A stretch of 64,000 nucleotides of DNA from positions 1 to 64,000 of the forward strand of contig JAURJU010000092.1 of NCBI GenBank assembly GCA_030832085.1, read 5' to 3'. The notes beneath the pieces were generated by a model. The model was not told the origin of the DNA. It saw only the letters and a program-made list of their open reading frames with translations, and made no database searches. This stretch comes from Chitinophagales bacterium (GTDB taxonomy: Bacteria; Bacteroidota; Bacteroidia; Chitinophagales; Chitinophagaceae). Numbering within the stretch: position 1 is the first letter of the stretch; each line of letters opens with the position of its first letter. Positions 1 through 64,000 of the stretch are shown piece after piece. A program made the translations under genes and the position numbers.

Positions 1-345
1 GAATTTCTTCCTTTCAACACCCCTTGGATCCCTTCTCAACAAACCTGCAGCTTTCAAAGCAGGCCTGAATTCAGGATTCAAAGCGATGAGCGCACGGGAG
101 ATACCCAATTTAGAAGCTTCAGCCTGGCCTTTTTTACCACCACCTGCAGCATTGATCTTGATATCATATTTTCCGGCACCTTCTACAACAGTGATGGGAA
201 GTTCCACCTGGTTTTGAAGGTAAATCTGAGGAAAATATACCTTGTAATCAAGGTCGTTAACGATGATGTTACCATCCCCCTTGCTGAGGAATACCCTGGT
301 AACAGCTTCCTTTCTACGACCAAGTCCGTTTTTTTGTTTTTCCAT
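1..345 (-). CDS. rpsI: 30S ribosomal protein S9, 3' end cut by window edge
   Basis: The minus-strand frame from the ATG at 345 runs open to base 1 and gives 115 residues. It starts MEKQKNGLGRRKEAVTRVFL and carries the S9 signature around residues 65-80 (GAGKYDIKINAAGGGKKGQA) and the basic RALIALNPEFRPALK stretch. S9 is a small-subunit protein whose basic C-terminal tail reaches the P-site tRNA; that tail (about 13 residues) lies outside the window. It follows rplM by 27 bases on the same strand, the usual L13-S9 operon, and should share the promoter at 902-909. Confidence 0.96.
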   Translation of the reverse strand, partial: MEKQKNGLGRRKEAVTRVFLSKGDGNIIVNDLDYKVYFPQIYLQNQVELPITVVEGAGKYDIKINAAGGGKKGQAEASKLGISRALIALNPEFRPALKAAGLLRRDPRGVERKKF

Positions 346-372
346 TATTCTGTATTTGAAATCGTTTTGAAA

Positions 373-816
373 TTAGAATTTGAAAGGAGTTGGTTGTTGT
401 GCAGCGTGTGGATGTTCTCCACCAGCATAAACGAACAACTTCTTGTACATTTGGCGACCAAGCCTGTTCTTGGGAAGCATCCCTTTTACAGCCCTTTCAA
501 CGATCTGCTCCGGACGACGCTTGATCAAATCCTTGGCGATCTCAATTTTCTGTCCACCAGGATATCCAGTAACGTGCTGGTATTCCTTGTCATTGAACTT
601 GTTTCCTGTAAAAACAACTTTCTCTGCATTGATTACGATGACGAAGTCTCCGCAATCAACGTGGGGCGAATAATACGCTTTGTTCTTTCCGCGCAATACT
701 GAAGCAATCTTGCTACAGATTCGGCCCACAGTTTGATTGGTCCCGTCAACAACGTGCCATTTGCGTTGCACGGAAGCTGCATTTGCATGCTTTGTGGTGA
801 AATGTAATTTACTCAT
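373..816 (-). CDS. rplM: 50S ribosomal protein L13
   Basis: This 147-residue protein matches L13 along its whole length: [20 protein letters not shown] near the N-terminus, [23 protein letters not shown] in the middle, and the family signature [22 protein letters not shown] followed by [15 protein letters not shown]13 is an early assembly protein of the large subunit. The length is normal for the family. It is the first gene of a two-gene unit with rpsI. A -7 promoter element lies 85 bases upstream and the intervening leader can fold, so autogenous control by L13 is possible but not shown. Confidence 0.97.
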
Positions 817-897
817 GTGTACAATTTTTCGGATTTACATCCGGGTTTAAAATATATGTTCCCGCCATCCCGGGCAACAACCCTTCTTTTGAAAGGG
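817..897 (-). promoter_or_regulatory. Structured 5' leader of rplM-rpsI
   Basis: Read on the minus strand, the roughly 80-base leader first forms a hairpin (arms at 891-897 and 881-886, loop of four A). A second stem then pairs CCGGG (870-874 region) with CCCGG (841-845), enclosing an AT-rich loop that ends about 25 bases before the rplM start codon. Leaders of ribosomal protein operons are often binding sites for one of the encoded proteins; that this one is such a site is inference from the stems alone. Confidence 0.35.
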
Positions 898-901
898 AGC
901 G

Positions 902-909
902 CAAAGTTA
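902..909 (-). promoter_or_regulatory. -7 promoter element for rplM-rpsI
   Basis: On the minus strand this reads TAACTTTG, an exact match to the Bacteroidota -7 consensus TAnnTTTG for the primary sigma factor. Start of transcription would fall near 895. No clean TTG -33 element at 17-23 bases spacing is visible, though the upstream region is T-rich. Confidence 0.6.
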
Positions 910-1121
910 GCAGAAAGAAACATTAAAAACGAACAAATCAAGATGTTTTTTGAAAACACCTGCTGTAATCAATTGATTTTCAATAAAAATTTAGCACTAT
1001 TTTTTTAAGCTCTCTCCAAAAAGCAGGTGCTGACTGCAACAAATTGGATATGTGGTGCAAAAATCCGCCCAACCCGGGACCGAAGGACCGGGAGCAGCAA
1101 AATCACATCAGCATGGGTTGA
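910..1121. other. Non-coding stretch between rplM promoter and NUDIX regulator
   Basis: Together with the rplM leader this makes a 305-base gap without a convincing gene. Bases 930-1010 are AT-rich, as expected upstream of a strong ribosomal promoter. Around 1075-1095 the minus strand can form a GC-rich imperfect hairpin (CCCGG and CCGGG arms around a TTCG turn) followed a few bases later by five T, which may serve as a weak terminator for the regulator gene at 1122-1844. A 63-codon plus-strand reading frame here has no recognisable features and I do not call it. Confidence 0.4.
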
Positions 1122-1844
1122 TTAGAATTGGAGACCGACGAAAGACTTCCGCTTGATTTGCTCGTATGCCTTTCTGTTGAAGGAATACAATTTCCCTGGT
1201 CGGTGCCGAACCATCTTTTCCATTTCCTTCTCATCGGTTAGCAATCCGGTGGTAAACAATTTCTTCCTGAAATTTCTCCTGTCAAACGCTATACCCAGGA
1301 TCTGTTCGAAGAGCTGCTGCAGGTCGCGCAGGGAAAACTTTTCCTCCAGCAGGTTAAAAATGATGGGTTCTTCCTGGATTTTTCGCTGCAGCGCGCTTAC
1401 ACAGGTATCCAAAATAAGCTGGTGGTCAAAAGCCATGGACTTGATGTCTGCAACAGGATGCCAGTGCAAGGCATTGTCAAGGGTTTTCAACTGATGGTCT
1501 TTTACATTGACCAATGCAAGGCATGCAGTGGTCACCACCCTGCCGGCAGGGTGGCGGTTGACGGCACCAAAGGTTTTCACCTGCTCAAGAAACATGCCGG
1601 TCAATCCTGTTCTTTCTCTCAATACCCTGTATGATGCCTCATCAAGGTCCTCATCCGGCCGTACAAGATCACCCAACAAGGACCACTGCCCTTTATATTC
1701 AGGAAGGTCACTTTCAATGAGCAGCACCTTCAATATGCCCTGATCATACCCAAAGATGACACAATCGACCGACTGCGCGAATTGGAATGCGGGCATCAAT
1801 CGAATGGGCGTAGTATTGATATTGGGCTTTTTTGCCGCTTTCAT
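1122..1844 (-). CDS. NUDIX-domain transcriptional regulator (NrtR/AraR-like)
   Basis: The 240-residue protein has an N-terminal NUDIX-fold domain (about residues 22-150) and a C-terminal winged-helix region (about 155-235; SLRDLQQLFEQIL, FDRRNFRKKLFTTGLL). This is the layout of NrtR and of the Bacteroidota sugar regulator AraR, in which a NUDIX fold senses a ligand rather than hydrolysing it. The NUDIX box at residues 58-80 is degraded: the REx2EE core reads RVLRER and the box glycine is Asp, so hydrolysis is unlikely. It stands alone, divergent from ligA, with no sugar or NAD genes beside it, so ligand and targets cannot be read from context. Confidence 0.85.
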   Translation of the reverse strand: MKAAKKPNINTTPIRLMPAFQFAQSVDCVIFGYDQGILKVLLIESDLPEYKGQWSLLGDLVRPDEDLDEASYRVLRERTGLTGMFLEQVKTFGAVNRHPAGRVVTTACLALVNVKDHQLKTLDNALHWHPVADIKSMAFDHQLILDTCVSALQRKIQEEPIIFNLLEEKFSLRDLQQLFEQILGIAFDRRNFRKKLFTTGLLTDEKEMEKMVRHRPGKLYSFNRKAYEQIKRKSFVGLQF

Positions 1845-1928
1845 GATGATGGGTTAATGGTCAGTTGATGAGTAAAAATAATTTCAAACTGGAACAAGAT
1901 AAAAATATATTTCAAAAGGGATTCCTTT

Positions 1929-1936
1929 TATCTTAG
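1929..1936 (+). promoter_or_regulatory. Possible -7 element for ligA
   Basis: TATCTTAG differs from TAnnTTTG at one position and ends 8 bases before the ligA ATG. If used, the transcript would be nearly leaderless. No clear -33 element is visible. Confidence 0.35.
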
Positions 1937-1944
1937 CCCACCGA

Positions 1945-4068
1945 ATGATGAGCAACAACGAAAAAACCAGGTTTTACCAAGACAAAAGCAGGGAACTGGC
2001 CGGGCATTTGGATGACCAGTCATTTTTATCCGAAAACATTGACCTCCTTCGGGAAGTCATCCGCTTCCATGAAAACCGTTACTATGTAATGAACGACCCG
2101 CTGGTTTCGGATGTTGAATTCGACCTTTTGTACAAGGCACTGGAAAAGACAGAGGCTACAAACCCCTCACTGGTTGTTCCTGATTCACCCACCCAACGTG
2201 TAGGCCCCGGGATAACCAAGCAGTTCAAAACTGTACAGCACCTTGTACCGATGCTTTCGCTCGAAAATTCTTACGATGCGGCAGACCTGCTGGAATGGGA
2301 CCGAAAAGCAAGGGAACTTTCAGGGTTGGAAAAGCTCTCATACTGTGTTGAGCCCAAGTTCGACGGTGCAAGCATTTCACTGGTCTATGAAAATGATCTG
2401 TTTACCCGTGGCGCCACCAGGGGAGATGGTGTTGAGGGCGAAGACATCACGCTGAACCTTAAACAAATCAAGTCCATTCCACTTTCTGCAACCTTTTCCA
2501 GATACGGCATCCAGCAGGCTGAAATTCGGGGTGAAGTATTGATGAACAAAAACAGCTTCCTGAAATTCAATGAACAACTGCTGGAACAAAATCTTCCACC
2601 CCTGGCCAATCCCCGCAACGCCGCATCCGGATCTTTGCGCTTGAAAGATGCAAGGCTGGTAGGCAAAAGAAATCTCGAAGCCTTTATTTACCACATTGCA
2701 TACCTGAATTTTACACCAGATCATGAAGAAATCCCTTCTCATGCCAAAAGCCTTGAAATGCTCTGGGATCTTGGGTTCAGGAGCCCGGTTCATGAAAAAA
2801 AAGTCTTCCTCGGCATCCAGGGTGTAATTGATTTCTGCAAGGAGTTTGAGGAAAAAAGGGATGAGTTGCCTTACGAGATAGATGGGCTTGTCATCAAGGT
2901 GAATGAGCTGTCCCTTCAGGAAAAACTGGGCATGACCACCCACCATCCAAGGTGGGCCATTGCTTTCAAATTCAAGGCGCGCCAGTCTACCAGCAAGTTG
3001 CTGCAGGTGGAATACCAGGTGGGCCGCACCGGAAGCGTAACGCCAGTTGCAAAAATTCAGCCAGTGCCCATAGGCGGGGTTACCGTTGCATCCATTTCGC
3101 TTCACAACCAGGATTTTATCCGCGAAAAAGACATCCGCATGGGTGACACCCTGTTGGTGGAGCGTGCAGGCGATGTCATACCATATATCGTCAAGTCATT
3201 CCCTGAACTCCGCGATGGCAGCGAAGTTGAGATCCAGTTCCCTTCTCACTGTCCTGTCTGCAAAACTGCGCTGGTCAAGACTGAGGATGAAGCGGTTTGG
3301 AGATGCCCGAACGAGCGTTGTGATGCGCAGGTGGTGGAAAGGATGATTCATTTTACCAGCAAAGACGCAATGGACATCAGGGGATTGGGCGATGCCATCA
3401 TCCGTAAATTTCACGAGATGGGTTGGCTCAAAGACATTCCATCCATTTATCAACTTCCGCTGGATGAGTTGAGAAAGATGGAAGGTTTTGGTGCAAAATC
3501 CGTTACCAACATCAGCGAGGCCATTGAAAAATCAAAAACACAACCCCTGTTCCGGCTGATCAATGCACTGGGCATTCGTTTTGTGGGTGAAACAACTGCC
3601 AAAACCCTTGCCCAGTCTGTGTCTCACTTGCTTGACCTGGCCACCATGGACAAGGAGGCACTGCAGCAAATTGAAGATGTGGGTGTGAAAGTAGCGGAAA
3701 GCATCCACCAGTATTTCAGCAATCCTGCCAACATTGAAATGTTGAAGAGACTGGAAGCGGCAGGATTACAATTGAAAAGCATCAAGCAAGCGTCTGTTGA
3801 TGGAAGCCTGAAAGGAAAAAGCTTCCTCTTCACCGGCACATTGTATAAAATGAAGCGCGCTGAAGCGGAAGCCCTTGTTGAATCCAATGGCGGAAAAATA
3901 CTTTCCGGTGTAAGCTCAAAACTTGATTACCTGATCGTAGGAGAAGATGCAGGATCAAAGCTGGAAAAAGCGAAAAAAATCGCCTCCATCCAGATACTGG
4001 ATGAAGACGGATTTATCAAATTAATTCAGAAGCCAACAGATACTCAGCAATCTGCACAGCATTTGTAG
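1945..4068 (+). CDS. ligA: NAD+-dependent DNA ligase LigA
   Basis: This 707-residue enzyme seals 3'-OH/5'-phosphate nicks using NAD+ in replication and repair. All expected parts are present in order: Ia NAD-binding helices (about 25-105, HENRYYVMNDPLVSDVEFD), adenylation domain with the nucleophile Lys138 in KFDG and the EIDGLVIKV motif near 311, OB fold (about 350-425), a four-cysteine zinc finger (Cys436, 439, 454, 459), helix-hairpin-helix repeats (about 475-600) and a C-terminal BRCT domain (about 622-700). The length is slightly above the usual 670-690 because of an N-terminal extension; a second ATG follows directly. Its last 53 bases overlap the 3' end of the convergent asd gene. Confidence 0.97.
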   Translation: MMSNNEKTRFYQDKSRELAGHLDDQSFLSENIDLLREVIRFHENRYYVMNDPLVSDVEFDLLYKALEKTEATNPSLVVPDSPTQRVGPGITKQFKTVQHLVPMLSLENSYDAADLLEWDRKARELSGLEKLSYCVEPKFDGASISLVYENDLFTRGATRGDGVEGEDITLNLKQIKSIPLSATFSRYGIQQAEIRGEVLMNKNSFLKFNEQLLEQNLPPLANPRNAASGSLRLKDARLVGKRNLEAFIYHIAYLNFTPDHEEIPSHAKSLEMLWDLGFRSPVHEKKVFLGIQGVIDFCKEFEEKRDELPYEIDGLVIKVNELSLQEKLGMTTHHPRWAIAFKFKARQSTSKLLQVEYQVGRTGSVTPVAKIQPVPIGGVTVASISLHNQDFIREKDIRMGDTLLVERAGDVIPYIVKSFPELRDGSEVEIQFPSHCPVCKTALVKTEDEAVWRCPNERCDAQVVERMIHFTSKDAMDIRGLGDAIIRKFHEMGWLKDIPSIYQLPLDELRKMEGFGAKSVTNISEAIEKSKTQPLFRLINALGIRFVGETTAKTLAQSVSHLLDLATMDKEALQQIEDVGVKVAESIHQYFSNPANIEMLKRLEAAGLQLKSIKQASVDGSLKGKSFLFTGTLYKMKRAEAEALVESNGGKILSGVSSKLDYLIVGEDAGSKLEKAKKIASIQILDEDGFIKLIQKPTDTQQSAQHL

Positions 4069-5005
4069 CAGCACCTTTGCGGAGGTTGTCGCTCACAATC
4101 CACATGTTCAGTGTTTTGGGCTGGGTTTCATCGCGGCGGATCCTTCCAACAAAAACCTCATCTTTTTCATGTGCATCCATGGGCATGGGATACTGCTGTG
4201 TGGCAGGATCATCCACCACGATAATGCCGGGCGCATCAGCCAAAATGCGCTTCACCTCATCCAAATCAAATTCTTCCTCAAACTCAATGTTGACGCTTTC
4301 ACTGTGCCCGCCCATGACTGGAATGCGGACAGTTGTTGAGGTTACCCGAATGCTGTCATCGCGCATGATCTTTTTTGTTTCCAGGACCATTTTCATTTCC
4401 TCCTTGGTGTAGCCATTGTCGAGAAAAACATCTATCTGTGGAATCACATTGAGGTCTATGGGATACTTGTATGCCCTTTCCCCTTCTATGCCATTTCTTT
4501 CATTCATCAGTTGTGTAACTGCTTTTACACCAGTTCCGGTAACACTTTGGTAAGTGCTGACCACAATTCTTTTGCTCTTGTAGCGCTTGTGCAAGGGTGC
4601 GAGGGCCACGACCATCTGAATGGTTGAGCAGTTCGGATTGGCAATGATTTTGTCTTCGGCAGTCAATGCATCTGCGTTGATCTCAGGAACCACCAACTTC
4701 TTGGCAGGATCCATTCTCCAGGCTGAAGAATTGTCAATCACCGTAATCCCTGCGGCAGCAAATGCGGGTGCCCATTCTGTTGAAGTGCTTCCACCTGCAG
4801 AAAACAATGCTACAGCAGGTTTCAGGTTGATGGCATCCTGCATGCCAACTACTTTATACTGTTTTCCCTTGAACGTGACTTCCTTGCCCACAGATCTTTC
4901 TGAGGCCACTGGAATAAGTTCGGTAACAGGGAAGTCTCTCTCTTCGAGAACCTGTAACATTTTGGTGCCTACCAAGCCGGTTGCACCCACTACTGCAACT
5001 TTCAT
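4016..5005 (-). CDS. asd: Aspartate-semialdehyde dehydrogenase
   Basis: Asd reduces L-aspartyl-4-phosphate to aspartate semialdehyde with NADPH, the branch point to lysine/diaminopimelate, threonine and methionine. The 329-residue protein starts with the dinucleotide motif GATGLVG (residues 7-13), has the active-site Cys126 in NPNCSTIQ and the catalytic His234 in GGHSES. Length is normal. The start at 5005 places the dinucleotide motif correctly. It is monocistronic on the minus strand and overlaps ligA tail-to-tail. Its 145-base leader contains a promoter, a short Lys/Asn-rich peptide and a terminator hairpin, suggesting control by transcription attenuation. Confidence 0.96.
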   Translation of the reverse strand: MKVAVVGATGLVGTKMLQVLEERDFPVTELIPVASERSVGKEVTFKGKQYKVVGMQDAINLKPAVALFSAGGSTSTEWAPAFAAAGITVIDNSSAWRMDPAKKLVVPEINADALTAEDKIIANPNCSTIQMVVALAPLHKRYKSKRIVVSTYQSVTGTGVKAVTQLMNERNGIEGERAYKYPIDLNVIPQIDVFLDNGYTKEEMKMVLETKKIMRDDSIRVTSTTVRIPVMGGHSESVNIEFEEEFDLDEVKRILADAPGIIVVDDPATQQYPMPMDAHEKDEVFVGRIRRDETQPKTLNMWIVSDNLRKGAATNAVQIAEYLLASELI

Positions 5006-5018
5006 ATTGTCTGATTTT

Positions 5019-5030
5019 CCCCTTGCGGGG
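5019..5030 (-). other. GNRA-loop hairpin just upstream of asd start
   Basis: On the minus strand CCCC-GCAA-GGGG forms a compact hairpin capped by a GCAA tetraloop, ending 13 bases before the asd ATG. It lies between the attenuator terminator and the start codon and may insulate or modulate translation initiation. Function is inference. Confidence 0.4.
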
Positions 5031-5036
5031 TTGGTT

Positions 5037-5064
5037 AAAAAAAGCCTCCCAAATCTGGAAGGCT
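5037..5064 (-). terminator. Attenuator terminator in the asd leader
   Basis: On the minus strand AGCCTTCC (5064-5057) pairs with GGGAGGCT (5050-5043) around a six-base loop, with one mismatch, and is followed at once by seven T (5043-5037). This is a textbook intrinsic terminator, yet no minus-strand gene precedes it except the 18-codon leader frame; it lies between the asd promoter and asd. Its 5' arm is also complementary to AACCTTCC (plus strand 5095-5102) at the end of the leader frame, allowing an exclusive antiterminator. Confidence 0.75.
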
Positions 5065-5092
5065 GTTACATATTTGATACACACAAACAGAA

Positions 5093-5149
5093 CTAACCTT
5101 CCCGCTGGGACTGTTTCTTGTTCTTTTTGTTGTGTTTGTTTTGTGTCAT
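5093..5149 (-). CDS. Putative asd leader peptide
   Basis: An 18-residue frame, MTQNKHNKKNKKQSQREG, starts about 10 bases after the inferred transcription start and stops 28 bases before the attenuator terminator. Residues 4-12 hold five Lys and three Asn codons in a row broken only by one His, matching end products of the aspartate pathway. Its last codons and stop form the segment GGAAGGUU, which can pair with the terminator 5' arm. A ribosome stalled in the Lys/Asn run would leave that segment free; one reaching the stop would cover it. The arrangement is seen in the sequence; translation and regulation are inferred. Confidence 0.5.
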   Translation of the reverse strand: MTQNKHNKKNKKQSQREG

Positions 5150-5159
5150 GTTGCGGATG

Positions 5160-5190
5160 CAAATTTAATCATGAAAGATTTTTCTGCCAA
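5160..5190 (-). promoter_or_regulatory. Promoter of the asd leader
   Basis: On the minus strand TAAATTTG (5167-5160) is an exact TAnnTTTG -7 element and TTG (5190-5188) stands 20 bases upstream, the normal Bacteroidota spacing. Transcription should start near 5153, immediately before the leader peptide. Confidence 0.65.
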
Positions 5191-5243
5191 ATAAATGTTG
5201 TTTTACCCGTTTTGACCTTTTGCAGGCTGGATATTTTCGTGGG

Positions 5244-6944
5244 ATGAAATGGAAGCTGGTATTGTTCTGCGGAATGCTGTTGTGCATGAAAATCAATGCG
5301 CAAGTTGAGCGGTATGCAGTGGTGATCAACGAAATCATGGCCGATCCCTCCCCTGTTGTAGGGCTCCCCAATGCAGAATACATTGAGCTCAGGAACTGCT
5401 CAAGCACCACCATCAACCTGTTCAAATGGCGCATCGACAATGGAACCACAACAGCTACCATTGCAGTCAATTGTTTGCTTGCGCCAGACAGCATGGTAAT
5501 CCTGTGTTCAAAAACGAATGCCATTTTTTTTAACCAGCCAACAAAAACAATTGGACTCACTTCATTCCCTTCACTGTCAAATGAGGGAGACTGTATCAGC
5601 CTTTCTGCGCCGGATGGCAAGACCACACATGCAGTTGAATATGCCCTGAATACATATGGGAATCTTGTAAAGGCTGCAGGTGGGTGGGCGCTTGAAATGA
5701 TCAATCCCCTCAACCCCTGCAGCAACAAAAATTGGAAGGCAAGTGTGGATGAAAAAGGTGGAAGCCCAGGCTGGGAAAACAGTGTGATCAACAAAACCAC
5801 CAAGCCCAATCCGCTGGAAGTCTTGCAATGCATCGCTCTTAAAAACAACCAATTGTTATTGAAGCTGAACCAGGGTGCTGACAGCCTTTCGCTTTCAATG
5901 GCAACAAATTATCAAATGGAAGCAGCAGGCATCCAGGTGATTGCAGCCCATGCAATTCCTCCGCTGTTCAATACGGCAACGCTGCAATTGAGTTCAGTGT
6001 TGGAGGAAAACCGCATCTACCGCTTTCAGGTCACATCGATCAGGGGATGCAACAGCACGGGGCTGGAGCGTGTTGAGGCAAGGACGGGGATGGCAAAACA
6101 ACCAGGTGCGGGAGACCTGGTCATCAACGAACTCCTGTTCAACCCTCCTTCTGGAGGCGTTGATTTCATTGAGCTCTTCAATCCATCAGGATCACTGTTC
6201 AATGTGAAAGATTTGCTGTTGGGTTCCCGAAATGATGCAGGCCTGCTGGGAAGTTTTTATCCGGCATCTGAAAATGACCTGCTTCTTTTTCCAGGTGAAT
6301 TCCTGGTGCTCAGCACCGATACTGCATTCATAAAACGGCAATGGGACAACAGCACAGAGAAAGCAATGCTAGAAGTCAAATCACTTCCTTCCCTGCCAGA
6401 TGACAAGGGAAATCTGATCGTGATGAACAAACAGGGAAAGTCCATTGATGAACTGTCTTACACAGACGACTGGCACTTCCCCTTGCTGAAAAACAAGGAA
6501 GCCGTTTCGTTGGAAAGGATAGATCCCCTTTCGCCCACTGCAGACCCTGGAAACTGGCATTCAGCAGCTTCGGACAAGCACTATGCAACACCTACCCGGA
6601 TCAATTCACAATTCGGAAAAAGAGACAGTGCAACAACCAACATCAAGATGTTTCCCGCATTGATCAGTCCAAACAACGATGGGGTTGACGACTTCCTGAG
6701 CATCCAATACCAGTTCAAAGAGGCAGGAAGTCTAATGTCCGCTTTCTTGTTCAGCCAAAACGGACAACGTCTTGCAACCATCATTGACAACAGGCTTTGC
6801 GGAAAGGAGGGCAGATTTTCATGGAATGGACTGGACAGCAAAAACAATAGACTCCCAGCGGGAGTCTATGTTGTATTGGTTGAATCTTTCAATTTGAACG
6901 GAAAAAGCCATCGGTTGAAGATGGCCCTGGGCATTGGGTTCTAG
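5244..6944 (+). CDS. Secreted lamin-tail-domain protein with T9SS C-terminal domain
   Basis: The 566-residue protein has a signal peptide (MKWKLVLFCGMLLCMKINA then Gln), which fixes the start at 5244 rather than at upstream in-frame codons. Two lamin-tail (LTD) domains follow, at about residues 25-150 (VVINEIMADPSP, AEYIELRNCS) and about 295-420 (LVINELLFNPPSGGVDFIELFN). The C-terminus from about 475 (FPALISPNNDGVDDFL through PAGVYVVLVESF) resembles the gliding-motility/FlgD-like type B T9SS sorting domain. Such proteins are exported to the cell surface; the specific function is unknown. It is divergent from asd and stands alone. Confidence 0.85.
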   Translation: MKWKLVLFCGMLLCMKINAQVERYAVVINEIMADPSPVVGLPNAEYIELRNCSSTTINLFKWRIDNGTTTATIAVNCLLAPDSMVILCSKTNAIFFNQPTKTIGLTSFPSLSNEGDCISLSAPDGKTTHAVEYALNTYGNLVKAAGGWALEMINPLNPCSNKNWKASVDEKGGSPGWENSVINKTTKPNPLEVLQCIALKNNQLLLKLNQGADSLSLSMATNYQMEAAGIQVIAAHAIPPLFNTATLQLSSVLEENRIYRFQVTSIRGCNSTGLERVEARTGMAKQPGAGDLVINELLFNPPSGGVDFIELFNPSGSLFNVKDLLLGSRNDAGLLGSFYPASENDLLLFPGEFLVLSTDTAFIKRQWDNSTEKAMLEVKSLPSLPDDKGNLIVMNKQGKSIDELSYTDDWHFPLLKNKEAVSLERIDPLSPTADPGNWHSAASDKHYATPTRINSQFGKRDSATTNIKMFPALISPNNDGVDDFLSIQYQFKEAGSLMSAFLFSQNGQRLATIIDNRLCGKEGRFSWNGLDSKNNRLPAGVYVVLVESFNLNGKSHRLKMALGIGF

Positions 6945-7045
6945 GGATTGGGCGTTTTCAATTGTTGGGCGCTCCCGTCATCTTGCTGCAATGTTTTCAT
7001 CGTTGGATGGTGCAGCAATTTCGGTACTGAACCAAGGTAAAATCG

Positions 7046-7969
7046 TCAGATGATGTTGATGTCAAAATTCACCAGGTCAACAAATTGCTTGACCCTCGCA
7101 TTGATATCTTCTTTTGATATTTCCCTCATCCTCGTGGTTCCAAATTTTTCGACACAGAACGATGCCATGGCTGATCCTATGATGATGGCTGTTTTCATGT
7201 TTTCAAATGAAATGTCCCTGGTCTTGGCAATGTGTCCGACAAATCCACCTGCGAAGGTGTCGCCTGCTCCTGTTGGATCGAAAACCTCTTCCAAAGGAAG
7301 GGCAGGAGCGAAGAAAACCTGGTCTTCATGGAACAAAAGTGCACCATGCTCTCCTTTTTTTACCACAAGGTATTTGGGTCCCATGGCAAGGATTTCCTTG
7401 GCTGCCTTCACCAGCGAATATTGGGCGCTCAGCTGCCTGGCTTCACTGTCATTGACCATCAATACATCAACATCTTTGAGGAGCAATTGAAGGTCATCCA
7501 TGGCTGTTTCCATCCAGAAATTCATGGTATCCATGATGACAAGCTTGGGTTTCTGTTTCATTTGCTTCAGCACACTGTGCTGTACAGCAGGAACACCATT
7601 CCCCAGCATGACAAACTCACAATCCTGGTAACTGTCTGGAACCACTGGGGTAAAATTGGCCAGCACATTCAATTGGGTATCCAAGGTATCACGCTCATTC
7701 ATGTCCATATGGTAACGTCCTGACCAGAAGAATGACTTTTCATCTTTCTTGATCTGCACCCCTTCCAGGGCAACACCAATGCTGGCAAGATGATCGAGTT
7801 CTTCCTGGGGGAAATCACCACCCACAACAGAAATCTGTTTGATGGGTGTCACGAAATTGGCGGCACTCAGGGCAATATAGGTTGCCGCTCCACCGATGAT
7901 GCGGTCACTTTTTCCAAAAGGCGTTTCAATGGCATCGAAAGCCATGGTTCCAACAACGAGCAATGACAT
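7046..7969 (-). CDS. PfkB-family carbohydrate/nucleoside kinase
   Basis: This 307-residue cytoplasmic kinase shows the ribokinase-fold signature DPTGAGDTFAGG at residues 231-242, with catalytic base Asp237, the anion-hole GAGD and the N-terminal substrate glycines (GGAATYIALSA, 26-36). PfkB enzymes transfer ATP phosphate to sugars or nucleosides; the substrate is not clear here. The N-terminal half is closest in feel to adenosine/sugar kinases of the Bacteroidota, which are usually annotated only at family level. No sugar pathway genes adjoin it. It is divergent from the S9 protease gene. Confidence 0.9.
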   Translation of the reverse strand: MSLLVVGTMAFDAIETPFGKSDRIIGGAATYIALSAANFVTPIKQISVVGGDFPQEELDHLASIGVALEGVQIKKDEKSFFWSGRYHMDMNERDTLDTQLNVLANFTPVVPDSYQDCEFVMLGNGVPAVQHSVLKQMKQKPKLVIMDTMNFWMETAMDDLQLLLKDVDVLMVNDSEARQLSAQYSLVKAAKEILAMGPKYLVVKKGEHGALLFHEDQVFFAPALPLEEVFDPTGAGDTFAGGFVGHIAKTRDISFENMKTAIIIGSAMASFCVEKFGTTRMREISKEDINARVKQFVDLVNFDINII

Positions 7970-7989
7970 AAGCGTTTAGTTTTGTGCGG

Positions 7990-7997
7990 CAAAGATA
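7990..7997 (-). promoter_or_regulatory. -7 element for the PfkB kinase gene
   Basis: TATCTTTG on the minus strand matches TAnnTTTG exactly and ends 20 bases before the start codon. A TTTTTG stretch lies upstream but at short spacing. Confidence 0.5.
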
Positions 7998-8084
7998 AGC
8001 AGGTGAAAGACAAAAACCCTTACTCCTTAGACAATACCGATTGTGATCAAAATTCTTCAGTAAATTCAACCAAAATTAGAAAAC

Positions 8085-10490
8085 ATGAAAAAGCTATGCG
8101 CGCTGTCTTTGCTCTTCATAAGTGTGTTTTCAATGGCACAGGAGTCTGGATCCTACAAACTTCCGCCTAAAGAAGTGGCGGAACTGCTGCTGGCAAAGCC
8201 AACACCGGCAATATCGATCGATCGGACAGGCGAATGGATGCTGATCATGGAAAGAGAATCCTATCCTACAGTCGAAGAGCTTGGGCAGCCCGAAATTAGG
8301 GTTGCAGGGCTTCGCCTTAACCCCAACAATTTTTCCCCCAGCAGACAAAATTTCATCAACAACCTGAGCCTCAAGCACATCAAAGATGGAAAAACGTTTT
8401 CCATCAAAGGCATACCGGCCGGGGCATTGATCAGCAATCCCGATTGGAGTCCGTCAGAAAAAAAGATCTCTTTCCTCAATACAACAGCGAACAGGGTTGA
8501 TCTGTATGTGGTTGACATCGCCAATAAAACTGCAGTGAAAGTCAATAAAACTGCAATTGTCAGCACCATCGGACCCGTGTCACAATGGGTGAATGACAAT
8601 ACCATCATTTATACTGCGGCAGTCAGTTCACCAAACATGCTTCCCAAAAAACCCATAACACCTGTAGGGCCATCTATCCAGGAAAACATGGGTAAAGCCG
8701 CCCCCAGCAGAACCTACCAAGACCTGATCAGATCGGCTTACGACGAACAGGCCTTTTCCTTCATGACCACGGCACAACTGATGAAGAATACCAATGGCGT
8801 TGAAACCAAGGTTTCAGCTCCCGCCATTTATGCCTCTTTTGCACTAAGCCCTGACAGCAAATACATCCTTACAGAAACCATTCAGAAGCCCTACTCCTAT
8901 CTTGTGACTGCCTACGCTTTTGCATCCACGATGTCAGTAGTTGACCTGAGCGGGAAAACAATCAAAATGCTGGCGAAAATGCCTTCAGGAGAAACCACGC
9001 CCAGCGGTTACGACAATGTGTTGCCCTCGCCAAGAAGCTTTGCATGGCGTGCCGACGAGCCCTCCACCATCACCTGGTGTGAGCCACTGGACAGCGGACT
9101 GATCAGAAAAAACATGGAGTTCCATGATGCGGTATATGCCTTGAAAGCCCCGTTCACCGGCAGTCCTGCGGTTTTGGTGAAAACAAGAATGCGGTTCAGG
9201 AGTATCGCCTGGGGGAACGAACATTTTGCATGGGTCAATGAGGGATTGACAGGAAAACAAATGCAAAAAGCCAGCAAACTGGATCCGGCAACTGGGGCGA
9301 CAGAGACCTTGTTCGAAAGAAATACCACAGATGCCTACAACAACCCTGGAATCCCTGTCATGAAACGCGGTGCATGGGGAACCTCTGTTATCAACCTGCT
9401 GGACAACACCAAACTGTTGATGAACAATGCCGTTGGATCATCCCCCCAGGGTGACCTTCCCTTCCTCGCATTGTTTGATATTAACACCAAAAGTACCCAA
9501 CTGATATGGAGGGCCAAACAAGGAAACTATGAAACCATTACTGCTGTTCTGGATGCCAATGCACTGAAGGTTGTTGCCAGAAAAGAAAGCCAGACCGATG
9601 TTCCCAACTATTATATAAAAAACCTGAAATCCAACGCAGCTGATCAGCAGATCACCAACTTCAGCAACCCCTATCCCAGCATGGTAGGCGTTTCAAAGGA
9701 AAAGGTCAAGTATAAGAGGGCAGATGGGGTTGACCTTACGGGTGACCTTTACCTTCCCAAGGGATATGACCGCACAAAAGATGGACCCCTTCCGGTGTTG
9801 ATCTGGGCCTATCCCCGAGAATACAACAATGCTGCAGATGCCGCACAGGTAAGGGGCAGCAAAGACAGGTTCACCACCATCAGCTGGGGATCCCCGATTT
9901 TTTATGTCATGCGCGGTTATGCAGTATTGGACAATGCTGAAATGCCCATCGTTGCAGCATCAAAGGACGGAAAGCCCAATGATACGTTCATTGAACAACT
10001 GAAGCTCAATGCGGAAGCAGCCATTGGCGCATTGACTGACATGGGAGTGGGAGACCCGAAGCGGGTTGCAGTAGGCGGACACAGTTACGGCGCATTCATG
10101 ACTGCGCATTTGTTGTCACATACCAACCTGTTCAAAGCGGGCCTGGCAAGAAGTGGCGCGTACAACAGAACCCTTACCCCATTTGGCTTCCAGGCAGAAG
10201 AGAGAACATATTGGGAGGCGCCAGCGCTATATTACAAGATGAGCCCATTCAGTTACGCGAACAAGATCAAAACACCCATCCTGTTGATTCATGGAGAGGC
10301 AGACGACAATCCCGGCACATTCCCCATCAACAGCGAACGGCTGTACAATGCCATCAAAGGACATGGTGGAACAGTAAGGTTGGTATACTTGCCTTATGAG
10401 GCGCATGGATACCGTGGCAAGGAAAACCTGCTGCACATGCTTTGGGAACAAAGTGAATGGCTGGACAAGTTTGTTAAAAACGCAAAATAA
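8085..10490 (+). CDS. Exported S9-family prolyl oligopeptidase / glutamyl endopeptidase-like
   Basis: An 801-residue serine peptidase with a signal peptide (MKKLCALSLLFISVFSMAQ). An N-terminal beta-propeller (about 100-530) is followed by an alpha/beta-hydrolase domain with nucleophile Ser667 in GGHSYGAFM, Asp740 in HGEADDNPG and His774 in YEAHGY. The GHSYGAFMT and EERTYWEAPALYYKMSP segments resemble the S9D glutamyl endopeptidases described from plant chloroplasts and bacteria rather than dipeptidyl peptidase IV. It probably works in the periplasm on peptides. It has no obvious operon partner and ends 3 bases before the convergent flavin reductase gene. Confidence 0.9.
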   Translation: MKKLCALSLLFISVFSMAQESGSYKLPPKEVAELLLAKPTPAISIDRTGEWMLIMERESYPTVEELGQPEIRVAGLRLNPNNFSPSRQNFINNLSLKHIKDGKTFSIKGIPAGALISNPDWSPSEKKISFLNTTANRVDLYVVDIANKTAVKVNKTAIVSTIGPVSQWVNDNTIIYTAAVSSPNMLPKKPITPVGPSIQENMGKAAPSRTYQDLIRSAYDEQAFSFMTTAQLMKNTNGVETKVSAPAIYASFALSPDSKYILTETIQKPYSYLVTAYAFASTMSVVDLSGKTIKMLAKMPSGETTPSGYDNVLPSPRSFAWRADEPSTITWCEPLDSGLIRKNMEFHDAVYALKAPFTGSPAVLVKTRMRFRSIAWGNEHFAWVNEGLTGKQMQKASKLDPATGATETLFERNTTDAYNNPGIPVMKRGAWGTSVINLLDNTKLLMNNAVGSSPQGDLPFLALFDINTKSTQLIWRAKQGNYETITAVLDANALKVVARKESQTDVPNYYIKNLKSNAADQQITNFSNPYPSMVGVSKEKVKYKRADGVDLTGDLYLPKGYDRTKDGPLPVLIWAYPREYNNAADAAQVRGSKDRFTTISWGSPIFYVMRGYAVLDNAEMPIVAASKDGKPNDTFIEQLKLNAEAAIGALTDMGVGDPKRVAVGGHSYGAFMTAHLLSHTNLFKAGLARSGAYNRTLTPFGFQAEERTYWEAPALYYKMSPFSYANKIKTPILLIHGEADDNPGTFPINSERLYNAIKGHGGTVRLVYLPYEAHGYRGKENLLHMLWEQSEWLDKFVKNAK

Positions 10491-10493
10491 AGG

Positions 10494-11132
10494 TTAGAAA
10501 TCAATCTTTACTGCTACCCTGTCGGGTTTTGCGTACTGGAACCTCGCCTGTGGCTGTGTTGTATAATAAGCATCCATTCCGAGGCTGACCATGGAAGATG
10601 CCTCGTGCAGATTGATGAATCCATCTTTGCTGATGATGCCTGGCTCAATGAACACATGATTGAGTTTCCCCACAACAAGGAAGGTATTGTTCATCTTGAG
10701 GGGAATGATTTCAGAAAGCTCCATGGCATACTGAACCTGGCTTTCCAAAACAAAAGGAACAATACAATCAACCTTGTACTCTTCAGTCAAACCCACTTCA
10801 GCGAACTCATTCACCCCCTCAGCATATTTTGCACTGGCCTGATGGGCATTTGAAACAAAGGCAGGATGAATGTGGTTGATGGTATACAGCCCATTGTTAC
10901 GGATGTTCGACAAGGTGTGTGGAGCTGCATCGATGGGGCGGTTGATGAAGCCTATATAGGCAGGATCTGCGCCGATATGAACGATGTTGCAAAAAACACC
11001 GAGGTTCGGAACACCTTCCTTATTGACGGTTGCAACAAGGCTGACAGGCTTGAAACCACTTAAGGAATTCACAAAATTGGCCCGATAAAACCTGTCCCAC
11101 CCCTGAATTTGATCGATACTGTAATGTTTCAC
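10494..11132 (-). CDS. Flavin reductase-like FMN-binding split-barrel protein
   Basis: The 212-residue protein matches the flavin reductase domain family: FKPVSLVATVNKEGVPNLGVFCN (residues 28-50), GFINRPIDAAPHTLSNIRNNGLYTIN (about 60-90) and a C-terminal strand region. Members bind FMN and reduce flavins or act as small oxidoreductases. No partner monooxygenase is beside it, so the physiological role is open. Length is normal for the Bacteroidota members. Confidence 0.85.
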   Translation of the reverse strand: MKHYSIDQIQGWDRFYRANFVNSLSGFKPVSLVATVNKEGVPNLGVFCNIVHIGADPAYIGFINRPIDAAPHTLSNIRNNGLYTINHIHPAFVSNAHQASAKYAEGVNEFAEVGLTEEYKVDCIVPFVLESQVQYAMELSEIIPLKMNNTFLVVGKLNHVFIEPGIISKDGFINLHEASSMVSLGMDAYYTTQPQARFQYAKPDRVAVKIDF

Positions 11133-11208
11133 GTTTCGTTTAACACAATAGGCAAAAAAAGGTTGGAAATTTGTACAACAATCTCCTTACCTAAACCACG
11201 TTAAAGCC

Positions 11209-11955
11209 ATGAAAATCCAAAAATCCTACCCAATGAAACTTTCAATTGCTGACCTGATCCTGTTTGCTTCCCTGACTACCCTGCTTTCCTTTACCGGAGC
11301 AAGACCGGTTCCAGGAAGTCGTTCAAATGCTGAAACAGGGGTTCCCAATTCAAGTGCACTTTTTATCCATTCAATCTATACACAGATCCGCCATGCAGGT
11401 GCAAACCTTTCTGAGGAAATCTTTTCTCTTGCTTTCATGGGTTTTGAGAAACTGAATGCACAAGGCCGCCTCAGTGCAGACAGCATCCTTACGATCATCG
11501 ACTTTTCAAAATCATCCAGGGAAAAAAGGTTGTTTGTGGTAGACCTGAAAGCACAAAAATTGCTTTTCAACAGCATTGTAGCCCATGGCAGAAATACGGG
11601 AGAGGAATTTGCACGCTCCTTTTCCAATGCCCTGAATTCACACAAAAGTAGCCTGGGTTTTTACATCACCGGAGGCACCTACACAGGCTCAAATGGTTTT
11701 TCAATGCTGCTCAATGGTGTTGAAAAAGGATTCAATGACAAGGCAAGAGACAGGGCAATTGTCATGCATGGTGCTGATTATGCCAGTGAGCAGTTGATCC
11801 GCAAAAAGGGTTACCTGGGCAGAAGTTACGGATGCCCCGCATTGCCAAAGCCACTCAACCAAAAAGTAATCGAAAAAATCAAGGATGGCAATTGCATGTT
11901 CATGTACTACCCCGATGAAAAATATTTGAGCAACTCAAGCATTCTCAATGGCTAG
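11209..11955 (+). CDS. Exported murein L,D-transpeptidase catalytic-domain protein (YkuD_2 type)
   Basis: The 248-residue protein has an N-terminal hydrophobic export signal (about residues 9-30); a second possible start is the Met at 11233. From about residue 95 it carries the L,D-transpeptidase-like domain: FVVDLKAQKLLFNSIVAHG, IVMHGADYASE with the conserved His, and the active-site Cys in SYGCPALP. This family is common in Bacteroidota and is expected to act on peptidoglycan cross-links in the periplasm, though substrate is inferred from the fold. A strong terminator follows at 11981. Confidence 0.88.
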   Translation: MKIQKSYPMKLSIADLILFASLTTLLSFTGARPVPGSRSNAETGVPNSSALFIHSIYTQIRHAGANLSEEIFSLAFMGFEKLNAQGRLSADSILTIIDFSKSSREKRLFVVDLKAQKLLFNSIVAHGRNTGEEFARSFSNALNSHKSSLGFYITGGTYTGSNGFSMLLNGVEKGFNDKARDRAIVMHGADYASEQLIRKKGYLGRSYGCPALPKPLNQKVIEKIKDGNCMFMYYPDEKYLSNSSILNG

Positions 11956-11980
11956 ACTAGAATTCCAGCATGATCCTTCC

Positions 11981-12009
11981 GACCCGGCCTTGGCAGGCCG
12001 GGTCTGTTT
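11981..12009 (+). terminator. Intrinsic terminator after the L,D-transpeptidase-like gene
   Basis: A perfect nine-base-pair GC-rich stem (GACCCGGCC / GGCCGGGTC) with a six-base loop is followed by TGTTTTT. It lies 25 bases past the stop codon and abuts the 3' end of the convergent PAP2-like gene. Confidence 0.85.
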
Positions 12010-12657
12010 TTACACCCACAGTGCAATCAACTGACAAAGAAAACCCACCAGGAATCCAGTGATGATGTCAAACCAGTGGTGGTCTGAAACAACCTTACGG
12101 GAAGACATGACAAGGCCGGACACCAAGGCTGAAACCAGAAGCGGTAAACCAGTATACAAGGTTCCGTCAAATACAGTCAACACCATCAGGCCCATCATTC
12201 CACCGACCCCAATTCCGTGCATGCTGATCTTGTAATAATTGTTCAGCAACAAAGCGGCAGATGAGGCAAAAAACATCCCCCTGCACATGTTGACGATGAT
12301 GCGGGGCGTTTCTGGCTGGTGCTTGAAAACATAGTATGTCCAAAAGAAAAAGGTAATGCTCCCAATATAGGGAACGATGCGTTCTTTTTGGGTTGTCAGA
12401 AAAATAGACTTGCTGAAACCAAGCCCTTTCATGAGTGCCACCAGCAACAAGGGGAAAAATACATTGTTGTTGATGACTGCAAGGAGCTTGAGCATTTTGG
12501 CCTTCTCAGAAAACCCAACAAAATAGTCAGGATGAATGAAGATCAGGTAAGCCGCCATCATCACCCCAACAAACAGCGGGTGAAATAGTATAGAAATGAG
12601 CTTAGAGGAAACGATGATCCACTTGGGGAAATAAGCTTTTTCTGTTTCGTTTTGCAT
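12010..12657 (-). CDS. PAP2-like integral membrane protein
   Basis: A 215-residue polytopic protein with about six hydrophobic segments. Near the C-terminus SRKVVSDHHWFD fits the third PAP2 phosphatase motif (SRx5Hx3D), followed by IITGFLVGF. The middle motif appears as SMHG in place of PSGH and the first motif (Kx6RP) is only suggested by KERIVP, so it belongs to the divergent PAP2-like group and may not be a standard lipid phosphatase. It starts 9 bases after rpoN stops and is likely co-transcribed with it. Confidence 0.65.
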   Translation of the reverse strand: MQNETEKAYFPKWIIVSSKLISILFHPLFVGVMMAAYLIFIHPDYFVGFSEKAKMLKLLAVINNNVFFPLLLVALMKGLGFSKSIFLTTQKERIVPYIGSITFFFWTYYVFKHQPETPRIIVNMCRGMFFASSAALLLNNYYKISMHGIGVGGMMGLMVLTVFDGTLYTGLPLLVSALVSGLVMSSRKVVSDHHWFDIITGFLVGFLCQLIALWV

Positions 12658-12666
12658 GGTGGTTTT

Positions 12667-14148
12667 TTATAACTCTTTCCGCAAGCGCGCAACAGGAACA
12701 TTCAAAAGCTCCCTGTATTTTGCGACCGTCCTTCTTGCAATATTATATCCCTTCGCCTGCAACATTTCTGTGAGGCTGTCATCACCCAATGGATTTCTTT
12801 TGTCCTCCACCCTGATCATTTCATTGAGGATATTTTTTACCTCTCTTGTAGACACTTCTTCTCCGCTCTCCGTACTCAGTGATTCGCTGAAAAAATATTT
12901 TAACCTGAAACTTCCAAATTCAGTCTGCACAAACTTGCTGTTGGCAACTCGGCTTATGGTGGAAATATCGAGCCTGGTTTTCTCTGCAATATCCTTCAAA
13001 ATCATGGGCCGCAACGAGGTTTCATCTCCGCTCAGAAAAAAATTTCTTTGGTGCGCTATGATGGCCTGCATCGTCAGCAACAGGGTTTGCTGCCTTTGCT
13101 TGATGGCATCGATAAACCATTTTGCGGCATCAATTTTCTGACGGATGAACACAACAGCTTCCTTTTGGCGCTTGTCCTTTTTGCTTCCCTTTTCATAGTC
13201 TTTCAGCATGTCCCGGTACTCATCACTCACCCTCAAATCAGGTGCATTGCGTTGGTTAAGGGTGAGCTCCAGCTCGCCATTGACGGTGTACACAAAAAAA
13301 TCAGGAATGATGTATTGCTCGGCTTTGTTGACCGGACCTGCCTGAGCCCCGGGACGGGGATTCAGTTTTCTGATTTCCTGCATGGCGTCCTTCAGCAATT
13401 CCTCATCCAATTCAAGCGAACGAATGATCTTGTCAAAATGGCGTTTGGTGAATTCGTCAAAATGAAAATCAATGATGCGCAACGCCGTTTTGAGTGCCGG
13501 GGATTGCTTTACTTTAATTTTTCTCCGCAATTGAATGATCAGGCATTCACGAACATCCCTTGCAGCAATTCCGGCAGGATCAAATTGTTGGATTTGCTGC
13601 AAGACCTTTTCCACCATATTGTCAGTGACGTCAATGTTTTGCTTAAAGGCAAGATCGTCAACAATTGAATGGGTATCGCGGCGCAGATATCCATCATCAT
13701 CAATACTGCCTATGATTTGTTCGGCAATTTTTTCTTCCAGGAATTCAAGGTTCAACAAGCCGAGCTGTTCCGAAAGCATTTCATGCAAGCCCGTTGAAAT
13801 GGGATGCGGAATTGTACCACTTCCCTCCAGTTCTGGCACATGGTCGTCCTTTGTCTTGTATTCTGCAATATCATCGTCATCACCATAGTCTTCATAGGCA
13901 TCAGGCACTTCAAGCATGTCGTTGGGGTCATCTTGGCCATCTGGAATATCTGGATCCAACTCATCTGTTGCAGCCTCCGTTTCATCTTTTTTTTCCTCGC
14001 CGATTTCCAACGCAGGATTGTCCTCAATTTCTTCCTTGAGCCTTTCTTCAAGCAGGGCAGTAGGCACCTGCAGCAATTTCATGAGCTGAATCTGCTGAGG
14101 TGATAATTTTTGTTGCAGTTTTTGCTGGAGTCCCTGGTACAATGCCAT
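12667..14148 (-). CDS. rpoN: RNA polymerase sigma-54 factor
   Basis: RpoN directs transcription from -24/-12 promoters and needs an AAA+ activator. The 493-residue protein starts with the Gln/Leu-rich activator-interacting region (LQQKLQQKLSPQQIQLMKLLQ), then the acidic region II (about 50-115), the core-binding domain, a helix-turn-helix region and ends with the RpoN box ARRTVAKYRELLNVP next to the C-terminus. The Met at 14148 is chosen because it begins region I directly; an upstream Met at 14220 would add a 24-residue tail unlike the family. No activator gene is nearby. Confidence 0.95.
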   Translation of the reverse strand: MALYQGLQQKLQQKLSPQQIQLMKLLQVPTALLEERLKEEIEDNPALEIGEEKKDETEAATDELDPDIPDGQDDPNDMLEVPDAYEDYGDDDDIAEYKTKDDHVPELEGSGTIPHPISTGLHEMLSEQLGLLNLEFLEEKIAEQIIGSIDDDGYLRRDTHSIVDDLAFKQNIDVTDNMVEKVLQQIQQFDPAGIAARDVRECLIIQLRRKIKVKQSPALKTALRIIDFHFDEFTKRHFDKIIRSLELDEELLKDAMQEIRKLNPRPGAQAGPVNKAEQYIIPDFFVYTVNGELELTLNQRNAPDLRVSDEYRDMLKDYEKGSKKDKRQKEAVVFIRQKIDAAKWFIDAIKQRQQTLLLTMQAIIAHQRNFFLSGDETSLRPMILKDIAEKTRLDISTISRVANSKFVQTEFGSFRLKYFFSESLSTESGEEVSTREVKNILNEMIRVEDKRNPLGDDSLTEMLQAKGYNIARRTVAKYRELLNVPVARLRKEL

Positions 14149-14210
14149 TGCTAAAAAATCCCTTGTTGTAGATGAAAAATCAGGTGTAAATTTACGAACA
14201 AAACAATCCA

Positions 14211-14480
14211 TTGAGCGCATTGCCCTTCGCCATATTTATTTTGTTTGCCAACAATGTTTTTGGGCAGGATTCAGCACGGCGTTCCAAGCCATTTTTTTTC
14301 TTGTCAGGCCAGTACCGGATGGCGCCGCCAAAAACCAATGTTTCCGTGGGTTCCAATTATGCCAGCAGCCAATTGGGATTTATCTGCAAACAGGAATGGA
14401 AGATGGAAAAGAAGACAGGGGTTCCAATGCGGATAAGGTTGGGGTCTCTGGAATATGTCAACAAAATGGAGGGAAAATAA
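14211..14480 (+). CDS. Small secreted protein, function unknown
   Basis: An 89-residue frame opens with TTG and gives a hydrophobic export signal ending ...NNVFGQ, then a mature domain [20 protein letters not shown] ... [20 protein letters not shown]. The signal peptide, the compact mature part and its place between two minus-strand genes argue for a real gene, although the start codon is weak and I do not recognise a characterised family. A TAAATTTA -7-like element lies about 20 bases before the start, between it and rpoN. Confidence 0.55.
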
Positions 14481-14516
14481 ATCCTTGACAGACGTTTATC
14501 CTATGGGTTGAACAGG

Positions 14517-14996
14517 CTACTCGTGCTGATGGGCTTCGACTTCTGGAGCGCCACGCAGTTTGTCTAGCAATGCATTCAGGGTTTTCATTTCTGCCTTGTT
14601 GAGGTTGGCACTGATATCTGTCATCAACTTCTCTTTCTTGTCCATTTTCCCCAATAGCCTTTTCCCCCCTTCCGTGATGCTGACATCAACAAGCCTTTTA
14701 TCCGCCGGACTGGTTTTTTTACTGACCAGCCCCTTCAGCACCAATCTATCAACAATTCTGCTGGTATCGCTCATCTTGTCGAGCATTCTTTCCCTGATGG
14801 TCAAGGTGGTGAGTGGCTGTGGGTGACTGCCGCGCAATATCCTGAGGATGTTGAACTGTTGCATGGTGATGTCTTCTTCTGCCAACAAATCCTTGATTTT
14901 CTCTGTCAACCAGTTGTTGGTAAAAATCAGGTTGATGATCAACTTCTGGTTTTCGCTGGTGAATTGCTTTTGCTGAATTTCATTTTCTAATGCCAT
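14517..14996 (-). CDS. MarR-family transcriptional regulator
   Basis: The 159-residue protein is a winged-helix regulator: helices LTEKIKDLLAEEDITMQQFNILRIL (about 30-55), recognition region LTIRERMLDKMSDTSRIVDRL, and the wing with the diagnostic SPADKRLVDVSITEGG (about 97-112). MarR dimers usually repress nearby genes and respond to small phenolic or oxidising ligands; the ligand here is unknown. It lies 14 bases downstream of the AI-2E-type permease gene and is probably co-transcribed with it. Confidence 0.92.
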   Translation of the reverse strand: MALENEIQQKQFTSENQKLIINLIFTNNWLTEKIKDLLAEEDITMQQFNILRILRGSHPQPLTTLTIRERMLDKMSDTSRIVDRLVLKGLVSKKTSPADKRLVDVSITEGGKRLLGKMDKKEKLMTDISANLNKAEMKTLNALLDKLRGAPEVEAHQHE

Positions 14997-15010
14997 GGCT
15001 GTTCAGATTT

Positions 15011-16033
15011 TCAAATGGGGTTTTTGGATTGATCTACAAACTCATGGGCATATATCTTGATAAGGATGATGGCATAACTGAAAACAAGTGGCCCAAATAT
15101 GAATCCCATGAAACCGAAGAGCTGGAGGCCCACAATCACCCCAAATACCGTGACCAAAGGATGGACATTGCCAATCTTCCTCATGAGGGTGATCCTCGCC
15201 AGGTAGTCTACATTGCCCGTAACCACCAAACTGTAAAATAGCAAGCCAGAAGCCGGTCCATTCAAACCTTTTGAATACAGAAAAATGACAAGCGGTACCC
15301 AAATCATCATTGTTCCGATGATGGGAAAGAAGGCAAATACGCCTGTTAAAAATCCCCACATCAAGGGATCCTCCAGGCCAAAAATCATGTAGCCCCCCCA
15401 GGCAAAAAGGCCCTGAACCATTGAAATCAACGGGATGCCAATGGCGTTGGCCTTCACCATGTGCTTTGTTTCATGTGCCAAGGCAACGACACTTTCCTGG
15501 TGAAGGGGGATAAACTTTCTGACAGAATCCTCCATGATTCTCCCACCGGTCAACATGAAATACAAGACAAAAAACATGACCATCATGTTGCTGACGATCA
15601 TGGCTGAACTGTTGAGAAATGTTGGAATGTAGTTGGCCAAATTTGATTGAAATGAGGAAATGTTGTTGGGCGAAAATATTTCTTCGCCAGTAATGGATTT
15701 GATCTTGTCCGAGAGGGCCTGCAAACCCACAAGCAGTTCATCGGTATGCGACAGCAATGCATCCACCTTGGGGCTGATCAGCAAAACACTGTAATAAAGG
15801 GGGGCAGCAATGAGCAGAAGAAAAACAACAATGAGCAGCATTGCTGTCAACCCTGGTTTCCAGCCTCTTTTTTCGGTGAGCCCAAAATAACGCTCGCGTC
15901 CAAGGATATAAAACGTAAGCGCCCCCATGAGGCCTGGTAAAAAAACATAGAGTTCCTTGATGATGAGGAATGCCAAAAAGGCAATCACCAAAAGCAATAC
16001 AACCTGTCGTATCCTGTTGTTGAACTGTGTCAT
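15011..16033 (-). CDS. AI-2E family (PerM-like) transporter
   Basis: A 340-residue inner-membrane protein with about eight hydrophobic segments and the C-terminal signature of the family (MWGFLTGVFAFFPIIGTMMIWVP, LVTVFGVIVGLQLFGFMGFIFGPLV). Family members have been linked to autoinducer-2 export or Na+/H+ exchange, so the substrate is uncertain. The ATG at 16033 (MTQFNNRIRQVVLLLV) is preferred over an upstream TTG, whose extra 20 residues look non-coding. It precedes the MarR gene. Confidence 0.88.
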   Translation of the reverse strand: MTQFNNRIRQVVLLLVIAFLAFLIIKELYVFLPGLMGALTFYILGRERYFGLTEKRGWKPGLTAMLLIVVFLLLIAAPLYYSVLLISPKVDALLSHTDELLVGLQALSDKIKSITGEEIFSPNNISSFQSNLANYIPTFLNSSAMIVSNMMVMFFVLYFMLTGGRIMEDSVRKFIPLHQESVVALAHETKHMVKANAIGIPLISMVQGLFAWGGYMIFGLEDPLMWGFLTGVFAFFPIIGTMMIWVPLVIFLYSKGLNGPASGLLFYSLVVTGNVDYLARITLMRKIGNVHPLVTVFGVIVGLQLFGFMGFIFGPLVFSYAIILIKIYAHEFVDQSKNPI

Positions 16034-16264
16034 TTTATGTGTTGTTTCAGTGGAAGGCCTAAAGCCGATTCCTGCACTTAGAACAAATATCAATATTTTT
16101 TCTGCTCCGCACCAAGGCAGGCCTGAAATGATTGTATTTTTAAGGCATTGGGTGATGTAGATAAATATTAAAATGCATTGTTCCGAAGAGACCGTTGCAT
16201 TGGCTGTATAGCTGTCAAAAAAAAGGATGAACGGGAAACCATTAGGCGCATCATCAAATAAACA

Positions 16265-16483
16265 CTACAGGTGCTGTTTCCACCAACGCTTGAAAAGCTT
16301 CATCAAGGCAAAGAGGCTGCCAAAAAACCAACAATAGAACAGTATTGTTCCTATGCGGTGTGTTCCATCCAGCAAGGCCAATTCGAACTTCAAACCTACA
16401 ACAGCATTGATCATCAGCCAAACCAAGGCGGATGTCAATGACCAAACAATGCGTTGCATGAAGGCGCTTACTACAGGATCCAT
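16265..16483 (-). CDS. Small two-helix membrane protein, unknown function
   Basis: A 72-residue frame with two hydrophobic segments (about residues 11-30 and 45-62), a short Gly-Thr-His turn between them and a basic end (KRWWKQHL), typical of small inner-membrane proteins. It begins 18 bases after the terminator hairpin of the upstream SPFH gene. No characterised family recognised; coding status rests on composition and position. Confidence 0.55.
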   Translation of the reverse strand: MDPVVSAFMQRIVWSLTSALVWLMINAVVGLKFELALLDGTHRIGTILFYCWFFGSLFALMKLFKRWWKQHL

Positions 16484-16489
16484 GATTTT

Positions 16490-16541
16490 TAAAACAACAA
16501 ATGCCGGATTTGGTTCAGGGATTACCCTGCCAAATCCGGCA
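16490..16541 (-). terminator. Intrinsic terminator of the SPFH gene
   Basis: A perfect 12-base-pair stem (TGCCGGATTTGG at 16502-16513 with CCAAATCCGGCA at 16530-16541) encloses a second CAGGG/CCCTG stem-loop. On the minus strand it is followed by TTTGTTGTTTT. It starts 14 bases after the SPFH stop codon. Confidence 0.8.
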
Positions 16542-16555
16542 CTTGCATTGGTTGT

Positions 16556-17476
16556 TTATTTTGCGTCCAGGATCAGGGGAGCTCCTCCCTTGGAAGGCAT
16601 CACAATGATCTTTGAATTCGCAGACTTGGCCAGCTCTTTCATCGCCTGGATCTGCTCATACTGCAACTGCCTGTCACTCAAACTTTCGTTGATGATGCGC
16701 TGATAATCGGAGATACCCTGCGCCTCGACCCGTTTTCTTTCAGCTTCCTGCTTCTCCTTTTGGAGTACAAACTGCATTTTCTGTGCCTCTTGTTCAGCAT
16801 TGATCTTTTGTTCGATGGTTGATTTCACAGAAGCCGGAAGGGTGATGTTGCGGACCAGCAGGTTTTCAAGAATCAATCCACGCTGTTTGAAATCAACCTC
16901 AATTGTCTTGAAAATCCTTCCCTGGAACTCGTCCCGCTTGGTGGAGTAGAGGGCAACAGCGTCATAATAGACTGAGTTGTCCCTGATCCGGGTTCTTGTG
17001 ATGGGACGGACGATTTTATCTTCAAAATTCACACCTATCTCACTGAGCAGTTTGGGGGCTTCAGATGGATTGACCCGATACAGTACGGAAAGATCAATGG
17101 TGACTTCAAGTCCATCGGCAGTCAATACCTTGATGGCGTCGTCACCGGCCTTTGATCCTTCATCGTGGATACCACTCATGGTATAGTTCTGGGTGCGGGT
17201 ATCAATATTGGTAACGTCCATCATTGGATTGATGACGCTCAGTCCACTTTCCATGGTTTCCTTCTGCACCTTTCCAAAAAGAGTTTTGACACCAACAAAG
17301 CCTGCATCCACCTGACGGACGCTTGCGCTGAGTGCGCCAAGGAACATGACAACAATACCCAAACCCCTGATGCGCTTGGCGAACGGAGTGATTTTGGTTT
17401 CAGAGCGCATGGCAGAGGTACCAATGATGAAAAGGACAATCCCTAGAATAATAAGAAACATAAAAAAGATTTTCAA
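16556..17476 (-). CDS. SPFH/Band 7 prohibitin-family membrane protein
   Basis: The 306-residue protein has one or two N-terminal membrane segments (FFMFLIILGIVLFIIG; IVVMFLGALSA) and then an SPFH domain (about 55-240; VGVKTLFGKVQKETMESGLSVINPM, FKQRGLILENLLVRNITLP) followed by a charged coiled-coil (EQKINAEQEAQKMQFVLQKEKQEAERKRVEAQG). Prohibitin-like proteins form ring oligomers on the inner membrane and influence proteases such as FtsH; that partner is not nearby here. Length is normal. Confidence 0.9.
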   Translation of the reverse strand: MKIFFMFLIILGIVLFIIGTSAMRSETKITPFAKRIRGLGIVVMFLGALSASVRQVDAGFVGVKTLFGKVQKETMESGLSVINPMMDVTNIDTRTQNYTMSGIHDEGSKAGDDAIKVLTADGLEVTIDLSVLYRVNPSEAPKLLSEIGVNFEDKIVRPITRTRIRDNSVYYDAVALYSTKRDEFQGRIFKTIEVDFKQRGLILENLLVRNITLPASVKSTIEQKINAEQEAQKMQFVLQKEKQEAERKRVEAQGISDYQRIINESLSDRQLQYEQIQAMKELAKSANSKIIVMPSKGGAPLILDAK

Positions 17477-17506
17477 GTAGACGTGAAAAAGACAGAAAGG
17501 TTGCTT

Positions 17507-17923
17507 TTAACTGCTGTGGTCTGCAACAATGACCCAACCCTTCTTTTGCTTTTCAAAGGTAAGTGTATAATATCCGCCCACATCACCGGCAGTCCGCTTG
17601 AGCGACCACTTGCCAACAACCAGATAATGTTTTCGTCCCAGTTTTTTGAGGTGCAGGATGTCAAAACTGAGTTTTCCCATTTTATCCGCTCCTGCATAGC
17701 TTTTCCTGTAGTTGTTCAGCGTGGCGGCATACCCGTAGGTAATTCCTGATTTTCCGATAAACATCAGGGAATCCGTTTTCAGGTAACCGACCATGAACTT
17801 GTCAAAATCACCCTGATTCCAAGCCTTGGTCTGGTTGCTGAGCAAATCCAGTATCTGTTGCTCATCTTTTGATTGCGAAACACTGAGCAGGGGAAACAAT
17901 AAGAATGCAAATAGGAATTTCAT
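17507..17923 (-). CDS. Exported NTF2-like (DUF4440/SnoaL-type) protein
   Basis: A 138-residue protein with a signal peptide (MKFLFAFLLFPLLSVSQS) and a cone-shaped NTF2-like domain: QQILDLLSNQTKAWNQGDFDKFMVGYL, DSLMFIGKSGITYGYAATLNNYRKSY and a final GYYTLTFEKQKKGWVIVADHSS. The family includes many exported proteins without known activity. It lies 12 bases downstream of the gluconate-dehydrogenase-subunit-3-like gene and is likely co-transcribed. Confidence 0.85.
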   Translation of the reverse strand: MKFLFAFLLFPLLSVSQSKDEQQILDLLSNQTKAWNQGDFDKFMVGYLKTDSLMFIGKSGITYGYAATLNNYRKSYAGADKMGKLSFDILHLKKLGRKHYLVVGKWSLKRTAGDVGGYYTLTFEKQKKGWVIVADHSS

Positions 17924-17935
17924 GTGGTTCAGGGT

Positions 17936-18502
17936 TTATGCCCAGGCCCTGTCACCTTTTTTGTAAGGCACACAGCCCTCGTATTTCCCTGGGATCGCGA
18001 CATAACGCAATGCCTGCGTAGCGCCAATTTCTGAAGTAAAATAACCCAGGAGGGTAAGCTGCTTCATCATTCCGAAATAGTGGTTCGGATCGCCATCCTT
18101 TTTGCTTTCATTGTAAGCCTTCAGCTCCTTGTTGACCTGATTGAGCAACGATGTTTTTTGTTGGGGAGTAATGTCCATGAACGGTTTTCCGTACATGTGG
18201 CTGGATGAGTTTTCAAGCTCTGTCAAGCCAGCAGCAAATATTTTCTGGTCTTTTTCAGTATAGCAATCAGTGACCATGGTATTCATGAAAGATCCCACCA
18301 TTGCGGCTTTCGCGCCAGGAGTGCTGGTTGCTGGTATGATGGTTTCTGCCACCTCATCCAGAAAAGCAATCTGGTCTTTGGTCAAAGAAAAACCAGTGGT
18401 TTTTTTTTCCTGGGTCTTGCAGCCCTGCAGGAAAGCGGCCCCTCCGATTACTGTTCCACCCAGAATAAGGGCAACCCTTTCAAGTGCATCACGTCTGTTC
18501 AT
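17936..18502 (-). CDS. Gluconate 2-dehydrogenase subunit 3-like protein
   Basis: The 188-residue protein has a twin-arginine-like, lipoprotein-like start (MNRRDALERVALILGGTVIGGAAFLQGC) and the subunit 3 domain (LTKDQIAFLDEVAETIIPATSTPGAKAA, then KTSLLNQVNKEL and HYFGMMKQLTLLGYFTSEIG). In related loci this small subunit travels with a GMC-type FAD oxidoreductase, which it helps export or mature. No such large subunit is present here; its neighbours are an NTF2-like gene and a divergent GH3 gene. It may serve an enzyme encoded elsewhere. Confidence 0.88.
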   Translation of the reverse strand: MNRRDALERVALILGGTVIGGAAFLQGCKTQEKKTTGFSLTKDQIAFLDEVAETIIPATSTPGAKAAMVGSFMNTMVTDCYTEKDQKIFAAGLTELENSSSHMYGKPFMDITPQQKTSLLNQVNKELKAYNESKKDGDPNHYFGMMKQLTLLGYFTSEIGATQALRYVAIPGKYEGCVPYKKGDRAWA

Positions 18503-18539
18503 AAACTGATATTGTGTATTAAAAATACAAAAGAATAGT

Positions 18540-18571
18540 CAAAAATAACAAATGGCGTACCTTGCATTCAA
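18540..18571 (-). promoter_or_regulatory. Promoter for the gluconate-dehydrogenase-subunit-3-like gene
   Basis: On the minus strand TATTTTTG (18547-18540) fits TAnnTTTG exactly, with TTG (18571-18569) 21 bases upstream. It overlaps the divergent GH3 start region. Confidence 0.45.
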
Positions 18572-20106
18572 TGGCATTAATAGATATCAGACTGCCGAAA
18601 TCGATTGCCAAGGCCCTGAGGCTTCCCAGCAATTCACCGGGAAGACAGCAACGCAGGGTGCTCAAAACGCTTTTGAAAAAAGCAAGGCAAACCCAATTCG
18701 GACAGCACTATCAATTCAGCGAGATCCTCAACAGCAAGGTTCCCGATGCGGTTTTCCGAAAACAGGTACCCACTTTCGACTACAGTACACTCTACAACAC
18801 CTGGTGGAACCAGACTTTGAAAGGCACACCCGATGTATGCTGGCCAGGAAAAATAAAATATTTTGCCCTGAGTTCAGGAACATCAGAGGCCTCCAGCAAA
18901 TACATCCCCATTACCAAAGATTTGATGCGGGGCAACAGGATTGTGATGATCAAGCAACTGTTGTCGCTTAGAAACTATGATAATATTTCATGGAAATCTG
19001 TCGGCAAGGGCTATCTCATGCTCGGGGGAAGCACCGACCTCCAAAAAGGTCCCGGTTATTTTGCAGGTGACCTCAGTGGAATAACCGCCAAAAAAGCACC
19101 CTTCTGGTTTTCGCCCTTCTATAAACCAGGGAAAAAAATTGCGCGTACACGCGACTGGAACAGCAAGCTGGAAGCGATTGTGGAAGAGGCCCCCAACTGG
19201 GACATTGGATTTGTTGTGGGTGTTCCCGCCTGGATACAAATGTGCATGGAAATGGTGATTGAACGCTACAAACTCAAAGACATTCATGAGATTTGGCCCA
19301 ATCTTTCATTCTTCTGCCATGGGGGTGTTGCCTTTGAACCCTACAAAAAAGGATTTGAACGGTTGTTGGGCAAGCCCATCACCTACATAGAAACCTATCT
19401 TGCCTCAGAGGGATTCATCGCTTATCAGGACAGACAGTTCCCAGACGGCATGAAACTGGTGTTGAACGAACATATTTTCTTTGAATTCATCCCTTTTGAT
19501 GATGCACATTTTGACGGGGAAGGCAACATCATTGGCATGCCAGGGACCCTGCTCATCGATGGGGTGGAAGAAAACATTGACTATGCCATCCTTATCAGTA
19601 CGTCAGCTGGTGCATGGAGATACCTGATAGGTGATACGGTTCGGTTTGTGAACAAGGAAAGGTCTGAAATCATCATTACAGGCAGAACCAAGCACTTCCT
19701 GAGCATGGTGGGAGAACACCTCAGCGTGGACAACATGAACCGGGCCATTCAGGTTGCCAGTGAAAAGCTGAATGCGTCCATTACAGAATTCACTGTAGCA
19801 GGCATTCCGGTGGATGGGTTTTTTGGACACCATTGGTACATTGGCACAGACGATGCGATTGACCTTGTTGCCCTCAGGAAAATCATCGATGAAACCTTGA
19901 AGGAACTGAATGATGATTATGCAGTTGAAAGGGCCAGTGCCCTAAAAGATATCATCGTGGAAGTGCTTCCAGAGCAGACTTTCATTGCTTTCATGGAAAG
20001 CAGGGGAAAGATGGGAGGGCAACACAAATTTCCAAGGGTATTGAAAGGAAACGTAATGGAAGATTGGAAGGTTTTTTTGGCGAATGGCATTTCAAAACAG
20101 AAGTAA
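18571..20106 (+). CDS. GH3-family acyl-amido synthetase-like protein
   Basis: The 511-residue protein matches the GH3 fold, an ANL-type adenylating enzyme known from plants, where it conjugates amino acids to jasmonate or auxin. Visible landmarks are the phosphate-binding loop YFALSSGTSEASSKYIPIT (about residues 92-110), YLASEGFIAYQD (about 273-285), the hinge region YLIGDTVRFV and ITGRTKHFLSMVGEHLS (about 370-390), and a C-terminal lid domain. Bacterial members are widespread but their substrates are largely unknown. The ATG at 18571 is favoured over an upstream TTG. It is divergent from the preceding gene and stands alone. Confidence 0.88.
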   Translation: MALIDIRLPKSIAKALRLPSNSPGRQQRRVLKTLLKKARQTQFGQHYQFSEILNSKVPDAVFRKQVPTFDYSTLYNTWWNQTLKGTPDVCWPGKIKYFALSSGTSEASSKYIPITKDLMRGNRIVMIKQLLSLRNYDNISWKSVGKGYLMLGGSTDLQKGPGYFAGDLSGITAKKAPFWFSPFYKPGKKIARTRDWNSKLEAIVEEAPNWDIGFVVGVPAWIQMCMEMVIERYKLKDIHEIWPNLSFFCHGGVAFEPYKKGFERLLGKPITYIETYLASEGFIAYQDRQFPDGMKLVLNEHIFFEFIPFDDAHFDGEGNIIGMPGTLLIDGVEENIDYAILISTSAGAWRYLIGDTVRFVNKERSEIIITGRTKHFLSMVGEHLSVDNMNRAIQVASEKLNASITEFTVAGIPVDGFFGHHWYIGTDDAIDLVALRKIIDETLKELNDDYAVERASALKDIIVEVLPEQTFIAFMESRGKMGGQHKFPRVLKGNVMEDWKVFLANGISKQK

Positions 20107-20176
20107 AAAAGGCTTGGTGCCGATTGTTCTGTAAATTTATGTTTTCAATTTTCAATCACCATTCCTTTGTTTAAGT

Positions 20177-20809
20177 ATGCTTGAATCGATCATCAAAGGC
20201 ATTGGACTTGGCCTCATCTTGGCGGTTTCCGTTGGACCGGTCATCTTCACCATCCTGAAGCAAAGCATCAACAATGGGCACAAGGGAGGATTCAGTTTTG
20301 TTGCCGGGGTCTGGCTCAGTGACATTGTTTTGGTGGTAATCAGCAACATGTTTTCAACCCTCGTGATGGAAGTACTTGCTTTCAAGGCAACCATCGGATA
20401 CATAGGCGCCAGTTTCGTGCTTTGCATGGGCGTTTATTATGTTTTCTTCAAGAAGGTATATGTTGGAGAGGAAAAAAATGTATTGCTGGTAGAGTTTGGG
20501 AAAAAGGATTTTACAAAAGCTTTCATGTCCGGATTTTTCATCAATACGCTGAATCCGAGTGTCATGCTTTTTTGGTTGATCAATGCTACTGCGTTTGCCG
20601 TTACCCATTCTCCATTTGAAAGAATCATTTTGTTTGGCGTTTGTTTGTTGGTGAATTTTGTTGCCGATGTGCTCAAGGTAATGCTTGCGGCAAAGGTCAG
20701 GCACAGCCTTACGCCACAGAACATCAACATCATCAATAAAATATCCGGAACCATACTCATCATTTTCGGACTGGGCATCGTGTATGGAATACGTTTTTTA
20801 AACCAATGA
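20177..20809 (+). CDS. LysE-family amino acid exporter
   Basis: A 210-residue inner-membrane protein with about six hydrophobic helices. The N-terminal LGLILAVSVGPVIFTILKQSINNGHKGG carries the GP-x9-10 motif of the LysE/RhtB superfamily, and the middle FMSGFFINTLNPSVMLFWL is the second family signature. Such proteins export amino acids or related compounds; the substrate cannot be told. It is followed after one base by a small secreted-protein gene and then by a transglycosylase gene, forming a likely three-gene unit. Confidence 0.9.
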   Translation: MLESIIKGIGLGLILAVSVGPVIFTILKQSINNGHKGGFSFVAGVWLSDIVLVVISNMFSTLVMEVLAFKATIGYIGASFVLCMGVYYVFFKKVYVGEEKNVLLVEFGKKDFTKAFMSGFFINTLNPSVMLFWLINATAFAVTHSPFERIILFGVCLLVNFVADVLKVMLAAKVRHSLTPQNINIINKISGTILIIFGLGIVYGIRFLNQ

Positions 20810-20810
20810 C

Positions 20811-21374
20811 ATGACAACAATCAAACGAGGCTTGCTTATTTTTTGCTTTGCACTCCTTGTCCATTGTGGTCAGGTTCTTGCACAGGGATCAGACATGGTG
20901 GTATTGAAAAAAGGTCCTGAAAAAACACTCAAGACTTATCTTTCTGGAACACAAATTCATTTTCTAACGATAGCAGGAACTGAAGTGAAGGGGCAAGTTC
21001 GGATGATCAAAAAGGATAGCCTGTTCATCAACATATATGATGAGCGGGCAGCCTATACGGTGTGGGGCACTTCTTTTTGGGACACCGTTGCAGTAGGATT
21101 GTCAAAATACCATATCAAGGAAATAAGGGAGATTTTCAAGCCGCGTGAAAAATTCAGTTTCATCAAGAATGGTTTGATCTTCATGATGGGAGGATCTTCC
21201 TATGCAATCTTGCACAGTGTAAATGCCCTTTACCTGAAGCAACCCATCATACCTTCCACCATGCTGATTTCTGGCAGTGTAGCACTGACAGGATTTGTAC
21301 TGAACAAAGTCCACAAGAGAACCGTAAGGCTGGGCAACAAGTACTACCTTCAATACATTCCTGTCATCAAATAG
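20811..21374 (+). CDS. Exported protein of unknown function
   Basis: A 187-residue protein with a signal peptide (about 1-25, ending VLAQ), a beta-rich middle (KTYLSGTQIHFLTIAGTEVKGQVRMIKKDSLFINIYD) and two hydrophobic segments near 120-160 (GLIFMMGGSSYAIL; STMLISGSVALTGFVL). The layout suggests a periplasmic domain anchored in the membrane. I do not recognise a characterised family. It starts one base after the LysE stop and abuts the transglycosylase gene, so co-expression is likely. Confidence 0.75.
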   Translation: MTTIKRGLLIFCFALLVHCGQVLAQGSDMVVLKKGPEKTLKTYLSGTQIHFLTIAGTEVKGQVRMIKKDSLFINIYDERAAYTVWGTSFWDTVAVGLSKYHIKEIREIFKPREKFSFIKNGLIFMMGGSSYAILHSVNALYLKQPIIPSTMLISGSVALTGFVLNKVHKRTVRLGNKYYLQYIPVIK

Positions 21375-21380
21375 TTGATC

Positions 21381-22055
21381 GTGTTGCGTGCCATTAAAAA
21401 AATCTTCCTGATTCTTTTTCTTTCCCAGCTTTTTTATATCCTGCTGGTACGGTTCATCAATCCTCCCGTCACCATTACCCAAATCACTGGTATCATCAGT
21501 GGCAATGGATTCAACAGGACACATGTCTCACTGGATGAAATGTCAACCGCTGCAAAGCTGTCTGTGATTGCAGCAGAAGACCAACTCTTTCCGGACCACA
21601 ATGGATTTGACATGAAGGGCATCGAAAGGGCATTGGCCTTCAACAAGAAAAAGAAAGGAAAAAAAATCAGGGGTGCATCCACCATCAGCCAACAGGTGGC
21701 CAAAAACGTTTTTCTCTGGCAAGGACGCAGCTGGTTCAGGAAGGGGCTGGAAGTATATTTCACATTTATGATTGAACTCTTTTGGAGCAAAAAAAGAATT
21801 CTTGAAGTGTATTTGAATGAGGCGGAAATGGGCAAAGGCATTTTTGGCATCGAAGCCGCAGCGAGAAAATTTTATAAAAAACCTGCTTCCAAACTGACCA
21901 GGACAGAGGCTGCGATGATTGCATCTTCATTGCCCAATCCTGTAAAATATACGGTAAAACCAGTGTCAACATACGTCTCACGCAAGTACCCCTGGGTATT
22001 GCGTCAGATGAACAACCTGGATGGAGATCCGGATATCATGAAAATTATTCGCTGA
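21381..22055 (+). CDS. mtgA: Monofunctional biosynthetic peptidoglycan transglycosylase
   Basis: The 224-residue protein has an N-terminal membrane anchor (IFLILFLSQLFYILLV) and a GT51 domain that polymerises lipid II into glycan strands. Catalytic Glu lies in IAAEDQLFPDHNGFD; other family motifs are GASTISQQVAKNVFLW, the KRILEVYLNEAEMGKGIFGIEAAA block and TRTEAAMIASSLPNP. No transpeptidase domain follows, which marks the monofunctional type. Start is uncertain: GTG at 21381 is used here, TTG at 21375 is the alternative directly after the previous stop. Confidence 0.93.
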   Translation: MLRAIKKIFLILFLSQLFYILLVRFINPPVTITQITGIISGNGFNRTHVSLDEMSTAAKLSVIAAEDQLFPDHNGFDMKGIERALAFNKKKKGKKIRGASTISQQVAKNVFLWQGRSWFRKGLEVYFTFMIELFWSKKRILEVYLNEAEMGKGIFGIEAAARKFYKKPASKLTRTEAAMIASSLPNPVKYTVKPVSTYVSRKYPWVLRQMNNLDGDPDIMKIIR

Positions 22056-22082
22056 TATTTTGCAGCAATGAAGGACCAGGCC

Positions 22083-23777
22083 TTACTTGCCGGTGGACAG
22101 GGTGAGGCTGTAGGTCCTGCTGTTGATGGTTGGTTCCAAAAAGCTTCCCTTCAATCCCCAGCGAATGGTATATTTTTTTTCTTTCAATGGCGGCAGTTTT
22201 AGCCTAAAACTGAACCTGTATCCGCTGTCATGCCCAATCACACGACCCGTTGACACAAGAATGGGTTCTTGTTTTCCCGACCTGTATATGATCAGGAAAA
22301 GCGCTGGTTTTTGTGCCATTGCCCGCTCCGAGATCTGCCTGTTGCCGTAAACGGGTTCCAGCGACACATTCACAGATCCCTGATCGTCCACTTGCAAGTT
22401 TTCTCCAACCAAATCAACGGCACCAAAAGAGACAAAAACGCCTGTTGTTGCTGAGACCAGCTGCATTTTCGGGGTTTGGACCGAATCCTTTAAGGAGGAG
22501 TTGCCCATCGATTCGAATACCATTGCTCTGCGTCCCTGCAGCTGCTCTTCCATCGGCCAGAAATTGTAGTTGTTCCTGCGGTACCGGTAGGTGTTGAGTG
22601 AGAATGAAGTATCCCCTGCATAAAACCAATACTTTGATGCCCGTTGGTAAGAATTGGTGAACACCACCGGCAATCCATTGGCTTTTTTCTTGATGGCAGC
22701 CGCCCACGCGTTGTTTTGGTGAAACTCGTCCTTGGGAATAAATTTGAATGGCTTTATGTCCAGTATCATGTAGATGCGAAGAAATAAAACAATGGCAATG
22801 GAATAGGGAAGCAACCGATAGATCCATTTGGCTTTGTTCATGTTTTGGCTGAGGTGGCGGTACGACAAAACGATCAGCGGGGCCATCAGGGGAATCGTCC
22901 AATTGGCTTCTGTTCTGCTCCTGAAAGATGAAAGGAAAAACAACAGATAGGTGCCAACCAATGACCAATGCATGGCTTTCTCTGTTTTGTTGGTACCCTT
23001 GTTTTTTAACGCAGCCCAAATGATCAGCCATCCCACCAACGGTCCGGCAATCAGCAGTTGGGCTAATACATAATCAGCCGTAAATAAAATCTTGTACGGC
23101 GGAGAAAGCCGTTCAAAAAGGTGATAATTGACAGAAGGTAGGCCATGCAGGATTTGCCAGATCACATGCGGCATGAAGAGTCCGACTGAAACTGCAATGA
23201 TGAGAAGACTTTTCCAGCGGGTAAGGATGACAGGATTGGAGAGGATGGTAAAAAAAATAATCAGAATACCATGGTACTTGCTGTAGAGCAACAATGCAAT
23301 GACCAATGCAAGGGCGAGTGCACTGGTAAAATCATTCTTTGCTTCAAAGCGTTGATAGCAAATGAAGAACAATACAGTAAAAAAAAGCAGCGGAATATCC
23401 GGCACTGCAAGCATTCCTCCAATTTGCAAAACCGCCATGTTCAGGATGATTGCAAAAAAAAGCCTGATGTCTTTGGGCTGGGTCAGGTATTCCACCAATC
23501 CTATGGTTGCAGTCCCCATGAGTACAATAAAGAAACGAAGACCCAGTTCGCCTGGTAAAATTGCAGTCCCCAACCTGATGAGCACTGCAATCATTGGCGG
23601 ATGATCAAAATAGCCCCAATCAAGAAACCTCGAGTACACCCAATAATAAGCCTCATCATCAAACAACCCTGTACCTGCCGCCTGGATCAATGCAACCAAC
23701 AACCATGCAGCATAAAAAACAAAGCGAAGGGTGTTGGGGTTGTAGAATCGACCGACAGCTGCTGATAGCGCTTTCAT
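22083..23777 (-). CDS. GT39/ArnT-like membrane glycosyltransferase
   Basis: A 564-residue polytopic protein with at least ten hydrophobic segments in the first 370 residues. Near the N-terminus GLFDDEAYYWVYSRFLDWGYFDHPPMIAVLI shows the acidic pair and the DHPP motif of the PMT_2/ArnT family, which transfers sugars from polyprenyl-phosphate donors to lipids or proteins on the periplasmic side. A soluble beta-rich C-terminal part (about 370-560) would lie in the periplasm. It is last in a minus-strand run after the NadR-type kinase (6-base gap); the acceptor is unknown. Confidence 0.88.
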   Translation of the reverse strand: MKALSAAVGRFYNPNTLRFVFYAAWLLVALIQAAGTGLFDDEAYYWVYSRFLDWGYFDHPPMIAVLIRLGTAILPGELGLRFFIVLMGTATIGLVEYLTQPKDIRLFFAIILNMAVLQIGGMLAVPDIPLLFFTVLFFICYQRFEAKNDFTSALALALVIALLLYSKYHGILIIFFTILSNPVILTRWKSLLIIAVSVGLFMPHVIWQILHGLPSVNYHLFERLSPPYKILFTADYVLAQLLIAGPLVGWLIIWAALKNKGTNKTEKAMHWSLVGTYLLFFLSSFRSRTEANWTIPLMAPLIVLSYRHLSQNMNKAKWIYRLLPYSIAIVLFLRIYMILDIKPFKFIPKDEFHQNNAWAAAIKKKANGLPVVFTNSYQRASKYWFYAGDTSFSLNTYRYRRNNYNFWPMEEQLQGRRAMVFESMGNSSLKDSVQTPKMQLVSATTGVFVSFGAVDLVGENLQVDDQGSVNVSLEPVYGNRQISERAMAQKPALFLIIYRSGKQEPILVSTGRVIGHDSGYRFSFRLKLPPLKEKKYTIRWGLKGSFLEPTINSRTYSLTLSTGK

Positions 23778-23783
23778 GGTTGT

Positions 23784-24341
23784 TTATTTCAGCAATTTTC
23801 CCACCCACTCAATGGTAGCCGCTGTTCTCATGGGATCTTGCCCATGCACTTCAAACCAAGGCAGGTCCTGGTTCACAAGAATGTCTTTGTAGTTGTGGTA
23901 TAGTTTATCGCGTGTCTCAATGTCGGGGTATTCCCTCAGTTCATCTTTGACCCATGGCAGATCTGGTTTGCAGAGCAGATAGGCATCGTATTTTCTTTTG
24001 ACAATTTCATTCAGGATGAATGGGTGACAATTGCCAAATACAAATTCACACCACACTTTCATGACATGCATATCCGTATCGATGAAAAGAACAGGATTTT
24101 TTTGCATGGCGAATGCTTCGGCAATGGCCTGGTCCTCCAGCTTCAATTGCCCCTTTGCAATGGTGAGCAAATCCTGATACCCGTAGTCGGTTCCATTTTC
24201 AAGAAGGTATTCCCTTGCATACTCCCTGCACCAACTGGCTGAGAAATGTGCTGCCAATGCAGCACAGATTGTACTTTTACCGGTCGATTCTGGACCGATG
24301 GCCACTACCTTGAACACCTTATCCTGCTTTTGAATATTCAT
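23784..24341 (-). CDS. NadR-type nicotinamide riboside kinase domain protein
   Basis: The 185-residue protein opens with a P-loop (VAIGPESTGKSTICAALAAHF, about residues 13-32) and continues as the ribosylnicotinamide kinase module of NadR (FIDTDMHVMKVWCEFVFG; YDAYLLCKPDLPWVKDELREYPD). It would phosphorylate imported nicotinamide riboside to NMN, trapping it in the cell. The Met at 24341 is chosen because it directly precedes the conserved domain; earlier in-frame codons lie in pnuC. It overlaps pnuC by 23 bases, which supports the joint role. No adenylyltransferase or DNA-binding domain is attached. Confidence 0.85.
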   Translation of the reverse strand: MNIQKQDKVFKVVAIGPESTGKSTICAALAAHFSASWCREYAREYLLENGTDYGYQDLLTIAKGQLKLEDQAIAEAFAMQKNPVLFIDTDMHVMKVWCEFVFGNCHPFILNEIVKRKYDAYLLCKPDLPWVKDELREYPDIETRDKLYHNYKDILVNQDLPWFEVHGQDPMRTAATIEWVGKLLK

Positions 24342-24906
24342 TCGCTCTTTTTCTCCATTCCTGCAAACCCAATACTGCAAGCACCAGCAGTATGGCATAA
24401 TATACTGCCGTGAAGGTAAACCCTTTTGAATAATATAAAGGGATGGACACGGTATTGGTAACAATCCACCAGATCCAACTCTCCACTTTTTTTCTGGTCA
24501 TCAACCACATGCCTGTAAATGCAGCAGCTGACGCTAGTGCATCTGCCCAAGGAATTGCACCGGGTGCAAAAGCGGATTGTATGTATAACAGGCAGAGAAA
24601 AATGATCAGGTAGATGGAAAGAAAAAAAACCAATTGCTGTTGCCTTTCCTTTTTTGATGAATGTTCAACATGGACAACAATCAAATCTGCATTGGTTTTT
24701 CTGCCCCAGTTGTACCAACCATAGAGACTCATGATTGTATAGTAGAGATTGACTGCTGCTTCTCCAAAAAGATCCCCCTTGATACTGAGGTAGACATAGA
24801 GGATGGTGCCCACCAGACCAGTGGGATAGACCCATATATTTTCTTTTTTTGAGCACCAGACGGAGATGATTCCGGAGAGAATGGCAGTGAGTTCCAGGAA
24901 ATCCAT
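24319..24906 (-). CDS. pnuC: PnuC-family nicotinamide riboside (or related vitamin) transporter
   Basis: A 195-residue inner-membrane protein with about seven hydrophobic segments and PnuC landmarks: VWCSKKENIWVYPTGLVG, YYTIMSLYGWYNW (aromatic substrate-site motif) and a late SWIWWIVTNTVSIPLYYSKG. PnuC members import nicotinamide riboside, or thiamine/riboflavin in some branches. Overlap with a NadR-type kinase gene favours nicotinamide riboside. It starts 18 bases after the Nfu gene stops. Confidence 0.9.
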   Translation of the reverse strand: MDFLELTAILSGIISVWCSKKENIWVYPTGLVGTILYVYLSIKGDLFGEAAVNLYYTIMSLYGWYNWGRKTNADLIVVHVEHSSKKERQQQLVFFLSIYLIIFLCLLYIQSAFAPGAIPWADALASAAAFTGMWLMTRKKVESWIWWIVTNTVSIPLYYSKGFTFTAVYYAILLVLAVLGLQEWRKRANEYSKAG

Positions 24907-24924
24907 GAATTGTTGAGGGGTTAT

Positions 24925-25521
24925 TTATTCAGCCTCCGCAACCACTTCAACCACTTCAGGAATCATGCGCTTCATCATCCCTTCGATGCCTGATTTCAGG
25001 GTAATCATGGAGGATGGACATCCACTGCAGGAGCCTTGAAGCATGAGGGTAACGACCCCTTCTTCGAACTTTTTGAACTGAATGGCACCACCATCCATTT
25101 CAACGGCAGGTTTCACATAATTTTCGAGCAACTCCTTGATGCGTTTTACAACATCCCCATCTTCTGAAAGCACGATATTGCCATCGGCGGCCTGTGCCGC
25201 AGGGAGCTCGTCCTCATTGACGATGGCCTTTCCATCTTCGAGATAGTCCTTGAGAAACTGACGAATGGACGGTTTTACATCGTCCCAGTCTGTTTCAGCT
25301 GTTTTGGTCAACGTAACAAAATTGCTGGCAATGAATACCCCCCTGACAAAGGGAAAGCTGAACAATTCCAGTGCCAATGGAGAAGGCTTTGCCTTTTCAA
25401 TATCTTGAAAATCAACACTTTTTCCGGGGTAAAGCAGTTTGTTCGCCACAAACTTCATGGTCTCCGGATTCGGGGTCATTTCTGTATAAATGCTAACGGT
25501 GATGTTTCCTGTCTTGATCAT
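24925..25521 (-). CDS. Nfu/NifU-type Fe-S cluster scaffold
   Basis: The 198-residue protein has an N-terminal Nfu_N domain (about 10-95; EMTPNPETMKFVANK, FPFVRGVFIASNFVTLTK) and a C-terminal NifU-like domain (about 115-195) with the cluster-binding CSGCPSS in LQGSCSGCPSSMITLKSGIE. It carries or transfers [4Fe-4S] clusters to apoproteins. The start at 25521 is set by the Nfu_N domain and by a -7 element 18 bases upstream. Confidence 0.93.
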   Translation of the reverse strand: MIKTGNITVSIYTEMTPNPETMKFVANKLLYPGKSVDFQDIEKAKPSPLALELFSFPFVRGVFIASNFVTLTKTAETDWDDVKPSIRQFLKDYLEDGKAIVNEDELPAAQAADGNIVLSEDGDVVKRIKELLENYVKPAVEMDGGAIQFKKFEEGVVTLMLQGSCSGCPSSMITLKSGIEGMMKRMIPEVVEVVAEAE

Positions 25522-25538
25522 AATTTCGAATTGACATC

Positions 25539-25546
25539 CAAAGTTA
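25539..25546 (-). promoter_or_regulatory. -7 element for the Nfu gene
   Basis: TAACTTTG on the minus strand, an exact TAnnTTTG match, lies 17 bases before the Nfu start codon, so the Nfu-pnuC-kinase-GT39 group probably has its own promoter inside the larger gene run. No convincing -33 TTG seen. Confidence 0.5.
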
Positions 25547-25589
25547 CAAGAAGTTGGGGTTTTTGATGGCGAAATCGGGAAAATCCATT

Positions 25590-25601
25590 GGCATGCATGC
25601 C
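25590..25601. repeat. 12-base perfect palindrome after the heptosyltransferase stop
   Basis: GGCATGCATGCC is a perfect palindrome that begins at the base after the heptosyltransferase stop codon. It has no loop and no T-run, so it is not a standard terminator; a protein-binding site is possible. Role unknown. Confidence 0.4.
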
Positions 25602-26657
25602 TCAGTGGATGATTTTTTCGACTTTTTCTACCACCATCGCTGTGGTGATCTGCTCCATACAAGCATGGTCTCCACGCCAACAAATGCTGTTTCCGAAAAC
25701 TGAGCAGGGCCGGCAAGAAAGGTTAACCTGTACTGCATTCAATGGATCCTGTCTGAATCCATAAAATCCGGCATAAGGGTGTGTCGGCCCCCAGAGTGAA
25801 ACCACGGGAACATTGACGAGGGAAGCCAAGTGCATGTTTGCCGAATCCATGGTGACCATCACCCGCATTTGCTGCATCAGATCAAGCTCCTCGGCCAATG
25901 ATTTGACAGCGGGAAATGGAACTGCATGTGAGAACCTCTTTTCCCAATCCGCAAGCAAAAATCGCTCAGCCCCTTTCCCGCCAAAAAAATACAATTGATA
26001 TGGTTCCCGGTTGAAATGTTCAACAACCTCCCTGAATTTGTCAATGGGATACATTTTGGTATCATGCTTTGCAAATGGTGCAAAGCCTATGTTCACCTTA
26101 CCAGCATTCTCTGGTTTTTGTCCGGAAGCTGCATCCGGTTTGGGAGCATGGTCAGTTTTACCCAAAGGAGGTTGAACCTTCGGTGAATCAATCACAAAAC
26201 CCAGTCGCCTGAAAACATCAGCATATCGTTCTGTTGCATGCGACAAGGGTCTGTAGATCTTGTTCTCCTTCCTGACCAGCGCGTATTTTTCGATTCTTCC
26301 CTTGTTGATCACTTCCGTTTTTCTTTTACCGGCTTCAAAAAGAAACCGCAACACATGGGTACGCAATACTCCATGCAGGTCTGCAACCAAGGAAAAATCA
26401 TGTTTTTTTCTGAGAAAATTGAAGATCCTGAAAATGCCCAGCAATCCGCTGTAATCCCCTTTCAGGTCGAAGCCCTCAAACTCAAGCCGATCGATTCCAC
26501 CAAACAATCCTGCCAGCTGCTTTTCACTGGCCACAACAACAGATACATCTTTGTTGGAGGCAAGAAAGGACTTTAACACTGGTACGGTCAGCGCTACATC
26601 ACCCAATGCAGAAAACCGCATGACCAAAATCTTTTGTCGGACCGGAGAGCTGCTCAT
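25602..26657 (-). CDS. Glycosyltransferase family 9 (LPS heptosyltransferase-like)
   Basis: The 351-residue protein has the GT9 two-domain layout: N-terminal RFSALGDVALTVPVLKSF (about 13-30) and a C-terminal nucleotide-sugar domain with ADLHGVLRTHVLR, DSANMHLASLVNVPVVSLWGPTHPYAGFYGF. GT9 enzymes add heptose or similar sugars to the LPS inner core. It overlaps the DUF4254 gene by four bases (ATGA), indicating translational coupling. Confidence 0.92.
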   Translation of the reverse strand: MSSSPVRQKILVMRFSALGDVALTVPVLKSFLASNKDVSVVVASEKQLAGLFGGIDRLEFEGFDLKGDYSGLLGIFRIFNFLRKKHDFSLVADLHGVLRTHVLRFLFEAGKRKTEVINKGRIEKYALVRKENKIYRPLSHATERYADVFRRLGFVIDSPKVQPPLGKTDHAPKPDAASGQKPENAGKVNIGFAPFAKHDTKMYPIDKFREVVEHFNREPYQLYFFGGKGAERFLLADWEKRFSHAVPFPAVKSLAEELDLMQQMRVMVTMDSANMHLASLVNVPVVSLWGPTHPYAGFYGFRQDPLNAVQVNLSCRPCSVFGNSICWRGDHACMEQITTAMVVEKVEKIIH

Positions 26658-27265
26658 TTTTTATTCAAGTTGTACAAGACAGGATTGAGGGATGGATCAT
26701 TGTACATTTTCATCTGGCGGTAGACTTTCATGATTTTTTTTCCTTCCCTGATCTCACCCAACAGTTCATCAATGGAGTTGGAAAGATCTTCCTGTTGCTC
26801 CAACAATACCTGCAATTTGGCAGTACATTTTAAACGATGTTCTTCAGTGGCATCGTTTCTGTTTGCCTGTTCCTGCATGTGGTATATTTTCAACATGAGG
26901 ATCGAAAGTCGGTCAATTGCCCAGGCAGGACTTTCGGTGTTCATCCTTGCGTTTGGCAAAGCATCAACTGTTGCATATTGAAGGAGAAATTGATCATCAA
27001 TCTGTTCAACCATGTCGGTCCGGACCTGATTGGACCTGTCTATCCTTCGCTTGAGTTCAATGCCCGCGACGGGATCAATCTGCGGATCCCGCACGATATC
27101 CTCCAAATGCCATTGCACGGTATCCACATGGTTCTTTGCGTAAAAAAGATGTTCCAGGGTTCCTGCTGGATAGGGATTGCTGATTTCTGCATCCACGTTG
27201 TTGTGAAGATGGTAATCCGCAACGGCACGGTTAAAGACTTCAATGCAAACAGAACTGATTGTCAT
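26654..27265 (-). CDS. DUF4254 protein
   Basis: The 203-residue protein starts MTISSVCIEVFNRAVADYHL and shows the DUF4254 core: NPYPAGTLEHLFYAKNHVDTVQWHLEDIVRDPQIDP, then ELKRRIDRSNQVRTDMVEQID and DRLSILMLKIYHMQEQ. It is alpha-helical and cytoplasmic. The family is restricted largely to Bacteroidota and is commonly next to GT9 genes, as here with a four-base overlap, suggesting a role in LPS core assembly; the activity is unknown. An upstream in-frame codon at 27313 is less likely as a start. Confidence 0.88.
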   Translation of the reverse strand: MTISSVCIEVFNRAVADYHLHNNVDAEISNPYPAGTLEHLFYAKNHVDTVQWHLEDIVRDPQIDPVAGIELKRRIDRSNQVRTDMVEQIDDQFLLQYATVDALPNARMNTESPAWAIDRLSILMLKIYHMQEQANRNDATEEHRLKCTAKLQVLLEQQEDLSNSIDELLGEIREGKKIMKVYRQMKMYNDPSLNPVLYNLNKK

Positions 27266-27316
27266 GGCACAAAAATAGACAATATGGTGCTGATTGGCAT
27301 CAGGGAACAACAATTC

Positions 27317-28099
27317 CTATCTGGAAACCGATTGGGATTTTGCTTTAAAAAGAAATGTCACGGTCAATGATAGGATAAGACAGCAGGATGGGCCCGCAGT
27401 AAAGGCAATCATCTTTGATCCTGCATGCTGTCCAGAGTAAATGCCCCAAAATGCCCATGCCAACACGAATCCAAATGCAGGTTGTTTCTGCTTACCCACC
27501 ATGAAGATACCCAACAACAATGCCAACAGTATCATCATCATGCTCCAGATCTGGGGAGACAAGGGTTCACCCTGCCACCCAACACCGACGAGCAATGCAG
27601 TAACGTTGGCAATGGTTGCCACAGATATCCAGGCCAGGTAAACCACAAAAACATGAAAGACCCAAAGTCTGTAAAAGAATGGCATCTGGTTTTTCATGGG
27701 CCGTATGGCGAGGTACATGCGCAAAAGCACTACCAAGAAAGCCAGCATGATGGCAAGGGATATGCCCAGGTATAAATAATGCCAGGCAACAATCCATGCT
27801 GCATTCAATATGCAAGTGACCAGAAAATAGGGCCCTGCCTTTTCAATACAGGCTTTGGCAGTACCATTGAATTTTCCAAAAGCTGCAAAAAGGCTGCAGA
27901 AAACGAAGCCAATCAACAAAAGGTAAATGATTCCCCAAATTCCAAAGGTGAAGCCGGCAGGCACAAAATAATTTGGATACAGTGCGGAAATCTGCCCGGT
28001 ATTGTATCCATTGATGGGAAGGATATTGGCCATGGCATTGACACTCAGCACCAGGGCAAGGCCGAGAAGATTCAGTATTGCGTTCAACCTGCCTTTCAT
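27317..28099 (-). CDS. TspO/MBR-related multi-spanning membrane protein
   Basis: A 260-residue protein with about seven or eight hydrophobic segments. The motif PAGFTFGIWGIIYLLL (about 47-62) and AWHYLYLGISLAIML recall the tryptophan-rich sensory protein (TspO) family, but the protein is roughly 100 residues longer than classical TspO and has extra helices. Bacteroidota homologues are annotated as tryptophan-rich sensory proteins without a known ligand. It is the first gene of a minus-strand run reaching 22083. A short inverted repeat (GTTCAATCGAAC) lies upstream around 28135. Confidence 0.65.
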   Translation of the reverse strand: MKGRLNAILNLLGLALVLSVNAMANILPINGYNTGQISALYPNYFVPAGFTFGIWGIIYLLLIGFVFCSLFAAFGKFNGTAKACIEKAGPYFLVTCILNAAWIVAWHYLYLGISLAIMLAFLVVLLRMYLAIRPMKNQMPFFYRLWVFHVFVVYLAWISVATIANVTALLVGVGWQGEPLSPQIWSMMMILLALLLGIFMVGKQKQPAFGFVLAWAFWGIYSGQHAGSKMIAFTAGPSCCLILSLTVTFLFKAKSQSVSR

Positions 28100-28236
28100 T
28101 TGGTGGAATTTAAAGGCAATTTAAACTGAAAACCGTTCAATCGAACAAGGTGCTTGGGTGATTTTGATTTCCATAGCCCTGGTAATTTTATAGGTGCAGT
28201 TGTTATATTTATCTTAGAACATTTCGCCGGGTACCA

Positions 28237-28665
28237 TCAGTCATGCCCTTGGCCATACAGTGATGATACCCTTTTGATTTTTTCATGACATTCATGTACC
28301 CAAAGAGATACAAATTGAAAAGATTCAACAAAGACCAATAATGCTTGAGCATCATCAGCGATTCGCACAATACGGTCAAGGAATGATGATTTCGCTACCA
28401 TACCATTCCTTTCTGCGTGAAGAAATGTCAACTCATCCTCCATGATGGTATTGAGAAGACTCCTTATCTGTACATTGATTTGTTTCAAATGAATGGTAAA
28501 TGCAGCATCCGGATGTTCCTTCTTTGCCTTCATTTTTCCCATCAGGAACAGCTCTGCTTTGAGCAGAAAAAGCACCACTACCCTTATGTCACGGTTAGAA
28601 AAACAGTGTGTTTTTTCGGCTGTATTTTTCATAAGTCCATTTTTTGCAACCTGTTTCAGTTTCAC
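28237..28665 (-). CDS. Hypothetical protein divergent from XRE regulator
   Basis: A 142-residue frame opening with GTG at 28665; an internal ATG at 28632 is an alternative. The sequence is alpha-helical in character, with alternating charged and hydrophobic residues (IHLKQINVQIRSLLNTIMEDELTFLHAERNGM; FLDRIVRIADDAQALLVFVESF), which resembles a helical bundle. No signal peptide or membrane segment. I do not recognise the family. It is divergent from an XRE-type regulator and may be its target. Confidence 0.5.
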   Translation of the reverse strand: MKLKQVAKNGLMKNTAEKTHCFSNRDIRVVVLFLLKAELFLMGKMKAKKEHPDAAFTIHLKQINVQIRSLLNTIMEDELTFLHAERNGMVAKSSFLDRIVRIADDAQALLVFVESFQFVSLWVHECHEKIKRVSSLYGQGHD

Positions 28666-28746
28666 ATGTACATCTATAAATCAACACTCAGTAAAGGTAT
28701 TGTCTTTATGACATTTTACTCTCTTTTTGACAATCAAATTATAAGT

Positions 28747-28758
28747 CAATTGCAATTG
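28747..28758. promoter_or_regulatory. CAATTG tandem palindrome at the XRE gene start
   Basis: CAATTGCAATTG consists of two adjacent six-base palindromes and overlaps the first base of the GTG start of the helix-turn-helix gene. A symmetric site in this place would suit autorepression, but the sequence is short and AT-rich, so chance is possible. Confidence 0.3.
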
Positions 28759-29129
28759 TGAAAAATAAAAACAACCACCTGGGGCAAAAAATAAAACGAT
28801 TAAGGGCGTTCAAGGGCATGACCCAGGAAGATCTGGCAACAGCCTTGGGAAAAACAAGGTCGCTGGTATCTTATTTTGAACGCACTGGCAACATCAACAA
28901 CTATACACTTCAAGAGATTACTTCCATACTAGGGGCCAATCCTGAAGAAATCGAGTTGGAAGAAAATGAAGCATCCTACAATTCACATCCAAACAACAAT
29001 GGCAACAATTCCGACTACAACGGCATAGCGCAAAAATTAATTGATCAGCAGAAAACAGAAATCCTTTTTCTCAAGGAAACCATTAACTACCAGTGGCAAT
29101 TGTTGAGTGAATTGTCTAAAAGAAAATAA
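28758..29129 (+). CDS. XRE-family helix-turn-helix regulator
   Basis: The 123-residue protein starts at GTG. Residues 8-62 form a Cro/C1-type helix-turn-helix domain (LGQKIKRLRAFKGMTQEDLATALGKTRSLVSYFERTGNINNYTLQEITSIL). A low-complexity Asn/Ser linker (about 74-90) leads to a C-terminal helix likely to form a coiled coil (LIDQQKTEILFLKETINYQWQLLSEL). This HTH-linker-coil layout is common in Bacteroidota regulators that dimerise through the C-terminus. Target genes unknown; the divergent 28237-28665 gene is a candidate. Confidence 0.85.
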   Translation: MKNKNNHLGQKIKRLRAFKGMTQEDLATALGKTRSLVSYFERTGNINNYTLQEITSILGANPEEIELEENEASYNSHPNNNGNNSDYNGIAQKLIDQQKTEILFLKETINYQWQLLSELSKRK

Positions 29130-29181
29130 TATTAACTTTTCGACAACAGAACACAAATAAAAAAGAGATAGGTAAAATTGC

Positions 29182-30291
29182 CTAATCAACACACCTGAAG
29201 CCGGTATGTTCCAACCCTGTATCGGTTGCAGTTTTCATTCTTGATGTTACCCTGTAACCTTTGCAATAGGATGCATTGCACAAAAAAGAGCCTCCCCTCA
29301 CAACCTTTTTTTGAACCGTGGGCTCCTGCGGGTCATAGCTGTCTGCCGGGCCCTTGGGATCGATGGAAACCTGACCGCTCATTTTTGCATAATAGTCTTC
29401 CCTGAACCAGTCTGAGCACCACTCCCAAACATTTCCTGCCATATCATAGAGTCCAAAAGGGTTTGCGGGAAAAGTCCTTACAGGTGATGAGGAAGGGAAT
29501 TTGTCCCAGTTGGTATTGTTGCTGGGAAAGGTTCCCTGCCAGGTATTGGCCTTGGGCTTGCCTTGTTCAACGTCCTCGTTGCCCCAGGGATATTTGTCGT
29601 TTCTTCCACCCCTTGCGGCATACTCCCATTCTGCTTCAGTGGGCAAGCGTTTTCCTGCCCATTTGCAATATGCCATGGCATCGTCCCATGAAACATGCAC
29701 AACAGGATAATTTTCTTTGCCCTTGATGTTGCTGCCCACTCCTTTGGGATGTTTCCAATTGGCGCCTTTTTTCCAATCCCACCATTGGCTGGGGTCTCCC
29801 AATCCTGTGCCTGGGGCTTGTTTTTGGAATACCAGTGATGCTGCAACCAAAACGCTATCTGGTGGCTTGGGTGTTCCAGCAGGGACTTGCTTTTTTATTT
29901 CTTCCCAGTCTGGCGCAATCTCTGCAGTGGTCACATAGCCTGTGGCATCCACAAATTTTTTGAACTGGGCATTGGTCACCTCGGTAGCATCCATCCAGAA
30001 GCCACTGATTTTTACCCTGTGTTGCGGATATTCATCTTCCCTTCCCTCATCATCACTGGCCCCCATCATAAATTCACCGCCAGCTATCCAAACCATGCCT
30101 TCATGGGATGCACTGTCAGCAGCGCTTGAGAAGGAAGTATCAGATGCCGCAACAGCAAAGCGTGAGGGCAGCTTGGATGAGCAATGCAGGAGACTGTCTT
30201 CAACAGATGCATATTTTTTTGGGGTGGTCGCTTGATTGCAGGAAATCAGCAACATGGCAGCAGAGGCAACTATGAATGGTAAACTTTTCAT
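29182..30291 (-). CDS. Exported formylglycine-generating enzyme-like lipoprotein
   Basis: The 369-residue protein begins with a lipoprotein signal (MKSLPFIVASAAMLLISC; Cys18) and then an FGE-sulfatase (SUMF1) domain, about residues 60-368: GMVWIAGGEFMMGASDDEG, EVTNAQFKKFVDATGY, VVHVSWDDAMAYCKWAGKRLPTEAEWEYAARGG, DMAGNVWEWCSDW. The C-terminal segment GGSFLCNASYCKGYR keeps the two cysteines (about 338 and 343) at the spacing used for copper/O2 catalysis in genuine FGE, unlike gliding-motility homologues such as GldK. No sulfatase gene is nearby, so its substrate is unknown. Start set by the lipobox; upstream ATG at 30381 would lie in the next gene. Confidence 0.85.
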   Translation of the reverse strand: MKSLPFIVASAAMLLISCNQATTPKKYASVEDSLLHCSSKLPSRFAVAASDTSFSSAADSASHEGMVWIAGGEFMMGASDDEGREDEYPQHRVKISGFWMDATEVTNAQFKKFVDATGYVTTAEIAPDWEEIKKQVPAGTPKPPDSVLVAASLVFQKQAPGTGLGDPSQWWDWKKGANWKHPKGVGSNIKGKENYPVVHVSWDDAMAYCKWAGKRLPTEAEWEYAARGGRNDKYPWGNEDVEQGKPKANTWQGTFPSNNTNWDKFPSSSPVRTFPANPFGLYDMAGNVWEWCSDWFREDYYAKMSGQVSIDPKGPADSYDPQEPTVQKKVVRGGSFLCNASYCKGYRVTSRMKTATDTGLEHTGFRCVD

Positions 30292-30349
30292 TGGATGGAT
30301 TGAAGAGCTAAATTTACCCTTTTTAAAGTGGTTGGGATAGTATTTCTCG

Positions 30350-32650
30350 TTAAAAAAATGGGCGGTCTTTGGTGTTGCCATTCTTGAGGTATATCCTGTT
30401 CAGCCCCCATTTGAAATCCCCCTCCTTGAAGTGAACAAGCAAATCCTTTGCTGTACTCATGTTCTTTCTTTTCAAAGTGATGGTCTCCCCGGTCTTCGTA
30501 TCAAAAGCATAGTTGACATGCCCGTTGGATTTTTTTGCAACAGGAACAACTATCCCCCTTTTGTCTGACACAACATCAAAATCAAAGGAAGAAATCATGT
30601 CTAAGCTGCAGCGGTTTCCTGCAAGACTCTTCACCTGCACCTGCTGAAGGACGCCGTCGTACATGACAGCACTCACCCTGAAGGCCCCCTCAGCACCCAG
30701 GTCCTTGAACGACATCTCACGCCATACGGCAGGAATGGCAGGAAGGATGCTGATCTTTCCATCATCGCTTTGCAACATCATCTCCAGCAGGCTGGTGGCA
30801 AAGGCCATGGGTGTCTCAAAACATGGGCCTGACTCTGCATAGAGCCCACCCGGTTCTGCATGCCGGTTCAGAAAATCATTGAGGTATTTGATTGACTTGT
30901 CACCCTCTCCCAACAGGGAATACATGGCAGAAGCCCCGGTATATGAATAGCCTGCCAATGCCGATGGCATAGAATGCCAATGGTTGACGGAGCGGATGGT
31001 GATCTCGCGGTGGGCAGGGTTTTTCATGTCCAACAAGCGGTAGGGATAAATGGCCAGCAAATGGGAATAATGGCGGTGAGAGGAGGTCAGGTCAACATTG
31101 CGTCCAATCATAAATCCTTTTTCACTGGTATGCAGTGGTGTAAGGCGCTGCAGCACCTCGCTCCACCTTGACTTATCAGGATCATTGAGTTGCAGCAGCT
31201 GATCAACATGCAGCAACGTTTGCAATCCCCATATAAGACCAGACAATGTATAGTGTGCATCTTCTGCATCTGCATACTCGGGTGAATGTGATTTGACAAG
31301 ATGGTAGACGCCGTTTTCATCCTTGTACAGCAAATGCATCAGGTAGTTGACGGCACGTTTCAACAACGGATAGATGTTGGCTTTCAGTTCATCCTTGTCT
31401 CCACTGTACTGGTAATAGCGGTAATAATACAACATGGTCCAAACCAGGTCACCTGGCTCAAACTGTCCTTTTCTGAGGTCATGTTGGTTCAAAGGAGCTA
31501 CCATGTCAAAGCTTGAAATTCTACCCAATGCGGATGCATCATTTCTCCACTGCTCAGGAACGTTGTTGATCAGGTGCTGCCTGTTCTTGTTCAACAATTC
31601 AAACAATGGTTTTGTGAGGTCGAGGTGATTGGATGCAAACAAGGGGGAATAGGTAAGTTGTTGGTTGAGGTTCCACCAGATGCCTGGCCATGGTGTTTTG
31701 GAAGTAAACCAAGGACCCATGAGATCAATGATGGGCCTGTCTTCCCGCGTAGCGGATCCCAGCTTGTACAACTGAAGCCAATAATAGGTTTCCACCCTTT
31801 TATCAGGGATGGAAATGAAGCTTTTCCTGAAATAGGCGTTCCACCAATTGCGGTGTTTGGCCATCACAAGATCGAAAGCTTTTGACTGAAACCGCTTGAT
31901 GGCTGCGATTGCCTCGGGCCTGGACTTTCCTTTTTCAGTAGGACTGTATCCTACGGCAACATCAATGACATGTTTTTCCTTGAAGGCTGCATGTTTCCAG
32001 ACGGTTGCATATTCTCCCTGTGCAAGCAAGGGCTGGTAGCAAATGCCATAACCAGCAGAATCCTTCATTTCAAAGTCCGGATTGTTTTTGTAATTGTATG
32101 GCTTGGGGTCAACACGTCCAAAACTGATGCGGGGGCTGATGCTTTGCTCTGCAACCCATTCGCAAAAAATCTTTTCACCACCGTGTTCGGAAGCCTCAAT
32201 ATGGATAATGTCCTCTCCGGATGGCACAAGAAAAAAAAGTTCCACCCTGCCTTTGGTGGTTCTAATCGAGCCTTTTGCAACTGCATTGTAAATGTCAAGG
32301 TCGATATCAGCATCCAGAATTTTCCCTTCTGTTCTGATGACCATTTTGCCAATGGGCAATCTTGGGCGTGAAACCAGTTGTTGGGTGAACATGCTGTCTG
32401 GATAATGGGGCCGTTGGTCAGTAACATCAGAACGACCAACATCAAACCGGATGGCCTTCTCGCCCTCCCTGTAAGCATTGACTCCAAGCCTGCCATTGCC
32501 TGCAATGATGCCATCGTAATAGTCAGTACCCATGCTGTCCCAGTGCATGCGGGTATTTTTCATGTAGGTGTTCCATTCAGTGGTATCGATGGGTTGTGCA
32601 TCTGTTGCGATGGACATCAACAATATGGAAAGGGAGAGCAAAAATTTCAT
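30350..32650 (-). CDS. Exported GH95-like glycoside hydrolase
   Basis: The 766-residue protein has a signal peptide (MKFLLSLSILLMSIATDAQ), an N-terminal beta-sandwich (about 40-270; IIAGNGRLGVNAYREGEKAIRFD) and an (alpha/alpha)6-barrel domain (about 290-660). Landmarks of the GH95 clan include PWPGIWWNLNQQLTYSP with the paired Asn, SHSPEYADAED with the likely acid Glu, and SSHRHYSHLLAIYP. GH95 enzymes remove alpha-1,2-fucose or alpha-galactose by inversion. The sequence is divergent, so the linkage is uncertain. A GH29 fucosidase lies 3.6 kb away on the other strand. Confidence 0.8.
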   Translation of the reverse strand: MKFLLSLSILLMSIATDAQPIDTTEWNTYMKNTRMHWDSMGTDYYDGIIAGNGRLGVNAYREGEKAIRFDVGRSDVTDQRPHYPDSMFTQQLVSRPRLPIGKMVIRTEGKILDADIDLDIYNAVAKGSIRTTKGRVELFFLVPSGEDIIHIEASEHGGEKIFCEWVAEQSISPRISFGRVDPKPYNYKNNPDFEMKDSAGYGICYQPLLAQGEYATVWKHAAFKEKHVIDVAVGYSPTEKGKSRPEAIAAIKRFQSKAFDLVMAKHRNWWNAYFRKSFISIPDKRVETYYWLQLYKLGSATREDRPIIDLMGPWFTSKTPWPGIWWNLNQQLTYSPLFASNHLDLTKPLFELLNKNRQHLINNVPEQWRNDASALGRISSFDMVAPLNQHDLRKGQFEPGDLVWTMLYYYRYYQYSGDKDELKANIYPLLKRAVNYLMHLLYKDENGVYHLVKSHSPEYADAEDAHYTLSGLIWGLQTLLHVDQLLQLNDPDKSRWSEVLQRLTPLHTSEKGFMIGRNVDLTSSHRHYSHLLAIYPYRLLDMKNPAHREITIRSVNHWHSMPSALAGYSYTGASAMYSLLGEGDKSIKYLNDFLNRHAEPGGLYAESGPCFETPMAFATSLLEMMLQSDDGKISILPAIPAVWREMSFKDLGAEGAFRVSAVMYDGVLQQVQVKSLAGNRCSLDMISSFDFDVVSDKRGIVVPVAKKSNGHVNYAFDTKTGETITLKRKNMSTAKDLLVHFKEGDFKWGLNRIYLKNGNTKDRPFF

Positions 32651-32753
32651 GACACCAAGTTATAAAAAATCAACGAGGGAAAGCATTGCTGCCATCCCTC
32701 GTTGTCAACCTTCCTTTCACTGCTTTCAAAGCCCTATGGAAAGCAAATCATTT

Positions 32754-35700
32754 TTATTCTTTGACGGTTGTGGTGATTGTCGGTGCGGCTTTTTCCCACT
32801 CGCTTCTGTTGAGCTTTTTCTCAACAGGCGCTATCTCATCTCCATTCTCACCATTGTACAGGCGTCCGTTTTTCATTACGAATTTGATGGTATTGGTGTT
32901 GCGGATATTGTCCAATGGGTTCTTGTCGAGGATGATCATGTCGGCAAGCTTACCTGCCTCAATGCTGCCCAGGTCTTTGTCAAGGCCCAGGGCCTCAGCC
33001 CCCTGAATGGTGGACACTTTCAGTGCATCAATATTTCTCATGCCGCCACTTTGCATGGCCCATACTTCCCAATGTAATCCAAGGCCCTGCAATTGGCCAT
33101 GGGAGCCGATGCCGGCAATCCCACCCTTTTCAACAATCGACTTCATGCTTTGGGCATGTTTTTGGAAAACATGTTCCTCTGGCAGGAACCAGGTAGCGCG
33201 GCGTCTTGATTTGGCAGCAAGCTCTTCGTAAGGTGTGAAGAATTGCAATTTCTTGTTGCTGTAGGGATTGTCATTTTCGTAATAATAATTCTCTGCCCAC
33301 GGTCCGCCATAAGACACCAGCAGTGTGGGTGTAACCGCCATCTTTGCATCAGCGATAACCTTGGTCACATCCTTGTACAAAGGAAAGATCGGAATGGAAT
33401 GCTCATGGCCTGGATAGCCATCCAAGAGGTTGGTCATGTTCAGTTTGAAATCCAATCCACCTTCTGTAGTGGGCATGAGCTTTTGGTTCTTGGAGGCATT
33501 GATGATCCATTGCCTTGTCTGACGGTTGCCAGTGAGGTACATCTTGATGTACTGTGTATTGTAATACTTGCTGTACTGTTTGAGAATGCTTTCTGCCTGG
33601 GCAGAATCCTTGATGTTGTAAGCCCAATAACCCACGCCAGGACCTGTTGAGTATACACGGGGCCCCACCATCTGACCAGCTTCCACCATGTCGGCATAGG
33701 TCAACACGTCCGTGGTGGCTGTTTGCGGATCACGGGTGGTGGTAACGCCATAGGCCAGGTTGGCAGCATAGATCCAGACCTGGTTCTTGTGGATTCCCCA
33801 GCTGGGCCACATGTGTGAGTGAACATCCACAAAACCTGGAATCACTGTTTTTCCTGCAACATCAAACACTTTAGCGCCCTTTGGGGCTGGAATATTTTTG
33901 GCCACAGATTTGATGCGGTTGTTCACGATCAAAACATCCCCTTTGGCAATCACCTCATCGCCTTTCATGGTGATGATGCGGGCACCTTTGAGCAGGATGG
34001 TTGAAGATGGATTGTCTTTTGCATAGTAGACCTTGACCCATGTTTCTTCAGGTGTATATTTTGGATCTTCTTTTTTCGCAGTAGACTTCTTTGATGTGTC
34101 TGCAGCTGATTTCCTGGCCGTGTCGGTGAGGGCCTTGAGGTCCGCCAATTTCCTGACAGCTTTCAGGCTGTCGTCCAAGTTATCGGACTGGATGAGGTCA
34201 TACACAAAATGTGCTGCGCCGAGGCTGTAATGAATTTTTGTACCATCAGCAGACCAGGCAGGAAACTCACCGCCAATTTCTGTAAGTTTCTTGCTGGGAA
34301 ACTCAGCAGTGCTGGCATCTGCAACAGAAATGGAAATCATTTTTCCTGTTGATGGGATCGTGACAGCATAGATGTTGTTGTTGACCTTGGCAATCGCCTT
34401 TTCCCCTTTGGGAGAAAGCCATATTTCACTGGCAGGGGTTGCAGGATTGTTTTCCCTTGCATCATCCGTGGTCAATTTTTCCGGCACAATGCAGGGGTCG
34501 GCCAAGGGCTTTCCCTTGTGCATGGCAATCGAACCATAGGTGGTGATGCCACTGATCCTGGCATGTGTTTTTTGATCGGTGCCATCCCATTTGATAGAGA
34601 TCAGGCTGCCGGCGGCATTCATGTAAATGCGGTCGTCGTTGATCGAGAAATGCGGATTATAGCGTCCATTGGCCTTGTCAATCACATTTTCTTGTCCACC
34701 CGTTGCATTCATCCAACACAGCAGGTCTTCTGCATCATCATACCCCGGATCAAAGGCGTCCCTGAATTTTTGGTTCGGGGCATGCACATATACGATCCTG
34801 TCACCTGACAAATTATAGCGCGGCGAAGCATAGAGTCCTGGGACGGTTGTCAGTGTTTTTGCATTTGCCCCATTCACACCAACCGAAACGATATGACCAC
34901 CATTGGCTGCCCAGGTGCTGAAAACAATTGTTTTACCATCGGGGCTCCATGAAGGCTGGGCCTCCGTAAATTCATTGGCAGTAAGCCGCCTGGGGGTTCC
35001 ATTGGGATAGTCCATGAGATATAGCCTATTCAAAACTGTAAAGGCCAATTGTTTGCCATCAGGAGAAGGAACAGCATCGCGGATCTGGCTGGCCATGGCA
35101 GCGGTTGTATCCTTGATAGGATACTTGAAAAGCACCTCAGGTCCTAGTTCCAGCTTGCCATCCACTTCATAAGGAATTTCGGTATAGCTGCCATTGCTGA
35201 TGTCAATCTTGTTGATCTTGCCACCAAACGAAGCCAGTAGGTGCTTGTTGTCTGGCGTAAAAGCCATGGCAGGCAATACCCCGGAGACAGCGATGGATTC
35301 CTGGTCGTCTCTTTGCACTGGATAGGCCAGCCAACGCTCATCGCCGGACTTCAAGTCACGGATCACCAACCCGGTTTTGTCTTCAAACCTTGTTCCATAG
35401 ACCAACCATTTGCCATCGCCGGAAAGCACCGGGGTGAAGGCAGATCCATAGCGTGATGTCAGCTTGGTGGTTCTTGCATTGCTGCGGTCATAGACACCAA
35501 TTTCATATTGAGGAAGTTGGGCATTGTAGTTCCATGAACCCGTGCGGAATGAATAGTAGATCAATTTTCCATCGTGGCTGATGGCGGGATCAATGGTCTT
35601 CAATGTTGCCGGTTCATCTATGAGTTGCGTCCCTGATCCGCCATCCTTGTGGATCATGTAGAGCTTGTTGACCCTTCTTCCCTTGGAGTAAACAATGTAT

Positions 35701-36137
35701 TTCCCATCGGGTGTCCAGTCTGCAGAAGGAAAATTCTGGTTGATTTCTTTGGTGAGCTGAACCGTATCTTTTTTCTCTGTGTCGATGAACCAGAGATTTT
35801 CTGCGCCGCTTTTGTCGGAAACAAAAAGGATTTTCTTGCCGTCTGGGCTGTAGCGGGGATGCTGGTCAAAGGCCAAGCCGCGGGTGATTTGGGTGGCCTT
35901 TCCGCCTTCGGATGGAATGGTGTACAAATCTCCCATCATGTCAAAAACGATGGTCTTGCCATCTGGACTGATGTCTACGGAAGTCCAGGTACCTTCATTG
36001 GTTTTCAGCTCCATCATCCTGCTGGCTTTCAATGGCAGGTTTTTGTAGCGGGTGAAGGCAGTGTCTTTTTGGGCATGGAGCAATGTGGAGATGAGCACTG
36101 TGGCCATCAATGCCAAGCCAATTCGTATTGATTTCAT
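32754..36137 (-). CDS. Exported TolB-propeller / amidohydrolase fusion protein
   Basis: A 1,127-residue protein with a signal peptide (MKSIRIGLALMATVLISTLLHAQ). Residues about 45-680 are repeated WD40-like PD40 units (SPDGKTIVFDMMGDLY, SPDGKKILFVSDKSGAENLW, SPDGKQLAFTVLNRLYL, SPDGKTIVFSTWAANGG), forming one or two beta-propellers. Residues about 730-1110 are an amidohydrolase domain with the metal-binding HSH in VIPGFVDVHSHMWP and a terminal LGSIEAGKLADMIILDKNPLDN. This fusion is widespread in Bacteroidota and Gammaproteobacteria; substrates are unknown, peptides or lactams being guesses. Start set by the signal peptide. Confidence 0.9.
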   Translation of the reverse strand: MKSIRIGLALMATVLISTLLHAQKDTAFTRYKNLPLKASRMMELKTNEGTWTSVDISPDGKTIVFDMMGDLYTIPSEGGKATQITRGLAFDQHPRYSPDGKKILFVSDKSGAENLWFIDTEKKDTVQLTKEINQNFPSADWTPDGKYIVYSKGRRVNKLYMIHKDGGSGTQLIDEPATLKTIDPAISHDGKLIYYSFRTGSWNYNAQLPQYEIGVYDRSNARTTKLTSRYGSAFTPVLSGDGKWLVYGTRFEDKTGLVIRDLKSGDERWLAYPVQRDDQESIAVSGVLPAMAFTPDNKHLLASFGGKINKIDISNGSYTEIPYEVDGKLELGPEVLFKYPIKDTTAAMASQIRDAVPSPDGKQLAFTVLNRLYLMDYPNGTPRRLTANEFTEAQPSWSPDGKTIVFSTWAANGGHIVSVGVNGANAKTLTTVPGLYASPRYNLSGDRIVYVHAPNQKFRDAFDPGYDDAEDLLCWMNATGGQENVIDKANGRYNPHFSINDDRIYMNAAGSLISIKWDGTDQKTHARISGITTYGSIAMHKGKPLADPCIVPEKLTTDDARENNPATPASEIWLSPKGEKAIAKVNNNIYAVTIPSTGKMISISVADASTAEFPSKKLTEIGGEFPAWSADGTKIHYSLGAAHFVYDLIQSDNLDDSLKAVRKLADLKALTDTARKSAADTSKKSTAKKEDPKYTPEETWVKVYYAKDNPSSTILLKGARIITMKGDEVIAKGDVLIVNNRIKSVAKNIPAPKGAKVFDVAGKTVIPGFVDVHSHMWPSWGIHKNQVWIYAANLAYGVTTTRDPQTATTDVLTYADMVEAGQMVGPRVYSTGPGVGYWAYNIKDSAQAESILKQYSKYYNTQYIKMYLTGNRQTRQWIINASKNQKLMPTTEGGLDFKLNMTNLLDGYPGHEHSIPIFPLYKDVTKVIADAKMAVTPTLLVSYGGPWAENYYYENDNPYSNKKLQFFTPYEELAAKSRRRATWFLPEEHVFQKHAQSMKSIVEKGGIAGIGSHGQLQGLGLHWEVWAMQSGGMRNIDALKVSTIQGAEALGLDKDLGSIEAGKLADMIILDKNPLDNIRNTNTIKFVMKNGRLYNGENGDEIAPVEKKLNRSEWEKAAPTITTTVKE

Positions 36138-36256
36138 TGGTGAAAATTTGGAAACCGAAAATACCGAAAAAGCTCTACACACTTGCCCCGACCCATATTT
36201 CTGTATTGTCGTATCTTGTCAATATCTTTTTTACAATAGCTCAATACAGTAGATTT

Positions 36257-37708
36257 ATGAAACGTAAATTGGCATTATTGGTTCTCCTTATCCAAGTTTC
36301 CGCTTTTTCGATAGCACAAGAACAGGCCTACTTTCCCGACCCCAACCCCGCCATCAGACAGAGGCTGGAAGAATGGCAGGACCTGAAGTTCGGACTGCTC
36401 ATGCACTGGGGGCCTTACAGCCAATGGGGCGTTGTGGAAAGCTGGAGCATTTGCCCGGAAGACGTGGGCTGGGCCATCGATGCCTGGAAAAAGGGCGTGG
36501 CTACTGAGTACCACGACTATGTAAAGAAATATGAGGCACTGAAAAGCACCTTCAATCCCTCAAAATTTGCACCTGAAAAATGGGCTGCCGCAGCAAAAGA
36601 GGCGGGGATGAAATACATGGTCTTCACCACGAAGCACCATGACGGATTCAGCATGTTCGACACCAAGTTTACAGACTACAAGGTAACTGACAAGGGTACT
36701 CCTTTTTCCAGCAATCCCAGGAGCAATGTTGTGAAAGAAGTGTTTGGTGCTTTTCGAAAGGAGAACTTTTGGATTGGAGCCTACTTTTCAAAACCCGACT
36801 GGCACTCTGATTATTACTGGTGGAAGCGTTTCCCGGCCAGTGACCGCAATGCCAACTACTCCATCAGAAAGCATCCTGAGCAATGGAAAAAATTCGTGGA
36901 ATTCACCCATAACCAAATTGATGAACTCATGACGGATTATGGCAATGTTGACATCCTTTGGTTGGATGGCGGCTGGGTGCGCAAGAAAACAGATGAAGAA
37001 GTGAAGGCTGAACTGCTGGATGTTTATGACAACTCAAGATGGTTCCGCAATCCGCAAAGCCAGGACATCAACATGGCCGAGATTGTAAGAAAATCTCGCC
37101 TCAAGCAACCCAAGTTGATTGTGGTGGACAGGGCCGTTCCTGGTGAACACCAGAACTACCTTACTCCTGAGCAACATATCCCGGAAACAGGGCTGCCTTA
37201 TCCCTGGGAAACCTGCATGACCATGGCGGGCAGCTGGAGCTATGCACCCAATGACAAGTACAAGCCTACCAATGAGTTGGTAGAAAAATTGGTGGATGTA
37301 GTGAGCAAGGGTGGGAATTTCCTGTTGAACATTGGCCCTGATCCCAATGGCGAACTCGATGCTGAAGCATACAACCGTTTGAAGGGCATGGGAGATTGGA
37401 TCAAAGTCAATGGCGAAGGCATTTATGGCAGCAGGATGAACAAGGCCTTCAATGAAGGGGAGAACATCCGCTTCACCAAATCCAAGGATGGAAATACCCA
37501 ATACATTTTCTTGTTTGATTTTCCTGCTGAAGGAAAGATCAACATCAGCAAGATTGACATCCCTGAAAAGGCAACGATCAGCATGTTGGGCGGCAAGAAA
37601 AACCTGAAATGGAAGAAGACCAGCACGGGTTTTGAAATCATGATTCCTGCTGAATTAAAGTCAACTACAGACCATGTGTGGACGCTGAAAGTGGCGACTG
37701 CCAAATGA
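36257..37708 (+). CDS. Exported alpha-L-fucosidase, GH29
   Basis: The 483-residue protein starts with a signal peptide (MKRKLALLVLLIQVSAFSIAQ), which sets the start at 36257. The GH29 TIM barrel follows: WQDLKFGLLMHWGPYSQWG (about 35-55), YMVFTTKHHDGFSMFDTKFTDYKV, and the nucleophile Asp237 in VDILWLDGGWV. A C-terminal beta-sandwich begins near 400. It releases terminal alpha-L-fucose with retention. It is divergent from the TolB/amidohydrolase gene; no fucose catabolic genes are in the window. Confidence 0.93.
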   Translation: MKRKLALLVLLIQVSAFSIAQEQAYFPDPNPAIRQRLEEWQDLKFGLLMHWGPYSQWGVVESWSICPEDVGWAIDAWKKGVATEYHDYVKKYEALKSTFNPSKFAPEKWAAAAKEAGMKYMVFTTKHHDGFSMFDTKFTDYKVTDKGTPFSSNPRSNVVKEVFGAFRKENFWIGAYFSKPDWHSDYYWWKRFPASDRNANYSIRKHPEQWKKFVEFTHNQIDELMTDYGNVDILWLDGGWVRKKTDEEVKAELLDVYDNSRWFRNPQSQDINMAEIVRKSRLKQPKLIVVDRAVPGEHQNYLTPEQHIPETGLPYPWETCMTMAGSWSYAPNDKYKPTNELVEKLVDVVSKGGNFLLNIGPDPNGELDAEAYNRLKGMGDWIKVNGEGIYGSRMNKAFNEGENIRFTKSKDGNTQYIFLFDFPAEGKINISKIDIPEKATISMLGGKKNLKWKKTSTGFEIMIPAELKSTTDHVWTLKVATAK

Positions 37709-37760
37709 GTAGTGAAAACTTATTGTGGAGCTGAATCCAAGTATTGTCGAGCAGTCGATC

Positions 37761-39149
37761 CTATTGGACGGACTTGACTGCCTTGTACACCTCCGGTAGC
37801 GCTGCTTTCAACCGTTGATAGGTGGCTTCAGAAATATTTTTATCATCAAAAGGGGTGAACAGCACAAATGGCTTGTTCGTCCCTTCTTTTCTACCATATT
37901 TGTATGCATAGGTAAACCAACCGTCTGGTTGAAGTTGCACCTCTTTCAATGACTTGTTGGGCACTGTGATAAAGAATTTGTTGGGCTGCTTTAGCTGGGT
38001 GTTGCCCAGGGCAAGTTTTCTCATTTCAATATAGGCCTCCTTTGCAGTTTCAACTGCAGGATCGATCAACTCCACGTGTTTGGCCAGCACTGATCGGTAG
38101 GCATATTCGCCATTGAATTTCATGTTGTACAACTCGTTCAATACGTTTTTGATGGTGTCGCGCATGAAGGGATAATGGGTGCAACCAAGGATCAGTGTAT
38201 TCATCGGAGTGGTAATGCCCTGTGCACGCATTTTTTCAATGAGACTGACCAGGTGATAACGGACATAGTTTTCCGGATCATTGAGCTGGATGTCCAAGCA
38301 CTTGCCTTTGTCATCGTACTCGCAAAGCAATTTGTTGTTTTCCTTGTTGAACTTGTAGACATTGAGCAGTGCCGTGTCAATCTTGTATTTAAGGTTGTTG
38401 ACAGATGGTCCCTTGTAATCTTTTCTATAGGTACTGGCTGTATCAACATAAAAACTATAATCGCGATCGATGGCGTCTGCAAGCCCAAATCCTCCCTGGC
38501 TCACAATCACAGGCTCGGGCATTTGCATGGATGCAGCCAATGCCCTGATGGTCTTGGGGTATCCGTCAGATGCAACTGTTCCTGCTGTTGCAAACACACC
38601 GATTGCCCCTTTTTCATGTGTGGATTGGTAGGCCAATGCCGCCTTCACGCCAGCATTGATGACCCCAACCACAGGAGCCTTGGTGCCGTTGTCTTGTACA
38701 AACTGCTTCACCTCTTCCAGAGCAAAGGCAGTAGCCGTATTGCAGGCAAGCACCAACATTTTCACACCTTGTTTAGGGGCTGCAGGAGCGTTTGTCCTTG
38801 TAATATCATATTGCTGTTTGAGCAGAAAATCCATGTTTTTCACCACATGTTCCTTGAGCAGCTTTGTCTTGTTTTCTGCTGCATAGTTTCCATAAGGCAT
38901 GTTGGCCTGGTCTGCGAGGTATTGGAAATATTCCTTGTCAAAATCAGGTTTGCCGTCAGCACCTGGTTTACCCGTAATGTTGTTGAAGGCATCCAGGGTG
39001 AGCATGGCTTCCAAAACCGTCAACCCTCCAGTGCCCGAATCAAAAACACCAATGGGCAATCCGTTTTTTGTCTTTTCCTGTGCACCCGAAACCAGGAAAA
39101 ACAATGAAAACAGAAATGACAGCCGCAATGAAGCCTTTTGTGGTTGCAT
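37761..39149 (-). CDS. Exported aspartate/glutamate racemase-family protein
   Basis: The 462-residue protein has a signal peptide (MQPQKASLRLSFLFSLFFLVSGAQ) followed by a MurI-like domain: GVFDSGTGGLTVLEAM, DQANMPYGNY, the first catalytic Cys in VLACNTATAFALEE and the second in LGCTHYPFM. Both cysteines needed for proton exchange are present. Compared with cytoplasmic MurI (about 270 residues) it is far longer, with insertions after the first motif and a 100-residue C-terminal extension. A periplasmic racemase could make or recycle D-glutamate or D-aspartate outside the cytoplasm; substrate unknown. An upstream Met at 39200 is less likely as a start. Confidence 0.82.
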   Translation of the reverse strand: MQPQKASLRLSFLFSLFFLVSGAQEKTKNGLPIGVFDSGTGGLTVLEAMLTLDAFNNITGKPGADGKPDFDKEYFQYLADQANMPYGNYAAENKTKLLKEHVVKNMDFLLKQQYDITRTNAPAAPKQGVKMLVLACNTATAFALEEVKQFVQDNGTKAPVVGVINAGVKAALAYQSTHEKGAIGVFATAGTVASDGYPKTIRALAASMQMPEPVIVSQGGFGLADAIDRDYSFYVDTASTYRKDYKGPSVNNLKYKIDTALLNVYKFNKENNKLLCEYDDKGKCLDIQLNDPENYVRYHLVSLIEKMRAQGITTPMNTLILGCTHYPFMRDTIKNVLNELYNMKFNGEYAYRSVLAKHVELIDPAVETAKEAYIEMRKLALGNTQLKQPNKFFITVPNKSLKEVQLQPDGWFTYAYKYGRKEGTNKPFVLFTPFDDKNISEATYQRLKAALPEVYKAVKSVQ

Positions 39150-39276
39150 GATCGTAATTTTATTTTTGACTTTCGCACATAAAACTACCTTGTTTTTCAC
39201 GGAAATTCATCAAGCTGTTGCAACTTTACACAATTCCTGGTGTTGAATGTATTTAAAGTAACTTTAAAACAAAACC

Positions 39277-39576
39277 ATGTCAAGATACCAGCTGCTGTTT
39301 TCAATTGCCTTGATCTTCATTTCTTGCGCTTGCAATGAGCATAAATCATCAACAGAAAAAAAGGAACATGGAATGGAATCCACGACCGAGAACAGCCATG
39401 AGCAATTCAAACCAGAAATGGTGGTGAACAAAACTGATTTTGCCTGTGGAATGCCTGTTTCAGCGGGGATAAAAGATACCGCGCAGTTTGAAGGCAAGGC
39501 CTATGGGTTTTGTTCTTCAGAATGTAAGACAGAATTCCTGAAAACACCTTCAAAATACCTTGCACAACAGCAATAA
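39277..39576 (+). CDS. YHS-domain lipoprotein
   Basis: A 99-residue protein with a lipoprotein-type signal (LLFSIALIFISCAC) and a C-terminal YHS domain (about 55-95): DFACGMPVSAGIKDTAQFEGKAYGFCSSECKTEFLKTPSKYL. The conserved Cys-Gly-Met and CSSEC residues suggest binding of a soft metal such as copper, as in YHS domains of copper ATPases; this is inference. It precedes the alcohol dehydrogenase gene by 16 bases and may be co-transcribed. Confidence 0.88.
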   Translation: MSRYQLLFSIALIFISCACNEHKSSTEKKEHGMESTTENSHEQFKPEMVVNKTDFACGMPVSAGIKDTAQFEGKAYGFCSSECKTEFLKTPSKYLAQQQ

Positions 39577-39592
39577 AAAAACAACTATATCC

Positions 39593-40639
39593 ATGCCAAC
39601 AGTAAAAGCTTACGGAGCACCAGACAGCAAATCCCCCATAGCACCCATATCCATTCAAAGAAGGGAGCTCCACCCACACGATGTACAGGTTGAAATCCTT
39701 TACTGTGGCGTTTGTCACAGTGACATCCATACCGCAAGAAATGAATGGGGTGGCGCGGTGTACCCTGTTGTTCCGGGTCATGAAATTGTGGGGAAAGTCA
39801 AGGCTGTTGGTACTGCAGTGACCCGCTTCACTGTAGGACAAACGGTGGGTGTAGGGGTGATGGTAGACAGCTGCCGCAGCTGTAGCAATTGCAAAACCGA
39901 CTACGAGCAATATTGTGAGGAAGGAATGACCGGAACCTACAATGCATTGGAAAGGGATGGCTCTGGCATGCGGACCATGGGCGGTTATTCTGCTGAAATT
40001 GTGACCGATGAAAATTATGTTTTGCGCATCAATGGCCATGAAAATCTGGCAGGCATCGCACCATTGCTTTGTGCAGGAATCACTACCTACTCTCCTTTGC
40101 GCTTTGCCAATGTGAAGGCAGGCATGAAAGTTGCAGTAGTTGGATTGGGAGGGCTTGGACACATGGCAGTAAAATTTGCTGTTGCTTTTGGTGCTGAAGT
40201 AACTGTGATCAGCACATCATCCTCAAAAGTGCAGGAGGCTTCCAGATTGGGAGCCCATCATTTTGTCCTTGCGAAAGATCCAACAGCATTGGAATCCCAT
40301 GCCTCATCGTTTGACATTGTATTGGATGCCATTTCAGCGGACCATGACTATACCCAATACCTCAACCTGTTGGGGCTGAATGGAAAGCTGTTGGTGGTAG
40401 GACTGCCTGAACACCAGCCAAAACTGTCCCCGTTTGCCCTGATCAAAAACAGGAGAAGCATTGTTGGTTCAATGATCGGAAGCATCAAGGAAACACAGGA
40501 AATGCTTGACTTCTGTCATGAGCACAACATCTTTGCGGAAATTGAAACCATTGCCATATCCCAAATCAATGAAGCCTACGAAAGGATGATCAAGGGAGAC
40601 ATCAAGTACAGGTTCGTCATTGACATGTCAACGCTATAG
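39593..40639 (+). CDS. Zinc-dependent NAD(P) alcohol dehydrogenase (CAD/YahK type)
   Basis: The 348-residue cytoplasmic enzyme belongs to the medium-chain dehydrogenases. Catalytic zinc ligands lie in YCGVCHSDIH and PGHEIVG; structural zinc cysteines in CRSCSNCKTDYEQYC (about 92-106); the cofactor motif is VVGLGGLGHMAVKFA (about 177-191). It is of the cinnamyl-alcohol-dehydrogenase-like type that reduces a broad range of aldehydes, usually with NADPH. ATG at 39593 is the natural start. The next gene begins one base after its stop. Confidence 0.93.
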   Translation: MPTVKAYGAPDSKSPIAPISIQRRELHPHDVQVEILYCGVCHSDIHTARNEWGGAVYPVVPGHEIVGKVKAVGTAVTRFTVGQTVGVGVMVDSCRSCSNCKTDYEQYCEEGMTGTYNALERDGSGMRTMGGYSAEIVTDENYVLRINGHENLAGIAPLLCAGITTYSPLRFANVKAGMKVAVVGLGGLGHMAVKFAVAFGAEVTVISTSSSKVQEASRLGAHHFVLAKDPTALESHASSFDIVLDAISADHDYTQYLNLLGLNGKLLVVGLPEHQPKLSPFALIKNRRSIVGSMIGSIKETQEMLDFCHEHNIFAEIETIAISQINEAYERMIKGDIKYRFVIDMSTL

Positions 40640-40640
40640 C

Positions 40641-41534
40641 ATGTCAAGCATCAACAGAAGAAATTTTATCACAGCCCTTCCAGCAATATCACTGGTAAGG
40701 GCTGTTCCAGTTTCTGACAATGTTCCCATGCATGGTGCGCAACGGTTCAGGATCAGCCTGAATGCCTACTCATTCAATGACATGTTGATGAAGAAAAAAA
40801 TCAGCAAGCATGAACTGCTTGAATTTTGTGCCAATACAGGCTTCGATGCAGTGGACATGACAGGTTATTATTTTTCTTCCTACCCTGCAACTCCATTGGA
40901 TGAAGAGATATTCACCTTCAAAAGACAAGCACATGCATTGGGGATTGAGATCAGCGGAACAGGGGTCCGGAATGAATTTTCTTACAGTGACAGGTCGGCA
41001 CTTGCCAAGGAAATTGACACGGTATTGCGCTGGGTGGAAGTAGCAGCAAAAATGGGAGCACCTGTTTTGCGGATATTTACGGCAAAACAATATGCAACCG
41101 GCGAAGAACGAAAAAAGGTTAACGAAAACATCCGCTACGCCTTGCACAAATGCGTGGAAAAGGCTGCCGCTTTCGGTATTGTACTTGGAATACAGAACCA
41201 CAACGATTTTCTGAGGACAGCAGCAGAGTGCCAGGAATTGATCGAATCCATCAACAGCAAATGGCTTGGATTGGTATTGGATACCGGCAATTTCATCGCA
41301 GACGACCCGTATGAAGAAATCAGGAAGGCTGTGCCACTGGCAGTCAACTGGCAGGTAAAAGAAAAGCTTTTGGTCAACGGTGTTCAAACCCCGATGGACC
41401 TGAAGCGGCTCTCGTCAATCATTCAATCTTCCAACTACAAGGGAAATCTTCCCATTGAGACACTGGGAATGAATGACCCACTGAACGAAGTTCCTGTCTT
41501 TTATAAAAAAGTGAAAAGGGCGGTTTTGGGATAA
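40641..41534 (+). CDS. Sugar phosphate isomerase/epimerase-like TIM-barrel protein with export signal
   Basis: The 297-residue protein has a Tat-like N-terminus (SSINRRNFITALPAISLV) and a xylose-isomerase-like/AP-endonuclease-2 barrel: FRISLNAYSFNDML, CANTGFDAVDMTGYYF, GIVLGIQNHNDF with metal-ligand candidates, and GLVLDTGNF. Such exported members in Bacteroidota often modify sugars, but the substrate is not predictable. It follows the alcohol dehydrogenase directly and is probably in the same transcript. Confidence 0.85.
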   Translation: MSSINRRNFITALPAISLVRAVPVSDNVPMHGAQRFRISLNAYSFNDMLMKKKISKHELLEFCANTGFDAVDMTGYYFSSYPATPLDEEIFTFKRQAHALGIEISGTGVRNEFSYSDRSALAKEIDTVLRWVEVAAKMGAPVLRIFTAKQYATGEERKKVNENIRYALHKCVEKAAAFGIVLGIQNHNDFLRTAAECQELIESINSKWLGLVLDTGNFIADDPYEEIRKAVPLAVNWQVKEKLLVNGVQTPMDLKRLSSIIQSSNYKGNLPIETLGMNDPLNEVPVFYKKVKRAVLG

Positions 41535-41617
41535 ATGCCCAGAATACTCAAGATTTTGTTAAATTGAACTGCTGACTTGCATTTGATTGGAACACCCTTT
41601 ATTTTCAAGAACCAATT

Positions 41618-44575
41618 ATGATGCAACGCAACATCCCCTTGCTCCTTTTTTTTCTGGTGCTTAGGTTCTTTCAGTGCGCACATGCACAGGAAAACTTGCT
41701 TCCAAAATGTGGATCTGACGCCATGTTGTCCATTCTCCGCATGGATCCATCCTTCGTTCAAAGGGAGAAAGGACTCAACATGGCCATACGCAACAAGATC
41801 CTCTTCAAAAAAAACCAACCTGCCGTTGTCTATACCATCCCCGTTGTATTCCATATTGTCAATTCAAATGCCGCATCGATCACAGACCTCATGGTGGTCA
41901 ACGCACTAAAGGAATTGAACGATGCATTTGCCCACCTGGGCGCATATGGTGTTGATCCACTTGGTACCAATACCATGGTGCAGTTTTGCCTGGCAAAAAC
42001 AGATCCAAAGGGCGGGTTGACCAATGGCATTGACCGTGTGAATTCTTATTATGAAAATATTGATGTAGACCTGGAATCTGACAAATTGGGGTACCTGACC
42101 AACTGGGACCCGTCAAAATACGCCAACATCTGGGTTGTCAATTCCATACAAGGTGAAATCCCTCCAAGCCCCTTCAACTGTGGTGTCTGGACAAGATCTG
42201 GATTTGGTGGGTATGCCAGTGCCGGTGTCGGGGCAGTGGTAAGTGGACTCAGCACGCCATTGGTTGCCCATGAAATGGGGCATTACCTTTCTCTGTTGCA
42301 CACTTTTCAGGGCACCAATTGCATCAACAACGATTGTACCACTGACGGTGACCTGGTTTGTGATACGCCCCCTGACAGGAGTACTGCCGGATCTTCCTGC
42401 AGCAACCCAGAGAATTCCTGCCAGACAGATACCATTTCAGGACCATTCAAAACAGATGTACCTGACAACATTTCCAATTTCATGGACTACGGCAGCCCAT
42501 GTCCTTCGGTATTTACACAAGGGCAGGCTGATAGGATGCGTGCATTTCTGGAGTCCTTCAATGGAGGAAGTCTTATCAAAAGTGACCGGTGCAACATACC
42601 GTGTGCAGAAAACATTAAAGCCAGCTTTGACTGGAATTCAAACCCACATCCAATCGTTGGCGATGTTGTGACGTTCAACAACAGCAGCCTTGGTGCAACA
42701 AACTTCAAATGGTACGTGAATGGTGCATTGGTGGACAGTACTTTGAACCTGACAAAAGGTTTTCCAATGGCAGGAAAATACGAAGTGGCGCTGAAGGCCT
42801 ACAATGCTGACAGCACATGCTTTGGATCCTATCTTGGAAATGTTGTTGTCAATTGCGGGGTGGCATCCAGGTTTTCGCCCAACAAAAGAATCATTGCCTC
42901 TGAAACAGGCATATACAATGATACGGTGAGGTTTGTAAACAAATCCTATGGTGCAACTTCATACAAGTGGTACATGAGCGATCATATGGGTGGTAACATC
43001 ACCATGATCAGTACCGCTGCCGATTTGACCTATATGTTCCCCAGGGCGGGCAGTTACCGGATCAGCCTTCAGGCCACCAATGGAAGCTGCACCGAAACAT
43101 CACCCACCTATACCATGACCGTATTGGATCCAAGGCCTGATGGCATCCTGACCATGTATGATGTAGATTGCTACAAGAATGACAGCTTAAGAATCGTTTT
43201 TGGTATTTACAATGCGGGCTTCGACACTATTCCCCCCAACATGCCGGTTAGTTTTTACGACAGGAACCCCCTCATGGCTGGAGCACAGCAATTGAACAAT
43301 ACATTCTATACAGACAAACCGATACTTGGTCGTTGTGGCATCACATATACACATGTCATTGCCTCCAACAGGTTAAAACCGGACAGTATAGTTGCCGTTT
43401 TTGACGCAAATGACACCCTCAATGAGTTGAGCAATCTCAACAACAAGGCCAGCCGCAAAAATGATCAATTCCGAATTGCGGTTTCTCCGACAGATACGAC
43501 AGTCTATATCAGCAGTGACGTGCAACTGAATTTAAAGGCAACAGGCGACATTGCAAGGAACATAAAATGGACCACCAAGACAACGGCAAGTTGTACGGAT
43601 TGCCTGGATCCCATTTTTAGGATCATCGATTCGGTTAAAATAAAAGCCTATGCGGAGAGCAGTCTCGGTTGTGCTGACTCTGTAACCGCCAACGTCAATG
43701 TATTTCCCATTGACATATTTCTGACCACAAACGCTATACTCTGTTCAAGAAACGATAGCCTTGTGGCCAGTTCGGTTGTATGCCTGGCCAATGGCTATAG
43801 CAGCCTCAAGCAGAACATTGAGGTGCGGTACTTTGATGCAGACACATTGCTTGGACCTGCCAATCTGTTGGGTGCCGCCACGATCTTAAGAACAACCACC
43901 TTCAACAACCTCTGCTTGCAATTGCGTCACCGCATCAAGATGAGCAAAACGGGGAAAGTCTTTGCGTACATCAATGGTGACCTTAAACAATTTGAGTCCA
44001 ACCTTAACAACAACAGATCGTCTGGTAATTATGTCCCCTTCACGATTGATGTGCCGGATGATGACATCGATGTATTCAGGGGTGTCTCCACACAACTGAC
44101 CATCATCAATGGAGGAGAAAAATACAAGACCCTGCTGTGGACGCCTTCCACACAGCTGAGTTGCAGCACATGCCCTGATCCGGTCTTCAAAGGAAACTCA
44201 AATACGCTGCTAAAAGTGGTTGGGAGTTCAGAATACCTGTGCAGGGATTCAGCGAGCATCAAAGTAAATGTTTATTGGCAAAAGCACCTGATCCTTCCCA
44301 ATGTATTCACTCCAGACGGTGATGGACTGAACGATTACTTTTATGTCATCGCAGGAAAGGATGTCAAACTTGTAAAACAATTCCAGGTCTTTAACCGATG
44401 GGGCGAAAAAGTTTTTGAAAAAAACAATGGCAATACGAACACGTATGCTTCCGGCTGGAATGGAATGTTCAAAGGAGTCAAGGCCCCCATGGGTACCTAT
44501 GTTTATTTGATCGTTGTGGAACTGCAGGATGGATCAACCGAAACATACAAAGGAAACATCACCCTAATCAGATAA
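41618..44575 (+). CDS. Secreted M43-family metalloprotease with PKD-like repeats and type B T9SS domain
   Basis: A 985-residue protein with a signal peptide (about 1-23). The catalytic M43 (pappalysin-like) domain spans about 70-325 and holds the zinc motif HEMGHYLSLLH (218-228) and the Met-turn region NFMDYGSPCPSVFTQGQADRM. PKD-like modules follow (about 335-500), then CARDB-like segments (about 505-700 and 730-890). The last 90 residues (LPNVFTPDGDGLNDYFYV through GTYVYLIVVEL) form a gliding-motility-type T9SS sorting domain. The next gene, one base on, is a PorP/SprF homologue, the usual partner of type B substrates. Confidence 0.93.
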   Translation: MMQRNIPLLLFFLVLRFFQCAHAQENLLPKCGSDAMLSILRMDPSFVQREKGLNMAIRNKILFKKNQPAVVYTIPVVFHIVNSNAASITDLMVVNALKELNDAFAHLGAYGVDPLGTNTMVQFCLAKTDPKGGLTNGIDRVNSYYENIDVDLESDKLGYLTNWDPSKYANIWVVNSIQGEIPPSPFNCGVWTRSGFGGYASAGVGAVVSGLSTPLVAHEMGHYLSLLHTFQGTNCINNDCTTDGDLVCDTPPDRSTAGSSCSNPENSCQTDTISGPFKTDVPDNISNFMDYGSPCPSVFTQGQADRMRAFLESFNGGSLIKSDRCNIPCAENIKASFDWNSNPHPIVGDVVTFNNSSLGATNFKWYVNGALVDSTLNLTKGFPMAGKYEVALKAYNADSTCFGSYLGNVVVNCGVASRFSPNKRIIASETGIYNDTVRFVNKSYGATSYKWYMSDHMGGNITMISTAADLTYMFPRAGSYRISLQATNGSCTETSPTYTMTVLDPRPDGILTMYDVDCYKNDSLRIVFGIYNAGFDTIPPNMPVSFYDRNPLMAGAQQLNNTFYTDKPILGRCGITYTHVIASNRLKPDSIVAVFDANDTLNELSNLNNKASRKNDQFRIAVSPTDTTVYISSDVQLNLKATGDIARNIKWTTKTTASCTDCLDPIFRIIDSVKIKAYAESSLGCADSVTANVNVFPIDIFLTTNAILCSRNDSLVASSVVCLANGYSSLKQNIEVRYFDADTLLGPANLLGAATILRTTTFNNLCLQLRHRIKMSKTGKVFAYINGDLKQFESNLNNNRSSGNYVPFTIDVPDDDIDVFRGVSTQLTIINGGEKYKTLLWTPSTQLSCSTCPDPVFKGNSNTLLKVVGSSEYLCRDSASIKVNVYWQKHLILPNVFTPDGDGLNDYFYVIAGKDVKLVKQFQVFNRWGEKVFEKNNGNTNTYASGWNGMFKGVKAPMGTYVYLIVVELQDGSTETYKGNITLIR

Positions 44576-44576
44576 T

Positions 44577-45584
44577 GTGAAGAAAAGACTCACCGCATTG
44601 TGCTTCATTTTTTTGGTATTGCAAACGCGTGCCCAGGATCCTCATTTTTCACAATTTTTCTCTTCGCCCCTAACCTTGAATCCTGCAAATACAGGAAATT
44701 TCACAGGCTTTGCAAGGGTTGCCATCAATTACAGGAACCAATGGCCCTCATTTGGAAACGCGTATACCACATCAACTGCTTCTGTTGATGGAGCCATTTT
44801 TAAAAAATTGATTCCTGGTGGAGATCAATTGAGCGTTGGACTGCTCATGTTGTCGGATCAATCGGGCAATGGCATATTAAAAGAAAACCATCTTTCCGTA
44901 TCGACTGCATACAGAAAGGGCTTGGATGCCATGGGGAACCATTCCATTACCGCTGGATTTCAAGGAAGTTTCAGCAGCCTCGGTTTCGATCAAAACAAGG
45001 CCAATTTTGAAGATGAGATTTCGGCAAGTGGGTTTACCTTGCCTTCAGCAGAGCTGTTGCTTACCCGCAATCTTGGACGACAATACCTTGACATGCATGC
45101 AGGCCTTTTGTACAAGGGCTCTTTCACAGAAAATGACCTGTTCTATGCAGGGGCTTCAGTCTATCACCTGAATACCCCATCGCTTGGATTTTCATCCCCT
45201 GATTATTTTATACAAAGGCGCTATAACATTCAGGCAGGAGGATTGCTGGGAATTGGATATGCAACCACCCTTCACGCCAGTTTTCAATACCAACAACATT
45301 TCAATTACAAGGAATTGGTGATGGGTGGTGCGATCAGCCAGTTATTGGTCGATAAACAAAAAACCTATACCGAAGTTTATGCAGGCGCCTGGATCAGGAA
45401 CAATGATGCTGTAATCCCCTATCTGGGCATTGAATGGAACCGTTTAAGGGCGGGGTTTTCATACGACATCAACTATTCAAAAAGAAAGGCAGCTTCGGCA
45501 TTGTACCAGAGTGCAGAAATCTCCCTGCTATGGATTTTCGACATGAATGAGGGTGGCATCTCGGTCAAGTGTCCAAAATTCTGA
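44577..45584 (+). CDS. PorP/SprF-family type IX secretion outer-membrane protein
   Basis: A 335-residue predicted outer-membrane beta-barrel with a signal peptide (MKKRLTALCFIFLVLQTRAQ) and the family opening DPHFSQFFSSPLTLNPANTGNF. PorP/SprF-like proteins hold or assist the surface attachment of individual T9SS substrates and are often encoded right behind one. The start is GTG one base after the protease stop, consistent with translational coupling. Its last bases meet the convergent gene end at 45585 with no gap. Confidence 0.93.
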   Translation: MKKRLTALCFIFLVLQTRAQDPHFSQFFSSPLTLNPANTGNFTGFARVAINYRNQWPSFGNAYTTSTASVDGAIFKKLIPGGDQLSVGLLMLSDQSGNGILKENHLSVSTAYRKGLDAMGNHSITAGFQGSFSSLGFDQNKANFEDEISASGFTLPSAELLLTRNLGRQYLDMHAGLLYKGSFTENDLFYAGASVYHLNTPSLGFSSPDYFIQRRYNIQAGGLLGIGYATTLHASFQYQQHFNYKELVMGGAISQLLVDKQKTYTEVYAGAWIRNNDAVIPYLGIEWNRLRAGFSYDINYSKRKAASALYQSAEISLLWIFDMNEGGISVKCPKF

Positions 45585-48500
45585 TCAATGCTGCTTCAAA
45601 AATTTCTTGAAATAGGTTTTCCCATTGTTGGTTACGCGTAACAGGTAGATCCCTTCTGCAGCATTCGTCATTTCAAATGCGTGAGACCTTGTTCCTGCTG
45701 TGGTATTCATTTGTTGACCATTGAAAATTGACTGCCCTGCAACGGACAGGATATCAAACTTGAGCTTTCCAGCAGCTGGATTCAATTTTACCTCAAGCCT
45801 ATTCCTTATCGGATTTTGAACAATTGTCAATCCTATCTGATCGGGGTTGTAGTTGTTCACTGCGGTAGTACCCGCAGAAGGCAATAAATACCTGCTCAAC
45901 ACCGGCATATGGTCGGCGGTTGTGTTGGCATAGTCGGTGATCCAGTCATTCACTTCCCTGATCAACCGGACTGAACCATTGATATAGTCAGCTTCGAGTT
46001 CATTTGAAATGATTACATGGTCAATAAAATCGGAGTATCCGATCAATGAATTGTGGCCCGTCTTGCTAAGGATCATGCTTACAGCCTTGTATCGGTCAGC
46101 GTCTGTGGAGTCCTTTACAATATCATCGTATGAAGAAAGTGCAGGACTCACGCCTTCAGAAATCGTTGAATCCAAATCGTCATTGTAATCTCCCAAGATG
46201 ATGATGCTTGCAGCATTGAAGCTTGCATCAAGTGTATCTTTCAACTCTTTTGCGCCATCCTTTCTTCTCAGGTGATCGGACGCAGTACTGCCCGATTTGC
46301 CATGCACCAGGATAAAATTCATTTTTTTGGTGGCTGTACCATTCACTACATCTGCCTGCAACAGAAAAGGAACACGACCACTTGCCCAGTTGGAATTGGC
46401 TGCAGTACTGGATTTCAAAAGACCCCTTGCGCTAACGTTGGTAATCATGGATTTTCTGTAGGCAAATGCTATTTTTTGGCCAGGCGCATAACTTCCGCTC
46501 GAGGTGTTGGGTGCATTGGAACAATAATCAGAAACAATAAACCCATAGCCAGCAGAAGATTCAACGAGTGTCTTAAAGCGGTTGACATCCACCACTTCAG
46601 AAAATGCATAGATGTCCGCATCAAGGCTGTCCATCACGCGTTTGATGTTTGCCTGCGCAAGGTCATCATTGCTTGGGCCCTGTCCGGATGCAGTACTTCC
46701 AAACCAAAGGATGTTCCAGTTTACCACATCAAGTGTAGCATTTTTTGCATAGGTATTTCCTGATACATCATAATATGCGGTGGTTGAACCCGAGGCACTG
46801 AAAGCAATCCTTCCAACCGCAACCGATTTGTCCGTTGTCGGCAAGTACCGGACATGGATGGTCTTGGATCCACCAGTCAATTGTGCAGGGGTAAAAGTAA
46901 GGGTATTGGAGAAGGCAATATTGTCTTTGGAAATTTGAAAAAGAACCGGTGCTGAAATGACAAGGTCTGACGATGCATTCATCACCTGAAAGCGAATGGG
47001 CTTGGAAACTGTTGTTGTTCCTGAAATGCTGTTGTCGAACTGTGTCAATGTTGGCGTTTCAAGCGTCACTTTTGCCACTGGTGCTGATGTCCTGTTTTTG
47101 ATCAGCACATCATCCAACGATACCCTTGCCGCCCCAAGCGATGGAGAGGAAGTGTATTTGAATGCAATATAGGTTGCTCCGGATTTGAAAGATAAAAGGT
47201 TGATGTCCTCAACAGCAGTCCATTTGTCGCTGTTAGGCAAAGGCAACAAGGCATCAATGGGTGTCCATGCTGCAGCACCGGCCGCAGGCCTGGAAGATTG
47301 ATTCGCGGCAACAAACACCTGTATCTGAGGACCTGCATACTTTGTCCTTTCATTGAAGGAAAGTACAGGAAATTGAAAAAGGCTGAGATCGAGCGCAGGA
47401 GAGATCAACCAATCTTCGTTGTCAACCGCCCCGGTACCTGTTACAAAACCATTGACCTGCACACCATTGGTGGAGGCATTGCCAAATATGCTGCAGGCCC
47501 AAACACTGTCGCCCTTTACGCTGGTCTGTGTCCAACCCGAGGGAAGACCACCGGAACAGGTATTGAAATCAAAAGAAAACTCAGGCGCAACCGAAGTGGT
47601 GAAACTCCAGGTACTGTTGCCGGTAAACCCTGCAAATTTATTGCCGGCAACATCGGTAAAAGCACCATTGGGAACCTCAACATAGTACTTTGTAGAAAGG
47701 GTAAGCCCGCTCACGGCAATGCTGGCAGCAGAACCTGAAACAGCAACAGCAGCAGTTGCAACATCAAAACTGGCTACGGTACTGTTGTCGCTTAATTTTT
47801 TGAGGGATACCCATCCATTCCCTTTGGCTATGGGTTCGGAGAAATTGAGCACAAGGCTTGTGCTGGTATTGATGCCTGTTGCATTGTTCGCAGGATTGAC
47901 AGATGATAGCGTCGGAGCAATATTGTCGGAACCAGCACTGATGGCATCAATGGAAAAATCATCAATGCCCAAACCATCGTCAGCGCCTGTTGCATTGAAG
48001 TCGGACCAGCGCAGGTAAAAGGTTGCGCCATTGCCAATGTTGAGACCTGTAATGGTAAAATTGATGGCTGTTGCATTTGCGGCAAGTGTACCATCCAAAG
48101 CGCCAGCAGTTCCGGTTGTTATGGGTCCAGTGAAATCTAGTTGGTCAACATCTTTCCATGTGCCATTGGCCAGGCTTGTGGCATCCGTACTGTATTGAAA
48201 ATCGAGGCGGTCTGGCCTTGCGGTTGCACCCAGCCTCCATTGTTCTCCGGTATAGGCAATTTTGAGCGAAGTGATGGCACCTCCTGTAGTATTGGTGAAA
48301 GCAACCCCAATCAATGGAATGAGGCTCCCCGATTGCACCGTTCCCAGCGCCCTGTCGTCTGATGCATCAATTCCAAAACTATAGGTATCCCCAGAAGTGG
48401 AAGAACCTGTTCCGGCTGTATAAGTGGCATTGGCGTTGGTACCCGTTTCCAGCAAGAGCCAGCCCGCGGGCAGGGTTGAAGCCGTTCCAGTCTTTGCAAG

Positions 48501-48617
48501 TGTATTGAAGTTTTGTGTGTACTGTGTTGTTGAAAGGACAACCTGTGCATGAACACCGGAACAAAACACCAGGGTTGTGGCAATGAAAAAAGGCAGTACT
48601 GCGGAAAAATATCGCAT
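45585..48617 (-). CDS. Secreted endonuclease/exonuclease/phosphatase-family multidomain protein, type A T9SS domain
   Basis: The 1,010-residue protein has a signal peptide (MRYFSAVLPFFIATTLVFCSGVHAQ), an N-terminal beta-rich domain, a bacterial Ig-like module near 240-345 (APTLSSVNPANNATGINTSTSLVL), a choice-of-anchor-like domain near 350-500 (CSGGLPSGWTQ, NEDWLISPALDLS), another beta module, and an EEP domain about 640-915 (VNWNILWFG, IYAFSEVVD, ILGDYNDDLDS, DHMPVLS). The end (IVQNPIRNRLEVKL through EGIYLLRVTNNGKTYFKKFLK) is a type A T9SS sorting signal. It should act as an extracellular nuclease or phosphodiesterase; the substrate is inferred. Start set by the signal peptide; thioredoxin gene lies upstream. 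Confidence 0.9.
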   Translation of the reverse strand: MRYFSAVLPFFIATTLVFCSGVHAQVVLSTTQYTQNFNTLAKTGTASTLPAGWLLLETGTNANATYTAGTGSSTSGDTYSFGIDASDDRALGTVQSGSLIPLIGVAFTNTTGGAITSLKIAYTGEQWRLGATARPDRLDFQYSTDATSLANGTWKDVDQLDFTGPITTGTAGALDGTLAANATAINFTITGLNIGNGATFYLRWSDFNATGADDGLGIDDFSIDAISAGSDNIAPTLSSVNPANNATGINTSTSLVLNFSEPIAKGNGWVSLKKLSDNSTVASFDVATAAVAVSGSAASIAVSGLTLSTKYYVEVPNGAFTDVAGNKFAGFTGNSTWSFTTSVAPEFSFDFNTCSGGLPSGWTQTSVKGDSVWACSIFGNASTNGVQVNGFVTGTGAVDNEDWLISPALDLSLFQFPVLSFNERTKYAGPQIQVFVAANQSSRPAAGAAAWTPIDALLPLPNSDKWTAVEDINLLSFKSGATYIAFKYTSSPSLGAARVSLDDVLIKNRTSAPVAKVTLETPTLTQFDNSISGTTTVSKPIRFQVMNASSDLVISAPVLFQISKDNIAFSNTLTFTPAQLTGGSKTIHVRYLPTTDKSVAVGRIAFSASGSTTAYYDVSGNTYAKNATLDVVNWNILWFGSTASGQGPSNDDLAQANIKRVMDSLDADIYAFSEVVDVNRFKTLVESSAGYGFIVSDYCSNAPNTSSGSYAPGQKIAFAYRKSMITNVSARGLLKSSTAANSNWASGRVPFLLQADVVNGTATKKMNFILVHGKSGSTASDHLRRKDGAKELKDTLDASFNAASIIILGDYNDDLDSTISEGVSPALSSYDDIVKDSTDADRYKAVSMILSKTGHNSLIGYSDFIDHVIISNELEADYINGSVRLIREVNDWITDYANTTADHMPVLSRYLLPSAGTTAVNNYNPDQIGLTIVQNPIRNRLEVKLNPAAGKLKFDILSVAGQSIFNGQQMNTTAGTRSHAFEMTNAAEGIYLLRVTNNGKTYFKKFLKQH

Positions 48618-48674
48618 GAAAAGGGATTTCTGCGAATATAGAGGGATTTTGAAAACCCTCACCACATCCATCCG

Positions 48675-48986
48675 TCAAGTCAGCATTAATTTTTCCAATT
48701 CAGACTTCAGGTGACGCGCCGGGACAACCCCGGACTGTCTCCACTTCACAAAACCATTTTGAAAAATGATCAGGGTAGGAACGCCCTGCACCTGGTAATG
48801 TTGTGCAATGGATGGATTTTTATCAACATCAATTTTTAGGATGGTTGCATGTTCGCCCACTGTATCCTTGAGTTCCTTGAGGATGGGAGCCATCATTTTG
48901 CAGGGTCCACACCACTCGGCAAAAAAATCCACCAAGACCGGCTTTTTGCCCCCGATAATTTCTCCAAATGTTGAGTTATTTGACAT
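48675..48986 (-). CDS. trxA: Thioredoxin
   Basis: A 103-residue cytoplasmic thioredoxin with the redox motif WCGPCK (Cys26, Cys29), VLVDFFAEW before it and the cis-Pro segment [11 protein letters not shown]. The length is the classic single-domain size; the Met at 48986 starts the fold without the unlikely extension from 49091. It reduces disulfides in cytoplasmic proteins. Bacteroidota usually have several copies, so it may not be the main one. It lies 57 bases upstream of the secreted nuclease gene on the same strand. Confidence 0.93.
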
Positions 48987-49128
48987 TCTTTTTTTTTGAA
49001 TGATCCAAGCAAAGTATTTCTTTGAGTGAAGGAATGCCTTTGCTTTGATCATATGGATAATGTTTGATGTAAAATTATCTGGCAAAAGCACAGCAAAACA
49101 TGACTTTTGTCACAGTGTTATCAAGCAT

Positions 49129-50331
49129 TCAAAGTTTGTCTGCATCAAACCAAATCAAGGGATTGCGGATGGGAAGGTTCCTGATCACTTCCTCTTCATC
49201 CGGAGCATGCTCCAAATTTTTCCATGTGTCGAACAATGGCTGATTGTTGAATGCGGCTGCACCAAAGATCAGAAACGGATGCGCAACGGGCCAATTCTCC
49301 CAATACATGACATCCTGCTTGAATGTCCATTTGCTTTTATCCTTTACGTAGGGCTCCATGAATGCAATGGCCAGCTGGATGGACCTTTTGTCTTCCAATG
49401 CAAATGTCCATAAGTTGTTTTGCTTGTCGGACAAGATATGACAAAGCATGGCCATCGCATCAAGATTGAACAATGAATACCCATATGGCTTTGTTCTGGC
49501 CAGCTCTTTGGGAAAGCTCCCATCCAAGGCCATCTGGCCTGGCAAGTGCAATGTTTTGTAGCGTTGTCTGCAAAGGTTCAAGAGGGTATCATTCTTGGTG
49601 AACTGCGCAAATGCAGCCACTTGCATGGTCCAACAGGTGCCATGGTTGTTGAGTGCATTCATCTCATCCATACCATATTTATGGTGGGTGACCCAGTTGA
49701 GGTATTTTTCAAACCATGCACGAAACTGAACATATTCTGTAGGTTTGGCCGATTTGCTTTTTTCAAGAACGATGAGGGCTTGTGAAACTTCCAACATCTG
49801 GATCATGTCAATGATGCCGATACCCCTGCCAGTAAACCTTCCTTTGATGGCCTGTGCATAGAGCAGATGAGGATTCATCAGGGTGGCAGTATCCATGAAC
49901 CATGCCCTTGCATGCTGAAATGCCTTTGCTGCATATTGCTCATTTTTGTCGATCCGGTATCCGGAGGCCAGCGCACCCATGATGCGGCTGAACCGTATCA
50001 TCGCCTTTCGATGGTCAGTGAAGTTATCGGGATTGGTCATGCCATCCCGCTGCACATAAGGACTGTCCGCACTTGCCGGATTCGGCCACCAATAATCTCC
50101 CTCGGAAAAAAAATCATGTTTACCGCCACTGCTCCTGGTTGAAGAGGATGCTGTAACTGTGATGGGTTCTGCGGTCATTGCCCAAGCAAGCCTTTGCTCC
50201 ACAAAAGGTTTAAGCACCTTAAGGGTGCTGGACGCCAGTGCAGATGATGGGGCATTGGACTGACCTTCAAGTTGAATGGAAGAAAGAAATATTCCGAAGA
50301 AAAAAAGGATTTGCTTTGCGTTTGAAGGCAT
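49129..50331 (-). CDS. Exported alginate lyase-family protein
   Basis: The 400-residue protein has a signal peptide (about 1-23, ...LSSIQLEGQ) and an alginate-lyase (PF05426-type) alpha-toroid: DYWWPNPASADSPYVQRDGMTNPD, DTATLMNPHLLYAQAIKG, the NNHGTCW motif with Asn-His typical of the catalytic site, and MYWENWPVAHPFLIFGA. Related enzymes cleave uronate-containing polysaccharides by beta-elimination, but in Bacteroidota many remain uncharacterised. No other alginate genes surround it, so the substrate is open. Confidence 0.88.
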   Translation of the reverse strand: MPSNAKQILFFFGIFLSSIQLEGQSNAPSSALASSTLKVLKPFVEQRLAWAMTAEPITVTASSSTRSSGGKHDFFSEGDYWWPNPASADSPYVQRDGMTNPDNFTDHRKAMIRFSRIMGALASGYRIDKNEQYAAKAFQHARAWFMDTATLMNPHLLYAQAIKGRFTGRGIGIIDMIQMLEVSQALIVLEKSKSAKPTEYVQFRAWFEKYLNWVTHHKYGMDEMNALNNHGTCWTMQVAAFAQFTKNDTLLNLCRQRYKTLHLPGQMALDGSFPKELARTKPYGYSLFNLDAMAMLCHILSDKQNNLWTFALEDKRSIQLAIAFMEPYVKDKSKWTFKQDVMYWENWPVAHPFLIFGAAAFNNQPLFDTWKNLEHAPDEEEVIRNLPIRNPLIWFDADKL

Positions 50332-50423
50332 GTTTCAATGACTTGTTTCCATGGAAGTTAACGCAATTCTTCAGTTATTTTTAAACATCTCGAAAACGAT
50401 TTCTGTCTTAAAAAGACAATGGC

Positions 50424-50454
50424 TTGTGTTGGACAAATGCTATCCGTAACTTTG
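50424..50454 (+). promoter_or_regulatory. Promoter of the CBM9/DUF5916 gene
   Basis: TTG (50424-50426), 20 bases, then TAACTTTG (50447-50454) fits the Bacteroidota consensus exactly. The start codon lies 8 bases after the -7 element, so the transcript would be almost leaderless. Confidence 0.55.
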
Positions 50455-50462
50455 TATCCTTC

Positions 50463-52676
50463 ATGAAACCAATACTGCAGGTCATTTCCTTTATTTTATT
50501 GTCAATCCATGGGCTGAGAGGACAAACATTTGAGTCCATGCAGCCGCTGCTTGATACCGGATATTTTGCAAGAAAAACAGCTGAGACCATTAAAATAGAT
50601 GGCTTGATTGTAGAAGAAACGTGGAAGAACGCACAAAAAGCAACCAACTTTATTCAAAACTTTCCTGTTGACAGCTTGATGGCATCCGCCAAGACACAGG
50701 TGATGGTATCCTATGACGAAAAGTACTTGTATGTAGCTGCAAAACTGTTCAACAGTGTCAGCAATCAGTCTTATGTAACACCCTCATTGAAAAGAGACTT
50801 CAGGGGTGAAGCCAATGATGCCATTGTCATCAGCATAGATCCATTCATGGACAGGATGAATTCCTTTTCATTTGGGATCAATCCTTTTGGAGTTCAAAGA
50901 GAAGGGCTGGTGGTCAATGGTGGAGTCGTCAGTGAAGACCTCAGTTTGTCATGGGACAACAAGTGGTTCAGTGAAGCAAAAATATTTGACGACCATTGGG
51001 CGATGGAAATGGCCATACCCTTGAACACACTTCGCTTCAGAAATGGCGCAAAAAAATGGCTGGTCAATTTTTACCGGATCGATAGCCACAATGCAGAACG
51101 TGCAGGATGGGCAAGAATTCCCAACCAATATGCCATGATTTCTTTGGCATTTTCAAAGCCCCTTGAATTTGAAACACCCATCGTCAAAAAAGGTCCGAAC
51201 ATTTCCCTGATACCCTATCTCTCGCCTGGCATTGTCAGCAATCCAATAAACAATGGGGCAAACAAATTCAATACCCGTTCCAGGTTCAGTTATGGTGGAG
51301 ATGCAAAAATTGGTCTCGGATCCTCGCTGAACCTTGACCTTACATTCAATCCTGATTTTTCACAGGTGGAAGTGGACAACCAGGTCACCAACCTTGATCG
51401 TTTTGAAATTCTTTTTCCAGAGAAAAGACAGTTTTTTCTGGAAAACGGCGATCTGTTTGCCAATTTTGGAATTGATGGGATAAGGCCCTTTTTTTCAAGG
51501 CGCATCGGTGTTACAAGAGACCCTTCCACCGGACAAAACGTGCAAAACAGCATCGATGCAGGCATGAGAATGAGTGGAAAGATTGGCGATGACCTTAGGC
51601 TTGGCATTCTTCAGATGCGAACAGCGGCGATAGACTCGATTGGCCAGGCAGCAAATGATTTTTCCGTTGTAGCACTTCAGCAGAAGGTATTTACGCGGTC
51701 CAGCATTGGGGTCTTGTTTACCAACAAGGAAGCGGTGGGCAACAGTGATTTCAACAGGGTTGCAGGCATTGATTACAATATCGCATCGAAGAGCAACGTG
51801 TGGAACGGGAAACTGTTTTACATGATGTCTTTTGATCCAATCAAAACCAGTAAGGACAAGGCAATGGGAGCCAGCATTGTCTTCAACAAGAGAAAATTTG
51901 AATCAAGACAAAGGCTCTACACCATTGGAAGTGAATTCAATCCGGAAGTTGGCTATCTTAAAAGAGGAGGATTTTTGAAATATGCAGGAGATGCTGCATG
52001 GAAGATGTATCCCAAAAACACCGGAATCAACCGGCATGGACCCATGCTTGACTATGATTTTACCCTTTTTCCATCGAAGGGCTTGACAGACTACGACCTC
52101 AACTTCATCTACAATGTATTGTACAAAAATTATGTGACATTGTTGTTCAGGCTGAGGAGAGACTATACAAGATTGACAGAGGACTTTGACCCAACAAATA
52201 CTGGTGGAGTAAAGTTGAAAGCCAACCAGGACTTTGCGTACCATTCCCTCATTGCAAGTATTGTGACCGATCAAAGAAAAAAATTTGCAGCCAAATTCCA
52301 AACAAGATCAGGCCAATATTTCAATGGCAGCAGGTTGAACCTTGATGGTGAAATGAGCTACAGGATTCAGCCATTCGGAAGCATCTCCAGTGTTTTTTCC
52401 TTCAACAGACTGCGTTTCCCTGAACCCTATAAAAGTGTTGACCTCATTCTGGCCGGGCCCAAAATCGACCTGACTTTCAGCCGCTCTGTTTTTCTTTCAA
52501 CCCTTCTGCAATACAACAGCCAGATCAACAATGTCAACATGAACATTCGTTTTCAATGGCGTTTTGCTCCTGCATCAGACATTTTTCTGGTATATACAGA
52601 CAATTACTACGCAGACAGTTACAGGTCCAAGGGCAGTGCCTTGGTACTAAAGGCAACATACTGGTTCAACCTTTAA
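50463..52676 (+). CDS. CBM9-like/DUF5916 outer-membrane protein
   Basis: A 737-residue protein with a signal peptide (MKPILQVISFILLSIHGLRGQ). An N-terminal CBM9-like domain (about 40-220; KIDGLIVEETWKNAQKATNFIQNFPVD, VMVSYDEKYLYVAAKL) is followed by a long DUF5916 region rich in alternating beta strands, with the signature FNPDFSQVEVDNQVTNLDRFEILFPEKRQFFLENGDLF, and ends in an aromatic strand (KATYWFNL), as for an outer-membrane barrel. The family is abundant in Bacteroidota; function is unknown, carbohydrate binding being inferred from the CBM9 part. It converges on the sialidase gene with a four-base gap. Confidence 0.88.
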   Translation: MKPILQVISFILLSIHGLRGQTFESMQPLLDTGYFARKTAETIKIDGLIVEETWKNAQKATNFIQNFPVDSLMASAKTQVMVSYDEKYLYVAAKLFNSVSNQSYVTPSLKRDFRGEANDAIVISIDPFMDRMNSFSFGINPFGVQREGLVVNGGVVSEDLSLSWDNKWFSEAKIFDDHWAMEMAIPLNTLRFRNGAKKWLVNFYRIDSHNAERAGWARIPNQYAMISLAFSKPLEFETPIVKKGPNISLIPYLSPGIVSNPINNGANKFNTRSRFSYGGDAKIGLGSSLNLDLTFNPDFSQVEVDNQVTNLDRFEILFPEKRQFFLENGDLFANFGIDGIRPFFSRRIGVTRDPSTGQNVQNSIDAGMRMSGKIGDDLRLGILQMRTAAIDSIGQAANDFSVVALQQKVFTRSSIGVLFTNKEAVGNSDFNRVAGIDYNIASKSNVWNGKLFYMMSFDPIKTSKDKAMGASIVFNKRKFESRQRLYTIGSEFNPEVGYLKRGGFLKYAGDAAWKMYPKNTGINRHGPMLDYDFTLFPSKGLTDYDLNFIYNVLYKNYVTLLFRLRRDYTRLTEDFDPTNTGGVKLKANQDFAYHSLIASIVTDQRKKFAAKFQTRSGQYFNGSRLNLDGEMSYRIQPFGSISSVFSFNRLRFPEPYKSVDLILAGPKIDLTFSRSVFLSTLLQYNSQINNVNMNIRFQWRFAPASDIFLVYTDNYYADSYRSKGSALVLKATYWFNL

Positions 52677-52680
52677 GAAA

Positions 52681-53844
52681 TCAATAGCGAACCGCTTTAA
52701 AAACAATTTCCGCATAGCCGTTCCTTTCATAGCAGATGCCAACCGTTTTTTTATCAAGCACTACAAGGTCACTGTAGGCTGCCCAATCGCGTTTTTTATC
52801 ATCCACTGACTTCTCTACTACAATGTTCTTCTTCCAGGTTTTTCCTTCATCGTAACTGATCCGCAGGGTGAGGTTATCGCGTCTTTTTTCATCCGCAGCA
52901 TTGCAAGAGGCAATCACAGCTTTTCCATTTTTAAAACCCAAGGTAATGATGGACCCCTGACAAACTGCATCAGGAAGCGCAGGATCAAAATATGCAGTAT
53001 CCCAGGTTGATCCGCCATTGCTGGAAAAGGCGAGGATGCGCTGGCGGATATCGCCCCGCTGGTTGCGAACACTCATGATCATTCTTCCACTGGAGAGCTC
53101 TGCACCCATGGCTTCGTTTGAACCGGGAATATCAATGTTGGTTGAAATCTTAAAAGTTTTTCCATGGTCATCGGAATAGAACCCATGCGCATTGCAATCC
53201 CTGTATTGTGGTTTGGGATCTCCTGCTGTATGGTTTGCCGCCACATAGATCCTGCCCCTGTAGTTTCCCCTTTGGAACTGGAAAGCATGCCCTGGTGTAT
53301 TGGCATAGGTGCGCCAATCTTCTTTGAACTGGTATTCAGGATTTGCATTCGGCTGAAAGGGCCTGTGGGCCTGAAGTGTAATGTTTACAGGTTCCGACCA
53401 GTTGTTGCCCTGGTCAATCGATTTGATGTACCATACTTCCCTCAACCCTTTTCCCTTTCTCACTTCACCCTCATGGTTGTTTCCTGTATTGTAAAAGAGA
53501 TAGACCACACCCTGGGGATGTTCAGGGTCAAGCAAGTCTACCACGGGTGCAGGATTTCCCGCCTGCATGGATGCATAGTTGACCAAAATCCTGACCGGCG
53601 ACCAAGTTTTTCCCTTGTCATTGCTGCGTTTCAAAACAATATTGATGTCTCCGAAATCACCACTGTTGTTGACCCTTCCTTCTGCAAATGCCAACAGATC
53701 ATTGTTTTTCAGCGATACGATGGCAGGGATGCGGTAACTCTTGTGGCCTTCTGTGCCACTCGTGAAGACAGGAACTTCTTGTGAGAACGATGCTGTGAAA
53801 AAAAACAAAAAACAAAGTTGAACCAAACGTCTGCTGTATTTCAT
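52681..53844 (-). CDS. Exo-alpha-sialidase, GH33
   Basis: The 387-residue protein has a signal peptide (MKYSRRLVQLCFLFFFTASFSQ) and a single six-bladed sialidase propeller. Landmarks: YRIP (37-40) with the first triad Arg, AEGRVNNSGDFGDINIV with the acid Asp, five Asp-box repeats (SNDKGKTWSP, SIDQGNNWSEP, SDDHGKTFKI, SSNGGSTWDT, SYDEGKTWKK), MSVRNQRG with a second Arg, and CYERNGYAEIVF with the nucleophile pair. It hydrolyses terminal sialic acid. It is last in the operon, 6 bases after the esterase. Confidence 0.95.
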   Translation of the reverse strand: MKYSRRLVQLCFLFFFTASFSQEVPVFTSGTEGHKSYRIPAIVSLKNNDLLAFAEGRVNNSGDFGDINIVLKRSNDKGKTWSPVRILVNYASMQAGNPAPVVDLLDPEHPQGVVYLFYNTGNNHEGEVRKGKGLREVWYIKSIDQGNNWSEPVNITLQAHRPFQPNANPEYQFKEDWRTYANTPGHAFQFQRGNYRGRIYVAANHTAGDPKPQYRDCNAHGFYSDDHGKTFKISTNIDIPGSNEAMGAELSSGRMIMSVRNQRGDIRQRILAFSSNGGSTWDTAYFDPALPDAVCQGSIITLGFKNGKAVIASCNAADEKRRDNLTLRISYDEGKTWKKNIVVEKSVDDKKRDWAAYSDLVVLDKKTVGICYERNGYAEIVFKAVRY

Positions 53845-53850
53845 GGGATG

Positions 53851-55332
53851 TTATTTTGATGTGACCTTTAGCATGAATGGTGTGGCGGGCAACCCTTCAA
53901 TGTTGACCAGGTTTGCCTCAGAAAAAGGCGTGTATGCGTAGTAAACGAATTTGGGTAGAATGGTGGTTTTGCATCGGATTTCATTGTTATGGATATAGGC
54001 TTCGGTCGAATCCCTGCCATCCAATGAAAATCCCCTCACTTGTTTTTGGTCTGCGGTTCTCAGCCCTTCTGCATATTTGAATGGTATGACAAGCTCATTG
54101 TTTTTGAAATATGCTTTTTTGGGCATGGGGCCTGAAACAATGGTGTTTTTACGGTATATGTCATGCAGTGCCCATCGGGAAAGCCGCTCTGCAACAGTAC
54201 GTTTATCCCTGGGGTGAACATTGTTCCTGTCGCCGATATCTGCACTCACAACCATCCCAGTATATTTTATCTGATGATGGGCAAGCAATTGATTGGCCCT
54301 GAACAATGGCCACAATTGTGACTTGTATTGAATAGAATCTATTGATGACAGCTGAACAAAATAAAATGGCAATTGAGGATGTTTCCATCCATTTCGATAA
54401 TCGGCAACAAGCAGTTTCATCAATTCTATGTACTCATTTACCCTGTCCAATTCTTGTGCATTGCTCTCGCCCTGATACCATAAAATCCCTTTGATGGGAT
54501 GCTGCATCAAGGGCAATATTCCATGGTCGTAAATGTATCCTGGTTTGAATGCATGGGGCTGGTTTGTCTTTCCTATATTTTCAATGGCCCGCTGCCTGAT
54601 CCAAACAGGCAGTGCTTCATTTTCCATCCAATTGTCGGTCAATTTGTGTTCAAATGATCCTGCTGCCGACATGGATGCTTTGCTTATCCAGGATTCTATT
54701 GGACTTCCACCAACTGCAATGTTGATGACTCCTATGGGAACGGCTGTTTCAGCATGTATCATGTTGGCAAAATAATACCCGATGGCGCTCATGTTTGCCG
54801 AGGTTCTTGAATCTAAAACCTGCCAGGTTCCTTCATAATAATTTCCTTTATTCAGCCTGGCTTTCATCGAATCTGAAAATGGTCTTCCATAAAAATCCTT
54901 GCCCACATATTGGGGATTCAAAATCCTTACAGCGGGATTGGATTGCAGGCTTTTACCAGCATCAAAATACTTGTCACCGGAAAATGTAAACTCCATGTTT
55001 GACTGTCCGGCGCAAAGCCAGACATCTCCTATCAAGACATTTTTTATCGTGCTATTTTGGATGTCGTCTGATAGTACAATATTAAATGGAACTGAAGAAT
55101 ATTTTTGGGCCGGCATCTTAAAACTCCAGGCAGAATCTGATTTGACAACAGTGCTGCTGCGGTAAAAATCAGCGTATTGAAGGGTGATTTTTTTTCCGGG
55201 CATTCCGGTTCCAAAAATAACTATCGGCCTTCCTCGCTGAAGCACCATATTGTTTGAAAAGGAATTGTCAATGTCAAATTGTGAAAAACAATGGTTTGAC
55301 AAAAACAACAATATGAAAGTGATTTTTCTCAA
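53851..55332 (-). CDS. Sialate O-acetylesterase
   Basis: The 493-residue exported protein is an SGNH-type esterase: serine motif CAGQSNMEF (Ser111), WYQGESNA and the late His in VHPRDKRTVAERL. It removes O-acetyl groups from sialic acids, making them accessible to sialidase and lyase. TTG at 55332 gives a clean signal peptide (MRKITFILLFLSNHCFSQ) and sits 5 bases after the epimerase stop; an ATG at 55377 would extend the N-terminus by 15 residues and overlap the epimerase gene. Either start is possible. Confidence 0.92.
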   Translation of the reverse strand: MRKITFILLFLSNHCFSQFDIDNSFSNNMVLQRGRPIVIFGTGMPGKKITLQYADFYRSSTVVKSDSAWSFKMPAQKYSSVPFNIVLSDDIQNSTIKNVLIGDVWLCAGQSNMEFTFSGDKYFDAGKSLQSNPAVRILNPQYVGKDFYGRPFSDSMKARLNKGNYYEGTWQVLDSRTSANMSAIGYYFANMIHAETAVPIGVINIAVGGSPIESWISKASMSAAGSFEHKLTDNWMENEALPVWIRQRAIENIGKTNQPHAFKPGYIYDHGILPLMQHPIKGILWYQGESNAQELDRVNEYIELMKLLVADYRNGWKHPQLPFYFVQLSSIDSIQYKSQLWPLFRANQLLAHHQIKYTGMVVSADIGDRNNVHPRDKRTVAERLSRWALHDIYRKNTIVSGPMPKKAYFKNNELVIPFKYAEGLRTADQKQVRGFSLDGRDSTEAYIHNNEIRCKTTILPKFVYYAYTPFSEANLVNIEGLPATPFMLKVTSK

Positions 55333-55337
55333 TCCAA

Positions 55338-56519
55338 TTACTTTGAAAACTTTTTTAGCATCTGCATGCACAACCATTCCTGCCTGGGCAGATGAAATGG
55401 CCCCTTGAAAAGATTTCCTTTGGCAGTTTGTGCAATCGAGCCGTCACGGTGCAAATATCCAAACCATTCACCATGTTTCTTGTCGTTGAAAACCCTATAA
55501 GCATATTCGTTGACCAAGCGGTGCATGTCGGCATACTTTTCCTTACCGGTAATCAGGTATGCCATCAAGGTTGCAATGATGGTTTCATTGTGCGGCCACC
55601 AGAATTTCATGTCTTGCCAATATTCCTGGACCGGTTTGTTGTACACGTCCCTGAAATAAAACAACCCGCCATGTTCATGGTCCCAGCCCCTTTCCCACAT
55701 GTAATCAATCATCTTGCATCCCAGGTTAATCATCCGTTGGTCGTTGTTCCTGTGCATGGCTTCGGCCAGGATAAACCACGCGCCTTCTATGGCATGGCCA
55801 GGATTCAGGGTCCTTCCATCAATATGGTCAATGATACTGCCGTCTGGCGCGACCTGCTCCATCACACACCTGATTTCGTCCTTGACAAAAAACTGTTCGA
55901 TCTCATTGATCCAGCCTGTAATCAAATCATCACAACGGGGATCACCGATGGTGTCCCGCAGCTGCTGTGCTGTATTCATCATGATCATGGGAACGCCAAT
56001 TCCTTTGGAAGGCCTTGTGGCAGTGAACTTTGGCTCAAGAAGCCCGGGAATGGTTGCATACTCGACACATTTCCCAAAAATTCTTCTGGCATTTGCGGCA
56101 GCTTCCTCGCTGCCGGAGGCTTTGGCATAAGCTGCACAGGCAATGACATAAAACGTTTCAGAGAAGAAATACCTTCTTTTCCTGATCGGCTGTCCATCCC
56201 TTGTGACATGAAAAAACATCCTGCCATCCGTATCAAAACAATGTTTGTTCAGAAACGCATAACCCAGTCTTGCGCCATCGAGCCATTCTTGTTTTTTTTC
56301 AACTGTATTGTAAAGTGTCGAGAGCGTCCATACGGCACGGCCCTGAATCCACACAGCCTTGTCATCATCGATCAATGAACCATCCGCATCCCGCATGAAA
56401 AGATATCCGCCGTGTTCATGATCGAAGGACCGTGGAAACCAGAAAGGAATTGTGTCTTTCAGCAGTTGGTCGGCATAGAATTGCTGTAGTTCATTCAGTT
56501 GTTCAACTGTGTAATGCAT
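55338..56519 (-). CDS. nanE: AGE-family N-acylglucosamine 2-epimerase
   Basis: The 393-residue cytoplasmic protein is an (alpha/alpha)6-barrel of the AGE family (FDHEHGGYLFMRDADG, GRAVWTLSTLYN, LNPGHAIEGAWFILAEAM, DHEHGGLFYFRD, WWPHNETIIATLMAYL) with the conserved His residues of the active site. It would interconvert ManNAc and GlcNAc. AGE-type NanE is the version used in the Bacteroides-style sialic acid pathway, in place of the ManNAc-6-P epimerase of E. coli. Its start overlaps the transporter gene by 17 bases. Confidence 0.92.
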   Translation of the reverse strand: MHYTVEQLNELQQFYADQLLKDTIPFWFPRSFDHEHGGYLFMRDADGSLIDDDKAVWIQGRAVWTLSTLYNTVEKKQEWLDGARLGYAFLNKHCFDTDGRMFFHVTRDGQPIRKRRYFFSETFYVIACAAYAKASGSEEAAANARRIFGKCVEYATIPGLLEPKFTATRPSKGIGVPMIMMNTAQQLRDTIGDPRCDDLITGWINEIEQFFVKDEIRCVMEQVAPDGSIIDHIDGRTLNPGHAIEGAWFILAEAMHRNNDQRMINLGCKMIDYMWERGWDHEHGGLFYFRDVYNKPVQEYWQDMKFWWPHNETIIATLMAYLITGKEKYADMHRLVNEYAYRVFNDKKHGEWFGYLHRDGSIAQTAKGNLFKGPFHLPRQEWLCMQMLKKFSK

Positions 56520-57735
56520 TTTTTGTATTGGGTTTAAGGAAAATCAATTGGATAAAGAGTACCACCACTACGACAAATGCCAACATGGCAAAATCCTTTC
56601 CGAGATTTCCGGCATCGGTTGATTTGCCAAGGTAGTCGGTGATCAAAGCACCCGCAAATATGCCTGCCGTATTGAGAAATCCATATCCAGTGGCGCGCTG
56701 GTTGGGCTGAACAAATTGGCAAAGGATGGGCATGTTGTTGGTATCAAACATGCCAAATCCAAAGCCAAATAAAAATGCGGATGCAATGATATGGAAAACA
56801 GTAAAGCCATAACCCATCAGGAACAATGCTGGTATGGTAAGAGAGAGGCCAATGGCACCAGTATAGATTCTTCCACGTGGATTGACCTGAAACCATCTGT
56901 CAGAAAGGATTCCACCGACAATGACACCCATCAGGGAAGACAATGAAATGGAAATGGTTGTCAAGGGGCCTGCCACTGACATCTCAATGTTGAGGTTGGT
57001 TGCAATCAATGTAGGCGCCCAGTTCTTGATGGCCCAACCCGGTAAACTGGGAACGGCAAAATACAATACGATGATCCAGAAATGAAAGGAACCCAACAAG
57101 GAAGCCAATCCCGAAAAAAAGTTTTTAGCGGGCTTCAAGGTGTTGTCTGCAAAATTGGCTTCTCGTTTTTTGTCCTTCAAAAAAAGGATGAGTACCGTTG
57201 CATAAAGCATTCCGATCAAGCCAAAAAAAATGAATGTATTTTGCCAGGAAAAGTATTTGGAAACAGTTGAGCCAAATCCTCCCAGGGCCTGCCCCATGTA
57301 TATACCCGACATGTGTATGCCAACCGCAAGTGAACGGGTCTTGTCGCTGTGAAAATCGGCAATCAGTGAAAGGCCTGCCGGGATGTACAAAGCTTCGCTG
57401 AATCCCATGATGGCACGCAACACGTACAACTGGTTGAATGTTTGCGCATAACCCATTGAAAAGGTTACGGCAGACCAAACAAAAAGGCTTCCAATGATCA
57501 GCCACTTGCGGCTGACACGATCCGCAATGATACCAGAAAATGCACTCATCGCTCCGTACACCCAGAGGAATATGGCCATGAGCCTGCCAAAATTTGTTGC
57601 CTGCTTCAATTCTTCAATATCGATTTGCATGGCTGGTCGCATGGTAGAAATCATCTGCCTGTCCATGTAATTCAGCAATGCCACACCAAAAAGCAAGGCT
57701 ACCAGGATCCAGGGGTATTTCTTTGAAACCATCAT
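56503..57735 (-). CDS. MFS transporter for sialic acid (NanT-like)
   Basis: The 410-residue inner-membrane protein has 12 hydrophobic segments and MFS marks: NYMDRQMISTM in helix 1, GIIADRVSRKW in the 2-3 loop and GGILSDRW in the 8-9 loop. It belongs to the anion:cation symporter/hexuronate branch (ExuT-like). Its place between mutarotase and epimerase makes free sialic acid the likely substrate. Start at 57735 follows the mutarotase stop by one base; a 35-residue upstream extension is unlikely. Confidence 0.9.
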   Translation of the reverse strand: MMVSKKYPWILVALLFGVALLNYMDRQMISTMRPAMQIDIEELKQATNFGRLMAIFLWVYGAMSAFSGIIADRVSRKWLIIGSLFVWSAVTFSMGYAQTFNQLYVLRAIMGFSEALYIPAGLSLIADFHSDKTRSLAVGIHMSGIYMGQALGGFGSTVSKYFSWQNTFIFFGLIGMLYATVLILFLKDKKREANFADNTLKPAKNFFSGLASLLGSFHFWIIVLYFAVPSLPGWAIKNWAPTLIATNLNIEMSVAGPLTTISISLSSLMGVIVGGILSDRWFQVNPRGRIYTGAIGLSLTIPALFLMGYGFTVFHIIASAFLFGFGFGMFDTNNMPILCQFVQPNQRATGYGFLNTAGIFAGALITDYLGKSTDAGNLGKDFAMLAFVVVVVLFIQLIFLKPNTKNALHS

Positions 57736-57736
57736 T

Positions 57737-58885
57737 TTATTTTTTGGGTAATTCGGCAGAGAAAATGTCAGGTGTTCTAACCCCTGCACGGATCTCGCCG
57801 CCTGGTATAAATATACGATTATCCCAAAGGAATGCATGCGTGGTCACTGGGGTCGGAAAAGGAAGCCGGCCTTCAACTGTCCAGGAATCAAGTTTGGTAT
57901 CATAGCAAAGTATTTCGTTGCTGAAACCGGGGTGGTTTGACTGAAGTGTAATTCTTTTTTTATCGAGATTTTCGATCATTGCAGGATTTGTTTCTCTTGT
58001 TTTTTCTGCAATGATCATTTCTACCTGATGAAATGTCTCTCCCTTATCTCCCCCAAATAAAAATACCTTCCCCGCATTGGTTGCCACTCCAGTTCCGGCT
58101 GAAAGGCCACAGGGAAGGGCTTTCTTTTCTATCCATTTTTGCTGCTCAAGATCAAAATAATAATTGCTTGCATAAAAGTCACTGATGCCATTGGCTTGTT
58201 TGGAACGGCCTCCAAAAATATAAATTCCCTTGGCATGCTTTTGATCAACAAAAGTACCAACTGCATGACTGATTGGCCGGGGTATTGAAGGCAAAGACTT
58301 CCATCCGATGTTGGTGTTGTCCAAATCCAGTACAAAAACCTTATCAGAAACCTGATGGGTCGTTTCGCCACCAATCACATATACAGATGATTTGTATGCT
58401 ACCGCTGTCGCATTGGTCAAACGCAAAGGAAGGTCTGGCAGAAAAGTGATTTCATCATAATCCTTGACCGCTTGTAATATCATAGCCTGTGCCAGGATGC
58501 CCGTTTCATTTTCGCCACCTGCGACCACCAGGCCTTTTTCAGTACTTGCAGTTGCTGCATAACCCAATTTCATGGGAAGTTTATATGTCCCCGCAAGGTT
58601 CAGCATCCCATTTGGTTGTTTGCTGAAAAGAAAAACATCATCGTAATACACTTTCTTACCGCCTTCCCATGGCAACTTGTCCGGGAAGTTTGTTCCCCCG
58701 GCAACGATCATATGTGCTCCATAAACTCCTGCACTTTGTCCTGCCAACCCAATTGAAGGGCTGGCATTTCTTGTAGGAAATTCTCCCACTTTCTTCCAGT
58801 TGAGGAATTGAGAGGACTGGTCTTGACTACTGACTTGCAACATGATTGGCATGGACAAAATGAAAAGTAAAAATGAACGGCGCAT
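57737..58885 (-). CDS. nanM: Kelch-type cyclically permuted mutarotase (NanM-like)
   Basis: The 382-residue protein has a signal peptide (MRRSFLLFILSMPIMLQVSSQ) and a kelch propeller (GVYGAHMIVAGGTNFPDKLPWEGGKKVYYDDVFLF, GLVVAGGENE, VYVIGGETTHQVSDKVFVLDL, GIYIFGGRSKQ, RIFIPGGEIR). NanM speeds conversion of alpha-Neu5Ac released by sialidase to the beta anomer in the periplasm. It starts 14 bases after the lyase stop. Start fixed by the signal peptide. Confidence 0.93.
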   Translation of the reverse strand: MRRSFLLFILSMPIMLQVSSQDQSSQFLNWKKVGEFPTRNASPSIGLAGQSAGVYGAHMIVAGGTNFPDKLPWEGGKKVYYDDVFLFSKQPNGMLNLAGTYKLPMKLGYAATASTEKGLVVAGGENETGILAQAMILQAVKDYDEITFLPDLPLRLTNATAVAYKSSVYVIGGETTHQVSDKVFVLDLDNTNIGWKSLPSIPRPISHAVGTFVDQKHAKGIYIFGGRSKQANGISDFYASNYYFDLEQQKWIEKKALPCGLSAGTGVATNAGKVFLFGGDKGETFHQVEMIIAEKTRETNPAMIENLDKKRITLQSNHPGFSNEILCYDTKLDSWTVEGRLPFPTPVTTHAFLWDNRIFIPGGEIRAGVRTPDIFSAELPKK

Positions 58886-58899
58886 GTTGCAAGATCGTT

Positions 58900-59820
58900 T
58901 TATTTTGAACAAAACTGATCAAAACCCATGCGTGAAAGGTCTTCAGAAAATGCTTCAAAATCAAGCTTGGACATGTTTTTGACGGGTAGCCTGAATCCGC
59001 CACAATCTATCGAGATGGATTTCATAAAAGCCTTTCCAGTCGCAATGCCACCGTACTTCCCCAACAGGCCAATCATTTCAATGGACTGCTGTTGAAGTGT
59101 GCGCGCTTTCGCCATGTCGCCAAGGTTATAGGCTTGAATCAATGCATGGTACAAAGGAGCGGCATAATTGTATGTACTGCCTATTGCAGAGGTTGATCCA
59201 AGCACCAGGGCGGACAGCATGTTCTCATCGCGACCCCACATCATATCATATTTGCCGTTTTTATATTGGAGACAGGACAAGAAATCCATAAAATCTTCAT
59301 GTGTATATTTTATTCCCGCAAAATTTTCAGCCTTGCCGTCCATTTCTTTCAAAAGATCTATCATCGGGAAATTTACACCGGTCAAAACAGGTATATGGTA
59401 ATAGTAAAACGGAAGTTCGGGAACTGCAGCAGCAATTTCCAAACAACATGCGGCAAGCATTTTAACGTTGGCAGGTTTGAAATAAAATGGTGCAGTAAAA
59501 GATACTGCATAGATGCCAATGTCTCTTGAATGAAGGGCAAGTTCCTTGCAATCGGCAATGCAGGTACCTCCTAGAAACATGATCACCTTGAAATCAAGAT
59601 CATCTTTTGTACAACCTGCCCAGGCGGCTGCTACTGTCTTTTTTTCTGACATGCTCAGGGAAACTCCTTCGCCAGTAGAACCACAAATGAAAGCGGCCAT
59701 TACCCCATTCCTTTTCAACATGTCATAATACTCCGGGATCAAATCCAGGTTCAAAGATCCGTTATCGTGCATTGGAGTAAAAGGAGCTGCAATCAACCCC
59801 TCAAAATGAGCAATATCCAT
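58900..59820 (-). CDS. nanA: N-acetylneuraminate lyase
   Basis: The 306-residue TIM-barrel class I aldolase splits sialic acid into pyruvate and ManNAc. Features: GSTGEG (about 47-52) for pyruvate carboxylate, Tyr141 in YYYHIPVLTG and the Schiff-base Lys171 in FAGIKYTHEDF. The family also contains dihydrodipicolinate synthase; the sialidase/epimerase/mutarotase context decides for the lyase. No signal peptide. Its start lies 70 bases after susD, with a strong hairpin in between. Confidence 0.92.
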   Translation of the reverse strand: MDIAHFEGLIAAPFTPMHDNGSLNLDLIPEYYDMLKRNGVMAAFICGSTGEGVSLSMSEKKTVAAAWAGCTKDDLDFKVIMFLGGTCIADCKELALHSRDIGIYAVSFTAPFYFKPANVKMLAACCLEIAAAVPELPFYYYHIPVLTGVNFPMIDLLKEMDGKAENFAGIKYTHEDFMDFLSCLQYKNGKYDMMWGRDENMLSALVLGSTSAIGSTYNYAAPLYHALIQAYNLGDMAKARTLQQQSIEMIGLLGKYGGIATGKAFMKSISIDCGGFRLPVKNMSKLDFEAFSEDLSRMGFDQFCSK

Positions 59821-59834
59821 AGTAATAATTTAAA

Positions 59835-59860
59835 GACACCCAGCCCGAAGGCCAGGTGTC
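59835..59860 (-). other. Strong TTCG-capped hairpin between susD and nanA
   Basis: On the minus strand GACACC pairs with GGTGTC and the inner bases continue (with two G-U pairs) into an 11-base-pair stem closed by a TTCG tetraloop. It follows the susD stop by 30 bases and precedes nanA by 14. Only three T follow on the minus strand, so full termination is unlikely; it more probably protects the 3' end of susCD mRNA or partly terminates, setting a higher susCD level than for the enzymes downstream. Role is inferred. Confidence 0.7.
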
Positions 59861-59890
59861 GCTATTTTTTGAAACCGGGTATGTTATTTT

Positions 59891-61483
59891 TTATGTGCCA
59901 GGATAGAGTAGATTTTGTTCCAATTTGGGATCCTGGTTAAGTGTAGCTTTGTCTATGGGCCATAACAATTTGTATTCTTGGGTGGCCTTGTCCAAAACGC
60001 CAACCAGTGGAAGATCCATTCTAAATGCAAGAGGATTGCCCGATGCATCCTGCATTCTTCTCAAGTCATACCAGGTCTTTCCCTCTGCAACAAATTCCTT
60101 TACCCTTTCATTGAAAATGGCGAGCTCATTGGCTTCAAAGGTTCCATTGGCATGTGCTGTAAAAGGATTGGTGCCAAATGCCCTTTTACGAACCGCATTG
60201 ATTTCTACAGAAGGGTCTTGGCCCTGCTTGTTTTTGATTTCTGCAAGCAATAGCATTGCTTCAGCCCAGCGGTAAACAGGAACATCCGAAGCAAAACTCC
60301 TGTTTGTTCCATCCATGGTGCCCAAAAACTTCCTCAGGTTAACAAACTTGTTGGCAGCATTGGTAATTGGCGTACGGTAAAAATCAAAGAAGGTTGCCCT
60401 GGCCCTTGAGTCTCTTGCCGTATCGTATTTCATGAAAAGATCATACTTGTACTCATACCTGATGATGGAGCCTCCACCAGCAACTTTCAAAGGGTCGGAA
60501 GGAGATGCTCCAGCCTCAGTTGATGTGAGCGGCGCACCACCAGGGCCTACAAAACTTGCCATTGGATCGGTCTGTGCATAAATGAATTGACCATAGTTGT
60601 TGGTGGCCTCACCAACCTGGTAACGAATGGCAAAGATTATTTCTGCATTTCCCTTGTTTGCATAATTGAACACATTGGCAAAACCAGCCACAGCAGATGA
60701 TTGGGTCAGGGCAGCTTCCGCAGCTGTCCTTGCTGTTGCAAGATCCGCTGATACATTGGTGGGTGCCTGGCCATCCGTCTTAACCTTGGCAGACCAGAGA
60801 AACACTTCCGCTTTCAGCATGTGTGTAGCAGCAAGTGACCATTGGGCCTTTTGAAACTTTGAAGTATAATTTCCTGCAAAATTTGTTTCGGACTTTACAA
60901 CATCTGCCTTGATGAAATCAAGAGTTTCCTTTTCTGTTTTTGAACGCTCGAGATAAGCCTGTTCAGCAGCTGTTGGCGTATTGGTCAAAACAGATGGTTT
61001 GGATGTCAAAGGGAGTCGGCCAAAAGTTCTGTAAAGATGGAAATAGTAAAATGCACGCAGACCATGTGCCTGACCCAAATAATACTTCTTGTCTGCATCT
61101 GTCAAATAAGTAGCCTGCTCAACCTGGTAAATGAAATTGTTCACCTGGAAGATGGGACCATAAAATCCAGCCCAGCTTGAAATTCCGGGACTTGATTCCC
61201 TCAGGTCTTGCCTGATAACAGAGGCAGAATTCAATGAGGATGTTCCGGTTGCACCAGTTGCATCTTTGAATGCGCCTGACCTCAATTCACCCAACGTGAA
61301 AAATGTGAACTGAAATCCCCTCAATTGGTTGTGCAGCCCAATCATGGCGCCATCAACCTGTGCGGATGTTTTCCAAAAACTTGAGCTTGTATAATAATCT
61401 TCGGGCGAAAGGTCCAGCTTATTGCAAGCATTGCCAAGGAGCAACAAACCAACCAGTGCTATATGGAGTATTGACTTTTTCAT
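59891..61483 (-). CDS. SusD/RagB-family nutrient-binding lipoprotein
   Basis: The 530-residue lipoprotein (signal MKKSILHIALVGLLLLGNAC, lipid Cys20) is a surface glycan-binding lid of a SusCD transporter. It shows the SusD N-terminal (LSPEDYYTSSSFWKT, AHGLRAFYYFHLYRTFGRLPL) and C-terminal (VPVYRWAEAMLLLAEIKNKQG, FNERVKEFVAEGKTWYDLRRM, LWPIDKATLNQDPKLEQN) patterns. Its position ahead of the sialic acid genes suggests binding of sialylated glycans or free sialic acid, as with NanU. It starts 18 bases after susC. Confidence 0.95.
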   Translation of the reverse strand: MKKSILHIALVGLLLLGNACNKLDLSPEDYYTSSSFWKTSAQVDGAMIGLHNQLRGFQFTFFTLGELRSGAFKDATGATGTSSLNSASVIRQDLRESSPGISSWAGFYGPIFQVNNFIYQVEQATYLTDADKKYYLGQAHGLRAFYYFHLYRTFGRLPLTSKPSVLTNTPTAAEQAYLERSKTEKETLDFIKADVVKSETNFAGNYTSKFQKAQWSLAATHMLKAEVFLWSAKVKTDGQAPTNVSADLATARTAAEAALTQSSAVAGFANVFNYANKGNAEIIFAIRYQVGEATNNYGQFIYAQTDPMASFVGPGGAPLTSTEAGASPSDPLKVAGGGSIIRYEYKYDLFMKYDTARDSRARATFFDFYRTPITNAANKFVNLRKFLGTMDGTNRSFASDVPVYRWAEAMLLLAEIKNKQGQDPSVEINAVRKRAFGTNPFTAHANGTFEANELAIFNERVKEFVAEGKTWYDLRRMQDASGNPLAFRMDLPLVGVLDKATQEYKLLWPIDKATLNQDPKLEQNLLYPGT

Positions 61484-61501
61484 TGTATAATTTTAGTTAG
61501 A

Positions 61502-64000
61502 TTAGAATGTGATTTGAGCGCCAAAAATGAATACCCTTGGTAGCGGATATCCGCCACTGCCTGCTGCCGAATTCGCAATGCTGCCTGATTCCGGAGAATA
61601 TAGGGTTGACTTGCTCAAGTATCCAACGTTTTGTACAGTTGCAGAAAGATTGATGGATTGACTTTTAATTTTTCCAGCCCATCCTGCAGGAAGTGAATAG
61701 ACCAGATTGATTTCACGCAATGAAAGGTAATCGCCCTTCTGGTAGAACATTTTTGATTCGCGCAAAACATTGTTTTTAAACAACTGGTCAGCCCAATAAT
61801 ATGTAGGAAATTTTGCACCTGTATTTGTCGGCGTATAGGTCTGGTAAACATCTGTTATGGTATTGAATGTACCCTGCGCATTCCCCATGAACCATGCACG
61901 TGGCCCATCATATGCGACAAAGCCCAGCGCATAATCAAATCTTGCACTCAGTGAAAGGTTTTTCCACCTCGCATAAGAGCTGAAACCGCCTGTCCAACGT
62001 GGAACAGTCCTTCCCATGTAAACCCTGTCGCGGTAGTCAATCGTATCGTTTTTGTCGATGTCCGTCCATTTTACATCTCCCAGGGCAATGGGGAAAAATC
62101 CGGCTTTTTGTGCAGTGGTCAGTGAATTGTATCGGCCAGGTCCCAGAAGCACCCTTGCACCATTCAGGTCAACCCTGTTCGCATCTGCATCAAGCTGCGC
62201 CTGGGTTCTGTAGAGGTCTGCGGGAACATATGCATAGGCAACATTGGGGTCCTGTCCTTGCTGAAGTCCACCAACCCAAATCAGCTGTTTGGTTGCCGGA
62301 TCATAAATTTGTACACCGCCTTGTCTGTTGTTGGGCAGTCCATTGCCTGGTAGCTTGAGTATCTTATTGGCATTGTATGCACCATTGAGCGCTACATCAA
62401 TTTGCCAATTTTTATTTCTTACCACCCTGTAATTCAATTCAAATTCAAGGCCCTGGTTCTGCATGCTACCATTGTTGGTGGTGAGTCCTGTAATGCCAGA
62501 AGTTGCAGGAAGGGAAAATGTTGAGATCTTGTCCCTGGTAATACGGTTATAGTAGGCCAATACCAAATCAATTTTTCCGAGAATATTTGTCTCAAGACCA
62601 AACTCAACAGTTGAAGACCTTTCCCAAAGCAGATCTGGATACTGAGGAGAAGAAAAAAGATATCCGGCACTGGCGTTGTACCTGGAAACACCATAACTGC
62701 CTTGTAATCCATATGAGCTGATACCGCTAACGTTACCGTTTTGGCCCCAACTTGCCCTAACCTTGAGTGTCTTGAAAATATTGGAAGCAAAGAAGCTTTC
62801 CTTGTGAAGGTTCCATCCCAGTGAAAGTCCAGGAAAGTTTCCCCAACGGTTGTTGATCAGTTTTGAGTAACCGTCCCTGCGCAGTGTAGCTGTCAGCAAA
62901 TACCTTGAATCATAATCATAGGTAGCCCTTCCAAAAAATGAAAGAATGCGCTGGCGATCATGATAAGAATCTACAGAAGGTTGAAGATCCTTGTCTCTTT
63001 TTACATACTGAAGATCCATAAAATCATCTGACGGAGCCTGTGCGCCTGATGCAGAAACGCCATTTGAATAAATATCATAATACTCTGAACCAGCCATCAG
63101 ATCCAGGTTGTGCTTGCCATTGAAAGATGTATTGTAACCGGCTACTGCATTGTAGGTCTGGCTCAAATTTCTCCCAAATGATGCTGATGATGACCTGGTC
63201 CTGTTGTAGTTGCCGGGACTTTGAAGATAGTCCTTGTTAAAACTCTCATAGACTCCTTCATCATAAAATAGGTTTGCGCCGGCCTTTAACCAAAGATTTG
63301 CGGAAAAATCTATTTTGAAAGATTGGGACATGGTGAACTTGTCTGTATTGTTTCTTCTGATGAATTTGTCATCGTTTACCAAAGGATTACCATCGCCCAA
63401 ATCCCTACCAATGAGCAGTTCTCCATTTTCATTGCGACCCCTCATTGTTGGCGGCGCACCCAGTGACCTTGACAGATAGTTTCCTTCCGTATTGGTAACA
63501 GCGTCACGCCATTTTGCACTTGCAAAGTTGAGGTTTGAAATGGAGGTTAACCAACTTTTCACTTTGTATTCTGAATTCAATACAAATGTGTAACGCTTGT
63601 AATAAGTGTTGATCGGCATTCCCTTCTCATCGTAAGAACCAAAACCTGCATAATATTTTCCCTTGTCATTTCCACCACTCATGGACACATTGTAGTCCTG
63701 TGTCAAACTGCTGGGCCTCAGTGCATACTCCCGGTAGTTGAAATTGTTGAAAATAAGGGTATCAACGCCGTTGACTGGGTCAATCATGGTTTGCCAGCCA
63801 TTGTTCAGCTTCTGGCGGTTGGTGTTGTCCAATTTCATGGTGCTCCATACGCCCAATGAATTCAGGTTTCCATCAATCACATTTCCTGATGCATCCAAAA
63901 ATCTGTTTCCTGTTCCGAAAGGACCAGAACTTGTGAGCTGCGAAAGCCTTGATGCATCATAGATACCCGAGGTTTTTACTGCATTCCTTGACCACAGGAG
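61502..64000 (-). CDS. SusC/RagA-family TonB-linked outer-membrane transporter, 5' end outside window
   Basis: The minus-strand frame is open from the window edge at 64000 to the stop at 61502 (832 residues visible). It contains the middle and C-terminal barrel of a SusC protein: YNVSMSGGNDKGKYYAGFGSYDEKG, SNLNFASAKW, RASWGQNGNVSGISSYG, FELNYRVVRNKNWQIDV, YLSLREINLVYSLP and a final GGYPLPRVFIFGAQITF. The plug, TonB box, signal peptide and any regulator upstream are not in the window. It forms the outer-membrane pump with the SusD lid and is expected to import sialo-compounds. Confidence 0.95.
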   Translation of the reverse strand, partial: LLWSRNAVKTSGIYDASRLSQLTSSGPFGTGNRFLDASGNVIDGNLNSLGVWSTMKLDNTNRQKLNNGWQTMIDPVNGVDTLIFNNFNYREYALRPSSLTQDYNVSMSGGNDKGKYYAGFGSYDEKGMPINTYYKRYTFVLNSEYKVKSWLTSISNLNFASAKWRDAVTNTEGNYLSRSLGAPPTMRGRNENGELLIGRDLGDGNPLVNDDKFIRRNNTDKFTMSQSFKIDFSANLWLKAGANLFYDEGVYESFNKDYLQSPGNYNRTRSSSASFGRNLSQTYNAVAGYNTSFNGKHNLDLMAGSEYYDIYSNGVSASGAQAPSDDFMDLQYVKRDKDLQPSVDSYHDRQRILSFFGRATYDYDSRYLLTATLRRDGYSKLINNRWGNFPGLSLGWNLHKESFFASNIFKTLKVRASWGQNGNVSGISSYGLQGSYGVSRYNASAGYLFSSPQYPDLLWERSSTVEFGLETNILGKIDLVLAYYNRITRDKISTFSLPATSGITGLTTNNGSMQNQGLEFELNYRVVRNKNWQIDVALNGAYNANKILKLPGNGLPNNRQGGVQIYDPATKQLIWVGGLQQGQDPNVAYAYVPADLYRTQAQLDADANRVDLNGARVLLGPGRYNSLTTAQKAGFFPIALGDVKWTDIDKNDTIDYRDRVYMGRTVPRWTGGFSSYARWKNLSLSARFDYALGFVAYDGPRAWFMGNAQGTFNTITDVYQTYTPTNTGAKFPTYYWADQLFKNNVLRESKMFYQKGDYLSLREINLVYSLPAGWAGKIKSQSINLSATVQNVGYLSKSTLYSPESGSIANSAAGSGGYPLPRVFIFGAQITF

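Follow-up and report, generated by a model that had tools for sequence, protein, structure and literature searches.

The 64,000-nucleotide stretch of DNA analysed here (the window) carries the gene asd for aspartate-semialdehyde dehydrogenase on its minus strand (4016..5005, ATG at 5005). The encoded protein reaches 433.7 bits against the NCBIfam model TIGR01296 (cut-off 324.2) and is also matched by NF011456. An initial annotation of this DNA had placed a promoter, a lysine-rich frame of 18 codons and a terminator with a seven-T tail before the gene and had read the layout as a ribosome-dependent attenuator. All of these parts are present on the minus strand between 5191 and 5005. The promoter (5160..5191) was recognised from its sequence as the sigma-A type of Bacteroidetes, with TTTG (5191-5188) followed after 20 nt by TAAATTTG (5167-5160). 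It is not E. coli-like, and a scan for sigma-70 promoters and generic terminators has little power here. The leader frame MTQNKHNKKNKKQSQREG* (5093..5149) starts with ATG at 5149 and ends with the stop codon TAG at 5095-5093. It contains lysine at residues 5, 8, 9, 11 and 12 and asparagine at residues 4, 7 and 10, in agreement with the five Lys and three Asn codons that had been described for residues 4-12.

The leader ATG is located 10 nt 3' of the -7 box. Because this box was set at -12 to -5, the position given for Flavobacterium psychrophilum in the main text of PMC9723704, transcription is predicted to start at about 5155, with a 5' UTR of about 6 nt. The distance of about 10 bases, previously assigned to the interval between start point and frame, applies to the -7 box and not to the predicted 5' UTR.

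The terminator AGCCTTCCA-GATT-TGGGAGGCT covers positions 5064-5043 of the minus strand, with the 5' arm AGCCUUCCA (segment 3, 5056..5064), the 3' arm (segment 4, 5043..5051) and the T tail, read from the sequence, at 5037..5043. Segment 3 is at the same time the 3' arm of an antiterminator. Its partner, segment 2 (GGAAGGUU, 5095..5102), overlaps the leader stop codon; here GGAAGGTT (5102-5095) is complementary to AGCCTTCC over 8 base pairs, one of them G-U, as the initial annotation had already pointed out. By RNA folding, the main competing hairpin is formed by 5135-5120 with 5093-5079. Arm 1 of this protector hairpin (5120..5135) lies within the leader frame and arm 2 (5079..5093) directly 3' of the leader stop. 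It had been missed previously, and a UCCC/GGGA pair had been suggested as anti-antiterminator instead. At the tip of the protector hairpin, which is the larger of the two structures, pairing between UCCC (5107..5110) and GGGA (5103-5100) is indeed feasible. The leader RNA folds with a z of -4.6, and none of 200 shuffles was equally stable.

A compact hairpin with a GNRA loop, CCCC-GCAA-GGGG (5019..5030), is located 13 nt 5' of the asd ATG, as had been described together with a suggested role in translational control. It is kept within the genus, with varying stems, in 22 of 25 elements, compared to 2 of 22 elements from other genera. Among the 56 window frames of at least 150 amino acids, it precedes only one, namely asd itself.

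Conservation in the Chitinophagaceae and covariation of the helices

By a protein search, asd was identified in 112 of 119 genomes, counting that of the window, and the DNA upstream of it was read in 90 genomes (66 of 68 from the same family and 24 of 44 from other families of the order). The family is taken to be the Chitinophagaceae, to which a named record (L031) with a 98% identical Asd belongs. For a strict test, we required a terminator of at least 8 pairs, an antiterminator of at least 6 bases and a frame ending nearby that has 4 or more Lys within 9 residues. The full layout was found in 47 of the 66 family genomes, distributed over 23 genera, and in 0 of the 24 genomes of other families. 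Dinucleotide shuffles of the 66 family upstream regions passed in 0 of 1320 cases; the layout is beyond chance. A TANNTT[TC]G box is located 5-13 nt upstream of the leader ATG in 42 of the 47 relatives. The element is borne by Niastella yeongjuensis DSM 17621 (L049, leader MQVIKKHTKTTKTSSIHGEG) and Niabella ginsengisoli GR10-1 (L035, leader MTIKKHTKIKKHP), among others.

The strict test is failed by 19 of the 66 family genomes. In eight of these (G021, G022, G032, G042, G044, G066, G067, G069) a related leader is visible, with 3 to 5 Lys each that are less clustered, or with a GTG start, and in six of the eight the covariance model R1 (see below) also detects the element at asd. The other eleven (G001, G011, G033, G038, G045, G048, G051, G057, G061, G062, G063) show no leader of this kind at asd; G048 has 100 N at this place. 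G001 and G011 belong to the genus of the window, and a similar promoter abuts the asd ATG in both. Outside the family, no such leader was seen by eye in the named records (Mucilaginibacter, Pedobacter, Sphingobacterium, Dyadobacter and others).

The 47 asd elements passing the strict test were aligned (alignment A1) for the analysis of alternative helices. RNAalifold, applied to the whole alignment, yields the terminator only; the protector hairpin is probably missed through gaps that shift its 3' arm. Because it needs no exact register, a swap test was used instead, in which pairing energies are compared over 5000 reshufflings between native segment pairs and pairs made with partners from other species. 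One genome per genus was sampled (23 genera). A segment 2 defined by the best match to its own terminator would favour the native pairing, and the segments were therefore taken from alignment columns. The test gave a z of -7.6 for the two arms of the protector hairpin, -5.8 for segments 2 and 3 and -6.2 for segments 3 and 4, each reached in 0 of 5000 reshufflings, so that the signal is found for both the antiterminator and the terminator, which share an arm. Eight control pairings of the same segments gave z values from -1.0 to +0.6, and arm 2 paired with the linker before the terminator a modest signal (z -2.5). For the UCCC region with segment 2, a z of -3.3 was obtained (6 of 5000), and the narrow UCCC:GGGA pairing gave -1.7 between genera and -3.1 within the genus. 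The signal of the suggested anti-antiterminator is thus weaker than that of the large protector hairpin.

In the alignment columns of the terminator and the protector stem, 94.8% of the cells are paired and two-sided changes occur in 7 of 13 pairs, a number reached in 0 of 500 shuffles. The antiterminator columns contain 94.1% paired cells and covary modestly, with two-sided changes in 2 of 8 pairs, a level that 7 of 500 shuffles reach; pair types are not in excess in these columns of the 47 elements. Three-way changes were also seen by eye, for example GGAAAGG/CCTTTCC/GGAAAGG in G059 (L127) and GGGGCT/AGGCCCC/GGGGCT in L046. Arm 1 of the protector hairpin is supported by folding and the swap test, and arm 2 by column covariation as well. 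For segment 3, the terminator call, the swap test and the column counts agree, and for segment 4 the terminator call, the swap test and column covariation. A conserved Lys-rich frame and covarying stems had been proposed as a check on relatives. Both were found, with frame and stems kept over 23 genera, which supports the reading as a ribosome-dependent attenuator.

A strong and conserved RNA structure would also fit a ligand-binding riboswitch or a protein-binding leader in which the frame is incidental. In Rfam searches of the window and of ten such loci, no family reached its gathering cut-off, and this holds for the L-box, the His, Leu, Thr, Trp and Phe leaders, Bacteroid-trp and RF01732; the best matches below threshold reach 14.6-22.3 bits against cut-offs of 40-99. 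At a relaxed threshold, the lysine riboswitch and RF01732 are absent from the window region, and the sole match to a leader family is Phe_leader with 19.1 bits (cut-off 55). The stop position and the Lys codons are kept, both being part of the selection. We consider a riboswitch or protein-binding leader very improbable and prefer the ribosome-dependent attenuator.

Further genes preceded by the element

The covariance model R1 was built from the 47 asd elements and used to search 298 genomes of the order, of which 100 belong to the Chitinophagaceae. Its E-values are rough, and stricter filters were used, by which weak matches are lost. With an E of 1e-5 or better, 75 matches were obtained, all of them within the family. 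For 70 of these, asd follows at a distance of 18-178 nt; they come from 70 genomes, of which 52 had played no part in building the model. The other five precede dapA, and all five proteins score above the TIGR00674 cut-off. No match reaches E 1e-5 in the 198 genomes outside the family, where the best one has 2.4e-4, and 30 of the 100 family genomes have no asd match at this level. In the window's genome, asd is the sole strong match (next E 0.16), and no Lys leader was seen by eye in the 230 nt before each of lysC, dapA and lysA.

The hairpin could in principle merely terminate a short RNA of its own, asd being transcribed from another promoter; in favour of this, only one promoter was recognised. 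Against it stands the short distance to asd in 70 of the 75 strong matches, and in the two genomes of the window's genus without the element a similar promoter directly abuts the asd ATG. We give hardly any weight to an independent short RNA and retain the attenuator as a probable part of the asd transcript.

A second R1 search covered 117 family genomes, with the downstream genes checked for part of its matches. Together with weaker matches of the first search, it revealed at least the following further elements: before dapA in G373, G055 and G392, before lysA in G033 and G384, before lysC in G382, and before an aminotransferase gene followed by an aspartate kinase gene (lysC) in G227 and G276. 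In each of them, a Lys-rich frame is accompanied by a terminator and a complementary segment. The dapA, lysA and lysC proteins and the G276 kinase score above curated cut-offs. The G227 aminotransferase reaches no curated cut-off, and the G227 kinase, tested as a 160-residue piece, stays below its own. In G033, lysA carries the element and its own asd does not. Three weak matches were not counted: G355:C24 resembles a gene end with an ordinary terminator, no long frame was found at G053:C1:956700, and G012:C122 is located at a contig end.

The same design occurs with other codons. In the window's genome, hisG is preceded by the leader MLANGHIHHHHNLP (HIHHHH), followed by a hairpin and a T run. 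Each of the 11 hisG genes detected across 12 genomes has a His-rich leader in front of it (in L305 with a GTG start, read by eye), and the strict hairpin rule is satisfied at 10 of the 11 leaders. The thrA genes have Thr/Ile-rich leaders with a hairpin at the stop codon, without a T run. A model of the hisG element minus its sensor codons (R2) detects the Lys elements of the aminotransferase-lysC operons (E 5e-6 and 6e-6) and of lysA (1e-4), and weakly that of the window asd (1e-3). This suggests a scaffold common to hisG and Lys elements, with part of the R2 score being due to the terminator. As a tentative reading, which we regard as somewhat less than an even bet, the lysine regulon of the Chitinophagaceae may be one re-usable leader cassette that is placed before asd, dapA, lysA, lysC or aminotransferase-lysC by lineage. 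Its post-sensor part would be shared with the hisG attenuator, and an exchange between Lys and His codons would re-address the switch.

Leader codons and proposed attenuation by lysine

At four core codons, Lys is found in 46, 45, 39 and 41 of the 47 leaders of the alignment (3 gaps at the last one), and AAA and AAG replace each other. Since the leaders were picked for Lys-rich frames, selection accounts in part for how many Lys codons they hold, but not for the fixed positions of these codons. The last two of these codons lie outside the protector stem, and therefore pairing alone does not explain their conservation. At the three Asn positions of the window, Asn occurs in 10, 1 and 11 of the 47 leaders. 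Lysine or asparagine had been named as the signal by the initial annotation; asparagine was dropped, because its positions are not conserved. Lysine is the likely signal, as judged from the kept Lys codons and from the presence of the same element before dapA, lysA and lysC.

Threonine occupies one codon of the core in 37 of the 47 leaders and another in 17, several leaders read KHTKRTKK, and asd feeds the synthesis of Lys, Thr, Met and Ile. The leader could therefore answer to Thr, and to other residues of the aspartate family, besides Lys. However, the Thr positions are often N, I or S in the window and its close kin, and where the leader belongs to lysC or to one of the two aminotransferase-lysC operons, Lys is retained and Thr occurs at most once. 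Moreover, the targets dapA, lysA and lysC lead to lysine or DAP, and thrA has its own Thr/Ile-rich leader. We regard such multivalent sensing as unlikely. The leader core also contains His in 38 and Arg in 12 of the 47 leaders, which would fit a nascent polybasic peptide that slows the ribosome regardless of lysine and senses general translation or something other than lysyl-tRNA. Here the nature of the targets, which are lysine-pathway genes, and the His codons at the same place in the hisG sister element argue for the opposite, and an effect of the peptide itself seems quite improbable.

The asd leader is very probably a ribosome-mediated transcription attenuator that senses charged lysyl-tRNA. 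Its parts, their conservation, the coupled helix changes, the Lys codons and the lysine-pathway targets were established by comparison and computation. From these we infer that the leader is translated, that the ribosome stalls on lysine and that this acts on asd. RNA polymerase would start about 6 nt 5' of the leader ATG, and the ribosome would load immediately. Bacteroidetes start translation without Shine-Dalgarno sequences. With ample lysine, the ribosome would reach the stop codon and mask GGAAGGUU; segments 3 and 4 could then pair, the terminator would form and asd would not be transcribed. When lysine is scarce, the ribosome would stall at the Lys codons (residues 8-12) and cover arm 1 and UCCC. 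This would leave GGAAGGUU free to capture CCUUCC on its synthesis, so that the terminator would come too late and asd would be transcribed.

The geometry of the leader is consistent with this scheme. By computed footprints, all GGAAGG bases are covered in 47 of 47 elements when the stop codon occupies the ribosomal A site, the placement of the stop being partly selected, and at least 4 of the 6 GGAAGG bases are free in 44 of 47 when the last core Lys codon is there. For the window RNA just before segment 4 is made, folding gives an antiterminator probability of 0.01 for the ribosome-free RNA, 0.99-1.00 when a ribosome stands at K8, K9, K11 or K12, and 0.00 when it stands at the stop. The same change between a Lys codon and the stop is seen at this stage of folding in 44 of the 47 elements. 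Against the scheme, the antiterminator is favoured at this stage even without a ribosome in 33 of 47. In the full-length RNA at equilibrium, the antiterminator exceeds 0.5 in 11, 6 and 7 of the 47 elements for the three Lys codons tried; for the window with a stalled ribosome it reaches 0.60 at K8, 0.82 at K9 and 0.00 at K11 and K12. Since the terminator usually wins at equilibrium despite the stalled ribosome, the switch would have to be kinetic. In these models the scheme depends on the order of synthesis, as attenuation generally does, and equilibrium folding alone does not yield the switch. A ribosome at Asn 7 of the window frees segment 2 as well, and so the geometry does not single out Lys. 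A pseudoknot between segments 2 and 3 is conceivable in the folded RNA, because segment 2 sits inside the protector hairpin.

In much of the Chitinophagaceae, a leader peptide seems to control lysine genes, and the layout yields a prediction of when asd, dapA, lysA and lysC would be switched on. With the very short predicted 5' UTR, the ribosome would have to load on RNA that has barely left the polymerase, and this opens transcription-translation coupling in Bacteroidetes to a direct test. G001 and G011, with a promoter abutting asd and no element, are natural controls.

Comparison with known systems

The classic ribosome-mediated attenuators are the trp, his, thr, leu, ilv and phe leaders of Proteobacteria (see also PMC1183508). 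In the trp attenuator, the antiterminator segment is the 3' arm of the protector hairpin, unlike in the asd element, where it lies inside the tip of this hairpin. As in these attenuators of Proteobacteria, the asd leader contains codons for the end product, its terminator and antiterminator share an arm, and a ribosome at the stop codon would favour termination. The asd element differs from them in its lysine specificity, its phylum and its predicted 5' UTR of about 6 nt.

For lysine genes, the regulator usually cited is a riboswitch, and the lysine (L-box) riboswitch precedes asd in some bacteria. It shares the gene and the end product with the element described here, but binds lysine directly and acts without translation, and the asd leader gives no Rfam match to it. 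Attenuator-like sequences before asd of Streptococcus mutans were reportedly described by Cardineau and Curtiss in 1987; the gene is the same, the phylum is another one. The Bacteroid-trp RNA is a leader-peptide attenuator. In a table of PMC2864571, this RNA (RF01692) is listed for Bacteroidetes as probably cis-regulatory. Like the asd element, it comes from this phylum, precedes an amino acid gene and probably acts in cis, but it belongs to trp instead of lysine and matches neither the window nor the ten loci. The asd RNA motif (RF01732) is given in the same table for Lactobacillales; it is likewise an RNA element before asd, but is found in another phylum and has no match here.

In Flavobacterium psychrophilum, strong clues for leader peptide attenuation before amino acid biosynthesis operons were presented in the main text of PMC9723704, in which the word lysine does not occur. 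For B. thetaiotaomicron, PMC7366714 describes short frames resembling leader peptides in long 5' UTRs and a share of about 3.7% for 5' UTRs below 10 nt. SEP5 of Sinorhizobium meliloti, a short frame that is translated and lies before a gene of the aspartate pathway, contains six Thr and three Lys codons; it is considered a possible leader peptide and is conserved only in Sinorhizobium, according to the available sections of PMC10117765. It resembles the asd leader as a small Lys-containing frame before an aspartate-pathway gene; alternative helices are not mentioned for it in those sections. In the literature searched, which comprised papers outside subscription and without their supplements, no lysine attenuator before asd or dapA was found. 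The mechanism itself is known; what differs in the Chitinophagaceae element is its lysine specificity, its several lysine-gene targets and its very short predicted 5' UTR.

Upstream region of asd in the window and its relatives

A hairpin with a GNRA loop is located in the window at 5030-5019 (minus strand) and ends 13 nt before the asd ATG. It is kept, with changing stems, in 22 of the 25 Lys elements of the window's genus and was found in 2 of 22 elements outside this genus. Among the 56 window frames of at least 150 aa, asd is the only one with a GNRA hairpin 8-20 nt before its ATG. Upstream of asd in G001 (L013) and G011 (L014), two genomes of the same genus, the entire attenuator is absent and a promoter similar to that of the window abuts the asd ATG. 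These loci represent a natural loss of the attenuator, and this promoter placement would yield a near-leaderless asd mRNA.

Lys elements before lysA and a DapA-like protein

In the genus of G033 and G384, the Lys element is located before lysA (L291 on contig C21 and L292 on C19, respectively), and asd of G033 has no Lys element. The window also encodes a DapA-like protein (58966-59796, minus strand), which scores 96.5 bits against a dapA cut-off of 206 bits and is perhaps another aldolase of the family.

Leaders before hisG and the AK-HSD genes

Besides the Lys element at asd, the window's own genome has a sequence-predicted His attenuator upstream of hisG (L303, contig C48, around 172375). 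Its leader peptide, MLANGHIHHHHNLP, is followed 3' by GGGCTTGCC-ATT-GGTAAGCCT and then a T run. In a set of 12 genomes, 11 hisG genes were found, and each is preceded by a His-rich leader; one of these leaders has a GTG start and was read by eye. Also by eye, Thr/Ile-rich leaders were recognized before both AK-HSD genes of G000 (L188 and L198) and in relatives (L171-L177); their stop codon lies within a conserved hairpin that follows the pattern ACAACCCG[TC]TAAGGGTTGTA, after which no T run was seen. This layout is a putative switch of a different kind.
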